Part shown: piece after piece, positions 1 through 64,000 of the stretch
How the letters are laid out: each line of letters opens with the position of its first letter
Numbering within the stretch: the first letter of the stretch is position 1
From: Planctomycetota bacterium
GTDB taxonomy: Bacteria; Planctomycetota; Planctomycetia; Planctomycetales; Planctomycetaceae
Length of the DNA stretch: 64,000 nucleotides
Assembly (NCBI GenBank): GCA_003671275.1
Contig: QWPB01000108.1
Span: 1 to 64,000, forward strand
Direction: 5' to 3'
Made by a program: the position numbers and the translations under genes
The notes under the pieces: generated by a model
Databases searched by the model: none
What the model saw: only the letters and a program-made list of their open reading frames with translations
What the model was told of the DNA's origin: nothing

Positions 1-242
1 CGGCTTTCGATCAGCAGCCCGCCATCCTGAGCTTTCCGCAGGATGCGTCCCTCGATGGTCAGTTGTCTTGATGCCGGTTGTGGGGGGGCGACGGCGGAGA
101 GAAATCGGACTTGGACCAGCGGCTGGTCTTCAGCCGTCAGGGATGTTCCCCAGTCTGCCCCAATCCCTGCCAGAACGATCCATAACCAGATCGGCGATCC
201 AGTGATCAGAAATCGGACGGGGAGCGTTCGAGGAGAGTGCAT
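1..242 (-). CDS. Secreted protein of unknown function, N-terminal fragment
   Basis: The gene runs leftward off the window edge, so only the first 80 residues are visible. The ATG is at 242-240. The N-terminus has a basic start (residues 2-10), then a hydrophobic stretch around residues 11-29 (LWIVLAGIGADWG within it) and a likely signal peptidase site near the TAEDQ segment, so export is inferred. The next residues (VQVRFLSAVAPP, then QLTIEGRILRKAQDGGLLIE) suggest a beta-rich domain. I do not recognise a family. The terminator immediately upstream belongs to the preceding minus-strand cyclophilin gene, so this gene should have its own promoter, although none is obvious. Confidence 0.7.
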   Translation of the reverse strand, partial: MHSPRTLPVRFLITGSPIWLWIVLAGIGADWGTSLTAEDQPLVQVRFLSAVAPPQPASRQLTIEGRILRKAQDGGLLIES

Positions 243-261
243 GAGGTCACCTCTGTCAGGC

Positions 262-295
262 AAAAAAGCCACGGAAACCGGGTTTCCGTGGCTTT
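262..295 (-). terminator. Rho-independent terminator of the cyclophilin gene
   Basis: Perfect 13-bp inverted repeat, arms 265-277 and 283-295 (AAAGCCACGGAAA / TTTCCGTGGCTTT) with a 5-base loop. On the minus strand it is followed by a run of T (complement of the six A at 262-267). It begins 29 bases after the stop codon of the minus-strand gene at 324-1469. Confidence 0.85.
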
Positions 296-323
296 AAGGC
301 AGATTCACGGACGCGGCTGGGAA

Positions 324-1469
324 CTAATCCAGCGACGGGGTCATTTCTTCCCGCTTCAGCACGTACGGGTGTGATCGCTTGCGGATGACCGTGGCCGACT
401 TGATGACATCGTTGATCCCCAGAGCCCGCACGATATCCAGACCCTTGGTGACTCGTCCAAACACAGTGTGGCAGCCTTCGTCTTTACCTTTCTCCGCATT
501 CAGGTGGGCTGTTGGCAAATGAGTCAGGAAGAACTGAGATCCCCCCGAATCCCGGCCAGCATGGGCCATGCTCAGGCTCCCCGCAAAGTGCATGCGGGCG
601 TTTTCCTGGTAACACTCGCACTTGATGGTGTAACCCGGTCCACCCGAGCCTGGCTGCTTTGTGGAACCTTCACGGCTGTTGGGGCACCCCCCCTGGGCCA
701 TGAAGCTGGGAATGACGCGGTGGAACCGCAGTCCATCATAGTATTTGGCTTCGATCAACTGCACAAAGCTCCGGACAGCCACGGGGGCTTCGTCTTCGAA
801 CAGCAGGATCTCAATCTCTCCCTGATTGGTCGAGAGCTTGACCAGAGGGAGTGCCTGATCCCCGGTTAAAGCCTCTTCCTTGGCCCGGATCGCCTGTTCC
901 GCTTTCCAGAGATCGATGTACTTCTTGGATGCTTCGAGTAGATCGGTGGCGCGTCCCCCGCTGGATCCGGATTGTTCCAGGATCGTGAGGTCCGTGATGG
1001 CCCCTTCAAAATCATGCTCAGCAAACTTGGCTTGGCCGTTCATAAACAGGGCCTGGTTGTTTTTCGGCTCCGCCTTCAGAATGGCCGTCGCCACCTTGAT
1101 GACATCCTGGTATTTGTTTTCCGACATCAGGTCTTCCAGCATGAAGCTGGCTGCGACGGTGTTGTCGGGCGATTTCTCGAACACAATCGGAGCCAGCTCC
1201 TTGAGCCGGGGAAGCGTCTTCGTCGAGAAACGATTGACCAGCACCTGCATTTCGGTGCGGATCTTGCCCTTTTCCTGGGGGGTGCCCTTGGCGAACTGGA
1301 GTTTCAGTTCGTCCATCTGGGTCTTGACTTTCTCCATCTCCGCCACAAGCGAGTCCCATTCGGCAATCGGATCCTGGGTGGCTGCGGGCTGATCCTCAGC
1401 GGGAGAAATCCCGGGCATCCCCAGCCAGGCACAGGCAACAACGGAAAGAATCAGACAACGCCACAACAT
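324..1469 (-). CDS. Secreted TPR-like/cyclophilin-type peptidyl-prolyl cis-trans isomerase
   Basis: This 381-residue protein would catalyse cis-trans isomerisation of Xaa-Pro bonds in exported proteins. The start is the ATG at 1469, preceded by AAGGAG at 6 bases, not the upstream ATG at 1496. It gives a clean signal peptide (MLWRCLILSVVACAWLG). Residues about 25-70 are charged and helical. About 80-200 look like tetratricopeptide helices (NTVAASFMLEDL, NNQALFMNGQAKFAEHDFEG). About 205-370 are a cyclophilin domain with the FHRVIPSFMAQGG and GSQFFLTHLPTAHL core motifs. The catalytic-type Arg (FHRV), Phe (SFMAQGG) and Gln are present. A strong terminator follows. hisS lies upstream on the same strand, about 215 bases away. 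Confidence 0.92.
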   Translation of the reverse strand: MLWRCLILSVVACAWLGMPGISPAEDQPAATQDPIAEWDSLVAEMEKVKTQMDELKLQFAKGTPQEKGKIRTEMQVLVNRFSTKTLPRLKELAPIVFEKSPDNTVAASFMLEDLMSENKYQDVIKVATAILKAEPKNNQALFMNGQAKFAEHDFEGAITDLTILEQSGSSGGRATDLLEASKKYIDLWKAEQAIRAKEEALTGDQALPLVKLSTNQGEIEILLFEDEAPVAVRSFVQLIEAKYYDGLRFHRVIPSFMAQGGCPNSREGSTKQPGSGGPGYTIKCECYQENARMHFAGSLSMAHAGRDSGGSQFFLTHLPTAHLNAEKGKDEGCHTVFGRVTKGLDIVRALGINDVIKSATVIRKRSHPYVLKREEMTPSLD

Positions 1470-1685
1470 GCCGTACTCCTTGCGGACAGAATGCATTCCT
1501 CGGAATCCGTCCAGATCATTTCAGATGACACCGTGACGGAGGAGATTTCAGTCTACCCGGAACCGCCAATTTCGGAAATCCCCGAGCGAACGAGATCCGG
1601 TCAAGGGGGGACAGGACCGCACACACTCCGCCATCGCGTTTGCGCCCCACATCGCAGGGTGAAGCGAAATGTCAAACCCGGGTAA

Positions 1686-3008
1686 TCAGAGCTTCTGCTG
1701 GAGTGTGGCGATCAGGTCAGCCTCAGCGACTTCCTGCTGTTCCTGCTTGGCCAAGTCTTTCAGCATCCAGCAGCCCTTGTCGAATTCGTTACTACCGGCG
1801 ATCAGGGCGAACCGGAAACCCTTGGCATCCGCGTACTGCAACTGTTTCTTCATCGGTTTGGGCAGGGCGTACACCTCGGCTCCGATTCCCGCAGCCCGCA
1901 GCACGCGGCCCATTCGCAGGTATTCCGCAGCCCGGTCCTTGTCGAAGTGAATAATCAGTACCGGAGCTGGGGTCGAGACCTTGGACACCAGCTTGAGTTC
2001 CTCCATCGCCGCCAGCAGGCGGTCGAGTCCCAGGCTGGCACCAACGCCCGGCAGTGGAGTCTTCGTGAACAGCCCCGCCAGGTTGTCATAACGTCCGCCT
2101 GAGCAGACGCTGCCGATCCCCGGAAGATCGCCGAGGAATGTTTCGTAGATCGTTCCGGTGTAGTAGTCCAAGCCCCGCGCGATCGACAGATCGAGCGCGA
2201 TCCGTTCGCTCTTCAGTCCTGCCATTTCGCAGGCATTCAGCAGCTGCCGCAGCCGTGCCGCCCCTTCCAGGCCGCGTTCATTGGTTCCGACCAGCTTCTG
2301 GGCCGCGTCGAGGATCTCGATGTTGGTGCCCTTCAGTGAGGCGAAGTCGAGAACGCCCGCCGCCTGTTCCGTCGTAACGCCGACCTTGTCGACCATCTCG
2401 GCGATGACCGCCTCACGACCGATTTTGAGCACCTTGTCGAGCGCCCGCAGCAGGCCGACGGATTTGTCCGCCACCCCCAGATTCTCCAGCACCCCATTCA
2501 GCAGCATGCGGTGGTTGACGCGAATGGTGAACCGTTCGAACCCGATGGCCACCATCAGGTCATGAATCACCATCAGCGTCTCAATGTCGCTGACGTTCGA
2601 GTCGGTGCCGATCGTGTCAAAGTCGCATTGGACAAACTCGCGATACCGCCCGCGCTGCGTGTTCTCCCCTCGCCAGACCGGCGCGATGTGATACCGCTTG
2701 AATGGCGTCCCGATCTCGTTCAGATGCTCCGCCGCGAACCGCGCGAACGGCACGGTCAGGTCAAACCGCAAGGCCACATCCCGAGCCCCGTGGTCCACGA
2801 ACCGGAACAGCTGCTTGTCGGACTCCTCCCCGCCCTTGCCAGCCAGGATTTCCGCGTACTCGAGCGCTGGTGTATCAATCGGGCTGAACCCGTAGCTGCG
2901 GTAGACGCGACGGGCGGTTTCCATGAGCCGTTCCCGCACGATCATCACTTCGGGCAGGTAGTCACGGAAACCCTTGAGGGTACGAGGTTGAATGAGGTCT
3001 TTGGACAC
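1686..3008 (-). CDS. hisS: Histidyl-tRNA synthetase
   Basis: Class II aminoacyl-tRNA synthetase that charges tRNA-His in the cytoplasm. Visible motifs: TLKGFRDYLP at the N-terminus, motif 2 region (FKRYHIAPVWRGENTQRGRYREFVQCDFD), the histidine-A signature GLDYYTGTIYE and motif 3 (GVGASLGLDRL). An anticodon-binding domain covers about the last 90 residues (PVLIIHFDKDRAAEYL onwards). The open frame extends to 3134, but the extra 42 residues (Cys/Arg-rich) do not resemble HisRS. I therefore chose the GTG at 3008, giving VSKDLIQPRTLKGFRD and 440 residues, the usual family length. No good ribosome binding site precedes it, so the start is tentative. Confidence 0.95.
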   Translation of the reverse strand: MSKDLIQPRTLKGFRDYLPEVMIVRERLMETARRVYRSYGFSPIDTPALEYAEILAGKGGEESDKQLFRFVDHGARDVALRFDLTVPFARFAAEHLNEIGTPFKRYHIAPVWRGENTQRGRYREFVQCDFDTIGTDSNVSDIETLMVIHDLMVAIGFERFTIRVNHRMLLNGVLENLGVADKSVGLLRALDKVLKIGREAVIAEMVDKVGVTTEQAAGVLDFASLKGTNIEILDAAQKLVGTNERGLEGAARLRQLLNACEMAGLKSERIALDLSIARGLDYYTGTIYETFLGDLPGIGSVCSGGRYDNLAGLFTKTPLPGVGASLGLDRLLAAMEELKLVSKVSTPAPVLIIHFDKDRAAEYLRMGRVLRAAGIGAEVYALPKPMKKQLQYADAKGFRFALIAGSNEFDKGCWMLKDLAKQEQQEVAEADLIATLQQKL

Positions 3009-3155
3009 GAGGGAGATCGCCAGAGCAAAAGAGTTCGAGGCTGTGAGAAAATGGCAAGTCGGACGGCAGGGGCCTTCGCAGGGCCACACCCCACGGTCGG
3101 CAGCTGTGCCGGATCGGACACCGACGAGACCCACCTTGTTCGGGGCAAGCCCGCA

Positions 3156-4523
3156 TTATTGCCGCTCGGGGCGATCAGGCACAGCCTTCCCAGGGGAGTT
3201 CTGTAAGGCGGGATTGGTGGGCGGATCGGATGATAGTCCGTCCAGCAGGCGTTGGGCGGATTGCCGCACGTGGGGATGGGGATGGTTGGTGAGGGATTGC
3301 AGGGCCTGCTCGGCGGGGTGAGCCTGCCTGCCGAGCAGGGTCAGAAACCGTACGGCACGAATGCGAACATGGCGGTCTTCCGCAGCCATTTCGCGGGCCG
3401 CCAGCGGGGCCGTGAGGACGGTGTCCGGAAATCGTTTCTGCGTCGCTTCGATGGCCGCCATTCGAACACGCGGTTCTACGTCGTTTCGCCCGATTTGAAG
3501 AGCATTGCGGGAAGTCTCATCTGCGGGCGCCCAGCCCAGTCCCGTGGCGGCCCGCTCACGCGTGGTCGCCTGTGGATGAGAGAGTAACCGGCTGAGCAGC
3601 TCGGTGCCGCCGACCTGTCCCAGCGAAATCGCGGCGACATCTCGCACATCTTCCGAACGATCCGCCAGTATGAGTTCCGCCAGACGCGGAGCGGCCTGTT
3701 CCGCCCGCAGGCCAATCCGTCCCAGTGTGACCGCCACGGCTCGGCGAATACGCTCTTCACGGTCCTCGGAGAATCGCAGCAAGACGGGAACGGCGGCGAT
3801 CGCTTCACCACCATACAGGTCCAGACATTCAATGCACGCGGACACTAGATCCAGCTCCTGCCCGCTGCGAGTGGTTGATCCATCGCGATGCGGCGGGTGC
3901 CACTGGAGCTGCCTGACGATTGCGGGCAACGAACGAATGTCCGCGGTCCCGATACGTCCCAAGGCTTCGACCGCGACCAGTCGCAGGTGCGAGTCCGTCG
4001 CGGGATGAGACACGAGTTCGATGAGAACCGGCGTGGCGGGAGCTGCGACCGGGCCCCACAGGGCGAGCGCTTGCACCGCCCAGATGGATGTCGTGGGATC
4101 TTCGTCGGTCGGTGGCCGTTGAATGAGGGCCGTTATCTCAGGGACTGCCGATGCCGATTGCGGGCCGATCCGTCCGAGTGTTAAGGCGGCCTGGCGTCGG
4201 CTGAACCAGGGGGCGTGTGGGTCTTTCGCAATCGCCAGAAGTCCGGGCACGGCGGCGGCAGCCTCGTTCGATCGCGGGTCGAGCGATTTGATGGCGTCTC
4301 GCCACTGTTCGAGAGTCCGGCCTTCGTAGAGAGCGTGCGAGTGGGCCGGGGCAGCGTGGATTGCCGGGATTCCCACGCAGATCAGGATGATCCCCAGAAC
4401 GGTTTCTCGCCACGCTCGGAACCAGCGTGTGGATGGTGAGTGCGGAGGAGACGAGTATGTTCTGATGGGCCAGCTCCAATCTTGCTCCGTTTCCGGGTGT
4501 TCCCATTTTACGAAAAAGCCCAC
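3156..4523 (-). CDS. HEAT-repeat protein, probably exported or membrane-anchored
   Basis: Repeats of about 35-40 residues run through most of the protein (for example AAAAVPGLLAIAKD, SASAVPEITALIQ, AIAAVPVLLRFSED, AVAVTLGRIGLRAEQAAPRLAEL, HPAEQALQSLTNHPHPHVRQSA), typical of HEAT/PBS-lyase-like helical scaffolds that bind proteins. Residues about 40-58 (ETVLGIILICVGIPAIHA) look like a signal peptide or anchor. The start is a problem. The only standard start upstream of this segment is the GTG at 4523, which lies inside the terminator hairpin of glgP. A CTG just before the hydrophobic segment is an alternative. The C-terminal tail (NPALQNSPGKAVPDRPERQ) is disordered. A specific function cannot be assigned. 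Confidence 0.75.
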   Translation of the reverse strand: MGFFVKWEHPETEQDWSWPIRTYSSPPHSPSTRWFRAWRETVLGIILICVGIPAIHAAPAHSHALYEGRTLEQWRDAIKSLDPRSNEAAAAVPGLLAIAKDPHAPWFSRRQAALTLGRIGPQSASAVPEITALIQRPPTDEDPTTSIWAVQALALWGPVAAPATPVLIELVSHPATDSHLRLVAVEALGRIGTADIRSLPAIVRQLQWHPPHRDGSTTRSGQELDLVSACIECLDLYGGEAIAAVPVLLRFSEDREERIRRAVAVTLGRIGLRAEQAAPRLAELILADRSEDVRDVAAISLGQVGGTELLSRLLSHPQATTRERAATGLGWAPADETSRNALQIGRNDVEPRVRMAAIEATQKRFPDTVLTAPLAAREMAAEDRHVRIRAVRFLTLLGRQAHPAEQALQSLTNHPHPHVRQSAQRLLDGLSSDPPTNPALQNSPGKAVPDRPERQ

Positions 4524-4541
4524 TGGCCGGACCAGTGGGCT
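4513..4541 (-). terminator. Rho-independent terminator of glgP
   Basis: Perfect 10-bp inverted repeat, arms 4517-4526 and 4532-4541 (AGCCCACTGG / CCAGTGGGCT), loop CCGGA, followed on the minus strand by TTTTT. It starts 29 bases after the glgP stop. The annotated GTG start of the downstream HEAT gene falls inside it. Confidence 0.85.
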
Positions 4542-4569
4542 CGGAATCCGATCCCCGGGATACGGAGAA

Positions 4570-6717
4570 CTATGGCACGAACGGCAGTGCGCTGGATGTA
4601 CTGCCGGACGCGGGGATGTAGGTCTTGGACACGTAGTCCATCACCATCCGGTCGGCATTGAACCGCCAGCCGAGAGTCTTCATCGAGCGTTTCATCCGCT
4701 TGATCCACTCGTGCGGCACGCCATCGGCGTCGCGTTCGTAGTAGAGCGGAATAACCTCATCGCGGATCACGCGGAGTAGATCATCGCCATCCAGGGTGTC
4801 CTGGGTTCCCTGGTCGGCATGGATCAGGCCGTTCCCGATGTTGAATCCGTTGCGACCATCGTATGCCTCGGCCCACCAGCCGTCCGAGATTGACAGGTTC
4901 AGCCCCCCATTGAGGACCACCTTCTGCCCGCTGGTCCCCGAGGCTTCGAGCGGCCTGCGTGGATTATTGAGCCACACATCGACCCCCTGAACCAGATGCC
5001 GGGCCAGATTGATATCGTAGTCTTCGAGGAACACAACCCGTCCCTCGAACCGCTTGTCGTGGGCAATGTTGTGAATCCGCTGGAGGATTTGCTTCCCCGG
5101 CTCATCCGCCGGGTGCGCCTTGCCCGCGAACAGGAACTGCACCGGACGATCGGTGTCACTGATGATCTTCGCCAGAATATCCAGATCACGCAGAATCAAA
5201 TCGGCCCGCTTGTAAGGGGCAAACCGCCGCGCGAAGCCGATCAGCAGCGTTTCGGGATCGAGCATCGTCTGGATGCGGGCGATCTGGGCGTCGCTGGCCT
5301 TGTGTCGCTCCGCTTGCCGTGACAGACGGAACCGTGCATACCCGATCAATCGGTTCTTGAGTGATTCGTGCGTCTCCCACAACTCGCCGCTCGTAATGTC
5401 GTCGATCCCCTGCCAGACCTCGGGCTCCCCCGACTTCACATGCCAATCGAGCGGCAACACCCGGTCGTACAGGAAACGCATTTGCGGCGCGAGCCACGTG
5501 CTGACATGCACGCCGTTGGTGATGTGCCCGATGGGAACTTCTTCTTCCTTCCTCCACGGCCACAGGCACCGCCACATCTTGCGGCTGACAACGCCATGCA
5601 GGTTCGACACTCCATTGGCCCGGCGGCTGCAGTTGAAGGCCAGTACGGTCATGCAGAATGGCTCGTTGTGGTCCGAGGGGTTCACCCGGCCCAGGGCCAT
5701 CATGCCATGATGGTCCAGGCCCAGTTCCTCACGCAGGGGCCCGAGGTGCTCGTCCATCAGGCCGTTGTCGAATCGGTCGTGTCCGGCGGCTACGGGTGTG
5801 TGTGTCGTAAAGACTCCCATCGTCGCCGTTTCGCGAAGGGCATCGTCAAAGTTGAGGCCATGTTGCTTCATCCGCCGCCGAATCATTTCCAGCGGGGCAA
5901 AGGCGGAGTGGCCTTCATTCATGTGGATCACACGCGGCCAGATACCCATGGCGATCAAGGCCTTCATGCCACCCACGCCCAGCACTAGTTCTTGCCGGAT
6001 ACGGATCTTCTGATCACCGCCGTACAGGCGGGCCGTCAGCCGCTGCGTGATTTCCGAGTTCTCGGGAACGTTGGTGTCGAGCATGTACAGCGGAATGCGT
6101 CCGACGTTGACCTTCCAGACGCGGGCGTAAATCGTTTCGCCGCGAGTCTGAACGCTGACGATCACCGGTTTGCCCTGCGTGTCGAGGGCGACCTCCATCG
6201 GCTGGTCTCGAGGGTCCGCGTCGGGATAGGTCTCTTCCTGCCAGCCGCTGGGGTTGATGGTCTGGCTGAAGTAGCCCTCCTGGTAGAACAGCCCAATGGC
6301 GACGAGCGGAATCCCCAGATCGGAAGCACTTTTCAGATGGTCCCCCGCCAGCACGCCGAGACCCCCGGAATACACCCGCAGTGATTCATGGATGCCGAAT
6401 TCCGCCGAGAAGTAGGCCGCCGGACGATCCCCGAGTACAGCCGCGTGGGTATCGCCCCAGGTCCGATCGGACTGCATGTACTCCTGCCACCGGCGATACG
6501 CACCGTGAATGCGGGCATGCAGCACGGTCTCGCGAGCCCGGGCTTCGAGCTTCTCAGAGTGATACTCCCGCAGCAGCTGGATCGGATTGTGGCCGAGCTG
6601 GGTCCAGAGTTCGGAATCAATCTCGCGGAAGATGCTGGTGACTTCCGGCTGCCAGGTCCACCACAGGTTGCTGGCGAGTTCACAAAGCTTCTGATGAATC
6701 GTACGGTCAGGAGTCAT
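4570..6717 (-). CDS. glgP: Alpha-glucan (glycogen) phosphorylase
   Basis: GT35-type phosphorylase that releases glucose 1-phosphate from alpha-1,4-glucans using pyridoxal phosphate. The sequence has the short bacterial/archaeal form: an N-terminal segment with [15 protein letters not shown] (DUF3417-like), then [37 protein letters not shown], and the PLP-binding region [25 protein letters not shown], with the Lys of GQK as the expected Schiff-base residue. The frame opens with TTG at 6753, but the ATG at 6717 ([14 protein letters not shown]) fits the family better and gives 715 residues. It is transcribed away from thrC, with about 200 bases of shared upstream region. Confidence 0.95.
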
Positions 6718-6922
6718 GAGGGATTGTTCCGAGTCGGTCGTTTCGTCACACAATGGTTGGGTGAGATCATAAGAACCGCTTCGTGCAAGGGTCGATGCCT
6801 GGAATCGACCAGATTGTGTATCTTGGAATATATTTTGAATGGTCTTCTAAGTCTGGTGACAAATGCATTCTAACATGCTAAGGCTGGGGGGTGTCTGTTC
6901 GGCCCCTTTTACTGGCGATCGC

Positions 6923-8146
6923 ATGCACTATGTCACACACCTGGAGTCGGCACTCGATGGAACCCGGCTTGACCACAATGTTCCGCAGACCCTGCATCGG
7001 GATCGACCCCTGTGGGTGCGGTACGATCTGGAGGCCATTGCCCGAACGGTGAGTCCCGACCAGTGGAAAAACCGCCCGCAGACTCTGTGGCGCTATCGCG
7101 AGTTGTTGCCCTACCGGAATGAAGCCGACGTGGTCTCTCTGGGAGAGAACTGCTCGCCGCTGCTGGCCTGTCCGCGACTGGCGGAAACTTTCCAGATGGA
7201 CCAGCTATGGGTGAAGGACGAATCTCAGCTGCCGACGGGAAGCTTCAAGAGCCGGGGCCTGGCGATGGCGATAACGATGGCCCGTGCCCTGGGAATTCGT
7301 CGGGTAGCATTACCCACCGCGGGCAATGCGGGCGGGGCCGCTGCCGCATACGCCGCACGGGCGGGGATGGAGTGTTTTGTCTTCATGCCCGAAGACACAC
7401 CGGTCATTAATCAGTATGAGTGTGTTCTGTTCGGGGCCCGGACCTTTCGCGTGAACGGGTTGATCAATGACTGCGGTCGCATTGTGCGCGAGGGTCAGGC
7501 GGCGATGGGCTGGTTCGACCTGTCGACACTCAAGGAGCCGTATCGCATTGAAGGCAAGAAGACGATGGGGTTGGAGCTGGCGGAGCAGATGAACTGGGAG
7601 TTGCCGGATGTGATTCTTTACCCGACCGGTGGCGGAACCGGACTGATTGGTATGTGGAAAGCGTTTCAGGAACTGCACGCCCTGGGGTGGCTTAAGATTC
7701 CTGGAAAATTTCCGCGGATGATCTCGGTTCAGTCGAGCGGATGTGCGCCGATTGCCACGGCGTTTGCTCGCGGGGAACGATTTGCCACCCCGTTTCCCAA
7801 CGCCCAGACGCTGGCCAGTGGTTTGCGCGTACCTGTGGCCATCGGGGATTTCATGATTCTGGATGCCGTGCGAGCCAGTGGTGGGCAGGCGGTGGCAGTG
7901 GATGAGCGGCAGATACGGGACTGGATGCAATTGGCCATGGCTCGCGAGGGCATCTCCCTTTGTCCGGAGACAGGGGCCTGCCTGGGGGCTTTGAAGGAGC
8001 TGCGGAGTCAGGGAGCGATCCGGGCGGATGAGCGTGTCGTGATCTTTAACACAGGGGCGGCACAGAAATACGTCGAGGTGATGCATACCGAACTTCGTCG
8101 CATCGATCAGCACCAGCCGATCGATTGGGAAGGGTTACAGGGTTAG
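6923..8146 (+). CDS. thrC: Threonine synthase
   Basis: PLP enzyme converting O-phosphohomoserine to threonine, the last step of threonine synthesis. Key features: the SLGENCSPLL segment, the PLP lysine region DESQLPTGSFKSRGLAMA, the asparagine-containing loop PTAGNAGGAAAAYAARAG, and the phosphate-binding PTGGGTGLIGMWKA. The frame is open from 6863, but MHYVTHLESALDG at 6923 matches the usual N-terminus and gives 407 residues. The first 20 codons of the longer form look like leader sequence. No homoserine dehydrogenase or kinase gene is adjacent. Confidence 0.95.
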   Translation: MHYVTHLESALDGTRLDHNVPQTLHRDRPLWVRYDLEAIARTVSPDQWKNRPQTLWRYRELLPYRNEADVVSLGENCSPLLACPRLAETFQMDQLWVKDESQLPTGSFKSRGLAMAITMARALGIRRVALPTAGNAGGAAAAYAARAGMECFVFMPEDTPVINQYECVLFGARTFRVNGLINDCGRIVREGQAAMGWFDLSTLKEPYRIEGKKTMGLELAEQMNWELPDVILYPTGGGTGLIGMWKAFQELHALGWLKIPGKFPRMISVQSSGCAPIATAFARGERFATPFPNAQTLASGLRVPVAIGDFMILDAVRASGGQAVAVDERQIRDWMQLAMAREGISLCPETGACLGALKELRSQGAIRADERVVIFNTGAAQKYVEVMHTELRRIDQHQPIDWEGLQG

Positions 8147-8254
8147 CTGCTTGATGCCAGCGGGGGGCGGCCTATACTTCTGCCTGAATTCCTTCCGGGG
8201 ACGCCCTGGAGTGAACTGACTGATCTCGGATTCCGCATACGAAGGTCTCGTTCG

Positions 8255-8797
8255 ATGAGTGCACAAGTTGGCAAGCAGGCTCCCAGTTTCTCACTCCAGG
8301 CGTATGACCGGACGAAAGACGGTACCGACGCCCAGTTCCGCGTGGTGAACCTGTCCGACTATGCTGGCAAGTGGGTCTGTCTGTACTTCTACCCACTCGA
8401 CTTCACGTTTGTCTGCCCGACAGAAATCGTGCAGTTCAATAAGGCCGTGGGTGATTTCGATGATCGCCATTGCGTGGTGCTGACGGCCTCCACTGACAGT
8501 GTGTTCTCCCACAAGGGCTGGTGTGATTCGCACAAGGATCTGGCCGGGCTCAAGCATCTGATGCTGGCTGACACGACACACGAGCTGTGCAAGTCCTTCG
8601 GGGTGTTGAAAGAAGATGCTGGAATCGCCTACCGGGGTGTGTTCCTGATCGATCCGAACGGTGTGGTGCGGTGGCTGGCGGTTCATGATCTGGGGGTTGG
8701 CCGTAATGTTGACGAAGTCCTCCGCGTGCTGGACGCTCTGCAGACCGACAAGCTGTGCCCGTGTAATTGGAAGCCGGGGCAGGCGACAATCAACTAA
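8255..8797 (+). CDS. 2-Cys peroxiredoxin (AhpC/TSA family)
   Basis: Thiol peroxidase that reduces hydrogen peroxide and alkyl hydroperoxides in the cytoplasm. The peroxidatic Cys is C54 in FTFVCPTEI. The resolving Cys is in the C-terminal LCPCNWKPG motif (C168 or C170), the arrangement of typical 2-Cys Prx1/AhpC enzymes. Length is 180 residues, slightly shorter than most AhpC. GAAGG upstream of the ATG is a plausible ribosome binding site. A second antioxidant-type gene (AhpD-like, 9180-9800) follows on the same strand, suggesting a shared role although 382 bases separate them. Confidence 0.95.
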   Translation: MSAQVGKQAPSFSLQAYDRTKDGTDAQFRVVNLSDYAGKWVCLYFYPLDFTFVCPTEIVQFNKAVGDFDDRHCVVLTASTDSVFSHKGWCDSHKDLAGLKHLMLADTTHELCKSFGVLKEDAGIAYRGVFLIDPNGVVRWLAVHDLGVGRNVDEVLRVLDALQTDKLCPCNWKPGQATIN

Positions 8798-9179
8798 TGC
8801 CGCATCAAGATCCCGATTCGGAGGGTAGAACCAGCCACTGGGGCAGGGGGGCTGGGACGCGTCCGGCGTCCGTACCATCTCGGGGGGATTCCAGCCCCGT
8901 GGGGCGGAGTATCACTCCGGGACGGGGTCTGGCGGACTCTGAAAGGAGCTGCCAGGCTGTCCAGTTTCGATCCACTTCGCAAGAACCATCGAACATACAA
9001 TCTTGCAGTCCGCATTTTTCGTAAGAGGCGAATCTCTGGGTGGTGGGTGAGCTGTGCGGTTGAGTGTGCGCTGGGTGAACTGGGTGAGCTGACGGGCTCG
9101 CCCGATACGGATCGAATCTACGGTGATTCAGCAGCCCCTGGCTTTGTTCGGGGGTTGCCTCTTTTTCGGAATGGTTCTC
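8798..9179. other. Intergenic space between peroxiredoxin and AhpD-like genes
   Basis: G-rich on the plus strand, with short inverted repeats (for example GCGGAGT..ACTCCG near 8911-8927) and the repeated word GGGTGAGCTG around 9042-9090. No convincing ORF, terminator or promoter was seen. Confidence 0.5.
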
Positions 9180-9800
9180 ATGTCGTTCTTTCAGCCCATC
9201 TCACCCGCCTCCGCGCCCGAGGCGTTGGCCAGTCTGTATGGTCGAATTCAGGAGATGCTCGATGGGGAGCTTCCCGAGATGTTTCAGGTTTACGGGAACG
9301 TCGAACCGTTCCTGAAGGACTTCTACATGAACTTCAAGAAGTTTGTGTACAGCTCCGGGGCGCTGGACAGCAAGACGCGGGCAATCATTGCACTGGTTGC
9401 CAGTTGCCATGCCGGAAATTCAGCCTGGACCGGTTACTTTCAGAAGCGGGCGGTTGATCTGGGATGGACTCCGGTTCAGGTGGGCGAAGCGATCGCCATT
9501 GCGGCGACGAACTACTGCTACAACACATTCTTTAAGTTTCGCGATATGAGTGGCAGCGGGCTGTTCGAGGGAATGGGAGTCGGTTTGCGGGCGCACACAT
9601 TTACGTCCGTCTCCCTGGATCAGAAGCTGGTTGAACTGATCAACATTGCCATCAGCGATATCAATGCCTGCAAGCCCTGCACGAGTGGTCATGTGGAAAA
9701 GGCTCGGTCACTGGGCTTGAGCGATGAGCAGATTCTGGAGTGCATCCAGTGTGCGGCGGTGATGTACGCCGGTTGCCAGTTCCTGAATTCCGTGGCCTGA
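9180..9800 (+). CDS. AhpD-like carboxymuconolactone decarboxylase family protein
   Basis: A 206-residue all-helical protein containing the AhpD active-site arrangement CKPCTSGHVEKA (C164, C167, H171), which in AhpD enzymes carries out thiol-disulfide chemistry and supports peroxiredoxin turnover. An earlier segment (LVASCHAGNSAWTGYFQKRAVDLG) resembles a degenerate first copy of the fold with only one Cys, so this is probably a two-repeat form. The ATG at 9180 was chosen over 9123 because GGAATGG lies just upstream and the extra N-terminal residues are atypical. Its position after a peroxiredoxin supports a redox partnership, which is inferred. Confidence 0.88.
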   Translation: MSFFQPISPASAPEALASLYGRIQEMLDGELPEMFQVYGNVEPFLKDFYMNFKKFVYSSGALDSKTRAIIALVASCHAGNSAWTGYFQKRAVDLGWTPVQVGEAIAIAATNYCYNTFFKFRDMSGSGLFEGMGVGLRAHTFTSVSLDQKLVELINIAISDINACKPCTSGHVEKARSLGLSDEQILECIQCAAVMYAGCQFLNSVA

Positions 9801-9846
9801 TGTCTTCCCTGTGGCAGTATTTGCCTTCGTGGAGGCCGGGCGGGGT

Positions 9847-10863
9847 TCAAGGGGACTCTCGATTGCTCTCGGGCACGGTTCGATTGCGAAAAAACTCGGT
9901 GGCCAATGAGTCGATGAACAGCTGGGCGACGTGGTAGATCAGTACGGGAAAGATAACCAGCCCGCTGGCTCCCTGAGCGGCCATTCGTGAGGCCAGATAG
10001 ACTCCGATGGGAAGGGTCTTCTGGCTGCCGCTGAATGCCGCAGCGAGCCGATCCTCCTGAGATAATCCGACAGATTTACCACCCCACCAGGCCAAGGCCA
10101 AGGCCGCCAGGTGCAGGCCGCTCATCGACAGGACCAGTCCGATCAGGGTGGAGATTCCCTGCGATTGCCAGGATGTGGCAAATTGTGGTCCCGCCCGCAG
10201 CGCGGAACCGAAAACCACCCCAAGGATACAAATCTGAGCACAGAAGCTGATCCGCAACTGATGTCGGTCAGCGAACGCTCCCGGCCCCGGCAAACGGCGT
10301 AGCCCCTGGCCCAGGGCGATCGGCAGCAGGGCGCAGATCACCAAGTCCAGGATGAGGCGTCGGGTGTCCAGGCCCACCGTTGAACCGACAAGAAATGACA
10401 GCCACAGGGGCGTGATGAGAAAGCAGAGGCCGTTGGTGAGAATGGTCACCAGCAGTGCGATTGCGTCATTGCCCCCCGCTCGCCGCGTCCAGACCGCTGC
10501 CGATGCCATGGTGCTGGGGACACTGGCGGTAATCACGATGCCGAGCCGATAGTCGGCGTGGGCTTGGCATTGTGAGAGCGGCCAGGCCAGCAGCGGTAAC
10601 ACTACAAAATTCACCAGAGTGGCCCACAGCACCGAACGCGGGGCCTGGGCCGCCGCGGCCAGTCGATTACCGGGGAGCGTGATGGCGGTCAGGAACAGAA
10701 TCACTGCTGTCAGCCAGCGAGCGGCCGATTCCGTGATTTGTCGCGTTTCTGGAGTCTGGAATGACTCCGCCAACGGGGCTCCCAGGAATAACCCGCCGCC
10801 GATAACCAGAGCCAGCCCCGCGAGAAACCAGTGTCGGGCCAGCAGGCGGCTCATGAACGACAT
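9847..10863 (-). CDS. SBF-like transporter (bile acid:sodium symporter family)
   Basis: Polytopic inner-membrane protein with about 9-10 hydrophobic segments (for example HWFLAGLALVIGGGLFLG, VLWATLVNFVVLPLLAWPL, LILDLVICALLPIALGQGL, ISTLIGLVLSMSGLHLAALALAW). The family-type motif FSGSQKTLPIGVYLA near the C-terminus points to the SBF-like (YfeH-type) branch of sodium-coupled organic anion carriers. The substrate cannot be told. It lies 9 bases after pyrE, so the two genes are probably co-transcribed and translationally linked. Confidence 0.85.
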   Translation of the reverse strand: MSFMSRLLARHWFLAGLALVIGGGLFLGAPLAESFQTPETRQITESAARWLTAVILFLTAITLPGNRLAAAAQAPRSVLWATLVNFVVLPLLAWPLSQCQAHADYRLGIVITASVPSTMASAAVWTRRAGGNDAIALLVTILTNGLCFLITPLWLSFLVGSTVGLDTRRLILDLVICALLPIALGQGLRRLPGPGAFADRHQLRISFCAQICILGVVFGSALRAGPQFATSWQSQGISTLIGLVLSMSGLHLAALALAWWGGKSVGLSQEDRLAAAFSGSQKTLPIGVYLASRMAAQGASGLVIFPVLIYHVAQLFIDSLATEFFRNRTVPESNRESP

Positions 10864-10872
10864 CCGATAAGG

Positions 10873-11421
10873 CTATTCCGCGACCGGTGGCTGAATACCA
10901 AAGTCCTGAATTGTCAGCAGCGACTGAAAGGCGTAGCCCTGACTCTCGAAGTTCTGACGACCGCCTTCCATGCGGTCGATGATGGCCAGTACCAGCACGA
11001 CCTCCAGGCCAAATTCTTTGGCCCGATCCGCAGCCAGGATGGAGCTTCCCCCGGTTGTGACGACATCTTCGACGATCACGACTTTCTGACCGGGTTGGAC
11101 GGGCCCCTCGATGTATCGTTGTGTCCCATGCCCCTTGGATTCCTTGCGGACCAGGAATCCGTCGAGTTCACGTCCCTGCTTCGAAGCGATCGCCAGCATT
11201 CCGCCCACAATAGGGTCAGCCCCGATTGACATTCCGCCAATCGCCGTGGCATCAACTCCCTCCATCAGGTGCAGCAGGCCCTCGCTGACCAGTCGCAGCC
11301 CCTCGGAGTGCAGGGTGATCTGTTTGCCATCGAGGTAATACGTGGCTTTCTTGCCGGAGGCCAGCGTGAAGTCGCCAAACTTGAGAGCCCGCTGACGGAA
11401 CAGTTCGATGAGAGAGGACAT
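10873..11421 (-). CDS. pyrE: Orotate phosphoribosyltransferase
   Basis: Transfers ribose 5-phosphate from PRPP to orotate, giving OMP in pyrimidine synthesis. The PRPP-binding loop is VVIVEDVVTTGGSSILAAD. The flexible catalytic loop is around VRKESKGHGTQRYIEGP, with conserved Lys residues. The N-terminus KFGDFTLASGKKATYYLDGKQ is characteristic. The frame opens at a TTG (11433), but the ATG at 11421 (MSSLIELFRQRAL) gives the usual size, 182 residues. The SBF-like transporter follows after 9 bases. Confidence 0.95.
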   Translation of the reverse strand: MSSLIELFRQRALKFGDFTLASGKKATYYLDGKQITLHSEGLRLVSEGLLHLMEGVDATAIGGMSIGADPIVGGMLAIASKQGRELDGFLVRKESKGHGTQRYIEGPVQPGQKVVIVEDVVTTGGSSILAADRAKEFGLEVVLVLAIIDRMEGGRQNFESQGYAFQSLLTIQDFGIQPPVAE

Positions 11422-11502
11422 AGGTTGCCGCAAAAAGGAATTGAACAGGACGATGGGGATGCACGCGGGCGGGCACTTGGCCGAACGATCTGTCCCCGGC
11501 AG

Positions 11503-12333
11503 TTACTGGGGGTTCACCCGGACGCCGAGCTTGGCCAATTCCGCCACCTGAGCTTTGGCGGGCTCCGGCAGCTTTTCAGCGTCGAGGTACAGCCTCCAAT
11601 AAGGGGCGAACCGTTGTTCGCCTGCGATGTCCTTTTGAGCCATCGCGATCAGAGGGGCCAGATCCTGCAACGGGTTCCCTTCCAGGAATGTGTACCGCAG
11701 TTCGTTGAGGTGGGTGAGCGGTGCCAGATCGGTCACTTTGTTTCCTCGCAGCCGTAATGTCGACAACCACCGCTGGGCTTGGACCGGAGACAGATCCGTG
11801 ATCTGGTTGTTGTCGGCCAGGAGCGAGGTCAGCTTCTTGAGTCCGGCCAGTGGCTCCAGCGAGGTGATCTGGTTGTCGCTGATGTACAGCGACCGCAGAT
11901 TCTCCAGGGATTGCAGTCCGGTGAGCGAAACCAGCTGATTTTTCTCCAGCTCCAAATGCTGCAGTTTCACCAGTCCGGCCAGTGGGTTCAGGTCGGAGAC
12001 TTGGTTCGACGAAAGGTAGAGCGATTGAAGATTCTTGCACTCTGCCAGCGGGGACAGGCTTACGATCTCATTCCCGTTGAGTTTGACCTCCACGAGATTC
12101 GGACATTTTTCCAGACCGCTCAGATCCTTGATCCCCTTGTTTCGGGCATCCAGAATGAAGATCGACTTCAGGTCAGCTTCCTCCACCTGCGGCTTGTCAA
12201 TCTGCTTGATCTTCAGCACCGCTTTGATGACGGCTTCCAGCTGGGGGTCTTTAATGGGACCTTGAGCGGAAGCCGACGAAACCAGACACAGGCACAGAAC
12301 CAGCAACCAGCCGTATGCGGATTGACGAATCAC
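11503..12333 (-). CDS. Secreted leucine-rich-repeat protein
   Basis: Internalin-like LRR protein of 276 residues. After a signal peptide (YGWLLVLCLCLVSSASAQG) and a short helical cap, about eight 22-residue repeats follow the pattern LxxLxLxxNxIxxLxPLxxL (for example LQSLYLSSNQVSDLNPLAGL, LRSLYISDNQITSLEPLAGL). Such solenoids bind proteins or surfaces. The frame opens at 12465, overlapping the upstream DUF3500 gene. The GTG at 12333, with GGGAGAG 6 bases before it, is better placed; the ATG at 12348 is the alternative. It lies 52 bases after DUF3500 on the same strand, with pyrE next downstream. Confidence 0.85.
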   Translation of the reverse strand: MIRQSAYGWLLVLCLCLVSSASAQGPIKDPQLEAVIKAVLKIKQIDKPQVEEADLKSIFILDARNKGIKDLSGLEKCPNLVEVKLNGNEIVSLSPLAECKNLQSLYLSSNQVSDLNPLAGLVKLQHLELEKNQLVSLTGLQSLENLRSLYISDNQITSLEPLAGLKKLTSLLADNNQITDLSPVQAQRWLSTLRLRGNKVTDLAPLTHLNELRYTFLEGNPLQDLAPLIAMAQKDIAGEQRFAPYWRLYLDAEKLPEPAKAQVAELAKLGVRVNPQ

Positions 12334-12385
12334 AGCACGCTCTCCCATTCCAGGAACAATCCACCGAACGGAAATCACAGTCAGC

Positions 12386-13426
12386 CTATTTGGCGGGCAA
12401 GGCAAAATCACCCCGGATGTCACGCCAGTAACAGTGAATGTGGTTGGCGATGTTGCCTGCGGCATCCGGCTGAGTGTTGACGAACTCGATCAGGAAGGTC
12501 GGCCCCTGCACGCGGTAGTAGTGTCCGATGCCCGCCTCAGTGGCTCCGGCCCAGGCAAAATGAATCCCGTCCCATCCCGCCGCATCGATCTCGTTCATTC
12601 GAGCTTCTGCGATCGGATCGGTCATGGCTGCACAGTATTCAGCGAGCAGTCCCTTGAGGGTCTTTTTCTGGTCATCGTTCAGCTGGGACCAGGCGATACC
12701 GATGGGGGCATCGGTCGGTGGCTGGGCGATGCCCGCATTACGGACTTCCTTGGGAGCCGTCTTATCGAAGATCGCCATCGTTTTCTGATCGGCATTCAGC
12801 GAATTCACGAGGTCAAACGCGAGCTGTTCTTCTTGGGCCAGGATGCGGGCTCCCACCGCGAAGCCGGACTGGTTCGCATTCTTGATCGTGGCCGGGTTGG
12901 CCGCGAAGACCTGCGGCGTGGACGAAATCACCTTTCCGTTTTGCAGAACAAAATTCAGGGACATGTGATGTCCCTCGATGGAAACGCCCCACTTCTCGGC
13001 TCCTTGGGGATTGCCAAACACCGTGAAGAAGTATCGCTCGGTATCGCGAATGTTCTGCCCTTTGCCCATTTCGAATTCGTGGAGCAGCTTCTCCATCGAC
13101 ATGATCGTCGTGGCCTTCTTGTAGCCCAGCTGTGACAGGCAGCTTGCCAGCAGGGCGGTGGCAGCCTGCTTCTGGGCCGGGTTCATCAGCTTGAACTGCA
13201 TTCCCTTACGGGTCGCCTTGGGGATGAAGTGCCAGTCGACACGTTCCGGGGCGGCATACGGCAGCTGGGCGATTTTCCGCTGTTCTTCGGACAGATTCTG
13301 CAGGAAGGTCTGCGCGGCTGCGGTCGTGTCTTCCCCGCTTCGTCGGAGGAAATTCGTGTAAGCCACTGCCGATCCAGTCAGGATCAGCAGGGCGACCAGC
13401 ATAGCGCGAAAGCGATTCGAAGCCAT
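12386..13426 (-). CDS. DUF3500 family exported protein
   Basis: 346 residues with an N-terminal signal or anchor (RAMLVALLILTGSAVAY). The body matches DUF3500 from memory: LSEEQRKIAQLPYAAPERVDWHFIP, the KWGVSIEGHHMSLNFVLQNGKV segment, and the C-terminal YYRVQGPTFLIEFVNTQ with NHIHCYWRDIRGDFA. Conserved His residues (GHHMSLN, HIHCYWRD) could bind metal, but no activity is established that I know of. The start ATG has CGGAGTG 7 bases upstream. It is the first gene of the minus-strand run that continues with the LRR protein. Confidence 0.88.
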   Translation of the reverse strand: MASNRFRAMLVALLILTGSAVAYTNFLRRSGEDTTAAAQTFLQNLSEEQRKIAQLPYAAPERVDWHFIPKATRKGMQFKLMNPAQKQAATALLASCLSQLGYKKATTIMSMEKLLHEFEMGKGQNIRDTERYFFTVFGNPQGAEKWGVSIEGHHMSLNFVLQNGKVISSTPQVFAANPATIKNANQSGFAVGARILAQEEQLAFDLVNSLNADQKTMAIFDKTAPKEVRNAGIAQPPTDAPIGIAWSQLNDDQKKTLKGLLAEYCAAMTDPIAEARMNEIDAAGWDGIHFAWAGATEAGIGHYYRVQGPTFLIEFVNTQPDAAGNIANHIHCYWRDIRGDFALPAK

Positions 13427-13760
13427 CAGACACTCCGGCAGGGCAGGATGATTCAGGCGGGTTCATACGGCGGGACAGCCCCCACGCAGGAAGCCGCTGT
13501 GCCGATCCTACCGTGTGGATCCCGGTCTTGGCAATTACCGCGACCGAGGTGAGGCCTCTTTCGATGCGCGGTATGCCTCTCAGGTTCCGTTGGAATCCAC
13601 CCGTACGATTGGGAATTGAGGGGTGTGTGCGTCAGGATTGCCTGCTCGACTTCCAACATTCCTGATACAGACACAATGGATGATCGCAGGGGGGTGTGGT
13701 ATCGCAATAGCGGGGGTTGATGAGTTATCCTCGTATCTCTTCTGCTTGGGAGATTGCCTG
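13427..13760. other. Divergent intergenic region between DUF3500 and hydrolase genes
   Basis: 334 bases between diverging start codons, so it should contain promoters for both genes. I see no convincing -35/-10 pair, operator palindrome or small ORF with a ribosome binding site. Confidence 0.5.
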
Positions 13761-15851
13761 ATGAACTCGATGCGCGTTTGGCCCCGTGTGGTCGCTTGTG
13801 TGGCACTGTCCTGTGCGTGGTGGGTTTCCCTGAACCAGGGAGTCTCGTCACGGGCTGAAGAAAATGCCTATCTGGAGTTCATAAGGTCCGCAGCGCAGCG
13901 CGATGTGGCTGCGGGCGGGGCTCCCCTGAATGACCAGGCCGCCGCGGAACGCCGGTTGTCGGTGGTGCGGAAGAAGCTGCTCGAAGCGTGGGGCGGATTC
14001 CCCGAGACGCCCTGCGATCTTGCACCACGAAAGCTTGGTGAACTGGACCGCGATGGATACAAGCTGGAGAAGCTATTACTGCAGACCTTTCCCGGTGTCT
14101 GGATGACAGCCCACGCCTATGTCCCGAAGAAAGAGGGGAAACTCCCGGCAGTGCTGTGCGTGCATGGTCACTGGAAGGAAGCCAAGCAGGCTCCGCAGGT
14201 TCAGGCCCGCTGCATCGGCCTGGCAAAGCACGGGTTTTTTGTGCTGGCAGTCGATGCATTCGGGGCGGGGGAACGCGGAGTCGGCGAGGCCCTCGGTGAA
14301 TATCACGGCGAGATGACTGCAGCCACGCTCTTCCCGACGGGCAAGCCGTTGTCAGGAATCCAGGTCTACGAGAACATGCGGGCGGTGGATTACCTGCAGA
14401 GCCGTCCGGAGGTCGATCCGGAAAAACTTGGAATCACCGGAGCCAGCGGCGGTGGAAACCAGACGATGTACGCCGGAGCCTGGGACACGCGGTTCAAGGC
14501 CATCGTGCCGGTCTGTTCCGTCGGAACGTACAACTCCTACCTCGGGGCGGCCTGCTGCATGTGCGAGGTCGTTCCCGGTGCCGCCAGCTGGTGCTGCGAA
14601 GGCGAAATCTTGGGGCTGTGTGCCCCGCGCGGGCTGATGATTTTCAATGCCACGAAGGACTCGAACCAGTTCTCCGTAAAGGAAGCTCGCAAATCGATCG
14701 CTGTGGCCCAGACGTTCTTCGACCTGGCGGGGCAGCCCGCGGCTCTTCAGCAGACGGTCTTCGACTGGCATCATGACTACAGCCAGTCGATGCGTGAGCG
14801 GATGTACGGCTGGATGGCCCTGAAGCTCAAGGGCGAGGGGGATGGATCGCCTCTCCCCGATCCCGTCATTCAGGCGGAAGACCCCGAGTCGATCCGCTGT
14901 TACCCCGGGAACACGCGTCCGGATGATTGGATGACGTTGCCGCAGTTCGCGGCAGCGGAGGGGAGGAGGCAGCTCGCGCGGCTGACTCCGCCGACCGACT
15001 CGGTGGTTTGGGATCGCGAACAGTCGGAGGCTCGAGAGATGCTTCGACAGTCGAGTGTTTTTAAGAATAATCCCTCGGCTACAGCGCCGTCACAGGGGTT
15101 CACACCCCAGGAAGGTGAGGGAATCACCTATTTCAGCGAGCCCGGATTGTTGCTCAACGCCCGGCTGACTCCCCGGTCCGATGAATCGGGTTCCCCGGCA
15201 CGGCTGGCTGTGATTGTCAACCTGGATGCGGACAATGCCGATCTGGTCGAACAGATGCGAACAACGATTTCGAACCAGAACTGGACGGTTCTGATTCCGC
15301 AGTTGAGAGCCACTGCCGCTGGGGCTCCAGCGGGAGATAAAATTGGACATGCCCCGGATCATAATTCCAGCGAGTGGGGGCTGTGGGTGGGGCGACCACT
15401 GATCGGGCAATGGTGCCACGATCTGCAGCGGGCAATTGCCAGCCAGAAGCCCGCCGTAAACTCCGACATCGCACTGATCGGCATTGGGACCGCTGGACCG
15501 GTTGTCCTCTGCACTGCGGCTGTGGACTTGCGAGTGACCCGTGTCGCCACGGTCAATTCATTATCCAGCTTCGTCAGTGATACGCCACTGCGTGGTCAGC
15601 GACTGGGGCTGATGGCCCCCGGAATCTTGCGGGACGTGGGTGACATCGAGCACATCGCGGCACTGATCGCGCCGCGTCCGCTCACCATTGTGGGCGGCTC
15701 CACAGGCGGCGGTGCGGCCCTTGATGAGACCGAGTTGACCTCTGGATACAGCTACACTCGGAAAGCGTATGAACTTACCTCGAATGCCGGGCCCTTGCTG
15801 ATTCGGACGGGTACTCTGGATGTCGCTGAGTTCCTGAAGTCGGCACGCTAA
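13761..15851 (+). CDS. Secreted alpha/beta hydrolase of the acetyl-xylan-esterase-like type
   Basis: 696 residues starting at the ATG at 13761, which has GGGAG 8 bases upstream and gives a signal peptide (MRVWPRVVACVALSCAWWVSLN). The hydrolase core is at about residues 110-370: LPAVLCVHGHWKEAKQ with an HGH oxyanion region, AVDAFGAGERG, the nucleophile elbow GITGASGGGNQT (Ser), ATKDSNQFS (possible acid) and DWHHDYSQ (His). A second, weaker hydrolase-like half follows (IALIGIGTAGPVVLCTAAVD). Such planctomycete enzymes are usually annotated as acetylxylan esterases or Abhydrolase_7. The true substrate is unknown. Confidence 0.82.
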   Translation: MNSMRVWPRVVACVALSCAWWVSLNQGVSSRAEENAYLEFIRSAAQRDVAAGGAPLNDQAAAERRLSVVRKKLLEAWGGFPETPCDLAPRKLGELDRDGYKLEKLLLQTFPGVWMTAHAYVPKKEGKLPAVLCVHGHWKEAKQAPQVQARCIGLAKHGFFVLAVDAFGAGERGVGEALGEYHGEMTAATLFPTGKPLSGIQVYENMRAVDYLQSRPEVDPEKLGITGASGGGNQTMYAGAWDTRFKAIVPVCSVGTYNSYLGAACCMCEVVPGAASWCCEGEILGLCAPRGLMIFNATKDSNQFSVKEARKSIAVAQTFFDLAGQPAALQQTVFDWHHDYSQSMRERMYGWMALKLKGEGDGSPLPDPVIQAEDPESIRCYPGNTRPDDWMTLPQFAAAEGRRQLARLTPPTDSVVWDREQSEAREMLRQSSVFKNNPSATAPSQGFTPQEGEGITYFSEPGLLLNARLTPRSDESGSPARLAVIVNLDADNADLVEQMRTTISNQNWTVLIPQLRATAAGAPAGDKIGHAPDHNSSEWGLWVGRPLIGQWCHDLQRAIASQKPAVNSDIALIGIGTAGPVVLCTAAVDLRVTRVATVNSLSSFVSDTPLRGQRLGLMAPGILRDVGDIEHIAALIAPRPLTIVGGSTGGGAALDETELTSGYSYTRKAYELTSNAGPLLIRTGTLDVAEFLKSAR

Positions 15852-15962
15852 CGTGATGGCCGTTTCGCGAGGAGGGCCCCGTGGCAATTCCCGTGTTGAT
15901 CCGGTTTGAGGTGTTGAAACAACCGTGGGTTGCTCGACGTTGACTTTCGCCATACGGTTCGG

Positions 15963-17168
15963 TCATTCCGGTTTCATCATCTCCGGTTCCGGCGGGGCAT
16001 TGCTGGCGGGCTTCTCGGGGGGCATGCGTGAAGTTTCCGAGGAGGGAACTGCGGTTGGCGACTCCTCTTCCAGGGTGGGCTCGATGCGTGGGGTTTCCTC
16101 GATGGTTGGCGGGACCGTGATCTGGATGGAAAAATCCAGGGGCAGCACTGACCGATGGGCGTCGTCTCCCCGCTCTCGGATTTCAAATTGACGGGCCCCA
16201 TCGGGGACCAGGAAGAAGAGCCACCCCTCTTTATCTTCCATCACACACGGGTAACGGATGCGGTCATGCACGGCCTCGACGTGGTAGCCCAGTCCTCGCA
16301 CCATGGCGTTGATGCCCAGTGGTCGTCCATAACGCGGTAGTCCCTCGACGGCGACATCGCTCAGCTGGGCCTGTGCGGCGGCCCGGCACAGTTCCGCGGC
16401 AAAGGCATTCAGTTCCGTCTTGCGCAGCTGGTCCCAGCCGGCGGCTTCCTGCAGGTTCAGCTTCTTGATATCCAAAATCTGGTGGGGATTCACTCGGACG
16501 AGATCAGCGGATTGGCCGGGGCTGAATCGAATTTCCAGCCCCCCGGGCAAGGCACCGATGCGCATCTCCATAAGCGAGTTGATCATCACTGCCGGACGGC
16601 GTCCAAAGTATTCGATCACGGCCTGCTGTGTCTGCGGGTCCGTGCCAATCGTGTCCCAGCGGACGATCACCGCGACTTCTTGTCCCGGTGTGACACGTTC
16701 TCCGATCAGTTGTCCCTGGTACACTGGTTGATTGCGAATCTTCTGATAGATGAATCCGCCCGCAAGGACAGCCACCAGCAGCGCAGGAATCACCCAACCG
16801 ACACTTCCCCGCGTACTTGGCGTTTTTCGGGCCGTGGACACTGGCGACGGGGCGGGGGGCGGGGGCGCCGCGAAATCGAACGCGGGGAACTCGCCTTCGG
16901 GCAGTGGCGATGCCAGCGGGGCCGCGCCGGAGGACAGGCCCTCGAAGGGGTCGGGAACGACAACTGGCCATGTGGCAAGGGGCACGACGGGCGCCGAAGA
17001 GACCGGTTCCGCGATGGTCTCTGGCGGAAGGGCCTCCGTGGCCTTCAAGGGAATCGATGGAATGCGGATCTTGGTCTCGCAGCGCGGACAAGCTCCGAGT
17101 TTACCCGCAGCAGAGTCAGGAACCCTGACGGCAGCTGTGCAGTAGGGGCAGGAGAATTGGATGGCCAT
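15963..17168 (-). CDS. Zinc-ribbon membrane protein of unknown function
   Basis: 401 residues. The N-terminus has a two-CxxC zinc ribbon (FSCPYC, then ACPRC about 18 residues later). A Pro/Ala-rich linker follows (DFAAPPPPAPSPVSTA), then a single transmembrane helix at about residues 124-145 (WVIPALLVAVLAGGFIYQKI). A C-terminal domain of about 200 residues follows, with no recognised family (IVRWDTIGTDPQTQQAVIEYF, RIRYPCVMEDKEGWLFFLVPDG), and a Pro/Glu-rich tail. This suggests a cytoplasmic ribbon with an exported domain. The ATG at 17168 (MAIQFSCPYC) was preferred over the upstream 26 codons. Confidence 0.75.
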   Translation of the reverse strand: MAIQFSCPYCTAAVRVPDSAAGKLGACPRCETKIRIPSIPLKATEALPPETIAEPVSSAPVVPLATWPVVVPDPFEGLSSGAAPLASPLPEGEFPAFDFAAPPPPAPSPVSTARKTPSTRGSVGWVIPALLVAVLAGGFIYQKIRNQPVYQGQLIGERVTPGQEVAVIVRWDTIGTDPQTQQAVIEYFGRRPAVMINSLMEMRIGALPGGLEIRFSPGQSADLVRVNPHQILDIKKLNLQEAAGWDQLRKTELNAFAAELCRAAAQAQLSDVAVEGLPRYGRPLGINAMVRGLGYHVEAVHDRIRYPCVMEDKEGWLFFLVPDGARQFEIRERGDDAHRSVLPLDFSIQITVPPTIEETPRIEPTLEEESPTAVPSSETSRMPPEKPASNAPPEPEMMKPE

Positions 17169-17354
17169 GAGTTCAGGATAGCGCTCGTCGGGGGAAGCTG
17201 TCCAGACAACCTGGGGATTGCACTCGGGTCGGGGTAATCCGGTCAATTTGTCTTCGTGGTGAGCAGATGGGGTTGTCGGGGAGGGCAGAGTCGCATATTT
17301 CTTAAGGAACGGTACGCTCTATGCATGGAGTCGTATCTTCCCGGCGGACCACCC

Positions 17355-17843
17355 ATGGATTTTGACCAGCAACTCAAGAAGGCCATTGCTCGAGGATCGC
17401 GTTCCCGCGAGACCCGGGATCAGGCGGCCCGGCATGCGGCGCTGACGGCGGAAGAGTTGCGGACACTGCACGCGAAGTATCGTCTGGATCTCAGTGAAGC
17501 GATTGAAGACCGGCTGCGAAAACTGGCCGATCATTTTCCGGGGTTCGAGTTTGAAACAGTGCTGGGGAGCGATGGCTGGGGAGCCCGGATCACGCGCGAT
17601 GACCTGAAATTGGCTCCCCGGCGGCAGGTGGCATCGCTGTATAGTCGACTGGAAATGGTGATCACTCCCAAGGGGGAGGCCCCGATTATCGAATTGGTCG
17701 CCAAGGCCACGATCGGGAACAAGGAAGCCTTTAATCGCCGTCAGTATCAGCCGTTGCAAGATGCCGACATGACCGTCTTTGAAGCCCTGATTAACCAGTG
17801 GTCCGTCGAATATGCCGAGCTGTACGCCGCGCAGCGCGTGTGA
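17355..17843 (+). CDS. Conserved-looking hypothetical protein, 162 residues
   Basis: Cytoplasmic, charged protein with no signal peptide. The N-terminal half is helical (FDQQLKKAIARG, ALTAEELRTLHAKYRLDLSEAIEDRLRKLADHFPGFEFE). The second half looks beta-rich (RRQVASLYSRLEMVITPKGEAPIIELVAKATI, then NRRQYQPLQDADMTVFEALIN). I do not recognise the family. The start at 17355 is chosen because GGCGGA precedes it; an ATG at 17325 would add 10 residues. It converges on mnmA and diverges from the zinc-ribbon gene. Confidence 0.65.
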   Translation: MDFDQQLKKAIARGSRSRETRDQAARHAALTAEELRTLHAKYRLDLSEAIEDRLRKLADHFPGFEFETVLGSDGWGARITRDDLKLAPRRQVASLYSRLEMVITPKGEAPIIELVAKATIGNKEAFNRRQYQPLQDADMTVFEALINQWSVEYAELYAAQRV

Positions 17844-17907
17844 TGCGGGGGCGTACTCTTGTGGTCCGAGTGGGAGGGGAATCGCCCCCCCGGCGAGCGG
17901 ATCGTTT

Positions 17908-18993
17908 TCAGCAGATCCAGCCGCCTCCCAGCACCCGGTCACCATCATAGAGGACCAGTGCCTGGCCCGGGGCCACGCCCCTCTGAGGCTCATCGAACGT
18001 GACTCGCATACGGTCAGCTCCCACCTCCACGGTGCAGGCCCCCGGTGTGTGCTGATAACGAATCTGGGCGGTGCAGCGGAACTCTGTTGCCGGATTATCG
18101 ATCAGCCAGTTGATGCGGTCGGCTTCGAGAACCGTACGGCCCAGATCTTCCCGCGTGCCGATGACGACACGGCGCGTGTCCGGTTCAATGCGGACCACGT
18201 ACCGGGGCTCGCCAAAGGCAACGCCCAGTCCCTTTCGCTGGCCGATCGTAAATTTCTGGTACCCCGTGTGTTGTCCAATGATTCGGCCTGCCGTGTCGAC
18301 CAGTTCCCCCGCGAGTTCCTGCTCCCCGCGATGCCGGTTCAGGAAGGCAGCATAGTCGTTGTCCGGGATAAAGCAGATTTCCTGCGAATCAGGTTTGTTG
18401 GCGGTCTGAATTCCGGCTCGGCGAGACATCTCTCGGATTTCCGGCTTGGTGTAGCCGCCGACGGGAAAGATCACTTGGGGAAGGATCTCTCGTTCGATTC
18501 CAAACAGGACGTATGATTGGTCTTTGTCGCGGTCGTGACCGCGGAACAGTCCCGGCAGGCTTTCGCCCAGCGGCTTCGTCTGAGCATAGTGGCCACTGGC
18601 AATGCAATCCGCATCCACCTGCTGGGCGAAGTCCCAGAGCTTGCCGAATTTCAGCCAGATGTTGCACATGACACATGGATTCGGCGTCCGCCCCGCCAGA
18701 TATTCGTCGGCGAAGTAGTCCTTGATCTTGCCGAAACCGTCCTGGAAATTCAGAGCATGGAATGGAATGTCCAGCGAGTCAGCCACTCGCCGGGCATCTG
18801 CGGCATCGCCCGCGCTGCAGCATCCCTGGTGGTGCGGCTTCAGCGAAATGACCGGCAATACCCCGGTTTCACAGGTGTCGTCCACCGATCCAGATCGCAT
18901 GAAAAGGCCAATCACCTCATGGCCTTGCTCCTTGAGGAGCCAGGCTGAGGCTGAGCTGTCCACTCCACCGCTCATGGCCAAAACCACACGCAT
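17908..18993 (-). CDS. mnmA: tRNA-specific 2-thiouridylase
   Basis: Forms 2-thiouridine at wobble position 34 of tRNAs for Lys, Glu and Gln, using ATP and a sulfur relay. The PP-loop SGGVDSSASAWLL is at the N-terminus. The catalytic cysteines are in NPCVMCN and SQEICFIPDNDY. Other family segments are GHYAQT, RDKDQSYVLFGI, YTKPEIREMSRRAGI and FTIGQRKGLGVA. A CCSAGDAADARRVAD insert after the PP-loop is typical of one MnmA subgroup. Length is 361 residues. The ATG at 18993 leaves the PP-loop at residues 8-14, as expected. Confidence 0.96.
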   Translation of the reverse strand: MRVVLAMSGGVDSSASAWLLKEQGHEVIGLFMRSGSVDDTCETGVLPVISLKPHHQGCCSAGDAADARRVADSLDIPFHALNFQDGFGKIKDYFADEYLAGRTPNPCVMCNIWLKFGKLWDFAQQVDADCIASGHYAQTKPLGESLPGLFRGHDRDKDQSYVLFGIEREILPQVIFPVGGYTKPEIREMSRRAGIQTANKPDSQEICFIPDNDYAAFLNRHRGEQELAGELVDTAGRIIGQHTGYQKFTIGQRKGLGVAFGEPRYVVRIEPDTRRVVIGTREDLGRTVLEADRINWLIDNPATEFRCTAQIRYQHTPGACTVEVGADRMRVTFDEPQRGVAPGQALVLYDGDRVLGGGWIC

Positions 18994-19048
18994 AATAACG
19001 ACATCGTCCTCGGTATTCGTGAGGGTTGCAACCGTCGATTCTTGTCAG

Positions 19049-19093
19049 CGACCACGGCCCGAGCGATCACGGCCCGAGCGATCACGGCCTGAA
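19049..19093. repeat. Three tandem copies of a 15-bp unit
   Basis: Units at 19049-19063 (CGACCACGGCCCGAG), 19064-19078 (CGATCACGGCCCGAG) and 19079-19093 (CGATCACGGCCTGAA). Copies 1 and 2 differ at one base, and copy 3 differs at its last bases. The array sits about 55 bases upstream of the mnmA start, between mnmA and the glycosylase stop. Confidence 0.85.
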
Positions 19094-19124
19094 GGACGCA
19101 GCCGCCGGAATCCGGCGATCTCTG

Positions 19125-19964
19125 TTATTCCGGGACTTTCAGGCCCATTTCACCCAGCAGAAACTTCATGTCCTCCCAGACGGGTTTCTTGGCTTCCGGA
19201 TTTCGCAACAGATAGGATGGGTGGTAGGTACATAGCACTTTCGCCCGTCCATGCGTGTAAAACCGGCCACGCATCTTGCCAATGGTCTCTTCGCTGCCCA
19301 GTAGATTCTGCGAGGCGCATGTCCCCCAGCAGACAATGAATTCGGGGTCGACGATGGCAATCTGTGCGTTCAGGTACTCGCGGCAATGGTGGGCTTCCGT
19401 CGCTTCCGGCAGACGGTTTCCCGGCGGGCGACACCGCAGAATGTTGCAGATGTAAATCTCCTCGCGTGTCCACCCGCAGGCCGTAATGATCTTGTTGAGC
19501 AGCTGTCCTGCGCGACCGACAAATGGTTCTCCCTGCTCATCCTCGTCGGCTCCCGGGGCTTCACCGATGAACATGACGCGGGCCTGCGGATTACCAACAC
19601 CAAAGACCGTTTTCTGGCGAGTTGAGGCGAGTTCCTGGCAACGGGTGCATGTCGCCACGCGGGCCGCCAGGGCCGCCAGTCGCTTCTCGCGAGTACCGGG
19701 CTGAGTCGCCTCGGGGGCCATGGCAATAACCGGGAGTTCCAAGCGGGCTGCAGCGGTAGACTTGCGGGCCATAAGTTCCGGTGACTCCACGGAGTGGGAC
19801 GGGGCAGGGGGGAGGGCTACGTGAGATTCCGGGGCCCCGGAGGCGTTGTCGATGGATTCTGCCTCCGGAGCGGCCTGCGGGAGCGGGGCGGCTCGCGGCC
19901 AATGGTCCAGTCCCGCCGACTGCCAGCTGTGAAGTACCTGTTGTAGTGCACGAGTCAGCGACAT
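19125..19964 (-). CDS. Family 4 (Fe-S) uracil-DNA glycosylase
   Basis: Removes uracil from DNA in base excision repair. The four iron-sulfur cysteines appear as CTRC, the Cys of [11 protein letters not shown] and the Cys of [10 protein letters not shown]. The active-site motifs [20 protein letters not shown] and HPSYLLR are clear. The N-terminal about 90 residues ([32 protein letters not shown]) are low-complexity and probably disordered. They are longer than in classical family 4 enzymes but common in larger bacterial versions. The ATG at 19964 ([14 protein letters not shown]) was chosen over 20087; exact start uncertain. Confidence 0.92.
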
Positions 19965-20373
19965 GCGGCGAGCCATCGGACGAACCCAGACCAGAGTTGC
20001 CATACATGGTAACGAGCGGTGGCCCGGCTGTCCGGTTCGCGGCGTCCGGTGGGGCTTTGCAGGAACGGGGAATGGGGAGTCGGTCAAGGCTGGCCAGTTT
20101 GTGAATCTGCCGTATCGGGGCGAGGCTCCTGCTGATCCGCATGCGTGGGAGCCAGGTTTTCAAGGAGTCGCGGCTCAGAGGGAGCTTCGCCCTTCCGACC
20201 GCACAAACTTCCCCGAAGAACTTTCTGGCCAGCTGTGGGAGTCGGATCGCTCCGCTTGAATCCCACGCAGGGACCGTCGAGAATGAGACGATCGTGCTCT
20301 GCCTTCGATGGTGTGCTCCGGCAGCTGTCACGTCAGACCGGGATGTGACGTCGTGAATGCAGCGGAGTCGTAT

Positions 20374-21192
20374 ATGCGGCGGTTGTTAACCTTTGCGCGA
20401 GGGTCTCGTTTGCCGACCTACAAGTCGGAGGAAGAGCAGGCCGGGCTGCGTGCCGCTGGTCGATTCAATGCTCAGTTGCTGGACTTTTTGCGGGATAAAG
20501 TCGCGGTGGGCGTGACGACCAACCAGCTTGACCGGCTGGCCGAAGAGTATACGCGCGGCCACGGGCACATTCCCGCCTGCTATGGGTACCAGGGATTTCC
20601 CAAATCGATCTGCACCAGTATCAATGAAGTCGTTTGTCACGGAATTCCGAATGATCGCCCGTTGCGTGACGGGGATATTGTGAATCTGGACTGCACAACG
20701 ATTGTGGATGGCTGGTACGGAGATTCGTCAGAAACTTTTCTGGTCGGCCAAGTGAGCCCGGACGCCCTGCGGATCGTGCAGCTGGCCTTTGACTCATTGT
20801 GGATCGGGATTCAGGCACTCACTCCGTATTGCTCGGTGATCGATATTGGGACGGCCATTGCCCGCTATGGCCGACAGATGAATGTGGGCATCGTGGAGAA
20901 CTTTCAAGGGCACGGAATCGGACGCAAATTTCATCAGGATCCAGGGATTCCCCATGTTCCGATCCGCAAGAGCCGTAAGGATCTACTAGTGCCGGGGGTC
21001 TGTTTTACCATCGAGCCGATGGTGAATCTCGGGAAGAAAGAAACTGACGGGCCCCTCTCCGATGGGTGGACAATATTGACAAAAGATCGTTCTCTGACTG
21101 CCCAATTCGAACATCAGATTCTGATGACCGAGGACGGTCCGGAGATCCTGACGTTGACCCAGAACGGGCCGAAACCGGGGCACCGCTTCTAG
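20374..21192 (+). CDS. map: Type I methionine aminopeptidase
   Basis: Removes the initiator methionine from nascent proteins. Starting at the ATG at 20374 (CGGAG 6 bases upstream) the protein has 272 residues, and the expected dimetal ligands fall at D106, D117, H180, E214 and E246, with H89 (VVCHGIP) and H187 as substrate-contacting histidines. The D-to-D spacing of 11 matches the Escherichia coli enzyme. There is no N-terminal zinc-finger extension. It is transcribed away from the uracil-DNA glycosylase gene. Confidence 0.95.
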
Positions 21193-21310
21193 GCGTTGCA
21201 GGTCTACTTGTTCAATGTGTGCCTATGGGGGCACGCGATCGCGCTTACGGTTCCATTCGAACGGGCCAGCGCACTGCCTGGTGCACGCCTGCCTGTTAAG
21301 CGGTTGGTCA

Positions 21311-22675
21311 TCAGACGTTGTAGAAACCCAATCCGATGCCATTAAGCAGTCCGGTCGCGACCGTACCATCCTTGATTTCGAACATCCCTCCGAAGCTGCG
21401 GACCCACTTTTTGTTGGCGGCGGGGCAGTACTGGCGGGCGTTTCCTTCGATCGCAGCCACACCCGGAATGCGAGCGGCGAGGCTCGCCGAGTGCAGGAAC
21501 GACAGGCCGGGGCAGGTTAGATCCTGCACACACAGAAACATGCCGAACTTCTGAGCGGCGGCGGCGGCCAGCAGGGCTTCAGTGTGTCCCTTACAGGCCT
21601 TCAGGGCGACCCCGCTGTAGCCTTGTTCCCGGGCCAGCAGCAGGGTTTCGTAGTCAATCAGTGACTCATCGATCACGACGGGTTTCAGCTCGGCAGCCTT
21701 GTGCATCTTGTTGTCGGAGTGCGACTTCAGGTCGCGATGCGTCGGCTGTTCGATGTACTGAATTCGGTCATAAGCGAGGGCGCTTCCCGCCTGAACCTGC
21801 TTCAGGAAATCGAGTACGTACTCGACGTTGGCGCACTTTTCGTTGAAGTCAACGGAGTAGTTCCACTGTGTGCAGCCGCGTTTGGCCTGAGCCCCCGCCG
21901 CCACCTGTTCGACGTTCAGGACACGCTCGACATCCCACTTCAGATCATCGCCATTGAGCTTGATTTTCAGATGGGTCAGGCCGTTGTAGGGAATCCAGTC
22001 GGCCAGCGTTTCGGGCAGGCCGTCGTTGATTTTCGATGTGACATCGGCTGGACTCAGCGGGTCGACCGCTCCCACCAGATGGTACAGCGGCATTCGGGCC
22101 TTGGTTTCCCGTGACGTGTACTTGTCGAGGAATTCTCCCTTGAACTGCGAGTCCAGATACTCCGACAGATCGTCATTCATGAACTTAGACGAGAGGGCAT
22201 CGTAACTGTTGATGAGATTCGCCTTGCCGTACGCATCATGGACAGCGGCGTCCAGTGGGCTGGCGGAGACGAGACGGGCCAGTTCCGGGATGACTTCCGG
22301 AAGCTTGTGCTTTTCCGACACGAGTTTGGCAAGGTGGGCGTATTCGGCGGAGAGCGTAAACATCAGCTCCATCGGGTGGCCGAAATCCTCGAAGCCTTCG
22401 GTCAGGCCGACGACCCGTTGGGCAAAGTCGACCATCACAGCTTCTGCCTGTTCCGGGGGGATTCCACCGGCTGCGGGCCAGGCCCAGATGTTGCCGAGCG
22501 GCATACTTCCAAAGCCGACGGCGTGCTTTTTGCCCCGCGTCTCGACGGTGACGTCGACATTGATCAGTTTCGTGTCGGTTTGCGTTCTGCCGCCGAATTT
22601 CAGCGGAGTCCGAAACTTGACCGGTTCAAACGAAATCCCGGCCTCAACAATGCGGATGTCGGTCGACTTGGCCAT
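21311..22675 (-). CDS. Enolase-superfamily (mandelate racemase/muconate lactonizing-like) enzyme
   Basis: 454 residues with the barrel motifs of the superfamily: a KxK-type lysine pair in LTHLKIKLNGDD, then the metal ligands in YSVDFNEKC (Asp), YIEQPTHRD (Glu) and VVIDESLIDY (Asp/Glu), and a C-terminal lysine in VALKACKGHTEALL. The N-terminal capping domain includes RTPLKFGGRTQTDTKLINVDVTVET. The substrate cannot be inferred from sequence alone. The frame opens with TTG at 22744, but the ATG at 22675 (MAKSTDIRIVEAGISFEPV) gives the natural N-terminus of this fold. Confidence 0.85.
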   Translation of the reverse strand: MAKSTDIRIVEAGISFEPVKFRTPLKFGGRTQTDTKLINVDVTVETRGKKHAVGFGSMPLGNIWAWPAAGGIPPEQAEAVMVDFAQRVVGLTEGFEDFGHPMELMFTLSAEYAHLAKLVSEKHKLPEVIPELARLVSASPLDAAVHDAYGKANLINSYDALSSKFMNDDLSEYLDSQFKGEFLDKYTSRETKARMPLYHLVGAVDPLSPADVTSKINDGLPETLADWIPYNGLTHLKIKLNGDDLKWDVERVLNVEQVAAGAQAKRGCTQWNYSVDFNEKCANVEYVLDFLKQVQAGSALAYDRIQYIEQPTHRDLKSHSDNKMHKAAELKPVVIDESLIDYETLLLAREQGYSGVALKACKGHTEALLAAAAAQKFGMFLCVQDLTCPGLSFLHSASLAARIPGVAAIEGNARQYCPAANKKWVRSFGGMFEIKDGTVATGLLNGIGLGFYNV

Positions 22676-22936
22676 GACCTTCGTAACTGCGGGGTCCAGT
22701 GGGGGATGCGATTCCAGCGTTCGCGACGGGGCGAGTGTAGTCAAGAGGTCAGCAGGGAAGAAGCCAAATTGGTCTCTTTTCAGATGGTTTCAGCCGGGGG
22801 CGGTTTTTTAGCCTGGAGCGGACAGGCTGGCGAGAGGGACCGGAGGGCTTGGATTCGCGGTTCCCTCGGCGGTTGGTTAAACTCCTCCGCAGCCCTGTTT
22901 CAGAGCCCGCGAACCTCCCTTGATGCCCGGTGTCCA

Positions 22937-23380
22937 ATGGCTAAAGTCACTGTCAAACGTGCGGATCTGAAGCCGGGAGAAGTTCTGTGTCAGCATTGCA
23001 CTGCCCGATGTTGTGGGTACTTCGCGCTGCCGATGGAAACACCGACCGACCGGAAGGATTTCGAGAACGTCCGCTGGTTCATGCTGCACGGAGCGGTCAC
23101 GGTGTTCGTCGATGCGGGTACCTGGTACCTCTGCGTTCACAATGTGTGCGACCACTTGCGCCCCGACAACATGTGCGGTATTTACGAGACCCGTCCGCAG
23201 ATTTGCCGTGATTACTCGACCGATGGATGCGAGTACGATAATGAGGGCGTGTATGACCAGTTATTCGAAACGCCCGATCAGATTCAAGAGTATGCCGACG
23301 CGATCCTGGACCCGGAGAAAACCTACAGTTTCTCATCCGAGCCGATGAATCCCCGCGAAGTGGTGCTGCCTCTGGCGTAG
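22937..23380 (+). CDS. YkgJ-type cysteine-cluster protein
   Basis: 147 residues starting at the ATG of MAKVTVKRADLKPGE. Cysteines are arranged as CQHCTARCC near the N-terminus, then CVHNVCDHL, CGIY and CRDYSTDGC. This is the pattern of the YkgJ (CxxCxxxCC) family, thought to bind zinc or an Fe-S cluster; no enzyme activity is established as far as I know. The sequence around CGIYETRPQICRDYS is the most family-typical. The much longer upstream open frame (from 22238) runs antisense to the enolase-superfamily gene and was discarded. Confidence 0.85.
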   Translation: MAKVTVKRADLKPGEVLCQHCTARCCGYFALPMETPTDRKDFENVRWFMLHGAVTVFVDAGTWYLCVHNVCDHLRPDNMCGIYETRPQICRDYSTDGCEYDNEGVYDQLFETPDQIQEYADAILDPEKTYSFSSEPMNPREVVLPLA

Positions 23381-23524
23381 TGCGGCGGGATTGAGAATCA
23401 CGGTGTCCCCTGTCCGTGTCGCGTCTATTGAGTCCCTCGGCGATGGATGAACGATCCTGTCGTCGTGTCGCTTGCAGTCGTTCGCTTTGAACGTGGTGAA
23501 GGCGCGGATTGGGGCGGGGAGAAA

Positions 23525-23572
23525 ACACAGAATCGACCGATGCGTGACGCGGACGTCAGTCATCGGTCGATT
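23525..23572 (-). terminator. Long two-tier hairpin, probable terminator for the pilin-like gene
   Basis: Arms 23531-23542 (AATCGACCGATG) and 23561-23572 (CATCGGTCGATT) are perfect complements. Inside them, TGACG-cgga-CGTCA forms a second 5-bp stem with a tetraloop. On the minus strand a short T-rich stretch (TGTGTTTTCT) follows, so it could end the pilin-like transcript about 100 bases after its stop. It could also act on the convergent YkgJ-like gene. Confidence 0.55.
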
Positions 23573-23674
23573 GCTGGGGGTTCAACGATCGTCTCTCACA
23601 ACGATGGTTGAAGGCCGGCGTGGTCCCGGACTTCTCGATTCCCTCGGTAGAAGTCGGGGAACATGATCGGGCGA

Positions 23675-23995
23675 TTACTTCGGCGACTCATCAGCTGGGC
23701 GATCACACGAAATGTCGCATTGGTTGTTGTCGCAATCGTCCGTGGTGTCATTGAACGACGAGCCAAAGGCGTACGACTTGTAACCACCACCTTTCCGACA
23801 AGCTGACATCCCGCCGTAGTAGAACCCCTGATTCACGGAGCCCACGCCGTCGGCGACATCATTCAACTCGGAGACGACGGCGTGCTGGACTTCGGAAAGT
23901 CCGACAATCAGTCCGATCACGAGTACCGTGGCGATCAGCACCAGTTCAGCGGAGACCACGAAACCAGCTTCATCATTCAACATAACGCGCAGCAT
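23675..23995 (-). CDS. Short type IVb pilin/TadE-like protein with Cys/Asp-rich tail
   Basis: 106 residues starting at the ATG at 23995, with AAGGA 8 bases upstream. After a short polar leader ending in DEAG, a hydrophobic helix begins (FVVSAELVLIATVLVIGLIVGLSEVQ). It has the Gly cleavage site and downstream Glu expected of pilin-like proteins processed by a prepilin peptidase. The exported part is Gly/Ser-rich (GVGSVNQGFYYGGMSACRKGGG). It ends with DTTDDCDNNQCDISCDRP, four closely spaced cysteines among acidic residues. No other pilus-assembly gene is nearby. The long upstream frame to 24460 is not used. Confidence 0.75.
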   Translation of the reverse strand: MLRVMLNDEAGFVVSAELVLIATVLVIGLIVGLSEVQHAVVSELNDVADGVGSVNQGFYYGGMSACRKGGGYKSYAFGSSFNDTTDDCDNNQCDISCDRPADESPK

Positions 23996-24351
23996 AGGAT
24001 TGTTCCTTCGAACAGAGGATGTGTGAGCACGATTCATGGGATCACACCGACCCGCGCGACGGTTCGATGTGGTCAGATCAGACCCTGATTCGCTCTCGGT
24101 TTCCCGTCCCCTGCGCGACCGGGGGACAAGTGAGAGGTGGCATGGCTGACCTGTACCATGACTCAGGCAAGTCGGGTGCCTTTTCGTTTCACGCGGGGCA
24201 GCGCCGACAAGACCATGAGACAAAATGCTGGGTCGCGTGACACGATGCCTTAACGGGCTGTTTCGAATTGAAGAATTCTGAGGGTGGTGGCTGTTAACAA
24301 CCTGAACGTTGATTGAATGTTTTGCGTGACGAACTGTAAAGAAGCTGAAAC

Positions 24352-24386
24352 AAAAACAAGCCGCAGCTTGGTGAAGCTGCGGCTTG
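24352..24386 (-). terminator. Strong orphan Rho-independent terminator
   Basis: Perfect 13-bp stem, arms 24357-24369 (CAAGCCGCAGCTT) and 24374-24386 (AAGCTGCGGCTTG), loop GGTG on the plus strand. On the minus strand it is followed by TTTTTG and TTTC. No recognised minus-strand gene lies upstream of it. It is therefore either the end of a small transcript that begins between 24387 and about 24690 or an attenuator in the leader of the pilin-like gene. Confidence 0.8.
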
Positions 24387-24422
24387 TCGCGCAGGGACGT
24401 TCGAATCGTGCTCAATGACCCT

Positions 24423-24482
24423 TCAGTCCGTAATGTTGAACGGGGCAGTTTTGGTGCCATTCGTGTTGTGTTTTTTCAACAT
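24423..24482 (-). CDS. Possible 19-residue small protein or leader peptide
   Basis: ORF MLKKHNTNGTKTAPFNITD, 19 codons from the ATG at 24482 to a TGA at 24423-24425. It lies 36 bases before the orphan minus-strand terminator. The peptide is basic and polar. No clear ribosome binding site precedes it, so the only support is its position in front of a strong terminator with no other gene to terminate. Alternatively the transcript is a small RNA and the ORF is chance. Confidence 0.25.
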   Translation of the reverse strand: MLKKHNTNGTKTAPFNITD

Positions 24483-24691
24483 GCGTGTCGGGTTTACAGT
24501 GAGTCTGCTTCGTAAATCCTGTTTGTGGATATGTTTATGTAATGGGGGCGGGGATCGGCCCGGTGTCGGCATTTCACCTGTCGCGAGACGCCCTCGATGC
24601 GTGATGTTACGATTCGTTGTCTCTGTTCAACATGATGTGCCTCACAATCTGATGTGTGGGCTCTTGTTTCGTCCTGCTGGGGGCTGTGTAC

Positions 24692-26158
24692 ATGCGACTG
24701 GTCATCTGGTTTTTACTCACCCTGATCTTTCCGGGAGTGATTCTTCCGGTTCAGGCTGCGGAGCCTGCCGGACGTCCCAATATCTTGTTTGCAATTGCGG
24801 ATGATTGGGGGCGGCATGCGGGAGCGTATGGGACACCAGAAGCCCGGACACCGAATTTCGACCGGCTGGCCCGAGAGGGCGTACTCTTCGACCGGGCCTA
24901 CTGCACGTCACCCAGCTGTACGCCATCGCGGGGGGCGATCCTGACAGGGCAGTGGCATTGGCGGCTGGAAGGAGCGGCCAACCTGCACTGCGTCTTTCCA
25001 AATAAATTCCGGACCTTTCCCGAAATTCTGGCTGCGGAGGGGTATGCCTGCGGGCTGACATCGAAAGGCTGGGGGCCGGGCAAGACGGAGACTCCGGGCC
25101 GCGAACTGGCGGGCCCCCGGTTTCCCGATTTCGAGGCTTTTCTGAAGAGTCGTAATCCGGGTCAACCGTTTTGTTTCTGGCTCGGATCGGTTGATCCTCA
25201 TCGCCCGTTCGATGAAGGAACCGGAAAACAGGCCGGTTATGATCTTGACAAGATTCAGGTGCCAGCGGCATTTCCCGAGGTCGAACGGGTCCGGAGCGAC
25301 ATCGCGGACTATCTGTTCGAGGTTGAGCGGTTTGATCGTACCGTTGGCCGTGCATTGGCGGCGCTCGAAGCGATCGGTCAATTGGATCAGACTATTGTGA
25401 TTATGACCAGCGATCACGGGATGGCCTTTCCGCGAGGCAAGAGCAACCTGTATGACCTGGGGACCAACGTGCCGTTTGTCGTGCGTTGGCCGGGTGTTGT
25501 ATCCCCGGGGCGAACGTCCAGCGATTTCATTAGCTTGCAGGATGTGGCCCCCACACTCCTCGAAGCCGTGGGGGGCGACGTCCCTGCCGATATGACGGGG
25601 CGATCCCTGATGCCGCTTCTTCAAAGTGACAAATCCGGAGCCATCGACCCCACTCGGGATTCTGTGCTGGTGGGCAAGGAGCGTCACGTTCCGTCTCAAC
25701 CTGCCCCGGATCTGGGTGGCTACCCCAGCCGGGCCCTTCGTACGGGCCGGTATCTGTACGTCCGTAACTACCGCCCGGATCGTTGGCCCAATGGGACCGG
25801 TGATTTTGAGAATTCCGCAGTACCGGGAGTCTGGTATGGGGATACGGACAACGGGGCGACCAAGACCTATCTCATCCAGAATCGCGATCGCGATGCCGCA
25901 CATCGGCAGGCGTATGATCTGGCCTTTGCCAAACGTCCTGCGGAAGAACTTTACATCCTGGAAAATGATCCCGAGCAAATGACTAATGTCGCTTCGGAAC
26001 CACAATATGCCGAAGTCAAACGCCAACTGGCGGAACAGCTGGCACAGCAGCTGGAAGCTTCTGGAGATCCTCGCTCTCATGGTGCCGGGGATGATTTTTT
26101 TGAGAAGTACCCGTATCTCGGGGATGGGCCCAAGGCTCCGGGCTGGAAAGGGAAATAA
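24692..26158 (+). CDS. Secreted type I sulfatase
   Basis: 488 residues starting at MRLVIWFLLTLIFPG (signal peptide ending near VQAAEP). The maturation motif CTPSR in AYCTSPSCTPSRGAILTG is where a Cys is converted to formylglycine by a sulfatase-modifying enzyme. The calcium-site motif ADDWG is at the N-terminus. The downstream metal and active-site segments are VDPHRPF, TSDHGMAFPRGKSNLYD and GTNVPFVVRWPG. It is predicted to cleave sulfate esters or N-sulfates from polysaccharides outside the cytoplasm. The exact substrate is unknown. No sulfatase-maturation gene is adjacent. The longer upstream frame (from 24656) lacks the natural signal start. Confidence 0.93.
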   Translation: MRLVIWFLLTLIFPGVILPVQAAEPAGRPNILFAIADDWGRHAGAYGTPEARTPNFDRLAREGVLFDRAYCTSPSCTPSRGAILTGQWHWRLEGAANLHCVFPNKFRTFPEILAAEGYACGLTSKGWGPGKTETPGRELAGPRFPDFEAFLKSRNPGQPFCFWLGSVDPHRPFDEGTGKQAGYDLDKIQVPAAFPEVERVRSDIADYLFEVERFDRTVGRALAALEAIGQLDQTIVIMTSDHGMAFPRGKSNLYDLGTNVPFVVRWPGVVSPGRTSSDFISLQDVAPTLLEAVGGDVPADMTGRSLMPLLQSDKSGAIDPTRDSVLVGKERHVPSQPAPDLGGYPSRALRTGRYLYVRNYRPDRWPNGTGDFENSAVPGVWYGDTDNGATKTYLIQNRDRDAAHRQAYDLAFAKRPAEELYILENDPEQMTNVASEPQYAEVKRQLAEQLAQQLEASGDPRSHGAGDDFFEKYPYLGDGPKAPGWKGK

Positions 26159-26256
26159 GTCCGCGTGCTTCCGATGGCGGGCCGGTGAGCCGGTCAACTG
26201 GCACCGCCCCGCTGCTGCGATAGACTGCGTTTCCTGAGGTCCACCCGAGAATTTCG

Positions 26257-27819
26257 ATGTCCACCGTTCGTACCCGTTTCGCTCCGTCCCCCACCGGTTA
26301 CATGCACATTGGCGGCATGCGGACCGCCTTGTTCAGTTGGCTATGGGCCAGGAAACACGGCGGGCAGTTCATTCTGCGGATTGATGACACCGATCAGCAG
26401 CGGAACCGCGAAGAGGCGCTGCAGCCGATCTTGCGGGCCTTCAAGTGGCTGGGGCTGACGTGGGATGAAGGGCCGGAAATCGGCGGGCCGCATGCGCCTT
26501 ACTTCCAGGCTCAACGCTCCGACAAGTACCGGGCTGCAGCTGCGAAGCTGCTGGCCGAGGGGAAGGCGTACAAGGACTTCGAGACTCCCGAGCAAACCAA
26601 GGCCGACCGCGAAGCTGCCGAGAAGGAGAAGCGGCAATACGTCAGCAGTCGCAGTTCGCTGGCCCTTTCGGACGCGGAGCGGGCCGATCTCGAAGCGAAG
26701 GGCCAGCCGTACGTCGTGCGGCTACTGGTCCCGCGCGGGCAGAAGGTCGCCATTCACGATCACATCCGCGGTGATGTTGAGTGGGACTGCAATCTGATGC
26801 CGGACCCGGTTATTCAGCGCGGCGATGGGTCGGCACTCTACAACTTCGCATCGGTGGTCGATGACATCGATCTGCGGATCACGGATGTCATCCGGTCAGA
26901 GGAGCATCTGACGAACACTTCGATTCAGATGCTGGTGTTTCAGGCCCTTGGTGCGAAGGCCCCGGAGTTCGCGCATATCCCTTATGTCGCTGCACCCGCG
27001 ACGACCAAGAAACTCAGCAAGCGCGAGATCGGCAAGTACCGCACGAACCCGCAGTTCAAGAAGCTGTTCGAGATGGGAGATGCGGTATTGCCAAAGCTGG
27101 GGGTGGCGGTCAGCGAGGCCCTCAATCCGGTGATGGTTGAGTTTTATGAGCAGATGGGGTTCCTGCCGGAAGCGGTATTGAACGCCCTCGCGCGGCTCGG
27201 GTGGTCGCTGGATGACAAGACCGAAAACATGTCGCTGGCGTTCGTGACGGAACAGTTCACGCTCGATCGCGTGGTCAAGGGACCAGCAGGACTCGACCCG
27301 GATAAGTTGCTGGCCTACCAGGAATACTGGATGAGTCAGCGGTCGGTGGAGGAGAAGGTGGTGCTGTGCCTGCCGTATCTGGAGCGGGCAGGGATGATCC
27401 CTGCTCCGGCTTCGACCGAGCAGCGGGCGTTCGTGGCCAAGCTCGTGCAGTCCCTCGGTCCGCGCCTCAAACTCCTGTCGGACATCCTCAGCTACGAGGA
27501 ATACTTCGTCGCCGATGACCAGTTGATCTACGACGAGAAGGGGTTCCAGAAGCGAGTCCGCGATGACGCCGGTGCTGTGCCGCTGCTGAAGGACTTGGCA
27601 GTGTTTCTCAAGACAACTCCCGACTTCGGTACTGCTGCGCTCGATGCGACGATCCATGCGTGGATGGAATCACGCGGGATGCCGATGGGACAACTCGTCC
27701 ACGCCCTGCGGCTGGCGCTCACTGGCAAGACCGCTGGTCCGGGGCTGTTCGATTGTCTGGAACTGCTGGGGCATGAACGGTCGATGGCTCGCATCGAACG
27801 GGCCGTGGCCCGCGTCTAG
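26257..27819 (+). CDS. gltX: Glutamyl-tRNA synthetase
   Basis: Class I aminoacyl-tRNA synthetase charging tRNA-Glu (and possibly tRNA-Gln if non-discriminating). The ATP-binding HIGH-type motif is HIGG in [17 protein letters not shown]. The second motif is KKLSKRE in the KMSKS position. The catalytic core contains [13 protein letters not shown] and the family segment [13 protein letters not shown]-terminal anticodon-binding domain ends in [24 protein letters not shown]. Length is 520 residues. The ThuA-like gene follows after 21 bases, which suggests co-transcription although the functions are unrelated. Confidence 0.97.
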
Positions 27820-27840
27820 GGAAATGTGGGGAGATGGATC

Positions 27841-28737
27841 ATGTGGTTACGTCTTTCGATGGTATTGGGATGCCTCTGTTCTCTGGCACAGGCGGCTGAG
27901 CCCGTTCGTGTTCTGGTCTGGGATGAACAGCAGCCAGCCCAGAAGCAGGCTTACCCGGACTATCTGGGACATCAGATCGCGACCTATCTGGCGAGTCGAC
28001 CGGACCTCCAGATCACGGAAGCAAAACTGGACGATGTGGGGCAGGGGATCACTGACGAACAGCTGAATGGGCATGATGTACTGATCTGGTGGGGGCATGT
28101 CCGGCATCGCGAGATCCCTGTGGCAACGGGACAGCGAATCGTCCAGCGGATACAGGCGGGAAACCTTTCGCTGATCGCTTTGCATTCCGCGCACTGGTCG
28201 GTCCCGTTTATTGAGGCAATGAACCAGCGGGCCATTGATGACGCCTTGGCCACATTGACCGAAGATGAGCGGAAGACCGCCCGGGTCGACTCGATCCGCC
28301 CCCCGTACCGAGTGCCAGCGCCCGATGCGAAACGCACGCCCCACTTCGAGAAGGTGGTTGAAGCGGATGGAGTGGTCACGCTGAAGATCGAATTGCCGAT
28401 CTGTTGCTTTCCGGCCTATCGCCCGGATGGGAAGCCGAGCCATGTCGAGGTGTTGAAGCCTGACCATCCTCTGGCTGCGGGCTTGCCCGCCCGATTCGAT
28501 ATCCCGCACACCGAGATGTACGCCGATCCGTTTCATGTACCGAAGCCCGATCTGGTGATGTATCGCGAGACGTGGGATGCAGGGGAAACTTTCGAAAGCG
28601 GCAGCGTCTGGAATATCGGTCAGGGAAAAGTGTTCTACTTCCGACCAGGGCATGAGACGTTTGGCGTGTTTCACCAGCCGGAAACCCTGCGAGTTGTCGA
28701 GAACGCAGTCCGGTGGCTGGCCGGCGAGCAGCCGTAG
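27841..28737 (+). CDS. Secreted ThuA-like (trehalose utilisation family) protein
   Basis: 298 residues with a signal peptide (MWLRLSMVLGCLCSLAQAAEP). The body has the glutamine-amidotransferase-like ThuA fold: VRVLVWDEQQPAQK, DVLIWWGHVRHREIP, LIALHSAHWSVPFIEAMN, the substrate region KPSHVEVLKPDHPLAAGLP, and the C-terminal GQGKVFYFRPGHETFGVF. ThuA proteins are linked to sugar utilisation; the biochemical activity here is not known. The start ATG has GGGGAG 7 bases upstream. It sits between gltX and a secreted esterase, the latter probably functionally related to carbohydrate breakdown. Confidence 0.88.
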   Translation: MWLRLSMVLGCLCSLAQAAEPVRVLVWDEQQPAQKQAYPDYLGHQIATYLASRPDLQITEAKLDDVGQGITDEQLNGHDVLIWWGHVRHREIPVATGQRIVQRIQAGNLSLIALHSAHWSVPFIEAMNQRAIDDALATLTEDERKTARVDSIRPPYRVPAPDAKRTPHFEKVVEADGVVTLKIELPICCFPAYRPDGKPSHVEVLKPDHPLAAGLPARFDIPHTEMYADPFHVPKPDLVMYRETWDAGETFESGSVWNIGQGKVFYFRPGHETFGVFHQPETLRVVENAVRWLAGEQP

Positions 28738-28851
28738 AGACTCACCCGGACTGCAAGGCTGCCGGAGGCTGCTTGACAGTGTCCGGGCCGACGTGTCACA
28801 AACCGGGGAGCGGATCAATTCCGTTGTTCGTCTGTTCAGAGGGAAGTTGCC

Positions 28852-29742
28852 ATGCGGTTGATTCTGGCCTGTGTGTGGTTTCCGGTCTTGCTCTCCGCCG
28901 TGCTGACCGGGAGTCTGTCGGCAGAAGACAAGGAGTACGAGCTTGGTCCCGACTCACAGCGACAGGAAGGGGTTCCGAAAGGGACGGTGATACACCACTC
29001 GTGGAAGAGCCAGATTTTCGAAGGGACGGTGCGTCACTTCTCGATCTATGTCCCAGCCCATTACCAGGCGGACCAGCCAGCTGCCCTGATGGTCTTTCAG
29101 GATGGCCATACTTACGTCAAAGAGGATGGCAAGTTTCGCGTGCCGGTCGTGTTCGACAATCTGATCCACAAACAGGAGATGCCCGTAACAATCGGTGTCT
29201 TCATCGACCCGGGGTTCAAACGTGAAACGCTCCCGGAGAAACGCGGATGGGACCCCCGCCCTGAAAATCGCAGCTTCGAGTATGACACGCTGTCTGACCA
29301 GTATGCCCGATTCCTGCTCGATGAAATCCTGCCGGAAGTAAAGAAACAGTACAACATCACTGACGATCCGAACCGCCGCGCGATCGGCGGCATCAGTTCG
29401 GGCGGAATTTGTGCCTTTACGGTCGCCTGGGAGCGGCCCGAGGCGTTTCGCAAGGTGCTGAGTCATGTGGGCAGCTTTACCAACATTCGAGGAGGGCATG
29501 CGTATCACGCCATGATCCGTAAGACACCCTCCAAGCCACTGCGGGTCTACCTTCAGGATGGTGCGGGTGATCTCGACAACGAGCACGGCAATTGGCCGCT
29601 GGCGAATCAGGAGATGGCAGCCGCCCTCAGATTTGCGAAGTATGACTACCAGTTCGTCTACGGCACGGGCGGTCACAATGACACCCACGGAGCGGCTGTT
29701 CTGCCCGATGCACTGCGATGGCTGTGGCGGGATGTCAAATAG
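28852..29742 (+). CDS. Secreted esterase of the enterochelin-esterase/putative esterase type
   Basis: 296 residues with signal peptide MRLILACVWFPVLLSAVLTG. The alpha/beta hydrolase core shows the nucleophile elbow GGISSGGICAF (Ser), a likely acid in LQDGAGDLDNEHGNW, and the catalytic His in GTGGHNDTHG. Preceding segments are typical of this family (HFSIYVPAHYQADQPAALMVFQDGH, LLDEILPEVKKQYNI). It probably hydrolyses esters of carbohydrate or aromatic acids outside the cytoplasm. The ribosome binding site is GAGGGAAG. A terminator follows at 29774-29806. The preceding ThuA-like gene is 114 bases upstream. Confidence 0.87.
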   Translation: MRLILACVWFPVLLSAVLTGSLSAEDKEYELGPDSQRQEGVPKGTVIHHSWKSQIFEGTVRHFSIYVPAHYQADQPAALMVFQDGHTYVKEDGKFRVPVVFDNLIHKQEMPVTIGVFIDPGFKRETLPEKRGWDPRPENRSFEYDTLSDQYARFLLDEILPEVKKQYNITDDPNRRAIGGISSGGICAFTVAWERPEAFRKVLSHVGSFTNIRGGHAYHAMIRKTPSKPLRVYLQDGAGDLDNEHGNWPLANQEMAAALRFAKYDYQFVYGTGGHNDTHGAAVLPDALRWLWRDVK

Positions 29743-29773
29743 TCCTCCGTGATCGAGATCTGAGAACGGACGG

Positions 29774-29806
29774 GGCCTTCTGGATTTACAGGGGGCCTCA
29801 TTTTTT
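29774..29806 (+). terminator. Rho-independent terminator after the esterase gene
   Basis: Stem GGCCTTCTG (29774-29782) pairs with CAGGGGGCC (29789-29797) including two G-U pairs, loop GATTTA, followed by TCATTTTTT. It lies 31 bases after the esterase stop and separates it from the DUF1559 gene. Confidence 0.75.
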
Positions 29807-29918
29807 AGGGAATTGCCCCATCAATCGCGGCACGGATTGCGTAGACTGTCCACAGGGCGAGCCATTGGCAGTCTCCTTGACCGGTGTCCCGGTCATCCCC
29901 CAGACGAGGGGTGATGCG

Positions 29919-30650
29919 ATGTTGTCGGACCAATCCTCTTCCGCTCACCGCCGGGGCTTTACGCTGGTGGAGTTCCTGGTGGTACTGGCGATCATCGCCG
30001 TACTGGTGGCGTTGTTACTTCCCCCAGCGACGCGCGGTCGCGGGGGTGCACGCCGGTCGCAGTGCAAGAACAACCTCAAGCAGATTGGTCTGGCACTCCA
30101 TAACTACCACGACAAATATCAGTCCTTCCCTCCGGCCTATACCGTCGATGACGCGGGGCGGCCGCTGCACAGTTGGCGGGTGTTGATCCTGCCGTTCATG
30201 GATTCGCAGACCCTGTACGATCAGATTGATCTCTCCAAGCCGTGGAACGACCCGGTCAATGCCACCGTGGCTGCGAAACGCCCGTCGTTCTACGCCTGTC
30301 CCAGTACCGACATCGCCGCCGATCAGACGACCTATCAGGCGATTGTCGAAGCGGACAGCGTGCTACTCGCGGGCCAGAGTCGGACCTTCGCCTCGATTAC
30401 GGACGGGACATCCAACACGCTTGTGGTGATTGACGCTCCCCAGACGAACGCGGTTCATTGGATGTCGCCCCATGATGCGAATGGGAAACTGCTTCTGGGG
30501 ATGAACGACCAGACCGACTTCCAGCATACCGGCGGGATTCAAGGGTTGATGACCGATGGTTCGGTCAGATTCTTCAGTCAGAATCTTTCTGACGAAACAT
30601 GGACGGGACTGTGTACGGCCACCAGCGGAGAGGTGTTGGGTGAGTTTTGA
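29919..30650 (+). CDS. DUF1559 pilin-like protein, first of a tandem pair
   Basis: 243 residues from the ATG at 29919, with GAGGGG upstream. The N-terminus is a type IV pilin-like signal: RRGFTLVEFLVVLAIIAVLVALLLPP, with cleavage expected after the Gly and Glu at position 5. The body is DUF1559: [50 protein letters not shown] and the C-terminal FQHTGGIQGLMTDGSVRFF. Planctomycetes carry many such proteins, thought to be surface-exposed pseudopilins. This is a short form, and its closest visible relative is the next gene. The much longer frame from 29718 crosses the terminator and was not used. Confidence 0.92.
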   Translation: MLSDQSSSAHRRGFTLVEFLVVLAIIAVLVALLLPPATRGRGGARRSQCKNNLKQIGLALHNYHDKYQSFPPAYTVDDAGRPLHSWRVLILPFMDSQTLYDQIDLSKPWNDPVNATVAAKRPSFYACPSTDIAADQTTYQAIVEADSVLLAGQSRTFASITDGTSNTLVVIDAPQTNAVHWMSPHDANGKLLLGMNDQTDFQHTGGIQGLMTDGSVRFFSQNLSDETWTGLCTATSGEVLGEF

Positions 30651-30988
30651 TCGTGCAAAGTGGACAGCCCAGGCAACAAGCAGCGGAATTCACCACGGAG
30701 GCACCAAGGCACGGAGAGAACCGCCGGAGTCGAGGCTGCTGACGTGGAAAACAACACGCGGAGGTGCGATCATCGAGTCGCTGTACCGTTCCGGAACGAA
30801 TCCTCAACGGCCATCCAGTCAAACATGGAAGTCGGGTGAATTCCCCCCAGCGACTTCTCGCTCTGGCTTGTTCGACGCCTCCGTGGTGAATGTTGAGATC
30901 TGATGCCAGAGGTCTGGAGAAGACATCTCCAATACCAACGGCTTGGGCAGTCGACTGATCGATTCGAAGCTGTCGCGGGAGTTGTCAC
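30651..30988. repeat. Intergenic space with a 15-bp inverted repeat
   Basis: Between the two DUF1559 genes, ATTCACCACGGAGGC at 30688-30702 is exactly repeated in inverted orientation at 30877-30891, bounding a 204-bp segment. The left end continues ACCAAGGCACGGAGAG, a phrase I associate with dispersed non-coding repeats in diverse bacteria. No coding sequence is recognised inside. Confidence 0.7.
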
Positions 30989-31726
30989 ATGATCTGTTCG
31001 ACGACGAGGAAACCGGCTCGCCGTGCTTACACTCTCGTGGAATTGGTGGTGGTGCTGCTGATTCTGGCGGCGATGGTGGCGTTGTTCTCTCTGATCTCTG
31101 GTGTGAATGAGGCCCGTGAGGCGGCCCGACGGTCACAGTGCAAGGGACATTTGAAAGGGATCGGTCTGGCGCTGCACAATTACCATGAGGAATACCAGGT
31201 CTTTCCCCCCGCGTACACGGTGGATGAGCAAGGGAAACCGCTGCACAGTTGGCGGGTCTTGATTCTTCCGTATCTGGATCAGCAGGCACTTTACGCAACG
31301 ATCGATTTGTCGCGGCCCTGGGATCACCCCAACAACGCCGCCGCCGCCCGTGCCATCCCTAATGTTTATCGATGCCCCAGTGCCGAACTCGATGCCATGC
31401 AGACGACCTGTTTGGCTATTGTGGATACCGATAGTTGCCTGCTGTCTGGCCAGTCGCGAACGCTCTCGTCCATCACGGACGGTCCGAAGAATACATTGCT
31501 GGTGATCGATGCTCCCCGCACGAAAGCTGTTCATTGGATGTCACCGGTTGATGTCAATCAAGAACTACTGCTCAGTTTGAACGAGCAGACGCCGTTCCAA
31601 CATCGCAAAGGGGTGAGTGGAGTGCTGGCCGATGATACCGTCAAATTCTTTGATCGAGATCTGCCCGCCGAAACATGGACGGGGCTCTGTACGGCATCGG
31701 GAGGAGAGACGTTGGGGGAGTTTTGA
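30989..31726 (+). CDS. DUF1559 pilin-like protein, second of a tandem pair
   Basis: 245 residues, with GGGAG 7 bases before the ATG. It is plainly a paralogue of the upstream gene: shared blocks include [34 protein letters not shown] and [16 protein letters not shown]. The N-terminal pilin helix is present ([23 protein letters not shown]), but the residue before the expected cleavage site is Ala (RRAYTLVEL) instead of Gly. The adjacent arrangement and similarity imply tandem duplication. It is predicted to be exported and anchored by its N-terminal helix. Confidence 0.92.
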
Positions 31727-31764
31727 TCGCGGGGGGGGGAACGTCTGATTTTTTACGAAATCGG

Positions 31765-32418
31765 TTACGGGACAGAACGCGGGGCGGGTGGAAGATAGCG
31801 ACGCCATAACTCGAGAACGAGCAGCGGGAGCAACCAACTGGTCCACGCGGTTTGCAGGTAGTACCACTCCGACTCGATCCCGCAGACCAGTCCCAGTCCG
31901 CCGTTCACGCGGATCACGACCGCCGAGAAGAGCAGCGCAAAGCACCGCTGCATCCACCGGCGATGGTCTTCGAAGCGGCGCTGCACCGCGGCACGCCATC
32001 CCTGAATGACCGTCCCCCCGGTCGCCACAGCCAGACTCGCAAACCCCACTCCGGCCCCCGGGCCCGCCGCTGCGTACCATGCCATGGCCAGACCGCTGGG
32101 CACTACGATCAGCAATACGATCGCGACCTGGACCCGGCCCAGCCTGCGATGCCAATGCGGTCGCCAGCAGCGAAACCGCTCACTCAGCAGCAGTAATCCC
32201 AGCAGCAAGGAACACGGTCCCGCGACGATGTGCGGATAAAAACTCCACTGGTAACCCGAGAAGAAGTACCCCTCTCGCCCGATCAAAAACGCCACCTCGA
32301 AATCCGGCGGCACGTAGTCACGGTAGCTCTCGAATGTAACCCCCACGACCTTCAGGACGAGCAGCGCCAGCAGCCCCTGGATGATCGGACGAGCCCGCTG
32401 AATCCACGAGGTGGACAT
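31765..32418 (-). CDS. DUF2306-like integral membrane protein
   Basis: 217 residues with about 6 hydrophobic segments (IIQGLLALLVLKVVGVTF, IVAGPCSLLLGLLLLSE, VQVAIVLLIVVPSGLAMAWYAA, VGFASLAVATGGTVIQGW, CFALLFSAVVIRV, WTSWLLPLLVLELW). The conserved FEDHRRWMQRCFALL segment matches DUF2306 from memory. Function unknown. A very good ribosome binding site (GGAGAGGGGG) precedes the ATG, and the gene starts 15 bases after the FHA-sigma54 gene, so they form an operon. Its promoter probably lies upstream of the regulator. Confidence 0.8.
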   Translation of the reverse strand: MSTSWIQRARPIIQGLLALLVLKVVGVTFESYRDYVPPDFEVAFLIGREGYFFSGYQWSFYPHIVAGPCSLLLGLLLLSERFRCWRPHWHRRLGRVQVAIVLLIVVPSGLAMAWYAAAGPGAGVGFASLAVATGGTVIQGWRAAVQRRFEDHRRWMQRCFALLFSAVVIRVNGGLGLVCGIESEWYYLQTAWTSWLLPLLVLELWRRYLPPAPRSVP

Positions 32419-32433
32419 ACCCCCTCTCCTTTA

Positions 32434-34560
32434 CTACTCCTCCTCGGTTCCGTCATCATCCTCGACCCCATCGGGCCGGGCGATGCCGTACTTCTTCAGG
32501 CGGCGATCGAGCGTGGTCCGTTCGATTCCCAGAATGCGGGAGGCTTGCGACTTATTCCAGCCGCAGTGGCGAAAGACAGCCTCAATGTACAGTCGTTCGA
32601 CATCGTCGAGACTGCGGCTGGCTTGAATGAGGCTGTCCCACAATCGATAGCGGGGGTCGAAAGCGGTCTCTCCGGTCGGCGATTCGGAAGGCTGGGGCGC
32701 ATCCGGTGCCTTCTCGGAGGTGGCGACCACGGGAGCGGCGGGCACTGCAGCTGGCCCCGTTGATTGCGGGTGCAGCTCCAGCTTGGAGAGGACAATATCC
32801 TCGTCGCTGATGAACTCCCGGTCACAGAGGATCACTGCCCGTTCGATGACGTTTCGCAGTTCGCGCACGTTGCCCGGCCATTTGTGTTTGGTCAGCTTCT
32901 CGATGGCGGTCCGATCAAAGCCACGAATCTTGGATCGCTGCCGTTTCACAAATCGCTCGACGAAGTACCGCGCCAAGTCAGAAATGTCTTCGGCATGCTC
33001 GCGCAAGGCGGGGGCATAGAGTTCGATCACCTGCAACCGGTAGAACAGATCGCTGCGGTACTTGCCGTCGCGGACGGCTTGCTCCAGATCGCGATTTGTA
33101 GCGGTTACCACGCGGACATCGACACGGATGGTCTTGCTGCCCCCGACGCGTTCAAACTCCCGTGTCTCCAGAACGCGGAGGAATTTGGATTGGATCTCTG
33201 GTGTCATCTCCCCGACCTCGTCGAGGAACAGCGTGCCGCCATGGGCCTGTTCAAACTTACCGGCTTTCAATCCGGTGGCTCCCGTGAAGGCCCCCTTCTC
33301 ATGGCCGAACAGTTCGCTCTCCAGCAAGGTCTCCGTCAGCGCCGCACAGTTCACACAGATGATCGGCCCTTCCCGTCGCGGGCTGTTGAAGTGGAGGGCC
33401 CGCGCGACCAGTTCCTTGCCAACGCCGCTCTCCCCGCGAATCAGCACAGTGGCGTCGGTACGGGCCACGCGACCGATCGACTGCTTCAGCTTCTGAATCA
33501 GGGGGCTATTGCCGATCAGCTCCGATTCAAGTCCCAGCTGGGCCTGGTACTCCTTGCTGCGCTGCTCGGAGATGATCAGGTTTTGGGCGAGTTTTTGTCG
33601 TTCGCGGGCTTTGCGGACCAGCCCCGCCATGTGGTCGGCGACCGCCAGTGTGAACTCCAAGTGGCGGCTGTCGAGCGGTTCCGCCATCGATGTGGAGTAC
33701 AGATGAATGACGCCGAGCGTTTGACCTTCGAGACGAATGGGGGCGCAGACCACGCTTTGTGCGGACAGGATTTCGAGACTTTCGCTCCGCGCCAGTGACG
33801 AATTGCGGGGCACATCATGCGCCAGGATGGCTTCGGAGGATTCAAACACCTGCCGGGAGAGATACGTGGAGAACCGGAGTTCCTTGGACTGGTCCGCGGG
33901 GACCCGCATCGAGACGACCTTCAACAGGTCAACGGTCGGCGTATCGACTTCTTCCGGAATCAGTAACAGGGCTGCCATCGTGGCGGGGATCACCTGCCGT
34001 AACCCATCAAGGGTGGTATCAGCCAGGGATTGGATATCGTCGGCCACCTGCATGGCCTGGGAGAGTTTGAACAGATCGGCGGCACCGCGTGGGCCGACAC
34101 CATTCGACCGCAGTCCCTCAGCTCGGTCAAACTGAGTGACCGATTTGCGTTCGATGATTTCAAAATCTTCCTCGTCCGTCAGTGGAGTCGGATGATTCTC
34201 CAGTTCACCGGCTGGCTGGTCCGGGTGGTAGGGGACCATCTGGATCGAAAAGTCCCCGACCCCGATGATCTGGCCAATCTGCATGACGGTGTCGCCATCG
34301 ATTTTGGCTCCGTCGATGTAGACCCCATTGCGACTCTGGTTGTCCCGGACGTACCACGTGCCTCCTCCATGGAAGATTTCACAGTGCAGCCGACTGCACT
34401 TGCGATCCGGTACGACGAGCGTGTTTCCCGGTGTCCGGCCAATCGTGACGCGCTGACCGGGGCGGATTTCCAACACTTGCAGCCGAGCGGAACCCCGCTG
34501 CAGGATCAAGTAACGGAGGTCCGAGGCCGGGTTGACTCGCGTTTCGTCGGAGAGATTCAT
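32434..34560 (-). CDS. FHA-GAF-sigma54 AAA+ transcriptional activator
   Basis: 708 residues from the ATG at 34560. Domains in order: FHA at about 25-108 (VTIGRTPGNTLVVPDRKCSRLHCEIF, NQSRNGVYIDG) binding phospho-Thr; GAF at about 165-312; sigma-54 AAA+ at about 345-585 with Walker A GESGVGKE, sigma-54 contact loop GAFTGA, and Walker B LFLDEVGE; then a Fis-type helix-turn-helix at the C-terminus (NKSQASRILGIERTTLDRRLKKYG). It should activate RpoN promoters in response to a phosphorylated partner, probably via a Ser/Thr kinase, and a small ligand. There is no receiver domain. The open frame extends to 34842, but the extra part overlaps a repeat element. Confidence 0.95.
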   Translation of the reverse strand: MNLSDETRVNPASDLRYLILQRGSARLQVLEIRPGQRVTIGRTPGNTLVVPDRKCSRLHCEIFHGGGTWYVRDNQSRNGVYIDGAKIDGDTVMQIGQIIGVGDFSIQMVPYHPDQPAGELENHPTPLTDEEDFEIIERKSVTQFDRAEGLRSNGVGPRGAADLFKLSQAMQVADDIQSLADTTLDGLRQVIPATMAALLLIPEEVDTPTVDLLKVVSMRVPADQSKELRFSTYLSRQVFESSEAILAHDVPRNSSLARSESLEILSAQSVVCAPIRLEGQTLGVIHLYSTSMAEPLDSRHLEFTLAVADHMAGLVRKARERQKLAQNLIISEQRSKEYQAQLGLESELIGNSPLIQKLKQSIGRVARTDATVLIRGESGVGKELVARALHFNSPRREGPIICVNCAALTETLLESELFGHEKGAFTGATGLKAGKFEQAHGGTLFLDEVGEMTPEIQSKFLRVLETREFERVGGSKTIRVDVRVVTATNRDLEQAVRDGKYRSDLFYRLQVIELYAPALREHAEDISDLARYFVERFVKRQRSKIRGFDRTAIEKLTKHKWPGNVRELRNVIERAVILCDREFISDEDIVLSKLELHPQSTGPAAVPAAPVVATSEKAPDAPQPSESPTGETAFDPRYRLWDSLIQASRSLDDVERLYIEAVFRHCGWNKSQASRILGIERTTLDRRLKKYGIARPDGVEDDDGTEEE

Positions 34561-35615
34561 GGAAGGGAAATGTCCAAAATCACGGAAGTGCCGCTCCACA
34601 ACCCATCGGAAGGGTGGGGAAGGCTGACTGTCATCCGCCAGCGATCGTCTGACCGGCCCTTCCGACGATTCGAACGACAATTCTAATCCGCTTAACTTAC
34701 CGGGACCGGGCGTCGTCGTCCAATATCGGCCTGACCGCGATTCGATGTAAGGTGCATTCGCCAAATGGTGGTACGGTCGAATCTCCTCATCAGGAGAAAT
34801 TCCCACGTGACCACGGCGGCGCAAGAGATCCGCAGATTTCACAGATTCACGCAGCTTTTCGAGCCGCTCCGGGACTCCGAGTCTCGTCGCCCATCATACC
34901 TGGGCTTCGCTGGGCTCTCCGTCTCTGCCAATCTGCGTGAATCTGCGAAATCTGTGGATGATCCTCTCCATAGCAAAGGAACCACCATTGGCCGATTGCA
35001 CCCTTCGATGTACTGGGGAATTACACGGTACTCGGAGGGGGTCCCGGTGCTGGGATTTGCGGCTTGTAACGCCTTTTTCGGATCGGGTTCACAGGAGTGT
35101 GTCAGAAAAGTCGCCGACTCACCGAACTTTCTCCACGAATGTCCATTTCTTCGGAGGCCCGTCCCGCTTTCAAGCGAGGAGGAATCCGATATCAATGGAC
35201 CGGATTCTCTTCTGTAAGCAGGCGTGCCTGCATTGAGGGGGATCTTTGGATCGGGAGTTTGGAAGATCTCTCGACCACTCAGAGTCCCGTTTTACCTCGC
35301 CTAAGGCCGGAATTCCCCGTCGTTGGCAGGCCATTCACTGGACTGGTTCCCGTCCGGCCCCACCGATATACTCGCGGCACCAGCGGGAAACCGGTTGCGG
35401 GGCTTGGGGTTTCGTTCAGCGAAATTGGGTGCCGTCAGTCGTGGTTGACCGGTTCTGGGTTCCTCTCAGTTCCATCGGATGTCATCGATATCCGATTCCA
35501 TTCACACCACGCACCGCTCGGGAGATCCGGGTTGGCCAGTGTCATTGAAGCGCCCGTGACGGACAGTCCCCCTCAGCGTGTCCATGTTCTGAACAGTCAG
35601 CGAACCAATTCGCTG
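34561..35615. other. Gene-free kilobase between the sigma54 regulator and fabH
   Basis: Contains the inverted-repeat element at 34829-34959. Open frames crossing this area have the look of shadow frames. GCAGGCGTGCCTGC at 35218-35231 is a short perfect inverted repeat. Promoters for the diverging regulator and fabH should be here but are not recognisable. Confidence 0.55.
34829..34959. repeat. Dispersed-type inverted-repeat element
   Basis: The 27-base left end (34829-34855, starting ATCCGCAGATTTCACAG) and the 27-base right end (34933-34959) are inverted copies, matching at 25 of 27 positions. The element is 131 bp and non-coding. Similar phrases (CGCAGATT repeats) occur scattered in many bacterial genomes, as I recall. 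Confidence 0.75.
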
Positions 35616-36590
35616 ATGGGTGTACGTATATTGGGGACCGGTTCTTTCGTGCCCGAAAATGTGGTCACGAACGAAGCACTCAACACCCGATTCGGCTTTG
35701 ATGCCAACTGGATCAAGGAGCGGACTGGTATTCTGGAACGTCGACACGCGCTGCCCGGAGTGTCGACCTTTGACATGGGAGTGGCCGCCGCTGAGAAGGC
35801 GATTCAGGCGGCGGGGATCAATCCCGCCGAAATTGATCTGCTGGTGGTGGGGACATTCACTCCGGACTACCAGTGTCCATCGACGGCTTGTCTGATTCAG
35901 AACCGATTGGGGCTCGATTGTGCCGCATTCGATCTGGCTGCTGCTTGTGCCGGGTTCATGTACTCGCTGGTGACTGCAGCCCAGTTCGTCGCTAGTGGGA
36001 ACGCTAAATACGCACTGGTGATCGGGGCCGACTGCATGAGCCGGATTATCAATCCGGGGGATCAGCGGACCTACCCACTCTTTGGCGACGGGGCCGGTGC
36101 GGTGATTCTGGCACGCGGCGATTCCGCTCAGGGGCTGGTCTGCTACCAGATGGGAGCGGATGGCTCGGGTGGTGATCTGCTGGATCGTCCCGCCGGGGGG
36201 GCCAAGTGCCCGATTACGTCCGAAGCCATTTTGAGTGGTCAGCATTATCTGCGGATGGACGGACGCAGTGTCTTCAAGTGGGCGGTCCGGCTGGTTCAGG
36301 ACACGATTGAGCTGGTTCTTGAACGGACGGGTTTCCAGGTCGCGGACGTCAGTCTGTTTCTCCTGCACCAGGCCAATATCCGGATCATTGATGCCGCGAT
36401 GGAAAGCCTGAAGATTCCCAAAGAAAAAATCTTCTCCAATGTCCACAAGTACGGCAACACCAGTGCCGGTTCGGTGCCACTGGTGCTCGATGAAGCCTGC
36501 CGCGCAGGACGTGTGCGGAGCGGTGATCTGGTTCTGATGTGCGGCTTCGGAGCTGGCCTCAGTTGGGGGACGGGACTATTTCGCTGGTAA
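35616..36590 (+). CDS. fabH: Beta-ketoacyl-ACP synthase III
   Basis: Condenses an acyl-CoA with malonyl-ACP to start fatty acid synthesis. The catalytic triad is visible: C111 in AAACAGFMYSL, H251 in LHQANIRI and N281 in YGNTSAG. The N-terminus MGVRILGTGSFVPENVVTNEAL is classical, and the length is 324 residues. The open frame continues upstream to 35097, but its 173 extra residues do not resemble the family. No malonyl transferase, reductase or acyl-carrier gene is adjacent. Instead a PaaK-like ligase follows 89 bases downstream, which could mean a special primer or product rather than bulk fatty acid synthesis. Confidence 0.95.
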   Translation: MGVRILGTGSFVPENVVTNEALNTRFGFDANWIKERTGILERRHALPGVSTFDMGVAAAEKAIQAAGINPAEIDLLVVGTFTPDYQCPSTACLIQNRLGLDCAAFDLAAACAGFMYSLVTAAQFVASGNAKYALVIGADCMSRIINPGDQRTYPLFGDGAGAVILARGDSAQGLVCYQMGADGSGGDLLDRPAGGAKCPITSEAILSGQHYLRMDGRSVFKWAVRLVQDTIELVLERTGFQVADVSLFLLHQANIRIIDAAMESLKIPKEKIFSNVHKYGNTSAGSVPLVLDEACRAGRVRSGDLVLMCGFGAGLSWGTGLFRW

Positions 36591-36679
36591 GGGCGAAGGT
36601 CCGCACCCGTTGGTAGTTCCGTCGGAGTTTGGCTTTTCGTTACGATGGAGTTACTTCTGCCCCATCGTGACCACCGCCG

Positions 36680-37990
36680 ATGAACCACCATTTTCCTGAT
36701 GCTCAGCACCCGTGGTCCCGCCAGACCATCGCCGCCCACCAGTGGGAGCGGTTGAATGCCCAACTGGAGTACCTTCGCGGGCGAAATCCGTTCTGGACGG
36801 CTCGACTGAATGCCGCCGGTCTGGATCGCGGGCTCGTGGATGAACATCGCTGGCGTCAGCTGCCGTTCCTGACCAAGGCCGACTTGGTGGCTGACCAGAC
36901 GGATCACCCGTTGTACGGGTCCAATCTCAGTGAGCCGTTATCGGCATTCTTGCGGTTGCACCAGACATCGGGGACGACAGGGCGGCCCATCTATTGGCTG
37001 GATACGGCGGCCAGTTGGGACTGGTTCATGAAGTGCTGGGAGCAGATCTATCGCTGGATCGGTCTACGTCCTGAGGATGTGGTGGCTTTTCCGTTTTCGT
37101 TCGGTCCGTTCATTGGCTTCTGGGCAGCCTTCGAGGGAGCCAACCGGCTGGGGAATCGCTGCCTCGCGATGGGAGGATTGAGCAGTGAGGCCCGGCTGCG
37201 GCAGATCCTGGACCATCACTGCACGGTCATCTGCTGTACGCCGACCTATGCCTTGCGTCTGGCGGAAGTAGCCCATGAGATGGGAATTGTACTCGCCGAG
37301 TCCGCCGTGCGGGCCGTGGTGGTGGCTGGAGAGCCAGGGGGAAGCGTGCCCGCGATTCGGTCACGGATTGCCGAAGCATGGGGAGCCCGTGTTTTCGATC
37401 ACTGGGGAATGACCGATCTGGGATCGATGGGGATCGAGCCCGAGCACGCCCCCGGAGCCTTGCTGATTCTGGAAAGCGAATCGATCGTCGAAGTCATCGA
37501 TCCCGCCACCGGGCAGCCTGCGCCCGCAGGGCAGGCGGGGGAGTTGGTGATGACCAATCTGGGACGCTGGGGTCAGCCCGTGCTGCGTTATCGTACGGGG
37601 GATCTCGTACGGGCCGCGACCGAGGTGGACCCTCGCGATGGAGGGCTGTTACGGCTGGATGGCGGCATCCTCAGCCGGGCGGATGACATGCTTGTGATCC
37701 GCGGGAATAACGTGTTTCCGAGCAGTATCGAAGCGGTGCTGCGGGAGTTTGATGCGATTTGTGAGTTTCGATTTGTCGTTCAGACCATTCGGGCGATGCA
37801 GCACCTGCGGATCGAGATCGAGCCGACGCCCGAGGTGGCCGCCAACGCGGATCAGCTGAGGCTGTTAATGGAGCGGGTCGAACGCACGCTCAAGGCCCGG
37901 CTGAACTTTCAGGCAGAGTTGCAAGTCGCCACCCCCGGAAGTTTGCCCCGATTCGAACTCAAGGGCCGCCGTCTGGTCCGTGAGTCGTAG
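36680..37990 (+). CDS. Phenylacetate-CoA ligase-like adenylate-forming enzyme
   Basis: 436 residues of the ANL superfamily, PaaK branch. The phosphate-binding loop is LHQTSGTTGRPIYWLDT. Other core motifs are VVVAGEPGG, FDHWGMTDLGSMG, LRYRTGDLVRA and, at the hinge, SRADDMLVIRGNNVFPSSIEAVLREF. It would activate a carboxylic acid as the acyl-AMP and then the CoA thioester. The acid is unknown. Its position 89 bases downstream of fabH suggests that it could supply or process an acyl substrate for that enzyme (inference). Its last 32 bases overlap the end of the convergent GNAT gene. Confidence 0.9.
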   Translation: MNHHFPDAQHPWSRQTIAAHQWERLNAQLEYLRGRNPFWTARLNAAGLDRGLVDEHRWRQLPFLTKADLVADQTDHPLYGSNLSEPLSAFLRLHQTSGTTGRPIYWLDTAASWDWFMKCWEQIYRWIGLRPEDVVAFPFSFGPFIGFWAAFEGANRLGNRCLAMGGLSSEARLRQILDHHCTVICCTPTYALRLAEVAHEMGIVLAESAVRAVVVAGEPGGSVPAIRSRIAEAWGARVFDHWGMTDLGSMGIEPEHAPGALLILESESIVEVIDPATGQPAPAGQAGELVMTNLGRWGQPVLRYRTGDLVRAATEVDPRDGGLLRLDGGILSRADDMLVIRGNNVFPSSIEAVLREFDAICEFRFVVQTIRAMQHLRIEIEPTPEVAANADQLRLLMERVERTLKARLNFQAELQVATPGSLPRFELKGRRLVRES

Positions 37991-38954
37991 GGGTCTGTTT
38001 GTCATGCGTCTTGAGAAGTGGATCTGACGGAGTCGGCTGGGTGTTTGCCAGGTGGCCCTGAAAGGCCAGCCACGCTCTTCGCTGAATGCGGAATTCCATC
38101 CCCAGATAGAGTGCCAGGGCCGGTGTATTGCGGATATCAACATGGACTTCCAGTCCCTGATCGCCGTGGAGCGCTGTCTCGCTCACGACGGTTTCCAGCA
38201 GGCGGCGGCCCCATCCCTGTCGGCGATAGTCTCTCGCGATGCCCATGTACTCAATCAGTCGCACGGATTCCCGGTGACGGGTCACGATTAATCCGAATGG
38301 CCGTTCGGGCGGTCCGGTCATCCAGACCTCGGCGGGAAGCTGATCCGCCGAATCCGTCGTCCATTCATCCACGAGATTGCGAATGTCCCGCCAGGGCAGG
38401 GCTTCTGGTAAATCCAGGGTTCCCTCAAAGGTCTCAGCGATCAGCGAGGTGATCGTCCCGTCCGTTCGCAGCTGGTCGAGCGGCAAGGGACGACAGTCGT
38501 GCGACTGGAGCCAAGGGACCGCTTCATCGGCGGTGACGGGACGATGCAGGGCCAGCACTTCCGTGGTGGCCCGTTGCCCCAGAGACTCCAGGCAATGGGC
38601 GTCCGGGCTGCCCGCTTCCGTAAAGATTTGAATGGCGGTGCAGGGTTGTGTGTAAGCCCAGTCAAGGGCCGCTGTCCAGAGAAGGGCTCGCATTCGTTCG
38701 TCAATGGGGCGCTGTTCAATCAGGGGCCCGAGCCCCAGCATCCCGTCCCGTCTTCTCAAGACGAAAATCGCCGCGGGCGGGGGCCCGGGATGATCGATGA
38801 CAAGATAGCTGCTGATCGGACTTCGTAATGTCTTCGGGGAGATCGCGGGAGGGGAATCGCTCCGCGCGGCTCCATACTGGTCGAGTAGTCGTACGGAAGT
38901 CACTGGTGAGATCGCCTCAAAGATCGGATCGTTTTCGAGTGAATGCGGGAGCAT
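37959..38954 (-). CDS. GNAT-family N-acetyltransferase
   Basis: 331 residues. The C-terminal half has the acetyl-CoA-binding signature IARDYRRQGWGRRLLETVV followed by LEVHVDIRNTPALALYLGMEF, as in GNAT enzymes. The N-terminal half (SSYLVIDHPGPPPAAIFVLRRRDGMLGLGPL) looks like a degenerate second GNAT domain. The substrate is unknown. The ATG at 38954 shares one base with the stop codon (TGATG) of the upstream membrane-protein gene, a strong sign of translational coupling and the reason for choosing this start over 39095. Its 3' end overlaps the PaaK-like gene tail-to-tail. Confidence 0.88.
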   Translation of the reverse strand: MLPHSLENDPIFEAISPVTSVRLLDQYGAARSDSPPAISPKTLRSPISSYLVIDHPGPPPAAIFVLRRRDGMLGLGPLIEQRPIDERMRALLWTAALDWAYTQPCTAIQIFTEAGSPDAHCLESLGQRATTEVLALHRPVTADEAVPWLQSHDCRPLPLDQLRTDGTITSLIAETFEGTLDLPEALPWRDIRNLVDEWTTDSADQLPAEVWMTGPPERPFGLIVTRHRESVRLIEYMGIARDYRRQGWGRRLLETVVSETALHGDQGLEVHVDIRNTPALALYLGMEFRIQRRAWLAFQGHLANTQPTPSDPLLKTHDKQTPTTHGPDGGP

Positions 38955-39793
38955 CAGAATCGGTTGCCATTGTGGGTGAGATCCTCTTTCGGAGGGGGTT
39001 GGGTGATTAAGGTCATCCAGTCGGTGTTGTCGGATCTGAGCAATTCGTGCCAGCAATCGAGCGGATGTTCGGCTGCCACCGATCGTACAGCCCACTCACG
39101 GCCATAAAAGAACACGGCCAGGTTCCCCAGGATCATGCTGAAGAAACCCAGCATGAACCACGGTGCCTGATTCGGCCCGGGTTTGTCGATTAGAAAGATG
39201 AGTGGGAGGCAAATCGTCAGAACCACGCCCATGAATAAGACGAAAATCATGGCGCAACTGACGATCCAGCGGCAACGGTTCGTGGTCCAGGCGGGGCGGT
39301 CGAACGGAGAGGCTGTGTATTGGGCGTAACTCTCGGAATCAATCCATATCCGGCGCCCGCTTCGACGGCAAATGAGGATGCTCGCCAGACAACAGGCCGT
39401 GGAAAGCATCATCCCGCCGATGAAGATGAGCGCCAGTATCGTCATCAGTGTGTCGATGTCTGGGGCACCGCGCCCCCAGGGTTGCGCCAGAATCGCAATC
39501 GCAAACATCATCCCGATGCCCGCGATGAAGATTTTGCTGGTGGCGGCTGCCAGGTGCATCAGCAGGATGGCCCATCCTCGGCCAGGTGTTGCGTCTCGCA
39601 ACCAGTATGTCCCTCCGGCATAGGAATCTCGCCATCCAAATCGGAGTGCAAACACCATGGATGACCAGACCAGATTGGCCGTCCACTCGAAAAGGATAAA
39701 GGCGATTAAGCCACAAATCGGCCAGCCCCAGCGGTCAAACAGGCTGGGCGGTGTCGTCTCGGCGAATTCGTCTTGGAGCATCTCGTCGTGCAT
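38954..39793 (-). CDS. Polytopic membrane protein of unknown function
   Basis: 279 residues with five clear hydrophobic segments (WPICGLIAFILFEWTANLVW, LLMHLAAATSKIFIAGIGMMF, LMTILALIFIGGMMLSTACC, IVSCAMIFVLFMGVVLTI, WFMLGFFSMILGNLAVFFYG). The N-terminus is acidic and cytoplasmic-looking. The C-terminal tail after the last helix includes LDCWHELLRSDNTDW. I do not recognise the family. The start at 39793 is the ATG following a GTG at 39796. It is translationally coupled to the GNAT gene and lies 59 bases after the rRNA methyltransferase-like gene. Confidence 0.75.
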   Translation of the reverse strand: MHDEMLQDEFAETTPPSLFDRWGWPICGLIAFILFEWTANLVWSSMVFALRFGWRDSYAGGTYWLRDATPGRGWAILLMHLAAATSKIFIAGIGMMFAIAILAQPWGRGAPDIDTLMTILALIFIGGMMLSTACCLASILICRRSGRRIWIDSESYAQYTASPFDRPAWTTNRCRWIVSCAMIFVLFMGVVLTICLPLIFLIDKPGPNQAPWFMLGFFSMILGNLAVFFYGREWAVRSVAAEHPLDCWHELLRSDNTDWMTLITQPPPKEDLTHNGNRF

Positions 39794-39852
39794 CACAGGA
39801 TTCGCCTGATTGCTCAGGGACTGAAATTCAGACGGTGGGGCCGCCTCATCCG

Positions 39853-41127
39853 TTAGCCCAATCGCATCCAGATCGCTTTCAGGTATTCCGTCTCTGGGCA
39901 GTTGTTCGCTACTGGGTGATCGGGACCGGCTCCGGTCCGGTACAGGATCTGGCCGGTACGCCCCTCGGGGATGGCCCCCACGACCAGCCGTGAAAAGTCG
40001 TCCGCTCCCAATAGCCCGCTACAGCTGCATGTGACGAACAGGCCACCGGGGGCGACCACCTGCATAGCCAGCCGATTGAGGTCGAAGTACCGATGGCGTC
40101 CCTCATCGATTTCGTCCTGGGACGAGATCAGCCGGGGCGGGTCAAGAATCACCACATCAAACAGCTTGCCATTACGGAGCGCATCACGGACCCAGGGAAA
40201 GGCGTCGGCGTGGACGAAGCGGGTGTTCTTACGGTTCAGCCGGGCATTGCGGCGGGCTTGCTCCACGGCTCGTTCGTCGAGATCGACGCCGGTCACCTCG
40301 GCGGCACCTGCGCATTCGGCGGAGATCGAGAATCCCCCGCTGTAACAGCATAGATCGAGCACTCGTTTTCCGGCGGCAAAGGTCGCGAGACGGGCTCGAT
40401 TGTCCCGCTGGTCACAGAAAAAGCCGGTCTTGTGCCCGTCGGCCAGATTCACTTCGAACTGGAGATTGTTCTCGGTCACGATCACTTTAGACCGTGCACC
40501 GGGACTGGCAAACGATTGGGCAATGAACCCTTCCTGCTCGGAAGTCCGCGGACCGGGTTGCACGGACCAGTGTGTTATTCCCAGCTCTTCACAGAACAGT
40601 TTGGCGAGGGCTTCGGACCGCTGGAACATCCCCAGTGTAAAGGCTTCTACCGAGAGCAGGTCGCCATAGCGGTCGATGACGATGCCCGGCAGTCCGTCCC
40701 CTTCGGCGTGTACCAGCCGGTAGGCGTTGGTGGTTGCATCCAGATTCAGCATCCGCCGCAGCTCGACGGCCTTCCGGACCTGACTCCGCCACCACTCCTG
40801 ATCCGGGAAAACCGCACCGCGCGTCAGGATTCGGACCGTCGCTTCGGCCCGGGGATTAATCAGACCGTGTGCCCAGACCGTTCCATCGTCGACACCGACA
40901 GCGACGAGATCGCCGTGTTTTGCCTGAATCGGCAAGTCCATCAGCCGCCGTCGGTATAATGTCGGGGCCCCGGTGGGGGTCTTGGCGATCACTTTGGGAA
41001 GTCCTTCCGGAGTTTCGCCTGCCAGTGGACGCTGGGCGACGAACTCGGGGGACAGGGGCATGCGAATCTGGTTCCGCGCGGCGGCACCAAAGGGACGAGC
41101 AGCGGATGGTCGCGGACGGGACTTCAC
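39853..41127 (-). CDS. RlmI-like class I rRNA methyltransferase
   Basis: 424 residues. The N-terminal about 100 residues resemble a PUA RNA-binding domain (AKHGDLVAVGVDDGTVWAHGLINP). The middle holds VHAEGDGLPGIVIDRYGDLL, common to RlmI-type enzymes. The C-terminal SAM domain has VLDLCCYSGGFSISAE, GVDLDERAVEQARRNA, VVILDPPRL and FVTCSCSGLL, with Cys residues suited to cytosine-5 methylation of 23S rRNA. The predicted activity is inferred from the family. The start is GTG at 41127; the ATG at 41061 (MPLSPEFVAQ) is an alternative. Confidence 0.88.
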   Translation of the reverse strand: MKSRPRPSAARPFGAAARNQIRMPLSPEFVAQRPLAGETPEGLPKVIAKTPTGAPTLYRRRLMDLPIQAKHGDLVAVGVDDGTVWAHGLINPRAEATVRILTRGAVFPDQEWWRSQVRKAVELRRMLNLDATTNAYRLVHAEGDGLPGIVIDRYGDLLSVEAFTLGMFQRSEALAKLFCEELGITHWSVQPGPRTSEQEGFIAQSFASPGARSKVIVTENNLQFEVNLADGHKTGFFCDQRDNRARLATFAAGKRVLDLCCYSGGFSISAECAGAAEVTGVDLDERAVEQARRNARLNRKNTRFVHADAFPWVRDALRNGKLFDVVILDPPRLISSQDEIDEGRHRYFDLNRLAMQVVAPGGLFVTCSCSGLLGADDFSRLVVGAIPEGRTGQILYRTGAGPDHPVANNCPETEYLKAIWMRLG

Positions 41128-41435
41128 GGAGGATTCTCAATCTGGGGGCATACGGTTCGGGATATATCGTCGGGCAGCGGGTCAGCCATCGCAAGGGTGA
41201 TCTCCAGAATCCTGCTCAACCGGGTCTGTGCATGCCACCGGCGGGAAGGCCTATCACTCGAATCGCGTGGTTAATGTCGCGATGGATCGCTTCCCCGGAA
41301 AACGTGAGAGGGAGCCATATTGTGCCAGCAATCGGGGGACGATGGACGTAGTCCTTGATTCCGCTCAACGATTCCCGGACATTGCAGACGAACGATTCCG
41401 GTTGGTCGACGATGCACCCGGAAGAAAGGGGAATC
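41128..41435. other. Divergent intergenic region between rlmI-like and EF-hand genes
   Basis: 308 bases between two diverging genes. No promoter, repeat or small gene could be recognised beyond a weak open frame. Confidence 0.45.
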
Positions 41436-43082
41436 ATGCGGTTCCAGCAGCAAGGCAACGGCGGTCACCTCCAGGCTATGGCGTGGATCGTTGTGCTGTT
41501 CGCATTGTTTGCGGGGGACGCTCGCACCAGTTGTGGTCAGACGCCGGATTCTACGAGTGAACGTCCATCCGCCACCCAGAAGCAGTGGCGGCTGATTTTT
41601 ATCGGGCCGCAAGAGGCCGTGACATTGCAGGTCACCGTGACCGCGGAAAATGGCCCGGAAGCGAAACAGGTCCAGCTCGCTGGGATGTTGCTCAAACGAT
41701 ATGACGCGGATGCAGACCAGTTTCTTTCCGCTGAAGAAGCCGCACGGCTGCCACAGGGGGCCCGCGTGGCGGGGCCCCCCGTTGGTGGGGAGTGGAAAAA
41801 ACTCGATACAACGCCAATCGATGATCGTCTGAATGTCGAGGAACTGACGGCGTTTATCCGACGAGAGTTCGGTGAGCCGTTTCGGATTCGGATTCTGCCC
41901 TCGCGGTCGTTTCAGAGCATTCGGCTTGTGGAACGCCTGGATCAGGACCACGATTCCGCGCTCTCGATGATGGAGCTGACCGGCAGCGTTTCCCGGCTGC
42001 GGCAGGCCGATCTCGATGACGACGAGGCTGTCTCGATTGATGAATTGATGCCGCGTCCGCGTCGGCAGGGCCAGCCGGCCGTGGTGGATCTCCTGGAAGC
42101 ACCGCTGTTTCTGCTCGACGATCCGGCCGGCCGGGCGCGGGCGCTGGATCGCGTGCTGGGGGGGCTTGGGGCGGCTGCTTCCGGTCAGGCGGTCCCGTTG
42201 GATCGACTCCGCTCTGGAGAGCCGACTCGCGAGGCGTGGGACAGGAATCAGGATCGGCAACTGGATCGCGAAGAGCTGGATGCGTGGCTGCGGAATGCGA
42301 CGCCCGCTGTCAATCTGGAGGCGTTCCTAGGCGACCGGAAGAAATCCAAGGTGGCCTTGCGTGAGGGGGCTGGAACACAATCGGGGACCACCGTATCGGC
42401 AGACCTTGGCGGGGCGACCGTCGAGATGAACGCCATAAATATCAGTATTGAACAGACCGCATCCGCTAAGCTCTATCGAACCCGGTTTCTGGTCGCAGAT
42501 CGCGATAAGAACGGGTATCTGGATGCCGGTGAGTTCGGAACGCTGCAGTCATCCGGGAGTTTTGCCGACGCCGATGCCAATGGCGATGGCATGCTGCTGC
42601 GGGATGAATTGATGATCTTTGCCGACTATGAAGGAATCGCTGCACAGGCTCATATTGCCCTGACGGTGAGTGATGTCAGCAAGACCCTGTTCGAACTGCT
42701 TGATGCGAATGTCGACCGCCGATTGACTCCCCGCGAAGTCAGTCGAGGGAGTGAGCGATTGCAGGCTGTGGACCGGAATCAGGATCAGAATATCTCGAAT
42801 TCGGAGTTGGAGAGTCGTTATCGGATGACGCTGTCCTTGGGGCGCAATGACCTGTTCGCAGGGAGCATGAATGCTCCGATGGCCCTTCCCAATGCTCGCG
42901 TACGGACCCGGCGAGATGGGCCGTCCTGGCATCAGCGGATGGACCGGAATCAGGACGGTGACGTTTCATGGCGAGAGTTTCTGGGAAGTCGCGAACAGTT
43001 TGATACGATCGATGTCGATGATGATGATCTGATTGATGCGATGGAAGCGGACATCCCCACCAGCACGAAAGCAGCCCCATGA
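41436..43082 (+). CDS. Exported EF-hand (calcium-binding) protein
   Basis: 548 residues from the ATG at 41436, which has GGGGA close upstream. A signal peptide follows (AMAWIVVLFALFAGDARTS). At least seven EF-hand-like loops are visible, for example DRDKNGYLDAGEF, DADANGDGMLLRDEL, DRNQDRQLDREEL, DRNQDQNISNSEL and DRNQDGDVSWREF. Loops carry Asp at positions 1, 3 and 5 and Glu at position 12 as in calcium-binding EF-hands. The role is unknown; such proteins are common in planctomycetes. The stop overlaps the next start codon in an ATGA arrangement. Confidence 0.88.
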   Translation: MRFQQQGNGGHLQAMAWIVVLFALFAGDARTSCGQTPDSTSERPSATQKQWRLIFIGPQEAVTLQVTVTAENGPEAKQVQLAGMLLKRYDADADQFLSAEEAARLPQGARVAGPPVGGEWKKLDTTPIDDRLNVEELTAFIRREFGEPFRIRILPSRSFQSIRLVERLDQDHDSALSMMELTGSVSRLRQADLDDDEAVSIDELMPRPRRQGQPAVVDLLEAPLFLLDDPAGRARALDRVLGGLGAAASGQAVPLDRLRSGEPTREAWDRNQDRQLDREELDAWLRNATPAVNLEAFLGDRKKSKVALREGAGTQSGTTVSADLGGATVEMNAINISIEQTASAKLYRTRFLVADRDKNGYLDAGEFGTLQSSGSFADADANGDGMLLRDELMIFADYEGIAAQAHIALTVSDVSKTLFELLDANVDRRLTPREVSRGSERLQAVDRNQDQNISNSELESRYRMTLSLGRNDLFAGSMNAPMALPNARVRTRRDGPSWHQRMDRNQDGDVSWREFLGSREQFDTIDVDDDDLIDAMEADIPTSTKAAP

Positions 43083-43348
43083 TGGATGGACTCGAGTCCC
43101 TGCGCGGGCAGGCCGTGGTCGTAGATCTGACCAGTCAGTTTGTCGTTTTGGGGACGCTGATTGGTGTCGAGGGAGCCTATCTGGTCCTGGAAGAATCCGA
43201 CGTTCACGACCTGCGCGACACGACAACGAATCGCGAGCAGTATGTCGTCGAGGCTCGGCGGCACGGAATTCAGGTCAATCGGAAAGTGACCCGTTTACGG
43301 CAAGGGGAAGTGGTCTGTATCTCGCGTCTGGACGATGTGCTGGCTTAG
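43079..43348 (+). CDS. Small LSm-like protein coupled to the EF-hand gene
   Basis: 89 residues beginning MMDGLESLRGQAVVVDL. The alternating hydrophobic pattern (AVVVDLTSQFVVLGTLIGV, AYLVLEESDVHDLRD, VVCISRLDDVLA) resembles a small five-stranded Sm/LSm barrel. This is a structural guess from pattern, not a family hit. The start overlaps the EF-hand stop (ATGA), so translation is likely coupled. Cytoplasmic, no signal peptide. The CitG-like gene follows after 48 bases. Confidence 0.7.
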   Translation: MMDGLESLRGQAVVVDLTSQFVVLGTLIGVEGAYLVLEESDVHDLRDTTTNREQYVVEARRHGIQVNRKVTRLRQGEVVCISRLDDVLA

Positions 43349-43396
43349 TAATGGATGGGCTCATTCCGACAGGTCGACCAGCTGGATTGCCTCAAT

Positions 43397-44287
43397 ATGA
43401 GTGTGCCGAGAGGGACGAGAGAAGCTGTGACAAACGCCGGTTATGAAAGACAGCTGACTGCCTGGATACATCGGGCCTGCCTGCTGGAGGCGACCGCCCC
43501 GAAACCGGGGAACGTCCATCCCGGGGCGGCATTTGCGGATCTCCGCTATGTGGATTTTGTAGCCTCCGCCGAGGTCGCGGCTCCCGCGCTGGCTGCTGCG
43601 GCGCGTGTCGGCGTGGGGGCGGCGGTGCTGGCCGCCATACAGGCAACCCGGGGCCGGGTGGGAACGAATACAAATCTGGGGATCGTCTTGCTGATTGCTC
43701 CGCTGGCGGCGGTTCCACAAGGTATTCCGCTGGCGGACGGGATCAATGCCGTACTGGCGGGCTTGACGATGCGCGATGCGGAGCTGGTCTTCGAGGCGAT
43801 CCGCACCGCACAGCCCGGCGGGTTGGGGCAGGTGGCCGAAGGGGATGTCTCTACGGCACCGACCATGGATCTGTTGTGCGCCATGGGAATGGCAGCGGAT
43901 CGGGACAGTGTTGCCCGGCAGTACGTGACGGATTTCGAGATCCCCCTGTCCGTGGGAATCCCGATCATGCGGCACCTGGTGAATCGTTCCCCGGGGCGGA
44001 CACTCGACGGTGTGGTGAATTTGCATTTGCACTTCATGGCCCGTTGGCCCGATTCGCTCATCGCCCGCAAGTGCGGTCTGGAAGTGGCACACGAGGCCCA
44101 GCACCGGGCGGATCGAGTGCTTGAGTGGCAATGGCCTGAAAGCCCCAGGGGGATCGCGGAGATTCAGGAATTCGACACATGGCTGCGGGCCGATGGCCAT
44201 CGCCGCAACCCGGGGACGACCGCTGACCTCGTCGCGGCGACGCTGTTCGCGTATCTTCGTGAGGGTGGTGTGTTCTCCGACCCCTGA
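43397..44287 (+). CDS. CitG-like triphosphoribosyl-dephospho-CoA synthase family protein
   Basis: 296 residues. The family signature is clear: LLEATAPKPGNVHPGAAFADLRYVDFVASA, then GRVGTNTNLGIVLLIAPL and HRRNPGTTADLVAATLFAYLREGG. CitG/MdcB enzymes make triphosphoribosyl-dephospho-CoA, the precursor of the citrate or malonate lyase prosthetic group. No citrate or malonate lyase gene is in the window. A CitG-like protein is also known from gene clusters for tetrahydromethanopterin-linked C1 metabolism, which fits the PTPS-like gene 14 bases downstream. Start could also be 43355; neither has a strong ribosome binding site. Confidence 0.88.
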   Translation: MSVPRGTREAVTNAGYERQLTAWIHRACLLEATAPKPGNVHPGAAFADLRYVDFVASAEVAAPALAAAARVGVGAAVLAAIQATRGRVGTNTNLGIVLLIAPLAAVPQGIPLADGINAVLAGLTMRDAELVFEAIRTAQPGGLGQVAEGDVSTAPTMDLLCAMGMAADRDSVARQYVTDFEIPLSVGIPIMRHLVNRSPGRTLDGVVNLHLHFMARWPDSLIARKCGLEVAHEAQHRADRVLEWQWPESPRGIAEIQEFDTWLRADGHRRNPGTTADLVAATLFAYLREGGVFSDP

Positions 44288-44301
44288 AGATCGACGATGT
44301 G

Positions 44302-44802
44302 ATGCCCTCCTCTGAAAGATTCCATGTGCGGGTCACGAAAGACCATCTGGTCTTCAGTGCCGGGCACTTTATTACGATTGACCTCCCGACGGGGGAGATC
44401 TGCGAGCGGTTGCACGGTCACAACTGGCGAGTGGCTGTTGAGGTCTCCGGACCCTTGGATCGCAATCAGTACGTGTTCGACTTCATTGCGCTTCGGGATA
44501 ATCTGCAGGCCATTCTCGATCCACTCGATCACCGGATGCTGCTGCCGACTCTCCATCCGTCGATCCGGGTCGAGTCGGGACCGCTGGAAACCGAAGTCCG
44601 CTATACGAGCCGCCGCTGGGTCTTTCCCTCCGACGAATGCGTGCTGCTACCGGTTGAACAGACGACCGCCGAACTGATTGCCCGCTGGATAGGCCAGACC
44701 CTGGATGATCGTCTCATTCGTCAAGGCTGGCCCCGGATTCCCCATCTACGGATTGAGGTTGAGGAGAACTTCGGCCAATGGGCCATCTGGGAACGTCAGT
44801 GA
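44302..44802 (+). CDS. 6-pyruvoyl-tetrahydropterin synthase-like protein
   Basis: 166 residues. PTPS/QueD-type zinc histidines are at H22 (FSAGHF), H38 and H40 (RLHGHNW), and the catalytic Cys is C34 in CERLHGH, matching the CxxxHGHN motif. The C-terminal LRIEVEENFGQWAIWE includes the conserved Glu. PTPS-family enzymes act in tetrahydropterin, queuosine and archaeal-type pterin synthesis. It starts 14 bases after the CitG-like stop, so the two are probably co-translated. The frame could start with GTG at 44299. argS converges from the other side. Confidence 0.9.
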   Translation: MPSSERFHVRVTKDHLVFSAGHFITIDLPTGEICERLHGHNWRVAVEVSGPLDRNQYVFDFIALRDNLQAILDPLDHRMLLPTLHPSIRVESGPLETEVRYTSRRWVFPSDECVLLPVEQTTAELIARWIGQTLDDRLIRQGWPRIPHLRIEVEENFGQWAIWERQ

Positions 44803-44814
44803 GACGCGGTTGGC

Positions 44815-46794
44815 CTACATCCGTTCGACGGTCTGAATTCCGAGTAACCCCAGGGCCCTCCCTAGCACCCGCCCAGTCAGTTCCGCGAGCAGGCAGCGGC
44901 TGTTGCGGAGGGCCTCGTCCGCTTCGCCCTTGATGGGGCAATCGTTGTAGAACGCGCTGAAGGCATTGGCCGTTTCGAACAAATACTGCGTCAACTGGTT
45001 GGGACGGTATTCGGCACAGACGGCATCGAGCGCTTCCGGGAACTTGAGAAGCTGCATGGCCAGTGTGCGTTCGGCGGGATGCGACAGTTGAATCTTCGCG
45101 CCCTGCGCGAGGAGCTGGATGGGGTCGATGGAATTCTTGCGGAGGATGCCTTTCGTCCGAGCGAAGGCATACTGAATGTATGTCGCCGTGTCCCCTTCTT
45201 TGGCGAGCATCTTTTCCCAGTCGAAGACATAGTCACTCTCGCGGGCATGATGCAGATCGGCGTACTTGATCCCGCCGATGCCGATGATTTCGGCGACCGA
45301 CTGGCGGGCGGCATCGTCGAGCGGCTCTTCGCCCTTGTCGGCCTTCTGCGCCTCGTTGAGATCGACGATCGTGCGGGCTTCCTTCACCGCTTCATCGAGC
45401 AGGCTCTCCAGCCCGACCGTGTCGCCATCGCGCGTCTTGTAGGGGCGCCGATCCTTGCCCATCACCGTGCCGAAGTTCACATGTCGCAGGTCGACCTGGG
45501 CAATCCCCCACTTCGCCACCGTCTTGAACAACAACTCGAAATGTTCCGACTGCCGCGTATCGACGACGTACAGGATCTCATTGGCCTGCAGTTCACCCAC
45601 GCGGTACTGAATCGTGGCCAGGTCCGTCGTGGCATACGTGAATGCCCCGTCCCCCTTCTGCACGATGAATGGGGCTTCGTTCCCCTCAATGAAGACGCAC
45701 ATCGCCCCATCGCTCGCGACGGCCATGCCGCTGGACTTCAGCGACTCCACCACCCCCGCCAGCATGGGGTTGAACCAGCTTTCACCGAGAGTCAAATCGA
45801 ACTGAATCCCCAGACGCTGATACACCCCTTGCAAGGCGGCCAGGCATTCCGGCATGAACTCGTTCCACAGACGCAGGTTCTCCGCATTCCCGGCGTGTAG
45901 CTTGGCCGTTTCATCCCGAGCAGCGCGGGCAATGTTCGAGTGGGCGTTCGCGAGGGCCAACTCGGCGGCATTCGTCTCGACCCGCTCGATCTTCTTGGCT
46001 AGCGAGGCCGTCTCGTCCTTCAGTCCCTCGATCTGTGACCGCAACTTTTTGATGGCCTTCTCGGCCTCTTTGTCAGCGGGGTCTTTACTCCCCTTGGGAG
46101 GCACTGGTGTGGCGGCCAGTTCTCGTTCAGCGACCTCTAACTCCCTCTTCTTCCCCGGCAGTTCGCTGCGGGCCTCCAGGAAGTCGCTCAGTCGGTTCAC
46201 CAGTCGGTACAATCGCGCCAGTTCCGCCACCGGCGTCCGAGTATACGCGTCATTGTCCAGGAAATTCTTGTACCCATAGATGATCATCCCGAACTGGGTG
46301 CCCCAGTCGCCGATGTGGTTGTCGCTGATGACCCGGTGGCCGAGGAATTTCAGCGTGCGGTAGAGCGAGTCGCCGATCACGGAGCTGCGCAGGTGGCCGA
46401 CGTGCATCGGCTTGGCGACGTTCGGGGACGAGAAATCGATCACGATCGTCCGCGCGGGGCGGGGCGGTTCAACTCCCAGCCGGTCATCGGTCAGGAGCCT
46501 GTTGACCTCGCTCGTGATCAGATCATCCCGCAGCCGCAGATTGATGAACCCCGGCCCGGCGATCTCAACTTCGTTGCACAGATCCTGCAAGTGGACCTTC
46601 TCGGCAATCTTGGCGGCCAGTTCTTTGGGATTCAGGCCGTGCCGCTTGGCGAGCGGCATGGCGCAGTTTGCCTGGAAATCGCCGAAGCGCGTGTCCTGCG
46701 CCGGGCGGACCATCGAGACAAACGGCGCGGGATCGTCCGCGTAATCGGCGAGGACCGGGGCAAACCGCTGTTGCAGGAGACGCAGGAGATTCAT
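44815..46794 (-). CDS. argS: Arginyl-tRNA synthetase with a coiled-coil insertion
   Basis: Class I synthetase charging tRNA-Arg. The HIGH-type motif is HVGH in NVAKPMHVGHLRSSVIG, the KMSKS position is degenerate (FGTVMGKDRRPYKTRDGDTV), and DWGTQFGMII is typical. From about residue 205 to 290 there is a highly charged, helical insertion (KKRELEVAERELAATPVPPK, KAIKKLRSQIEGLKDETASLAKKIE) that I do not see in the Escherichia coli enzyme. This gives 659 residues against about 577. The ATG at 46794 (MNLLRLLQQRFAPVLADY) was chosen over 46824. The gene is convergent with the PTPS-like gene, 12 bases apart. Confidence 0.96.
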   Translation of the reverse strand: MNLLRLLQQRFAPVLADYADDPAPFVSMVRPAQDTRFGDFQANCAMPLAKRHGLNPKELAAKIAEKVHLQDLCNEVEIAGPGFINLRLRDDLITSEVNRLLTDDRLGVEPPRPARTIVIDFSSPNVAKPMHVGHLRSSVIGDSLYRTLKFLGHRVISDNHIGDWGTQFGMIIYGYKNFLDNDAYTRTPVAELARLYRLVNRLSDFLEARSELPGKKRELEVAERELAATPVPPKGSKDPADKEAEKAIKKLRSQIEGLKDETASLAKKIERVETNAAELALANAHSNIARAARDETAKLHAGNAENLRLWNEFMPECLAALQGVYQRLGIQFDLTLGESWFNPMLAGVVESLKSSGMAVASDGAMCVFIEGNEAPFIVQKGDGAFTYATTDLATIQYRVGELQANEILYVVDTRQSEHFELLFKTVAKWGIAQVDLRHVNFGTVMGKDRRPYKTRDGDTVGLESLLDEAVKEARTIVDLNEAQKADKGEEPLDDAARQSVAEIIGIGGIKYADLHHARESDYVFDWEKMLAKEGDTATYIQYAFARTKGILRKNSIDPIQLLAQGAKIQLSHPAERTLAMQLLKFPEALDAVCAEYRPNQLTQYLFETANAFSAFYNDCPIKGEADEALRNSRCLLAELTGRVLGRALGLLGIQTVERM

Positions 46795-47193
46795 GGCAAA
46801 GAACTTCAGGTGAGCCGCGATCAAGCCACCCCGATCGCAAGCGGGAAAGTGTAACGGGTCGTCGAGGAATCGACAGCGGGCTCACACCGCTGGTGTTATT
46901 GATGCCGGGAAATTCGGCGGGTGATTCTGCGGATAATTGGCAGAGAAGCGGGTAACGTCATGAGGGGGTGATGTCTCGGATCGCAACTCCTCGATCCTCT
47001 TTGGCGGGGGGAGGGCTCGATTTTCCGTCTCAAACTATCTTGACATACTTGTGAAAGTCATTCCCAAAGCGAATTGCCTTGACGCCGGGTTTGTGAGATG
47101 ATCGATTCACGCTGATCCGTAGGCGGACGAATGACATCCGTTATGTCAGGTGACGACCAACGCGACAGTGACACGAAGACGCAGGAAGTTCGC
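46795..47193. other. Divergent intergenic region between argS and the cold-shock gene
   Basis: About 400 bases between diverging genes, containing the likely long 5' leader of the cold-shock gene. TTGACA at 47040-47045 and TTGACG at 47079-47084 are possible -35 elements for that gene, but I cannot place good -10 boxes. No other gene recognised. Confidence 0.45.
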
Positions 47194-47391
47194 ATGGCCG
47201 AAGGCACGATCAAGAAGTTGACCGACAAGGGTTTTGGATTCATCAGCACCGGCGGGTCGAAGGACCTGTTTTTCCATTCGAAGAGCCTCCAGGGCGTACG
47301 GTTCGATGAACTGTACGAAGGCCAGAAGGTCTCCTACTCCGAAGGTCAGGGTCCGAAGGGGCCTTGCGCTGAAAACGTCAAGCTGGCTTAG
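47194..47391 (+). CDS. Cold-shock domain protein (CspA family)
   Basis: 65-residue single cold-shock domain that binds single-stranded RNA and DNA. RNP1 is KGFGFI and RNP2 is DLFFH, in the usual order and spacing. The start ATG (MAEGTIKKLTDKGFGF) has AGGAAG upstream. The frame is open to 47131, but those 21 residues are hydrophilic leader. It is slightly shorter than CspA (70). Confidence 0.94.
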   Translation: MAEGTIKKLTDKGFGFISTGGSKDLFFHSKSLQGVRFDELYEGQKVSYSEGQGPKGPCAENVKLA

Positions 47392-47440
47392 TTCCAGTCA
47401 CCATCAATCGACTCTGGCGGGTTGGCCTGATCCCAAACGG

Positions 47441-47776
47441 TTATCGGGCCAGCGAAGAGTCACCGGGTTTCCACTCGCAGTGTGGCGTTGATTCTTTCTG
47501 AATCAACGATTCTTTCTCCCGCCGGGAAAGACCCTTGATCGCATATTCGCGTTTCAGTGCCAGACTGCGACTGGCCTGGATTTCTTGATAGACCAGTTGT
47601 ACCGGGCGTCGGGTCCGGGTGTAGCGGGCTCCTTTTCCGCGATTGTGTTTGGCGAGCCGCTGCTCCACGTTATTCGTCATCCCGGTATACAGCGTGCTGT
47701 CCTGGCAGCGGACCAGATACACAAACCACAACTCTCCGGTGGCTTGTTTCGTTGTGGTGGGCAAATTAACAGCCAC
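47441..47776 (-). CDS. GIY-YIG endonuclease-domain protein (YhbQ-like)
   Basis: Small protein of about 111 residues with the GIY-YIG fold: WFVYLVRCQDSTLYTGMTNNVEQRLAKHN, in which Tyr of FVYLV and Tyr of YTG occupy the motif, then RRPVQLVYQEIQASRSLALKREYAIKGLSRREKE. Single-domain members are thought to be DNA endonucleases or repair proteins. The reading frame is open to 47950, but upstream residues do not fit. I favour the GTG at 47776, preceded by GGGGG, although a short palindrome (AACACCGGTGTT at 47798-47809) just upstream may be an operator. Confidence 0.88.
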   Translation of the reverse strand: MAVNLPTTTKQATGELWFVYLVRCQDSTLYTGMTNNVEQRLAKHNRGKGARYTRTRRPVQLVYQEIQASRSLALKREYAIKGLSRREKESLIQKESTPHCEWKPGDSSLAR

Positions 47777-48007
47777 AAGGCCCCCATTCGGGTAAACAAC
47801 ACCGGTGTTTGTCCTGTCATTTCCTATCGGCAGGGGGCCGGGTGTACCTTGAAACCTCGAAGGGACGCACAATTGGCTCTGGTGAATTCCTGTTGTGATC
47901 ACCGACGCGGGGGTGAATGGCACCGATGTTTGGAACAGGTTATCCACCAAGCAAGAGGGTCAGGCCCTGCAGCCTGATCCTGGTACACAGTCACTGAATT
48001 CGGGGAA

Positions 48008-49540
48008 CTACGGAATAAGCCAGAACATTGTGATTGCCACAGCCGTCGGGAACAGGGCTCCCAGAAACAGGCCCAGTGGGCTGATTCCGGTGCCTTCGAA
48101 GGCTTTGGAGGTTTGCAAAATCCCCGCCCCCGCGGGATTCGGGGCATTGGCAATCACGGTCAGTCCCCCGCCGGTGACAGCTCCCGCTGCCAGGGCGTAC
48201 TTCAATTCGGGGTTCATTCCCTCGACCAGCGAGCCCAGGTACGTCAAAGCGGCATTGTCGGTAATCGCGGTCAGACCCGTGGCTCCGAAGTACAACGCGG
48301 TGCTGCCGAGTTGAGCGATCAGTGGCTGAAGCCAGTATTGCTGCAACTCGCCCATCGTGACGAGTCCCGCCAGGAAAAATCCAACGAGCAGCCCTTCGCG
48401 GAGTTTGAGCGGATCCTGGTACTCCTTCGTCGCGGTGACCAGGCCTAGGAAGATCATGAACACGCCGAACAAGATGTCGGAGTGGTGGGAAAAACCCACC
48501 ATCGCCGCGAGAAATGTGAGGTGCAAGCCCGTGAGCCAGTTGGGAATTGGACCACCTTCCGCTGGGGCTGCGGGGATTGCTGCCAGTTCTTTTCGGAAGA
48601 TGCCTGCAAACACGATGGTCGAAATCACACAACTAGCGAAGGCCCGCCAGCCAAAGTGGGTGAGCATATGCAGCGTGTCCCAGTTCCACTTCTTCGCAAC
48701 CATCACGATCGGGGGAGCTGCAAAATGGGTCAGAGTACCACCGATGGAGATATTGACGAACAGTAGTCCCAGCAGGGCGTAGGCCAGATTTCGGCTGATT
48801 TGCTGATCGAAATACCGACGTTTCAGCATCATGGCCAGCAGGGTCATGGCCGCTGGTTCTGTAATAAACGAGCCGAGCAGGGGGCCCACGGAGAGTGATG
48901 TCAGAAAGAACGCCAATCCCTGGGGAAAGGGCAGCCATCCAGCCAGTTGGCTGATGATCTTTTCGGCCAGAGTCACGACGGGGCGCGTGGCAGCGACCAC
49001 CATGACTGCCATCACGAATTTTGGCTCGTTGAAGCTGCCCTTGTCGCTCAAGAATTGGATATAGGCAACGGCTTGTTCCAGAGAACCGCGAAAGACCATG
49101 ATCATCGAGAACAAGACGGCGGCCCAGACTCCAAACACCACTTCCGTCTCGGCCAGGAAGTGATACAGATTCTCCTGCATCGAGCCTTCGGGATATTTGT
49201 GGGCCTGTGTGGCGAAATACTTCACGGAGAAGGTGTGCAGAATCGCCAGCGTGAATAGAAAAGTCGCCAGGTATTCGACGCTGCGGGTCCGCTGGAAGGT
49301 CAACGTGTGGTGACCGTCAGCGTGTTCCGCAGCCACAGCCGCAGTTGGGACGGCCGTTTTCGGAGTCTCCGCAGCACTGAGGGGCCCCGCACAGGCCAGT
49401 ACCCAGAGAGCCAGGCCGAACATCACCCAGCGGCTGGTAAGGAGTGCATTGGCCCAGCAGCCCCCCCAGAAAGCAGTAGGGGAGAGCGGGATGTGGGCTG
49501 GGGGGAATCGTGTGGCGGCGGTGGTGGAAGATTGGCTCAA
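48008..49540 (-). CDS. Putative Na+/H+ antiporter
   Basis: 510-residue polytopic membrane protein with an N-terminal signal-like segment followed by about 11 transmembrane helices (for example SVEYLATFLFTLAILHTF, LFSMIMVFRGSLEQAV, FFLTSLSVGPLLGSF, NLAYALLGLLFVNISIGGTLTHF). The motif TALYFGATGLTAITDNAALTYLGSLVEG and AGAVTGGGLTVIANAPNPAG match the predicted Na+/H+ antiporter family from memory. Ion selectivity is inferred. The start is a TTG at 49540 with AAGGGA 7 bases upstream. It is transcribed away from the PVC-type dehydrogenase gene. Confidence 0.82.
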   Translation of the reverse strand: MSQSSTTAATRFPPAHIPLSPTAFWGGCWANALLTSRWVMFGLALWVLACAGPLSAAETPKTAVPTAAVAAEHADGHHTLTFQRTRSVEYLATFLFTLAILHTFSVKYFATQAHKYPEGSMQENLYHFLAETEVVFGVWAAVLFSMIMVFRGSLEQAVAYIQFLSDKGSFNEPKFVMAVMVVAATRPVVTLAEKIISQLAGWLPFPQGLAFFLTSLSVGPLLGSFITEPAAMTLLAMMLKRRYFDQQISRNLAYALLGLLFVNISIGGTLTHFAAPPIVMVAKKWNWDTLHMLTHFGWRAFASCVISTIVFAGIFRKELAAIPAAPAEGGPIPNWLTGLHLTFLAAMVGFSHHSDILFGVFMIFLGLVTATKEYQDPLKLREGLLVGFFLAGLVTMGELQQYWLQPLIAQLGSTALYFGATGLTAITDNAALTYLGSLVEGMNPELKYALAAGAVTGGGLTVIANAPNPAGAGILQTSKAFEGTGISPLGLFLGALFPTAVAITMFWLIP

Positions 49541-49728
49541 CGGTCATCCCTTCACAACGTAAGTGTTCGTCGATGGTTCCGAACCAGCTGCGAAAACCAT
49601 GTAGACGATTCTAGGGGATGATGGTCGAGCCTCCGACCCCGAAACCGCGTATTGCCTCAAAATTGGAATCGGGAATATAGTCCGCTCCGCTCAGCACTTC
49701 CGTCACTCCGACTTGGGCAGTCCCTCCT

Positions 49729-52700
49729 ATGTTGCATGATGCGACATTGAAATCGTTCCGATCCATCGGCTTTCGGGTATTGACCGTCATGGCCAGCCTC
49801 GGGATGTGCTTTCCCCTGCTGGCATACGGAGAAGATGCGCTGGGAGTGCGTGTGCCGGAGGGGTTCGAAGTCACGCTCTATGCCGATGACGAATTGGCCC
49901 ATGACATATACGCGATGACCATCGACGCTCAAGGGCGGATCGTGGTTTCCGGGGCCGGTTATGTGCGTGTGCTGATTGACTCGGATCATGATGGGAAGGC
50001 CGATACCTTTTCGCAATTTTCCGATGAGCCCAAGTCCGGGGCCCAGGGGATGTACTTTCATGGCCGCGATCTGATCTGCTTGGGCGATCAGGGGTTGCAG
50101 CGGTACACCGATAAAGACGCTGATGGCAAGGCCGATGGTCCGCCCCAGGTGTTTATCAAGCTGAACACGGGCGGCGAACACGATGCCCATGCGATCCGGA
50201 AAGGGCCGGACGGTTGGTGGTATCTGATCTGCGGCAACATGGCGGGTGTCAACGAGAAGTACAACTCGCTGCCACATCCTCCGGTCAAGGTACCGCGCGC
50301 CGGGACGATGTTGCGGTTTTCTCCCGATCTGACCCAGGGCGAGATCATCGCCCATGGACTACGGAACGCCTATGACTTTGACTTCAATGCCTTCGGCGAT
50401 CTGTACACCTTTGATAGTGATGGGGAAAAGGAAATCACGTTGCCGTGGTATGAGCCGACCCGGCTGTACCATCTGGTTCCCGGGGCGGATTGCGGCTGGT
50501 TTTCGAAGAGCTACAAGCGGCCCGAGTATTTCCTCGACATGCCACCGGTGTTGAAGTCGTTTGGTCGCAGTTCACCCACAGGATTGGTGACTTATCGCCA
50601 TACGCAGTTTCCCGCCCAGTATCAGGGGGCACTGTTCGCGCTCGACTGGACGTACGGCCGCGTCTGGGCAATGCCCATGGAAGCCGACGGTTCGACATGG
50701 TCCACCCAGCCCATTGAGTTCATGACCGCTGTAGGCGAGCATGGTTTTGCTCCAACCGATGCCGACGTGGGCCCCGACGGATCGCTGTATGTCTGCGTTG
50801 GAGGCCGCGGAACGCGGGGGGCAGTTTACCGCGTTCGACGAGCGTCCCAGGAGCCCGCACGAATCCAGCCACCAGTCGGAACCCAGGAATCCGTTGATGA
50901 AAAACTCGCCCGTTGTCTGACCGCACCACAGCCATTGAGCAGCTGGTCGCGGGCCCAGTGGGAACCACTGGCCAAGGAACTGAAGGCTCCGGTTTTCGTG
51001 GAAGCAGCATTGGATGCCAGCCGGTCGCCTGCGGAACGGGTGCGGGCCATTGAAATTCTGACCGAGAAATTTGGCGGTCTTGACGCCGACATGCTGGCTC
51101 GAATGACGGAGTCGAATTCGACCGCTGTTAAGGCTCGGGCGGCCTGGTCACTGGGCCGGACCTCGCCCGCCACTCCCAGTACCGAGTACTTGCGAGCCTG
51201 CCTGATGGACAAGCAGCCGCTGGTCGTGCGGATGGCGCTGGAGTCGCTGGAAGCAGCCGATGACGAGATCCTCCAAGAACTGGCCCTGTCGATTGCCGCC
51301 CAATTGGCCAGCAATGACCGGCTGGTTCGGCAAACCGCGATCCGTGTTCTGTCGCGGGCTTCCGTCCCAACCTACCACACCATCTCCGAAGAAGCTGTCA
51401 AACGCGGATGGCAGGCTGGTGTGTCGGTGGCGGTGGCCTTCACGAATCGACGGCAGACGATTCACTCCTACCCGATCGGGATTGCTACTCGCATTCTGCA
51501 GCGGGATCACAGTGAGGCTCTCAAGCTGGAGGCCGCGCGGTTACTGCAGCTGGCGCTCGGGGATCTGCATGCCACCGAGGGAACGATTCCCGAGACGTTC
51601 ATCGGCTACACCAGTCGGACACAGCTGGCCCCCCACGCGGAAAAGCTGTCGGAACTCAATGCCGCGTTTTCCAGTTTCTATCCGAGTGGATTCGAGCTGG
51701 TCGATCTGGAAATTGAGCGAGCCATGGCGATGGCCCAGCCATCGGATCCCGTACTGCTGGAGAAATTGCTCTCGCAGATCGGGGATCAGTCCCACCCTGT
51801 CGCGGACATTCACCGGCTGATCGTGGCCTCGCGGTTAAAGATCACCCCCACCGAAGCCCAGCGCGTTCAGGTGGCCCAGTCGCTGGTTCGCCTGGAGGGG
51901 AAGATCAAGGCCCGCAGTCTGCCTCAGGACAGTGACTGGGATGACCGGATTTCGGAATTGTTTGCATCGCTGGTCGAACAGGACAACGAGCTGACAGCGG
52001 CCATGCTGGCCCAGCCGGAGTTTGGTCAACCGGGACATGTGATCTTTGCCTCGGAGTTCTTTGAGTCACAGTATGCCACCCTGGCGAAGGCGTTTGTCGA
52101 CAAGATTCAGGTTGACCCGAACTATGTCTGGTCGACCGATGTGATATTCCTGCTGGGGGGGAGTCCGGACGAAGCGCTGCGGGATCTGGTGCGAGGGCAG
52201 TTTGACAATTTTGCCCTCCGGAATGCCGTCCTGCTTTCGCTGTCCGAGAACCCCACAGATGTGGACCGGGACAAGTTCATTGCCGGACTGGAGAGTGCTC
52301 CAGTCGATGTGATGGCTGAGTGCGTGAAAGCCCTGCTACTGCTGCCCGGCAGTGATTCCGCTCTGGAAAATGTGGCATTGCTGCGGGCGTTTCGCAAGAT
52401 GTCACCCGTTGATCAGGAACTGCTGGTACGCGATCAGCTCGAAGAGATTCTGCGGCGGAATCTGACGCAGAACTTTGGGTATCAGGCCGGACGTGAAGGA
52501 GATTCGCAGGTCGCCGTGGTCGAACAGTGGACCGCACACATTCAACAGACCTACCCGGAAGAGTTTGCCCGTCAGTCGGGGGACACGCAGCAGGGAATCG
52601 ACGAGCTGCGGACATTCCTGACCCAGGTGAACTGGGAGCAGGGTAACCCGGCACGCGGGGAAGTGCTGTTTGCACAACGGGCGTGTATCCAGTGTCATGG

Positions 52701-53091
52701 AAATCGGGCGGCATTGGGACCGGATCTGCATGGTGTGGCGACCCGTTTTTCACGTGAGGATCTGTTCACTGCGATTGCCCTGCCGAATCGGGATGTGTCG
52801 CCGCGCTATCAGACGACTTTGATCGAGACGCAGGATGGCCGGATCTTCACGGGGATGAATGTTTACGAAGCGATTGACGCCGTCGTCATTCGCAACGCGG
52901 CCAATCAGACCTTTCGCATCGAGATGGACCAGATTGAGACTCGGAAGACCCTGTCGAATTCATTGATGCCCACCGGGCTGCTCAAGGATCTGACCCCGTC
53001 CGATTATGCGGACCTGTACGCATTTTTGCGGTCGATGAGTGCTCCCGCAGTGCAGGCCGCCAGTAACGCCATCGAGGACCAGGTCGAGTAG
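49729..53091 (+). CDS. PVC-type membrane-bound dehydrogenase with haem-c domain
   Basis: 1120 residues. Signal peptide at about 12-34 (FRVLTVMASLGMCFPLLAYGED). Residues about 36-370 are a beta-propeller-like dehydrogenase (VRVPEGFEVTLYADDELAHD, GGEHDAHAIRKGPDGWWYL, HGLRNAYDFDFNAFGDLYT, YVCVGGRGTRGAVYRV). The middle is HEAT-like and helical (RAIEILTEKFGG, AIRVLSRASVPTYHTI). The C-terminus is cytochrome-c-like with RACIQCHGNR, CxxCH at 986-990, and GPDLHGVATRFSREDLFTAI. These proteins are abundant in planctomycetes and are annotated as dehydrogenases; the physiological substrate is not known. Confidence 0.92.
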   Translation: MLHDATLKSFRSIGFRVLTVMASLGMCFPLLAYGEDALGVRVPEGFEVTLYADDELAHDIYAMTIDAQGRIVVSGAGYVRVLIDSDHDGKADTFSQFSDEPKSGAQGMYFHGRDLICLGDQGLQRYTDKDADGKADGPPQVFIKLNTGGEHDAHAIRKGPDGWWYLICGNMAGVNEKYNSLPHPPVKVPRAGTMLRFSPDLTQGEIIAHGLRNAYDFDFNAFGDLYTFDSDGEKEITLPWYEPTRLYHLVPGADCGWFSKSYKRPEYFLDMPPVLKSFGRSSPTGLVTYRHTQFPAQYQGALFALDWTYGRVWAMPMEADGSTWSTQPIEFMTAVGEHGFAPTDADVGPDGSLYVCVGGRGTRGAVYRVRRASQEPARIQPPVGTQESVDEKLARCLTAPQPLSSWSRAQWEPLAKELKAPVFVEAALDASRSPAERVRAIEILTEKFGGLDADMLARMTESNSTAVKARAAWSLGRTSPATPSTEYLRACLMDKQPLVVRMALESLEAADDEILQELALSIAAQLASNDRLVRQTAIRVLSRASVPTYHTISEEAVKRGWQAGVSVAVAFTNRRQTIHSYPIGIATRILQRDHSEALKLEAARLLQLALGDLHATEGTIPETFIGYTSRTQLAPHAEKLSELNAAFSSFYPSGFELVDLEIERAMAMAQPSDPVLLEKLLSQIGDQSHPVADIHRLIVASRLKITPTEAQRVQVAQSLVRLEGKIKARSLPQDSDWDDRISELFASLVEQDNELTAAMLAQPEFGQPGHVIFASEFFESQYATLAKAFVDKIQVDPNYVWSTDVIFLLGGSPDEALRDLVRGQFDNFALRNAVLLSLSENPTDVDRDKFIAGLESAPVDVMAECVKALLLLPGSDSALENVALLRAFRKMSPVDQELLVRDQLEEILRRNLTQNFGYQAGREGDSQVAVVEQWTAHIQQTYPEEFARQSGDTQQGIDELRTFLTQVNWEQGNPARGEVLFAQRACIQCHGNRAALGPDLHGVATRFSREDLFTAIALPNRDVSPRYQTTLIETQDGRIFTGMNVYEAIDAVVIRNAANQTFRIEMDQIETRKTLSNSLMPTGLLKDLTPSDYADLYAFLRSMSAPAVQAASNAIEDQVE

Positions 53092-53298
53092 GACAATGAC
53101 TGGTGAGATGTACCGGGGTGTTCAGTTTTCGAACCCCAGTTTCATGGATTGAGTCGAAAACGAAACGTCGGTAGTCGACGGCTGGTGACGATCTTACCAC
53201 CGTACTTTGAACAAGTTAGGAGTCTCTTTCCTTTCGGATGGACATCGTGGCGCAGTTTTTGCAGCCTTGGGAGATGGCCGCCCAGAAGAACCCGCCTC

Positions 53299-53520
53299 AT
53301 GTCCACTTCCATTACACAGACCGAACGCATTCGCCGCTCTCTGACTCAGGGACGTGGCATGGATGGTGTTTTTGTCACCCTGCTGGGAATCGCAGGCGTT
53401 GTATTCATTGTTTTAGTGCTGGTGTTTGGCCTGCGTCGTGCGGAATCCAGGGCCAATGAAGCGGCCGACGAAACCCACGTGGAAGCACCGGAAATTTCGT
53501 CCGATATCGGGACGTTGTAA
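53299..53520 (+). CDS. Small single-pass membrane protein
   Basis: 73 residues starting at MSTSITQTERIRRSL, with an AGAAGAA upstream. It has one transmembrane helix (VFVTLLGIAGVVFIVLVLVFGL) flanked by basic residues (GLRRAESR), then an acidic tail (ETHVEAPEISSDIGTL). Unknown family. The downstream ubiX is convergent. Confidence 0.55.
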   Translation: MSTSITQTERIRRSLTQGRGMDGVFVTLLGIAGVVFIVLVLVFGLRRAESRANEAADETHVEAPEISSDIGTL

Positions 53521-53619
53521 GTGCCGGAAGGCGTGAGGGGAGCGTGTCCGGGAGCGTGTCGCCGAATGGAAGCCCATTGAACTCTCGATGCATCCGGTAA
53601 CGGGTGTCCGCCCACCGGC

Positions 53620-54282
53620 TCAGAATTCGTCGCCGGGCAGGTCAATGCTCCAGCGCCGAACCAGAGGGCAGGCCATCTCCAACTGGTCACAGATTCGTGA
53701 GATGACGAAATCGATCAGATCCATCAGTGTCAGCGGCTGATGGTAAAACCCGGGCATCGCGGGCAAGACGATCCCTCCGGCTTCGGTAATCTTTCGCATG
53801 TTGTCCAACTGGATCAGGCCCAGCGGGGTCTCACGAGGGACCACGATCAGCTTACGGCGTTCCTTAAGGTGTACATCCGCCGCCCGCTGGATCAGGTTGG
53901 TGGACATCCCCTGAGCCACGGAGGCCAGTGTTCCCATCGAACAGGGACAGATTACCATCCCGCTGGTAGGGAACGACCCGCTGGCGATTCCCGCCGAGTA
54001 GTCCTGGTAGCTGTGGACAATCAACGTTCCGGGCGGGACCGTGGGGGGGATGGCTTTTCGTTCCTGCCACCAAGGGAGGGACGCGGATCGTAACTTTTCG
54101 GCGGTGATTCCTCCGGCCAGGGAAAGTTGCAGTTCTACTTCGAAGACACGATGTGCGGCGGGGCTGGCGATCAGATGGACGTGGCCCCCCTGAGCTAACA
54201 GCACTTCGACCAGCCGCACGCCATACGCCGCGCCACTGGCCCCCGTGAATGCCACGACAAACTGTTTGGTTGATCCGCTCAT
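53620..54282 (-). CDS. ubiX: Flavin prenyltransferase
   Basis: Attaches dimethylallyl to FMN to make prenylated FMN, the cofactor of UbiD decarboxylases. The N-terminal TGASGAAYGVRLVEVLL is the FMN-binding signature. TSGMVICPCSMGTLASVAQG and LIVVPRETPLGLIQLDNMRKITEAGGIVLPAMPGFYHQP are UbiX-typical. The ATG at 54282 is preceded by GGGG-containing sequence and gives 220 residues, close to the family's usual size. TATAAT at 54313-54318 on the minus strand, about 30 bases upstream, may be the -10 box. No ubiD gene is in the window. Confidence 0.96.
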   Translation of the reverse strand: MSGSTKQFVVAFTGASGAAYGVRLVEVLLAQGGHVHLIASPAAHRVFEVELQLSLAGGITAEKLRSASLPWWQERKAIPPTVPPGTLIVHSYQDYSAGIASGSFPTSGMVICPCSMGTLASVAQGMSTNLIQRAADVHLKERRKLIVVPRETPLGLIQLDNMRKITEAGGIVLPAMPGFYHQPLTLMDLIDFVISRICDQLEMACPLVRRWSIDLPGDEF

Positions 54283-54312
54283 CCGCATCCCCACATTGTG
54301 GACTGATGCGGG

Positions 54313-54318
54313 ATTATA
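54313..54318 (-). promoter_or_regulatory. Possible -10 element of ubiX
   Basis: TATAAT on the minus strand, about 30 bases upstream of the ubiX start. No good -35 match at the usual distance, so this is tentative. Confidence 0.3.
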
Positions 54319-54449
54319 GCAGCCCAACGGCGCGCTCCGCCGGGAAAAGGTACTGCCAAACGTTCCTGCGTGGAACAAGATGGCCCACACTCACCCCGAG
54401 GACGGATCGTCGGGTGAACCATGCATTGCGGACGTACGTATTGGCGGCG

Positions 54450-57302
54450 CTATTTCGCGGCTGTTTCCGGTGCCGGGACGGGGTGCGGGAACTTGCTGAC
54501 TTCCTGGCTGTTCTTGCCGTTCCAGATGCGAATCAGACCATCTTCGCCCGCAGTGATGACATAGGTCTCATCCCCCGAAGCGTAGACTGTGTACAGGTAG
54601 TCCGCCGAGCCCCCGAAGTTGCGGTAGTTGCTGCCATTGCTGGCGGTGTGGAACCGCACGTTCTTGTCGCCGCTCGCACTGACGATGTTATCAGAGACAC
54701 CGATGTAGCTGATGGCGGTGACCTGCTTCGTCGAGTTCGTGATCGTGCGAATCTGTTCGCCGGTCTCGTAGTTCCAGACCTTAATCGCGTTGTCGGCCCC
54801 GGCACTGACGAGGTTGCTGCCATCCGACTTAAAGGCCACGCCCAGCACATGATTGGTGTGCCCTTCGAACGACCGCACGAACTTGCCGGACTCGACTTCG
54901 AAGACCTTCACGAACTTGTCCGCAGCTCCCGATACCAATAGTTTTCCATCCCGCGAGAATTCGACATCGTAGACCGTATCGCTATGGGCATCGGCGATAG
55001 TCTTCTCAATGGCCCGGTTGGCCACATTCCATAGCAAGAGTTCGCCCGACCGCGACGGGTCGCCACCACCACTGACCAACCGCGTCCCATCGGGGCTGAA
55101 GGCCAGGCACAACACGCGGTCCACATGCGGCGAGGCACTCAGATCGAGGGCGTTCTCAGGCTTCGAACCGAGCGTCGCGACGAGTTTCCACTGCGGCTTG
55201 ATGTCCCATACTTGAGCGGTCTGATCGGCCCCGGCGGAGAGCAGGGCCCCACTGCCGAGGAACTTGAGCGATGCCACCGGAGCGGTATGCCCCGTGATCG
55301 TTTGTAGCGGAGTCCCGGTCTGGGCATGCCATAGGCGGATGGCGTGGTCATCGCCGGTCGTCACCAGCACTTGGCCATCAGCGGAGAGAGCCACCGAACG
55401 CTGCGGCTTGGGAGCCATCTGGGCTTGGGCCTTGGCGGCGTTGACGGCCTCTTCGGCCTTGGTGGCTTCGGTCTTGCGAACTTCGAGGCTGGCTTTCAAC
55501 TCCTCCAACCGTTTCTTGGAGTTGTCGAGCGACTGCTGCGAGAGGACGATGGCCCGGTCGGCGGAGACCACGCCGTCCTTGGTCTGCTGCAGGGCATCGT
55601 TCTCTTTCTTAAGGGCGGCCGCCGCGTCTTCGCTGGCCTTCTTCAGACCCGCATCATCGGCCTTCGCAGCCAGGGCATCCGCCGCAGCTTTGGCTTTGGT
55701 CTCCGCTTCGGTGACTTTTTTCTGCTGTTCGACGACGGCCATTTCGGCCTTCGGCTTGGCTTCGTTGGCCTTCTTCAGCGAGTCCTCGCGACCGGTGATG
55801 TCCTTCTCGCCTTCTTTCACCGCGTTGTCGTTGAGGGTCACCTTGTTCTTGGCAACCGTCAGTTCGTCCGTGAGGAAAGCGGCCTGCCGATCGAGGAGCG
55901 GATCACCCTTCACTTCGCACTTCTGTTGATTGTTCCGCTGCCAGACGCGGGCGATGTTGTTCTCCGCGGAACCAGCTATGAACTGCCCATCCGCCGACAC
56001 CGCCACTCCGCTGACCGGTGCTCCGAGATTTTGATTGAACTGCTGACCGCCGTTGTCGAGGTTCCACAACCGCACAGTGCCGTCCGCACTGCCGGAGACG
56101 ATCTCGTTGGAGGCCGTGAGCAACGTCAAATGGTTCACCGGCCCGCCGTGCCCCGCCAGTTCCTTGACCGGCATCGGCGCCGGAGCGGCGGGATCGACCG
56201 CTGCGATCGGCGTGGCCCATAGACGGATCACATTGTCGGCGTGGCCCGCAATCAGTTGGGTGCTGTCCTTATTGAAGCTCAAAGCCGTGACCGGCTTGGG
56301 CATCGGCAGCTTGGCGATCAGCGATCCATCGGCCACGTTCCAGGTCCGCAGCGCGCTGTCGTCGGAGCCAGTCGCGACCATCTTGCCGTCCGGGCTAAAG
56401 GCTGCGGCCTTAACTGGGCCTTCGTGGCCAGTGAGAGTCGCCCCTGCCTGACCGCTTTGCAGGTTGAACAGCCGCACGGTGTTGTTGTTCAGGACCAAAG
56501 CCGTGAGCGTATCGTCGGCGGAAATCGCAGTGGAGACGATCGGGGCCCCCGGTTCGAGTTTGGCCGTGGCAGCGGTTGCCGAGCGTTCCCAGAGCTTGAT
56601 TTCGCGGAAGCTGCCGGTGGCCAGCAGATTGCCATTCGGGCTGAAGGCCATCGAGTGAACGAAGTCGCGGTGCGAGGTGCCCGGCCCGTACAGCGGCTTC
56701 TCATCCTGAACAAGCGCCAGCAGCGACGGGTCGGTCAGGCGGGCGACCTCCTTCTGCTGCGGCAAGTCGTAGATGAAGATGCGGTTGGCTCGACCGGCGG
56801 CGATGAACCGCTGATCCGGCGACACCGCCAAGCTGTAGACCGACGTGATCGTCTCTGGGATCGCCCGCCAGGCAATGTCGCTGCCCGGGGGAGCGGCGGT
56901 GCCGGGAGTGGCCCCTTCCTCGATCCATTTGCGGAGGATGCCGACCTCGCGGGGGGTGAGCGGTTTGGCTTCCGCCTTATTCGGCGTCGGCGGCATCACC
57001 GGGTCTTCGGTCCGGGCGGCCAGCTTGTAGATTAAGCTCTCATCGGGTTTTCCGGCGACGACCGCTGTTCCGCTGGCTCCCCCCTTGAGGATCGCCGCCA
57101 CGTTTTCGAGAACGAGGTCGCTCTCCTTGTTCGTGACGTTGTGACACGCCAGGCACTTCGCTTCGAGGATTGGGAAGACATCGACGAAGAACTCGACAGG
57201 ACGTCCCAAGGCCGGATCGGCGGGTGCGATGGCCGTATCAGCGGCAAACACCGAGGTGGCCGCCGAGGAAGCAAGGATTGCAAGGAGAGAGGTGAATCGC
57301 AT
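54450..57302 (-). CDS. Secreted cytochrome c-WD40 protein interrupted by a coiled coil
   Basis: 950 residues from the ATG at 57302. Order: signal peptide (FTSLLAILASSAATSVFAAD); planctomycete cytochrome-c domain with CLACH at about residues 50-54 and the family-type VMPPTPNKAEAKPLTPREV; a first WD40 block about 150-455 (SVYSLAVSPDQRF, GHEGPVKAAAFSPDGKMVATGSDD); a coiled coil about 470-628, Ala/Lys/Glu-rich (AAALKKENDALQQTKD); then a second WD40 block about 635-925 (GHTAPVASLKFLGSGALLSAGADQ). The insertion between two WD40 blocks is unusual. Haem attachment and propeller function are inferred from family knowledge. It follows the pre-peptidase-type gene on the same strand. Confidence 0.9.
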   Translation of the reverse strand: MRFTSLLAILASSAATSVFAADTAIAPADPALGRPVEFFVDVFPILEAKCLACHNVTNKESDLVLENVAAILKGGASGTAVVAGKPDESLIYKLAARTEDPVMPPTPNKAEAKPLTPREVGILRKWIEEGATPGTAAPPGSDIAWRAIPETITSVYSLAVSPDQRFIAAGRANRIFIYDLPQQKEVARLTDPSLLALVQDEKPLYGPGTSHRDFVHSMAFSPNGNLLATGSFREIKLWERSATAATAKLEPGAPIVSTAISADDTLTALVLNNNTVRLFNLQSGQAGATLTGHEGPVKAAAFSPDGKMVATGSDDSALRTWNVADGSLIAKLPMPKPVTALSFNKDSTQLIAGHADNVIRLWATPIAAVDPAAPAPMPVKELAGHGGPVNHLTLLTASNEIVSGSADGTVRLWNLDNGGQQFNQNLGAPVSGVAVSADGQFIAGSAENNIARVWQRNNQQKCEVKGDPLLDRQAAFLTDELTVAKNKVTLNDNAVKEGEKDITGREDSLKKANEAKPKAEMAVVEQQKKVTEAETKAKAAADALAAKADDAGLKKASEDAAAALKKENDALQQTKDGVVSADRAIVLSQQSLDNSKKRLEELKASLEVRKTEATKAEEAVNAAKAQAQMAPKPQRSVALSADGQVLVTTGDDHAIRLWHAQTGTPLQTITGHTAPVASLKFLGSGALLSAGADQTAQVWDIKPQWKLVATLGSKPENALDLSASPHVDRVLCLAFSPDGTRLVSGGGDPSRSGELLLWNVANRAIEKTIADAHSDTVYDVEFSRDGKLLVSGAADKFVKVFEVESGKFVRSFEGHTNHVLGVAFKSDGSNLVSAGADNAIKVWNYETGEQIRTITNSTKQVTAISYIGVSDNIVSASGDKNVRFHTASNGSNYRNFGGSADYLYTVYASGDETYVITAGEDGLIRIWNGKNSQEVSKFPHPVPAPETAAK

Positions 57303-57340
57303 GGCAGGAACCATTGAGGTGGGTGTGTGGCGAGCCTCTG

Positions 57341-57435
57341 GCATCCCTCCGGGATGCTCAAGATTGTGTGTGGTCTGAAACCGGTGGTGTCGCTTCGCTC
57401 AACCACCGGCTAATTTCTGTGATCCCTCCGGGATC
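57341..57435. repeat. Cluster of three hairpins between two large secreted-protein genes
   Basis: GCATCCC-tcc-GGGATGC at 57341-57357; CCGGTGGT (57381-57388) pairing with ACCACCGG (57402-57409); and GATCCC-tcc-GGGATC at 57421-57435. All three are perfect. The block lies in the space between the pre-peptidase-type gene (stop 57477) and the WD40 gene start. It looks like a dispersed planctomycete repeat, as judged from memory. Confidence 0.7.
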
Positions 57436-57476
57436 GTCTCTGGCTGATTGCTGAACGCTGATCGCTGACAGCTTCG

Positions 57477-60400
57477 TTACGGCGTCACGTTCACCGCGAG
57501 CGGAACTTCGACCAGGGCTTCGCCGCTGAAGTCGGCTTTGGCCCGGATCACCAGATTGACTTGCGCTCCGTCCTTGGCGTCCCCGGCGGCAGTGATCGTC
57601 AGCAGCCCCTCGTTCTGGTCGGCGGGGACGATGACATCGGCAGCGGCCACGCCGACGAGGCCGGGTTGGGCGGGCAACGAGAGGGTGACCACCCCCGCGA
57701 AGCCGTTCTGGCGGGTGATACCGACCTTCACTTCGAGCTTGTCCCCCTTCTTCAGGTTCCCGCTGTTGGGGACGTTGGGGGCCAGCTTCAGTGGGGCCGG
57801 TTTGACCACGAGGATCACGGGCACGGCGGGCGGAGTGAAGTTGATGTTGTTGGGTTTCGAGGCATTCGCCTGATCGGTCGAGGCTTTTTCGGCGGCCTTG
57901 CGTTTGTCTTCGAGAGCCTTGGCGGCGTCCTGCTTTTCCTTCTCGCCTTTCTCGGCGCCGGCTTTGGCCTCTTGAGCGGCCTTGTCATCGGCGGTCGACT
58001 TCGTGACGAGTTCGTCCGCCTTTTTGAGGTTCTCGGTGGCGGTCGTCAGAGCCGTGGCCGCATCGGTGGCAGCCTTGGTGGCATCGGTTTTCGCCTTCTC
58101 CTTGGCCTCGGCGTCAGCCTTGGCCTTGTTGAGGGCCTCTTCCGCGGCGGTGAGGGCTTTCTTCTTCTCTTCGTTGGCGGCATCTCCCTCCGAGGCAGTC
58201 TTCGCGGCATCGAACGCCGCTTGAGCAGCCTTCACCGCTTCGGCAGCGGCGGTGGCCTGCTTCTCCGCTTCGGTTTGAGCGGTGGCGGATTTGTCGCTGG
58301 CGGCCTTATTGTCGTCCATCGCCTTCTTCATGGTCTGCTGATCGGCCTGCGACTTCTTCAGTGTTTCGGTTGCCTGGGTCGCTTTGGTCACCGCTTCGTT
58401 TTTGGCCTGAGTCGCGGGTGGTACGGCGTCGGCAGCGGTTTTGGCTTCGGCGGCGACCTTATCGAATTCGGCCTTGAGGCGGTCGGCCTTAGCCGGGTTA
58501 CGGCGATAAGGAACCGGCGCGGTTGACGTTAACCACATCGAGTGGGTGCCCGGCAGGGCATTGTCCTTCACATACAGCCGCCAAGTCGTCTCGGTCTGGT
58601 CCTTTTCAATGGCGATGTTCGGAGCGTCGATGTTGGCATTCGGTTTGGCTCCGGCGGCGTTAAGGGTCACCTTGTCGTTGAAGCCGTCCCGCTTCTCCAG
58701 CTTGACCGGAACGAGAACTTGCCGGCCCTGATGGACCTCCAGCTTGATCGGCTCGGCGACAATCTGAAACGGAGCGGTCTCCGCCAGGATCGAGATCGCG
58801 AACTCTTTGCGGATACGACCGACGGACGGGACGTTGTTGGCCCCGGTCCAGGCAATCTCGCCCGCCCGCACCGAGTGGGCGACTTCGCGAATACTGGCTG
58901 TGCTGGCCTGTGTGGCGGCAGCGGCGGCGGCCTTGAGGTCGGTGATCTTCTGCTGCACAGCGGCGAGGTCATCCTGGGCCTTTTTCTCGGCGGATTGCGC
59001 GGCTTCGAGAGCTGCCTTGGCCTTGTCACGGGCTTGGATCAGGCTCTGGTCGTCCGGCTTGGCCTTGAGGGCTTCTTCCGACTTGTTGAGGGCCTCTTGA
59101 GCGGGTGGGGTCTTCTTGGCCGCGTCGTCGACTGCCTTTTGCAGGTTCGCGATCGGTTTCTCGGCTTCCGGGATAGCTGCATTGGCAGCCACCACAGCCC
59201 GGGCGAGTCGAGGGTCTTCAATCTTGGCTTTGCCTTCGATGCGGAACTTGTTCCAGCCCTCAGCGGCGTCGGCCTTCGACCGGAAGGTCAACATTCCTAG
59301 CGGCATGCCATCGGGGATCGTGGTTCCGCTGCATTCGACTCCCGCTGGGAGATCAAGGGCCAGCACATCGATCGGCCCCGTGAACCCATCACGGCGGAAG
59401 GCGATGACGTGCATCGCGAAGGTGTCGCCCTTCCGCATGGCCATCGACCAGGCTGCTCCGGCGGTCGGCGAAGCAGGGAGGGCCACGAGTCGGAAGTCCG
59501 GTTGATCGGCTCGGATACTGAGCCGGTAGACGTTCGCCGCCGATCCTCGCGATTCGCCGAACCGATCGCGAATTGTAATGCGGTATTTGCCGTCGGCGGG
59601 GACTTCCAACCGCTGGACCGGGTCATCGCTGCGAACATCGTATTGATTGGCCAGCGGATTGGTCGGTTCATCGTCGGGAGCGGCGACCCGCTGAATCGTC
59701 TCTTTGCCTTGTGCATCCACGTTGATGCGGTCGATCGTTACGTAGGGATCGACCGTCTGGCCGAGTCGCTGGCCATACGCTTCGATGTAGAGAACCTCCT
59801 TGGCGTGGGCATCGATAAAGTAAGTATCCACATCGCGCGGATCGGAGAATTGTCCCACCACTTCGCTTGGCACAGGGATGTTTTTGCCTGGAACCGGGGC
59901 ATTGTTCGGCTCGGTCTCCATTATGACGGGAGCCTGAGCGATCCCGATCGAGACTGCATTACTCGGCCCGGCGGGGCTCGGCAAGCGATAGCTGAAGGCA
60001 TCTGTCGCCGCCATCAAAGATGTCGTTCGATCTTCGAGCTGCAACGTACTGGCATCTCCGGGGACCGCGATATCGATGTCAAGCTTGTCCAACTGCGTCT
60101 TGTAGCCAGGGACAGCCACGCGTTGACCTCCGGGCAGGTTATAACCGAATAAAGAGAACTTCGCGGTCTGCCCCGCCGTGCCGGAAGGGGGATAGACGAA
60201 CTCCACATACGGAGCGGTGTGGACATCCAGACGGTAGAAGTGCTCGTTGCCTCCTCGGAAGGCCCCATCGTGCAGCTTGAGCAAATAGTCCCCGTTGGCT
60301 GGAACATCGAATACCAGTACGGGGTCCGAAGCTCCATTGCCCCGCAGCGCAGACAACCGCCGTCGAGATGAGACATCGTGAATTTCGATGATGGGGTGTA

Positions 60401-60920
60401 GCTTCGAATCGATCCGATCGGAGGAAATCTCAATGACCAGTCGCTGACCGGCTGTGGCTGCGAACTTGAAGAGGTCGACATCGGCCCCGCCGTCCATCTT
60501 GCCCTGGATCGCGGTACCGACGGTCAGTGGCATCGCCTTGTCGAGCGTGTTGTTGGGTTCGACCTCGTTGGTCTGGGGCCGCGAGCCGACATAAAAGCGG
60601 CGGGCGTTGCTGACACCCCAGAGTCCTTTGCAACGGACCTCCTGCGGGCCGACTGGGGCATCCGCCGCAGCTGTCACCAGAAAGACTCGGTCGACCGGCT
60701 GTTGTTGATCGTTGAGTTTCGGAGTGGCCGTCAGGCCGAGGTGATTGAAGAGCAGGGCGTTGATCTCTTCAAGATCGTCCCCGCCGGTGATGGAGACTTC
60801 GACCGTCTGCCCCGCCTGCACCCCCGCAGGATGGAGCGAGTAGAGACGCGGCTGAGGAAGTTGAGCCTGGGCGATTGCGGGGAGCAGAATCGCCGCCAGA
60901 CAGAAGATGCGGTAGGACAT
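57477..60920 (-). CDS. Secreted pre-peptidase-type protein with two long coiled coils
   Basis: 1147 residues with signal peptide (YRIFCLAAILLPAIAQAQ). The N-terminal half has immunoglobulin-like and pre-peptidase C-terminal (PPC)-like modules (LPQPRLYSLHPAGVQAGQTV, NEVEPNNTLDKAMPL, ETEPNNAPVPGKN, LVIEISSDRIDSKLHP). Coiled coils span about 575-675 and about 808-1020, both rich in Ala, Lys, Glu and Asp (AAFDAAKTASEGDAANEEKK is typical). Between and after them are beta-rich modules (VTLNAAGAKPNANIDAPN, VGITRQNGFAGVVTLSLPA). It is predicted to be exported; the function is unknown. It sits between the DUF1549/1553 gene and the cytochrome-WD40 gene. Confidence 0.85.
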   Translation of the reverse strand: MSYRIFCLAAILLPAIAQAQLPQPRLYSLHPAGVQAGQTVEVSITGGDDLEEINALLFNHLGLTATPKLNDQQQPVDRVFLVTAAADAPVGPQEVRCKGLWGVSNARRFYVGSRPQTNEVEPNNTLDKAMPLTVGTAIQGKMDGGADVDLFKFAATAGQRLVIEISSDRIDSKLHPIIEIHDVSSRRRLSALRGNGASDPVLVFDVPANGDYLLKLHDGAFRGGNEHFYRLDVHTAPYVEFVYPPSGTAGQTAKFSLFGYNLPGGQRVAVPGYKTQLDKLDIDIAVPGDASTLQLEDRTTSLMAATDAFSYRLPSPAGPSNAVSIGIAQAPVIMETEPNNAPVPGKNIPVPSEVVGQFSDPRDVDTYFIDAHAKEVLYIEAYGQRLGQTVDPYVTIDRINVDAQGKETIQRVAAPDDEPTNPLANQYDVRSDDPVQRLEVPADGKYRITIRDRFGESRGSAANVYRLSIRADQPDFRLVALPASPTAGAAWSMAMRKGDTFAMHVIAFRRDGFTGPIDVLALDLPAGVECSGTTIPDGMPLGMLTFRSKADAAEGWNKFRIEGKAKIEDPRLARAVVAANAAIPEAEKPIANLQKAVDDAAKKTPPAQEALNKSEEALKAKPDDQSLIQARDKAKAALEAAQSAEKKAQDDLAAVQQKITDLKAAAAAATQASTASIREVAHSVRAGEIAWTGANNVPSVGRIRKEFAISILAETAPFQIVAEPIKLEVHQGRQVLVPVKLEKRDGFNDKVTLNAAGAKPNANIDAPNIAIEKDQTETTWRLYVKDNALPGTHSMWLTSTAPVPYRRNPAKADRLKAEFDKVAAEAKTAADAVPPATQAKNEAVTKATQATETLKKSQADQQTMKKAMDDNKAASDKSATAQTEAEKQATAAAEAVKAAQAAFDAAKTASEGDAANEEKKKALTAAEEALNKAKADAEAKEKAKTDATKAATDAATALTTATENLKKADELVTKSTADDKAAQEAKAGAEKGEKEKQDAAKALEDKRKAAEKASTDQANASKPNNINFTPPAVPVILVVKPAPLKLAPNVPNSGNLKKGDKLEVKVGITRQNGFAGVVTLSLPAQPGLVGVAAADVIVPADQNEGLLTITAAGDAKDGAQVNLVIRAKADFSGEALVEVPLAVNVTP

Positions 60921-61286
60921 GATGAGGTGGGGTGGGGGGAGGCGGGCGGGATCGTAGGACGGGCTTTCCAGCCCGTCCCATGCGGACGCAATTCTCGATT
61001 CTTCAACTCACCAGGATGCGGGAGGGACACATCGCTTCTTGAGCTGAAACAGGGAGTTCATGAACCATCGAAATCCCATCTCGCGTCCTTCCACACCGGA
61101 GGGATCCCGAGGAAGGGGTACGGAACCTCGAACTCGCACTTTGCAGGGTTCCTCCCGATGTACTGAATGACACAGAAGTGAGGAGGCGGGAGTCTCATCG
61201 ATCAGCCTCCCCTCCCGCGCGTGACATGTTTGTCAACTTTCGCACGAATTGACTCCGGACGGGAAGGGCTGGAAAGCCCGCCCTAC
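60921..61286. repeat. Intergenic space bounded by inverted copies of a hairpin repeat
   Basis: A 25-base unit containing GGGCTTTCCAGCCC at 60954-60978 recurs, inverted, at 61262-61286 with 23 of 25 matches. The right copy abuts the stop codon of the DUF1549/1553 gene. Each unit forms its own hairpin, the left copy with a 9-bp perfect stem (GGACGGGCT / AGCCCGTCC). No ORF of interest lies between them. Confidence 0.7.
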
Positions 61287-63761
61287 TCAGTGGTTGAACA
61301 GGAACTCCTTCGTGTTCACCAGCGCCCAGACGATGTCTTCAAAGGCGATCTGCGGTTTGTCCTTGTGCTTCTCGATGTGGGCCAGGGCGATGCTCAGTTC
61401 GTCCGATTCCGGATCGCGTGAGTAGACCCAGCGGTACAGTTCGCGGATTTTCTCCTCGTTCGGGCGGTCCTTGTCATTCGCCAGTTTCGCCGCGCGGCCC
61501 GAGCCGCTGCTGACTTTATTCTGGACCTCGGCACTGTTGAGCAGGTGCAGACTCTGGGCCAGATTCGCCTCCTGTGACCGTTCACATTCGCAGGCACTAT
61601 CCCCCTGGGGCTGGCCGAACACCTTCAGGAAGTACGGGGCCACGGTGGCGTCCGGCAACTGGACAGCCAGCGTGCCTTCCGGCATGCCGTTGAACCGTTC
61701 GGTTGTGTTGGTCACCTGGTGGAAGCCGTCGTAGAGGACTTCCGCCGTGAGCCGCTTCGGGTAGTACCGGGCGAAGTTCTTTTTGTCCCGCTGGTTGTGC
61801 TCGTTGGGCAGGGCGCTCAGCTGATACGTTGACGACTGGCAGATGGTTCGCACCAGTGACTTCAGATCGTACCCCGATGTGGCGAAGTGCTTCGCAAGTC
61901 CATTGAGCAGCTCCGGATTTGAGGGAGGATTGGTTTCCCGCATGTCGTCTTCCGGCTCGACGATCCCGCGATCGAAGAAGTGCTTCCAGTAGCGATTGAC
62001 CAGCGCTTTGGCGAAGAACGGATTCTCCTGGGCAGTCATCCATGTGACCAGGTGATGCCGCGGGTCGACCTCAGCGGGGATCTCCAGCGGGGCGGACCCC
62101 AGACCGGTCGGCTTCAGGTTCTGGCCATTGCGGGGGTTGTTCGCGGTCGCGACCCCTTCGTTGTGGAAGATGCGTTTCTCACGCGATTGGCTGTTCATCC
62201 CGGCCATCCGTTCCTTACGGCCCACCCGGCTGAAGAAGGCCGACAGTCCGTAATAGTCGTTCTGGCTCCACTTCTCGAACGGGTGATGGTGGCAGCGGGC
62301 ACACTGGATTCGCAGCCCCATGAACAGTTGGGCCACGTCCTCGACTTCTTCATTGACCTGGGTCACTTCACGATACCAGATCACTGGTGGGTTAAAGCTG
62401 GAATCACCGGACGCGGTCAGCAGTTCGCCGACCATCTTGTCGTACGGCTTGTTCTCGTACAGGTTGTCCCACAGCCACTGGCGGAAGGCGTACGTGCCGT
62501 CTTCGTCGCCTGCTTGCTTCCGCTTGTTGCGGAGGACCATGTTCCATTTGTTAGCAAAGTAATCCGCGTAACCGGGGCTATCGAGCAGTCGGTCAATCAG
62601 CTTGTCACGTTTGGCCGAGTCGGTGTCCTCGCGGAACTGACGAACTTCTTCTTCCGTTGGCATGCGACCCGCGATATCGATCGACACGCGGCGGAGGAAG
62701 GTACTGTCGTCACAGAGTTCGGACGGTGGCAGCCCGAGCAGCTTGAGCTTGTTGAAGACCGCTTCGTCGATGAAGTTCTTGACCGGCGGCAGCTGGGTGA
62801 CTTCGACGCCGAGAGGGACTGTCGCGCGAAACGTTGAAACCTGTCCCTGATAACGAGCCATGATGGCCACTTCGCCCGTCAGATCGAGCGTGTGGACCAG
62901 TCCCGACTTTGCGCTCTCTGCCAGTTCCGGATCGTTCGGCTCGTACAGGGCCATTCGGGTCACGTCTTCTACGGTCCCGTCGGAGTAGGTCGCGAAGCAG
63001 GCAATCTGCTGGTCCTGCTTCGGCTCCATCAGACGGGTTGTTGGAAGACAGCTGATCCCGGCCACGGTGGGCGCCTCTTTGTTGCCCCAGGGCATTCCCT
63101 GACCGACCCAGCGAGCCAGCAACCGGTACTCGTCGCTGTCAACGTCCATCCGTTTGCCGCCCCCGTGAGGCGACTGGCCGACGGGCTTCGTCAGCAACAA
63201 GGAACGTTCCGGCGACGAGACGTTGGTGCGACGACCGCGGGCCTCGTTCTTGAGAAACTCGAAGTCATCTTCCGGATAGAAGCCCAGCAGCGAGAGCTTA
63301 AAGCCGTTCTGGCCCGTGGCCTTGCCGTGGCAGCCCCCGCTGTTGCAGCCGAGCTTGGTAAAGATCGGTACAATCTGGTTCGGGAAGCTGATTTCCGGGG
63401 GGGTGGCAAAATCTTTGACATCCACCTCCACCTGGGTGGACTTACCTTCTGCGGTGGTTGCCGTGATCCGCACGGTGCCATCACCGATCGGCTTGATCAT
63501 TCCCGTGGCGTCGATTGCCACAATTCCTTCCGGGGCTGTGGAGTATTTCACGTCCCGTGTTTTGTCGGTTAGCCGTCCCGCCGCATGGGCCGCAGTGACC
63601 AGCAGTTGCAAGCGGGCATCGGGACCGCGCAGCGTAAACCGTCCCTCCAAAACCTCGAACCGCAGCGACTCTACCGGGCCGAGATCGACAGCTCGAACGC
63701 TGGCGGGGAACAGCCCAGCCATCAAGGCCCAAGCTACCAAGGTGTGTAGTCTTGCTCGCAT
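61287..63761 (-). CDS. DUF1549/DUF1553 protein with Ig-like and cytochrome motifs
   Basis: 824 residues. Signal peptide about 1-24 (LVAWALMAGLFPASVRA), with AAGGGAG before the ATG. A bacterial Ig-like (BIG2) module (KYSTAPEGIVAIDATGMIKPIGDG) is followed by CNSGGCH at 139-145, a CX4CH haem-like motif, then DUF1549 at about 330-535, containing CARCHHHPF (CxxCH at 487-491), and DUF1553 at about 565-815 (NPFFAKALVNRYWKHFFDRGIVEPEDDMRETNPPSNP). Such proteins are planctomycete hallmarks, usually next to a DUF1501 gene, which is absent here. Function unknown; a periplasmic haem protein is inferred. Confidence 0.93.
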   Translation of the reverse strand: MRARLHTLVAWALMAGLFPASVRAVDLGPVESLRFEVLEGRFTLRGPDARLQLLVTAAHAAGRLTDKTRDVKYSTAPEGIVAIDATGMIKPIGDGTVRITATTAEGKSTQVEVDVKDFATPPEISFPNQIVPIFTKLGCNSGGCHGKATGQNGFKLSLLGFYPEDDFEFLKNEARGRRTNVSSPERSLLLTKPVGQSPHGGGKRMDVDSDEYRLLARWVGQGMPWGNKEAPTVAGISCLPTTRLMEPKQDQQIACFATYSDGTVEDVTRMALYEPNDPELAESAKSGLVHTLDLTGEVAIMARYQGQVSTFRATVPLGVEVTQLPPVKNFIDEAVFNKLKLLGLPPSELCDDSTFLRRVSIDIAGRMPTEEEVRQFREDTDSAKRDKLIDRLLDSPGYADYFANKWNMVLRNKRKQAGDEDGTYAFRQWLWDNLYENKPYDKMVGELLTASGDSSFNPPVIWYREVTQVNEEVEDVAQLFMGLRIQCARCHHHPFEKWSQNDYYGLSAFFSRVGRKERMAGMNSQSREKRIFHNEGVATANNPRNGQNLKPTGLGSAPLEIPAEVDPRHHLVTWMTAQENPFFAKALVNRYWKHFFDRGIVEPEDDMRETNPPSNPELLNGLAKHFATSGYDLKSLVRTICQSSTYQLSALPNEHNQRDKKNFARYYPKRLTAEVLYDGFHQVTNTTERFNGMPEGTLAVQLPDATVAPYFLKVFGQPQGDSACECERSQEANLAQSLHLLNSAEVQNKVSSGSGRAAKLANDKDRPNEEKIRELYRWVYSRDPESDELSIALAHIEKHKDKPQIAFEDIVWALVNTKEFLFNH

Positions 63762-63872
63762 CGTCCACTCCCTTGGTGAGGTCGCTCAGCGTCTCACCGT
63801 CAGTCGATCCGGACCGAATTGTCGACAACCTTTCCGCACTCCGCAGGGATTGCCGCATCCTTACAAATATCG

Positions 63873-63900
63873 AACATATCAACACTGCTTTCTGTGTCAA
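63873..63900 (-). promoter_or_regulatory. Candidate sigma70-type promoter for the large secreted-protein genes
   Basis: On the minus strand TTGACA (complement of 63895-63900) is followed by 16 bases and then TATGTT (complement of 63873-63878), about 110 bases upstream of the DUF1549/1553 start. No other gene lies in the last 239 bases of the window, so this is the best candidate for the transcript of the run that continues toward 54450. Confidence 0.4.
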
Positions 63901-64000
63901 GGTGGACTGATCATTGTTGATTCATGGGAACGGCGGTCAGATGTCAAAAAAGAGGGGTGATGCCGGTTGTACCGCTGGTTCCAATTCGAGATTTGTCAAG

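Follow-up and report, generated by a model that had tools for sequence, protein, structure and literature searches.

Do three neighbouring genes of a planctomycete genome, whose products combine haem-type motifs, long coils and WD40 repeats, act together outside the cytoplasmic membrane? The window analysed here is a stretch of 64,000 nucleotides, the first 64 kb of an 88.6-kb contig (C82) in a genome of 5.03 Mb with an estimated completeness of 99%. An earlier note on this DNA described three consecutive minus-strand genes for giant exported proteins with a possible joint function. The three genes do stand in a row on the minus strand, with gaps of 366 nt between genes 1 and 2 and 132 nt between genes 2 and 3. 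Signal peptides were judged by eye, in agreement with the note, and all three products are apparently exported; at their actual lengths, "giant" is an overstatement. The genes and a putative promoter are as follows.

61287..63761, minus strand: gene 1, exported (by eye) DUF1549 (PSCyt2)/DUF1553 (PSD1) protein with Big_2/Ig-like domains, 824 aa
57477..60920, minus strand: gene 2, exported (by eye) PPC/Ig-like protein without a haem motif, 1147 aa
54450..57344, minus strand: gene 3, exported (by eye) PSCyt1 (mono-haem motif) and WD40 protein, 964 aa
63873..63900, minus strand: sigma-70-like site, 112 nt upstream of gene 1, the sole one in the region

The promoter scan, whose consensus may not be that of planctomycetes, found no sigma-70-like site in either gap between the genes, and the terminator-like matches on the minus strand all lie inside genes. 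This pattern fits a single transcript weakly, since chance alone would give 1.7 such sites and the promoters of planctomycetes may be of another type. Gene 3 is followed directly, on the same strand, by a gene for a UbiX-family flavin prenyltransferase (53620-54291), and a separate large cytochrome-like gene on the plus strand (49729-53091) encodes a PVC-type haem-binding CxxCH protein (TIGR02604 and TIGR02603) with HEAT repeats. Just upstream of gene 1 are two overlapping minus-strand genes (L039:4220-5859, about 64220-65859 of the contig) that by eye resemble an AbiE-type nucleotidyltransferase toxin and its partner.

Domains and haem-type motifs

Gene 1 belongs to the PSCyt2/PSD1 family, with scores of 172.8 bits for PF07583 (cut-off 29.8) and 160.1 bits for PF07587 (cut-off 28.5). 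The two haem-type motifs claimed for it are present, and a third motif is conserved in addition.

63327..63347, minus strand: CX4CH haem-type motif CNSGGCH, residues 139-145 of gene 1, in an AlphaFold low-confidence loop
62289..62303, minus strand: CXXCH haem-type motif CARCH, residues 487-491 of gene 1, inside DUF1549 and followed by HHP
61578..61592, minus strand: CECER motif, residues 724-728 of gene 1, in a third conserved low-confidence loop
57141..57155, minus strand: CXXCH motif CLACH, residues 64-68, in the PSCyt1 domain of gene 3

The CXXCH motif of gene 1 reads CARCHHHP; C487, C490 and H491 are invariant in an alignment of 43 sequences, and orthologues retain CA[RK]CHHHP. The cysteines and histidine of the CX4CH motif are likewise invariant in orthologues, where it takes the form CN[SGAT]GGCHG. 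CxCER was found in 97 of 97 PSCyt2 (DUF1549) genes that lie upstream of a PPC/Ig gene and in 0 of the 3 other PSCyt2 proteins examined. In the AlphaFold2 model of gene 1 (pLDDT 84), the sole internal low-confidence segments (139-159, 492-495 and 723-729) sit on or beside the CX4CH, CHHHP and CECER motifs, as would be expected if cofactors or a metal are missing from the model. A Foldseek search with this model gave matches below E 0.001 that were mainly Ig/Big_2-like, and the helical DUF1549/1553 core had no convincing match. In one relative (G022) a stop codon divides the gene 1 orthologue into two adjacent frames (L071:5580-8120), either through an assembly error or because the gene is a pseudogene.

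Gene 3, which probably starts at Met15, matches PSCyt1 (PF07635, 54.2 bits, cut-off 22) at 56985-57155, a domain that contains CLACH; its CXXCH is retained and nearly invariant in orthologues. Ten stretches match the WD40 repeat in Pfam (290.7 bits) and would form propellers. Genes 1 and 3 are thus candidate c-type cytochromes. Like the planctomycete PSCyt1-WD40 proteins, gene 3 has a PSCyt1 haem domain at its N terminus and WD40 repeats after it; unlike them, its WD40 blocks are split by a coil of 162 residues, whose counterpart is missing from class-level relatives (G037, G038, G051 and G053), where the WD40 regions are also shorter.

Gene 2 matches the PPC family (PF04151, 33.9 bits, cut-off 25.9), and Foldseek matched its PPC domain to PPC/collagen-binding domains in the PDB (3jqw, TM 0.82 by target length). 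It shares the PPC fold with bacterial PPC proteins and the collagen-binding domains of collagenases, but it has no protease, and its PPC/Ig chain carries two inserted hairpins and matches no NCBIfam model. None of the three window proteins was named by NCBIfam above its cut-offs.

Gene order, joint loss and the DUF1501 neighbours

The search for gene 2 covered 59 relatives and 134 genomes of the order, and the flanks of the hits were then examined. The order gene 1 > gene 2 > gene 3, adjoining and on the same strand, was found at 84 of 135 PPC/Ig loci in the window's class; a further 16 have gene 2 > gene 3 with gene 1 out of reach, several of them at contig ends. Named genomes were scanned separately with a gene 1 alignment, and loci were counted if at least 8.5 kb lay downstream; both partners were present, in this order, at 27 of 28 loci in Planctomycetota and at 12 of 14 in Verrucomicrobiota. 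In Acidobacteriota, genes 1 and 2 alone were visible before the contig end. The trio is conserved across two bacterial phyla, and perhaps in a third. The linkage among planctomycetes that the earlier note had proposed to look for is there. The same genome also holds a second, paralogous trio (L049, contig C13, 5280-16525), in which the gene 2 coil has 186 residues and gene 3 is a far larger WD40 protein (a frame of 1685 codons) with a coil of 271 residues. At another locus of this genome (L050, contig C16, 2205-8279) the order is DUF1549/1553 > PPC/Ig-like with one coil > DUF1501, and DUF1501 stands where the cytochrome-WD40 gene would be.

DUF1501 proteins are alkaline-phosphatase/sulfatase-like. 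No DUF1501 gene was found on the 88.6-kb contig, so that the PSCyt2/PSD1 and DUF1501 pair is absent there; the whole genome has 79 DUF1501 matches and 49 DUF1549 matches. One or two DUF1501 genes precede gene 1 at 4 of 29 loci in Planctomycetota, compared with two or three just before gene 1 at 13 of 15 in Verrucomicrobiota, and loss of DUF1501 from the cluster is therefore probable in the window's lineage. The earlier note was right that DUF1501 is missing locally, but the emphasis it placed on this is partly misplaced, as DUF1501 precedes the same trio in Verrucomicrobiota. The known PSCyt2/PSD1 and DUF1501 systems of Planctomycetes and Verrucomicrobia (the Studholme domains; PMC5615132, PMC2754498) resemble gene 1, in which both Pfam domains score above cut-off, and resemble the Verrucomicrobiota loci in having DUF1501 genes ahead of the trio. 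In contrast to them, the window's trio lacks DUF1501 on its contig, the extra CX4CH and CECER motifs occur in gene 1, and a PPC/Ig hairpin protein and a cytochrome-WD40 protein serve as partners. Planctomycete WD40 genes, too, often have DUF1501 genes beside them (PMC5587647).

These neighbours bear on the strongest alternative, polysaccharide handling, in which the PPC/Ig protein would bind a (sulfated) glycan, relatives of DUF1501 would hydrolyse it and the cytochromes would accept electrons from an oxidative step. Besides the DUF1501 genes of Verrucomicrobiota, the match of the PPC domain to collagen-binding domains and published reports of PSCyt genes close to sulfatases and in combination with carbohydrate-binding modules (PMC5615132) speak for it. 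However, the conserved unit was not seen to include a glycoside hydrolase, a sulfatase or a transporter, and a Pfam search matched no carbohydrate-binding family in the three window proteins. We regard it as possible, with the balance tilted against it; it is compatible with, and not opposed to, the explanation that the trio is one functional module.

A second alternative is that three independent exported proteins are kept adjacent by slow rearrangement, with hairpins that are mere self-paired spacers. About 30 genomes of the window's family share flanking genes, and part of the linkage within the family is therefore plain synteny; the self-pairing of the hairpins in the AlphaFold2 model and the uncorrelated coil lengths, both described below, also suit this reading. 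However, family synteny does not explain the trio in Verrucomicrobiota, where the order is the same and the flanks are different, and the paralogous second trio, the joint loss of the three genes and their joint retention after scattering all argue against it. It is thus rather unlikely.

Joint loss was observed in eight genomes of five genera (G009, G060, G014, G036, G034, G111, G112 and G015), which have no orthologues of any of the three genes. In these, the best gene 2 match has an E value of 1e-16 to 1e-23, gene 1 identity is at most 45% (at least 59% elsewhere), and gene 3 has no match or one at about 1e-31 to 1e-37; 24 to 93 other gene 1 matches are retained. They fall in five places on the rpoB tree, indicating up to five losses, an upper figure because two of the placements are weakly supported. 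This count depends on one gene tree (rpoB) with weak deep branches and a partial rpoB for G014, and single-gene gaps in fragmented assemblies (e.g., G115, G129, G157 and G154) were left out of it.

Joint retention was seen where the trio is broken up. The independent scattering that was looked for is the exception: it affects eight genomes, all of which keep the three genes, with gene 1 separated from gene 2 in every one and retained at 64-73% identity. In the complete genome G110, genes 1, 2 and 3 lie at 7.77, 0.19 and 1.99 Mb with 73, 51 and 61% identity, respectively, and the coils are kept; in the other seven genomes gene 1 is relocated yet retained. Since the trio stands together across phyla and is lost together, the three proteins very probably share a single task beyond the cytoplasmic membrane. 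The three genes are a conserved unit that is lost and retained as one, and a joint function, as the earlier note had supposed, is likely and well supported by conserved order, co-loss and co-retention.

Predicted helical hairpins and shared tip segments

The coils anticipated in genes 2 and 3, of about 100, 210 and 155 residues, were located at slightly greater lengths.

58896..59213, minus strand: helical hairpin 1 of gene 2, residues 570-620 / 625-675 (coil 570-675, 106 residues), in an Ig-domain loop, by AlphaFold2
57861..58496, minus strand: helical hairpin 2 of gene 2, residues 809-912 / 917-1020 (coil 809-1020, 212 residues), in an Ig-domain loop, by AlphaFold2
55419..55904, minus strand: coil of gene 3, residues 481-642 (162 residues), between two WD40 blocks, by sequence

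In the AlphaFold2 model of gene 2 (pLDDT 90.5) the hairpin arms have 51+51 and 104+104 residues; because the arms are equal and their ends meet at the Ig domain, each coil appears to partner itself. An arm of 104 residues is about 15 nm long. Alignment with coil-less relatives showed that both coils are insertions in loops of repeated Ig-like domains. In all four helices the hydrophobic residues recur with a heptad-like period of 3.47-3.49 (shuffle p 0.000-0.022). The strongest helix-breaker lies at the coil centre of hairpin 2 in 0.54 of loci, compared with 0.28 in shuffled sequences; hairpin 1 gave no clear excess (0.28 of loci, 0.20 shuffled). The gene 3 coil, placed between the two WD40 blocks by alignment with coil-less relatives, is likely to be a hairpin as well, with a tip near residue 561 and arms of about 80 and 76 residues. 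The heptad periodicity of its arms is borderline (shuffle p 0.054-0.058), and the strongest helix-breaker is at its centre in 0.51 of loci compared with 0.18 in shuffled sequences. HlyD/MacA-type periplasmic adaptors have long self-paired alpha-hairpins that project from a beta-rich body. Gene 2 resembles them in this respect by analogy only, whereas it shows no sequence relation to them, has no transporter partner and contains different beta domains.

The earlier note had proposed that the coils of the neighbours pair with each other to build a scaffold. Total coil lengths of genes 2 and 3 are not correlated (Spearman -0.06, contrasts r -0.04, n=89). Among 100 loci of the class, both genes have a coil in 94, neither in 5 and one of them in 1; this co-occurrence is not independent evidence because coil presence changes just once or twice on the tree. 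The coil detector also turned up disagreements in presence among a wider set of loci. G039 has a coil in gene 2 and none in gene 3, and the Verrucomicrobiota locus L260, by the same detector, has one in gene 3 and none in gene 2. In the complete genome Pan216 (L238), a culturable planctomycete with the trio, gene 3 has no coil. In genus g56 (L120, L122, L124, L125, L127, L128 and L130) the usual proportion is reversed, with a single gene 2 coil of about 100 residues and a gene 3 coil of about 330. Pairing between the neighbours is improbable as stated: the 94+5 concordant loci and the sequence shared by the outer hairpin halves of the two genes in some lineages favour it, but self-paired hairpins are predicted with high confidence, lengths are uncorrelated, coil presence has a single independent change, G039 and L260 carry a coil in one gene only, and gene conversion between adjacent repetitive DNA would equally account for the sharing.

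Local alignments between the gene 3 coil and the gene 2 coils of the same locus beat heptad-preserving shuffles in 98% of cases, by a larger margin than alignments with random other loci. Own-genome coil similarity compared with that to the nearest relative showed no overall excess, with the own pair better in 50 of 89 (p 0.07), and exchange is therefore episodic rather than continuous. The outer hairpin halves share DNA between genes 2 and 3 in about five lineages, and tip segments are shared at 18 of 94 loci. The strong cases (G008; G032/G091; G160/G161/G011; G089; G096/G158/G159) share 175-500 nt at 68-78% DNA identity and have long gene 3 coils (273-376 residues, compared with about 180 typically); eight weaker cases share 52-150 nt. 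On average the midpoint of the shared piece falls at 0.49 (sd 0.06) of the gene 3 coil, and the piece thus covers the outer half of the hairpin. In G008, the gene 2 coil matches genome-wide at E<=1e-8 itself, the other gene 2 coil and the gene 3 coil alone. In the scattered G110, coil similarity is average (rank 43 of 94). Either common selection on the tips or recombination between neighbouring repetitive genes may have produced the sharing.

A putative extracytoplasmic haem assembly

We favour the explanation that the trio is one functional module, which probably makes an extracytoplasmic haem-protein/scaffold assembly; that the three proteins form a physical complex is plausible, with the chances about even, and such a complex may have a redox/scaffold role. 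Gene 2 would be the haem-free scaffold, predicted to be a PPC/Ig-like domain chain with two projecting, self-paired helical hairpins, and the gene 3 coil would form a similar hairpin between the two WD40 blocks. Judged from the motifs, genes 1 and 3 would contribute two and one c-type haems, respectively. The hairpins may work as spacers or as arms for docking, and their outer halves may have a common purpose in the two proteins. As for the reaction, it would most likely be a periplasmic or cell-surface redox step, originally carried out with DUF1501 partners. A bolder and less likely reading is a new class of extracytoplasmic haem assembly, common to Planctomycetota and Verrucomicrobiota: the hairpins of the PPC/Ig chain would match that of the cytochrome-WD40 protein, outer halves would be exchanged between the genes because the tips cooperate, and three haems would be positioned over tens of nanometres.

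PSCyt2 genes adjoin families of unknown function, and a 2017 paper states that the functions of planctomycete-specific cytochromes are unknown (PMC5615132). For one PSCyt2/PSD1 gene of R. baltica, control by an ECF sigma factor and a redox-related role have been proposed (PMC2754498). In the open-access literature we found no description of the trio or its hairpins, in keeping with the claim of an undescribed assembly. The trio is a real and widespread module of known families that has apparently gone undescribed so far. The role of the many planctomycete-specific cytochromes is an old open question, and one DUF1549 subclass is now tied to two fixed partners that are inherited with it as a unit, which gives concrete proteins to co-purify. 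If the sharing of outer hairpin halves between the neighbouring genes is functional, such a match in sequence between scaffold proteins would be unusual.
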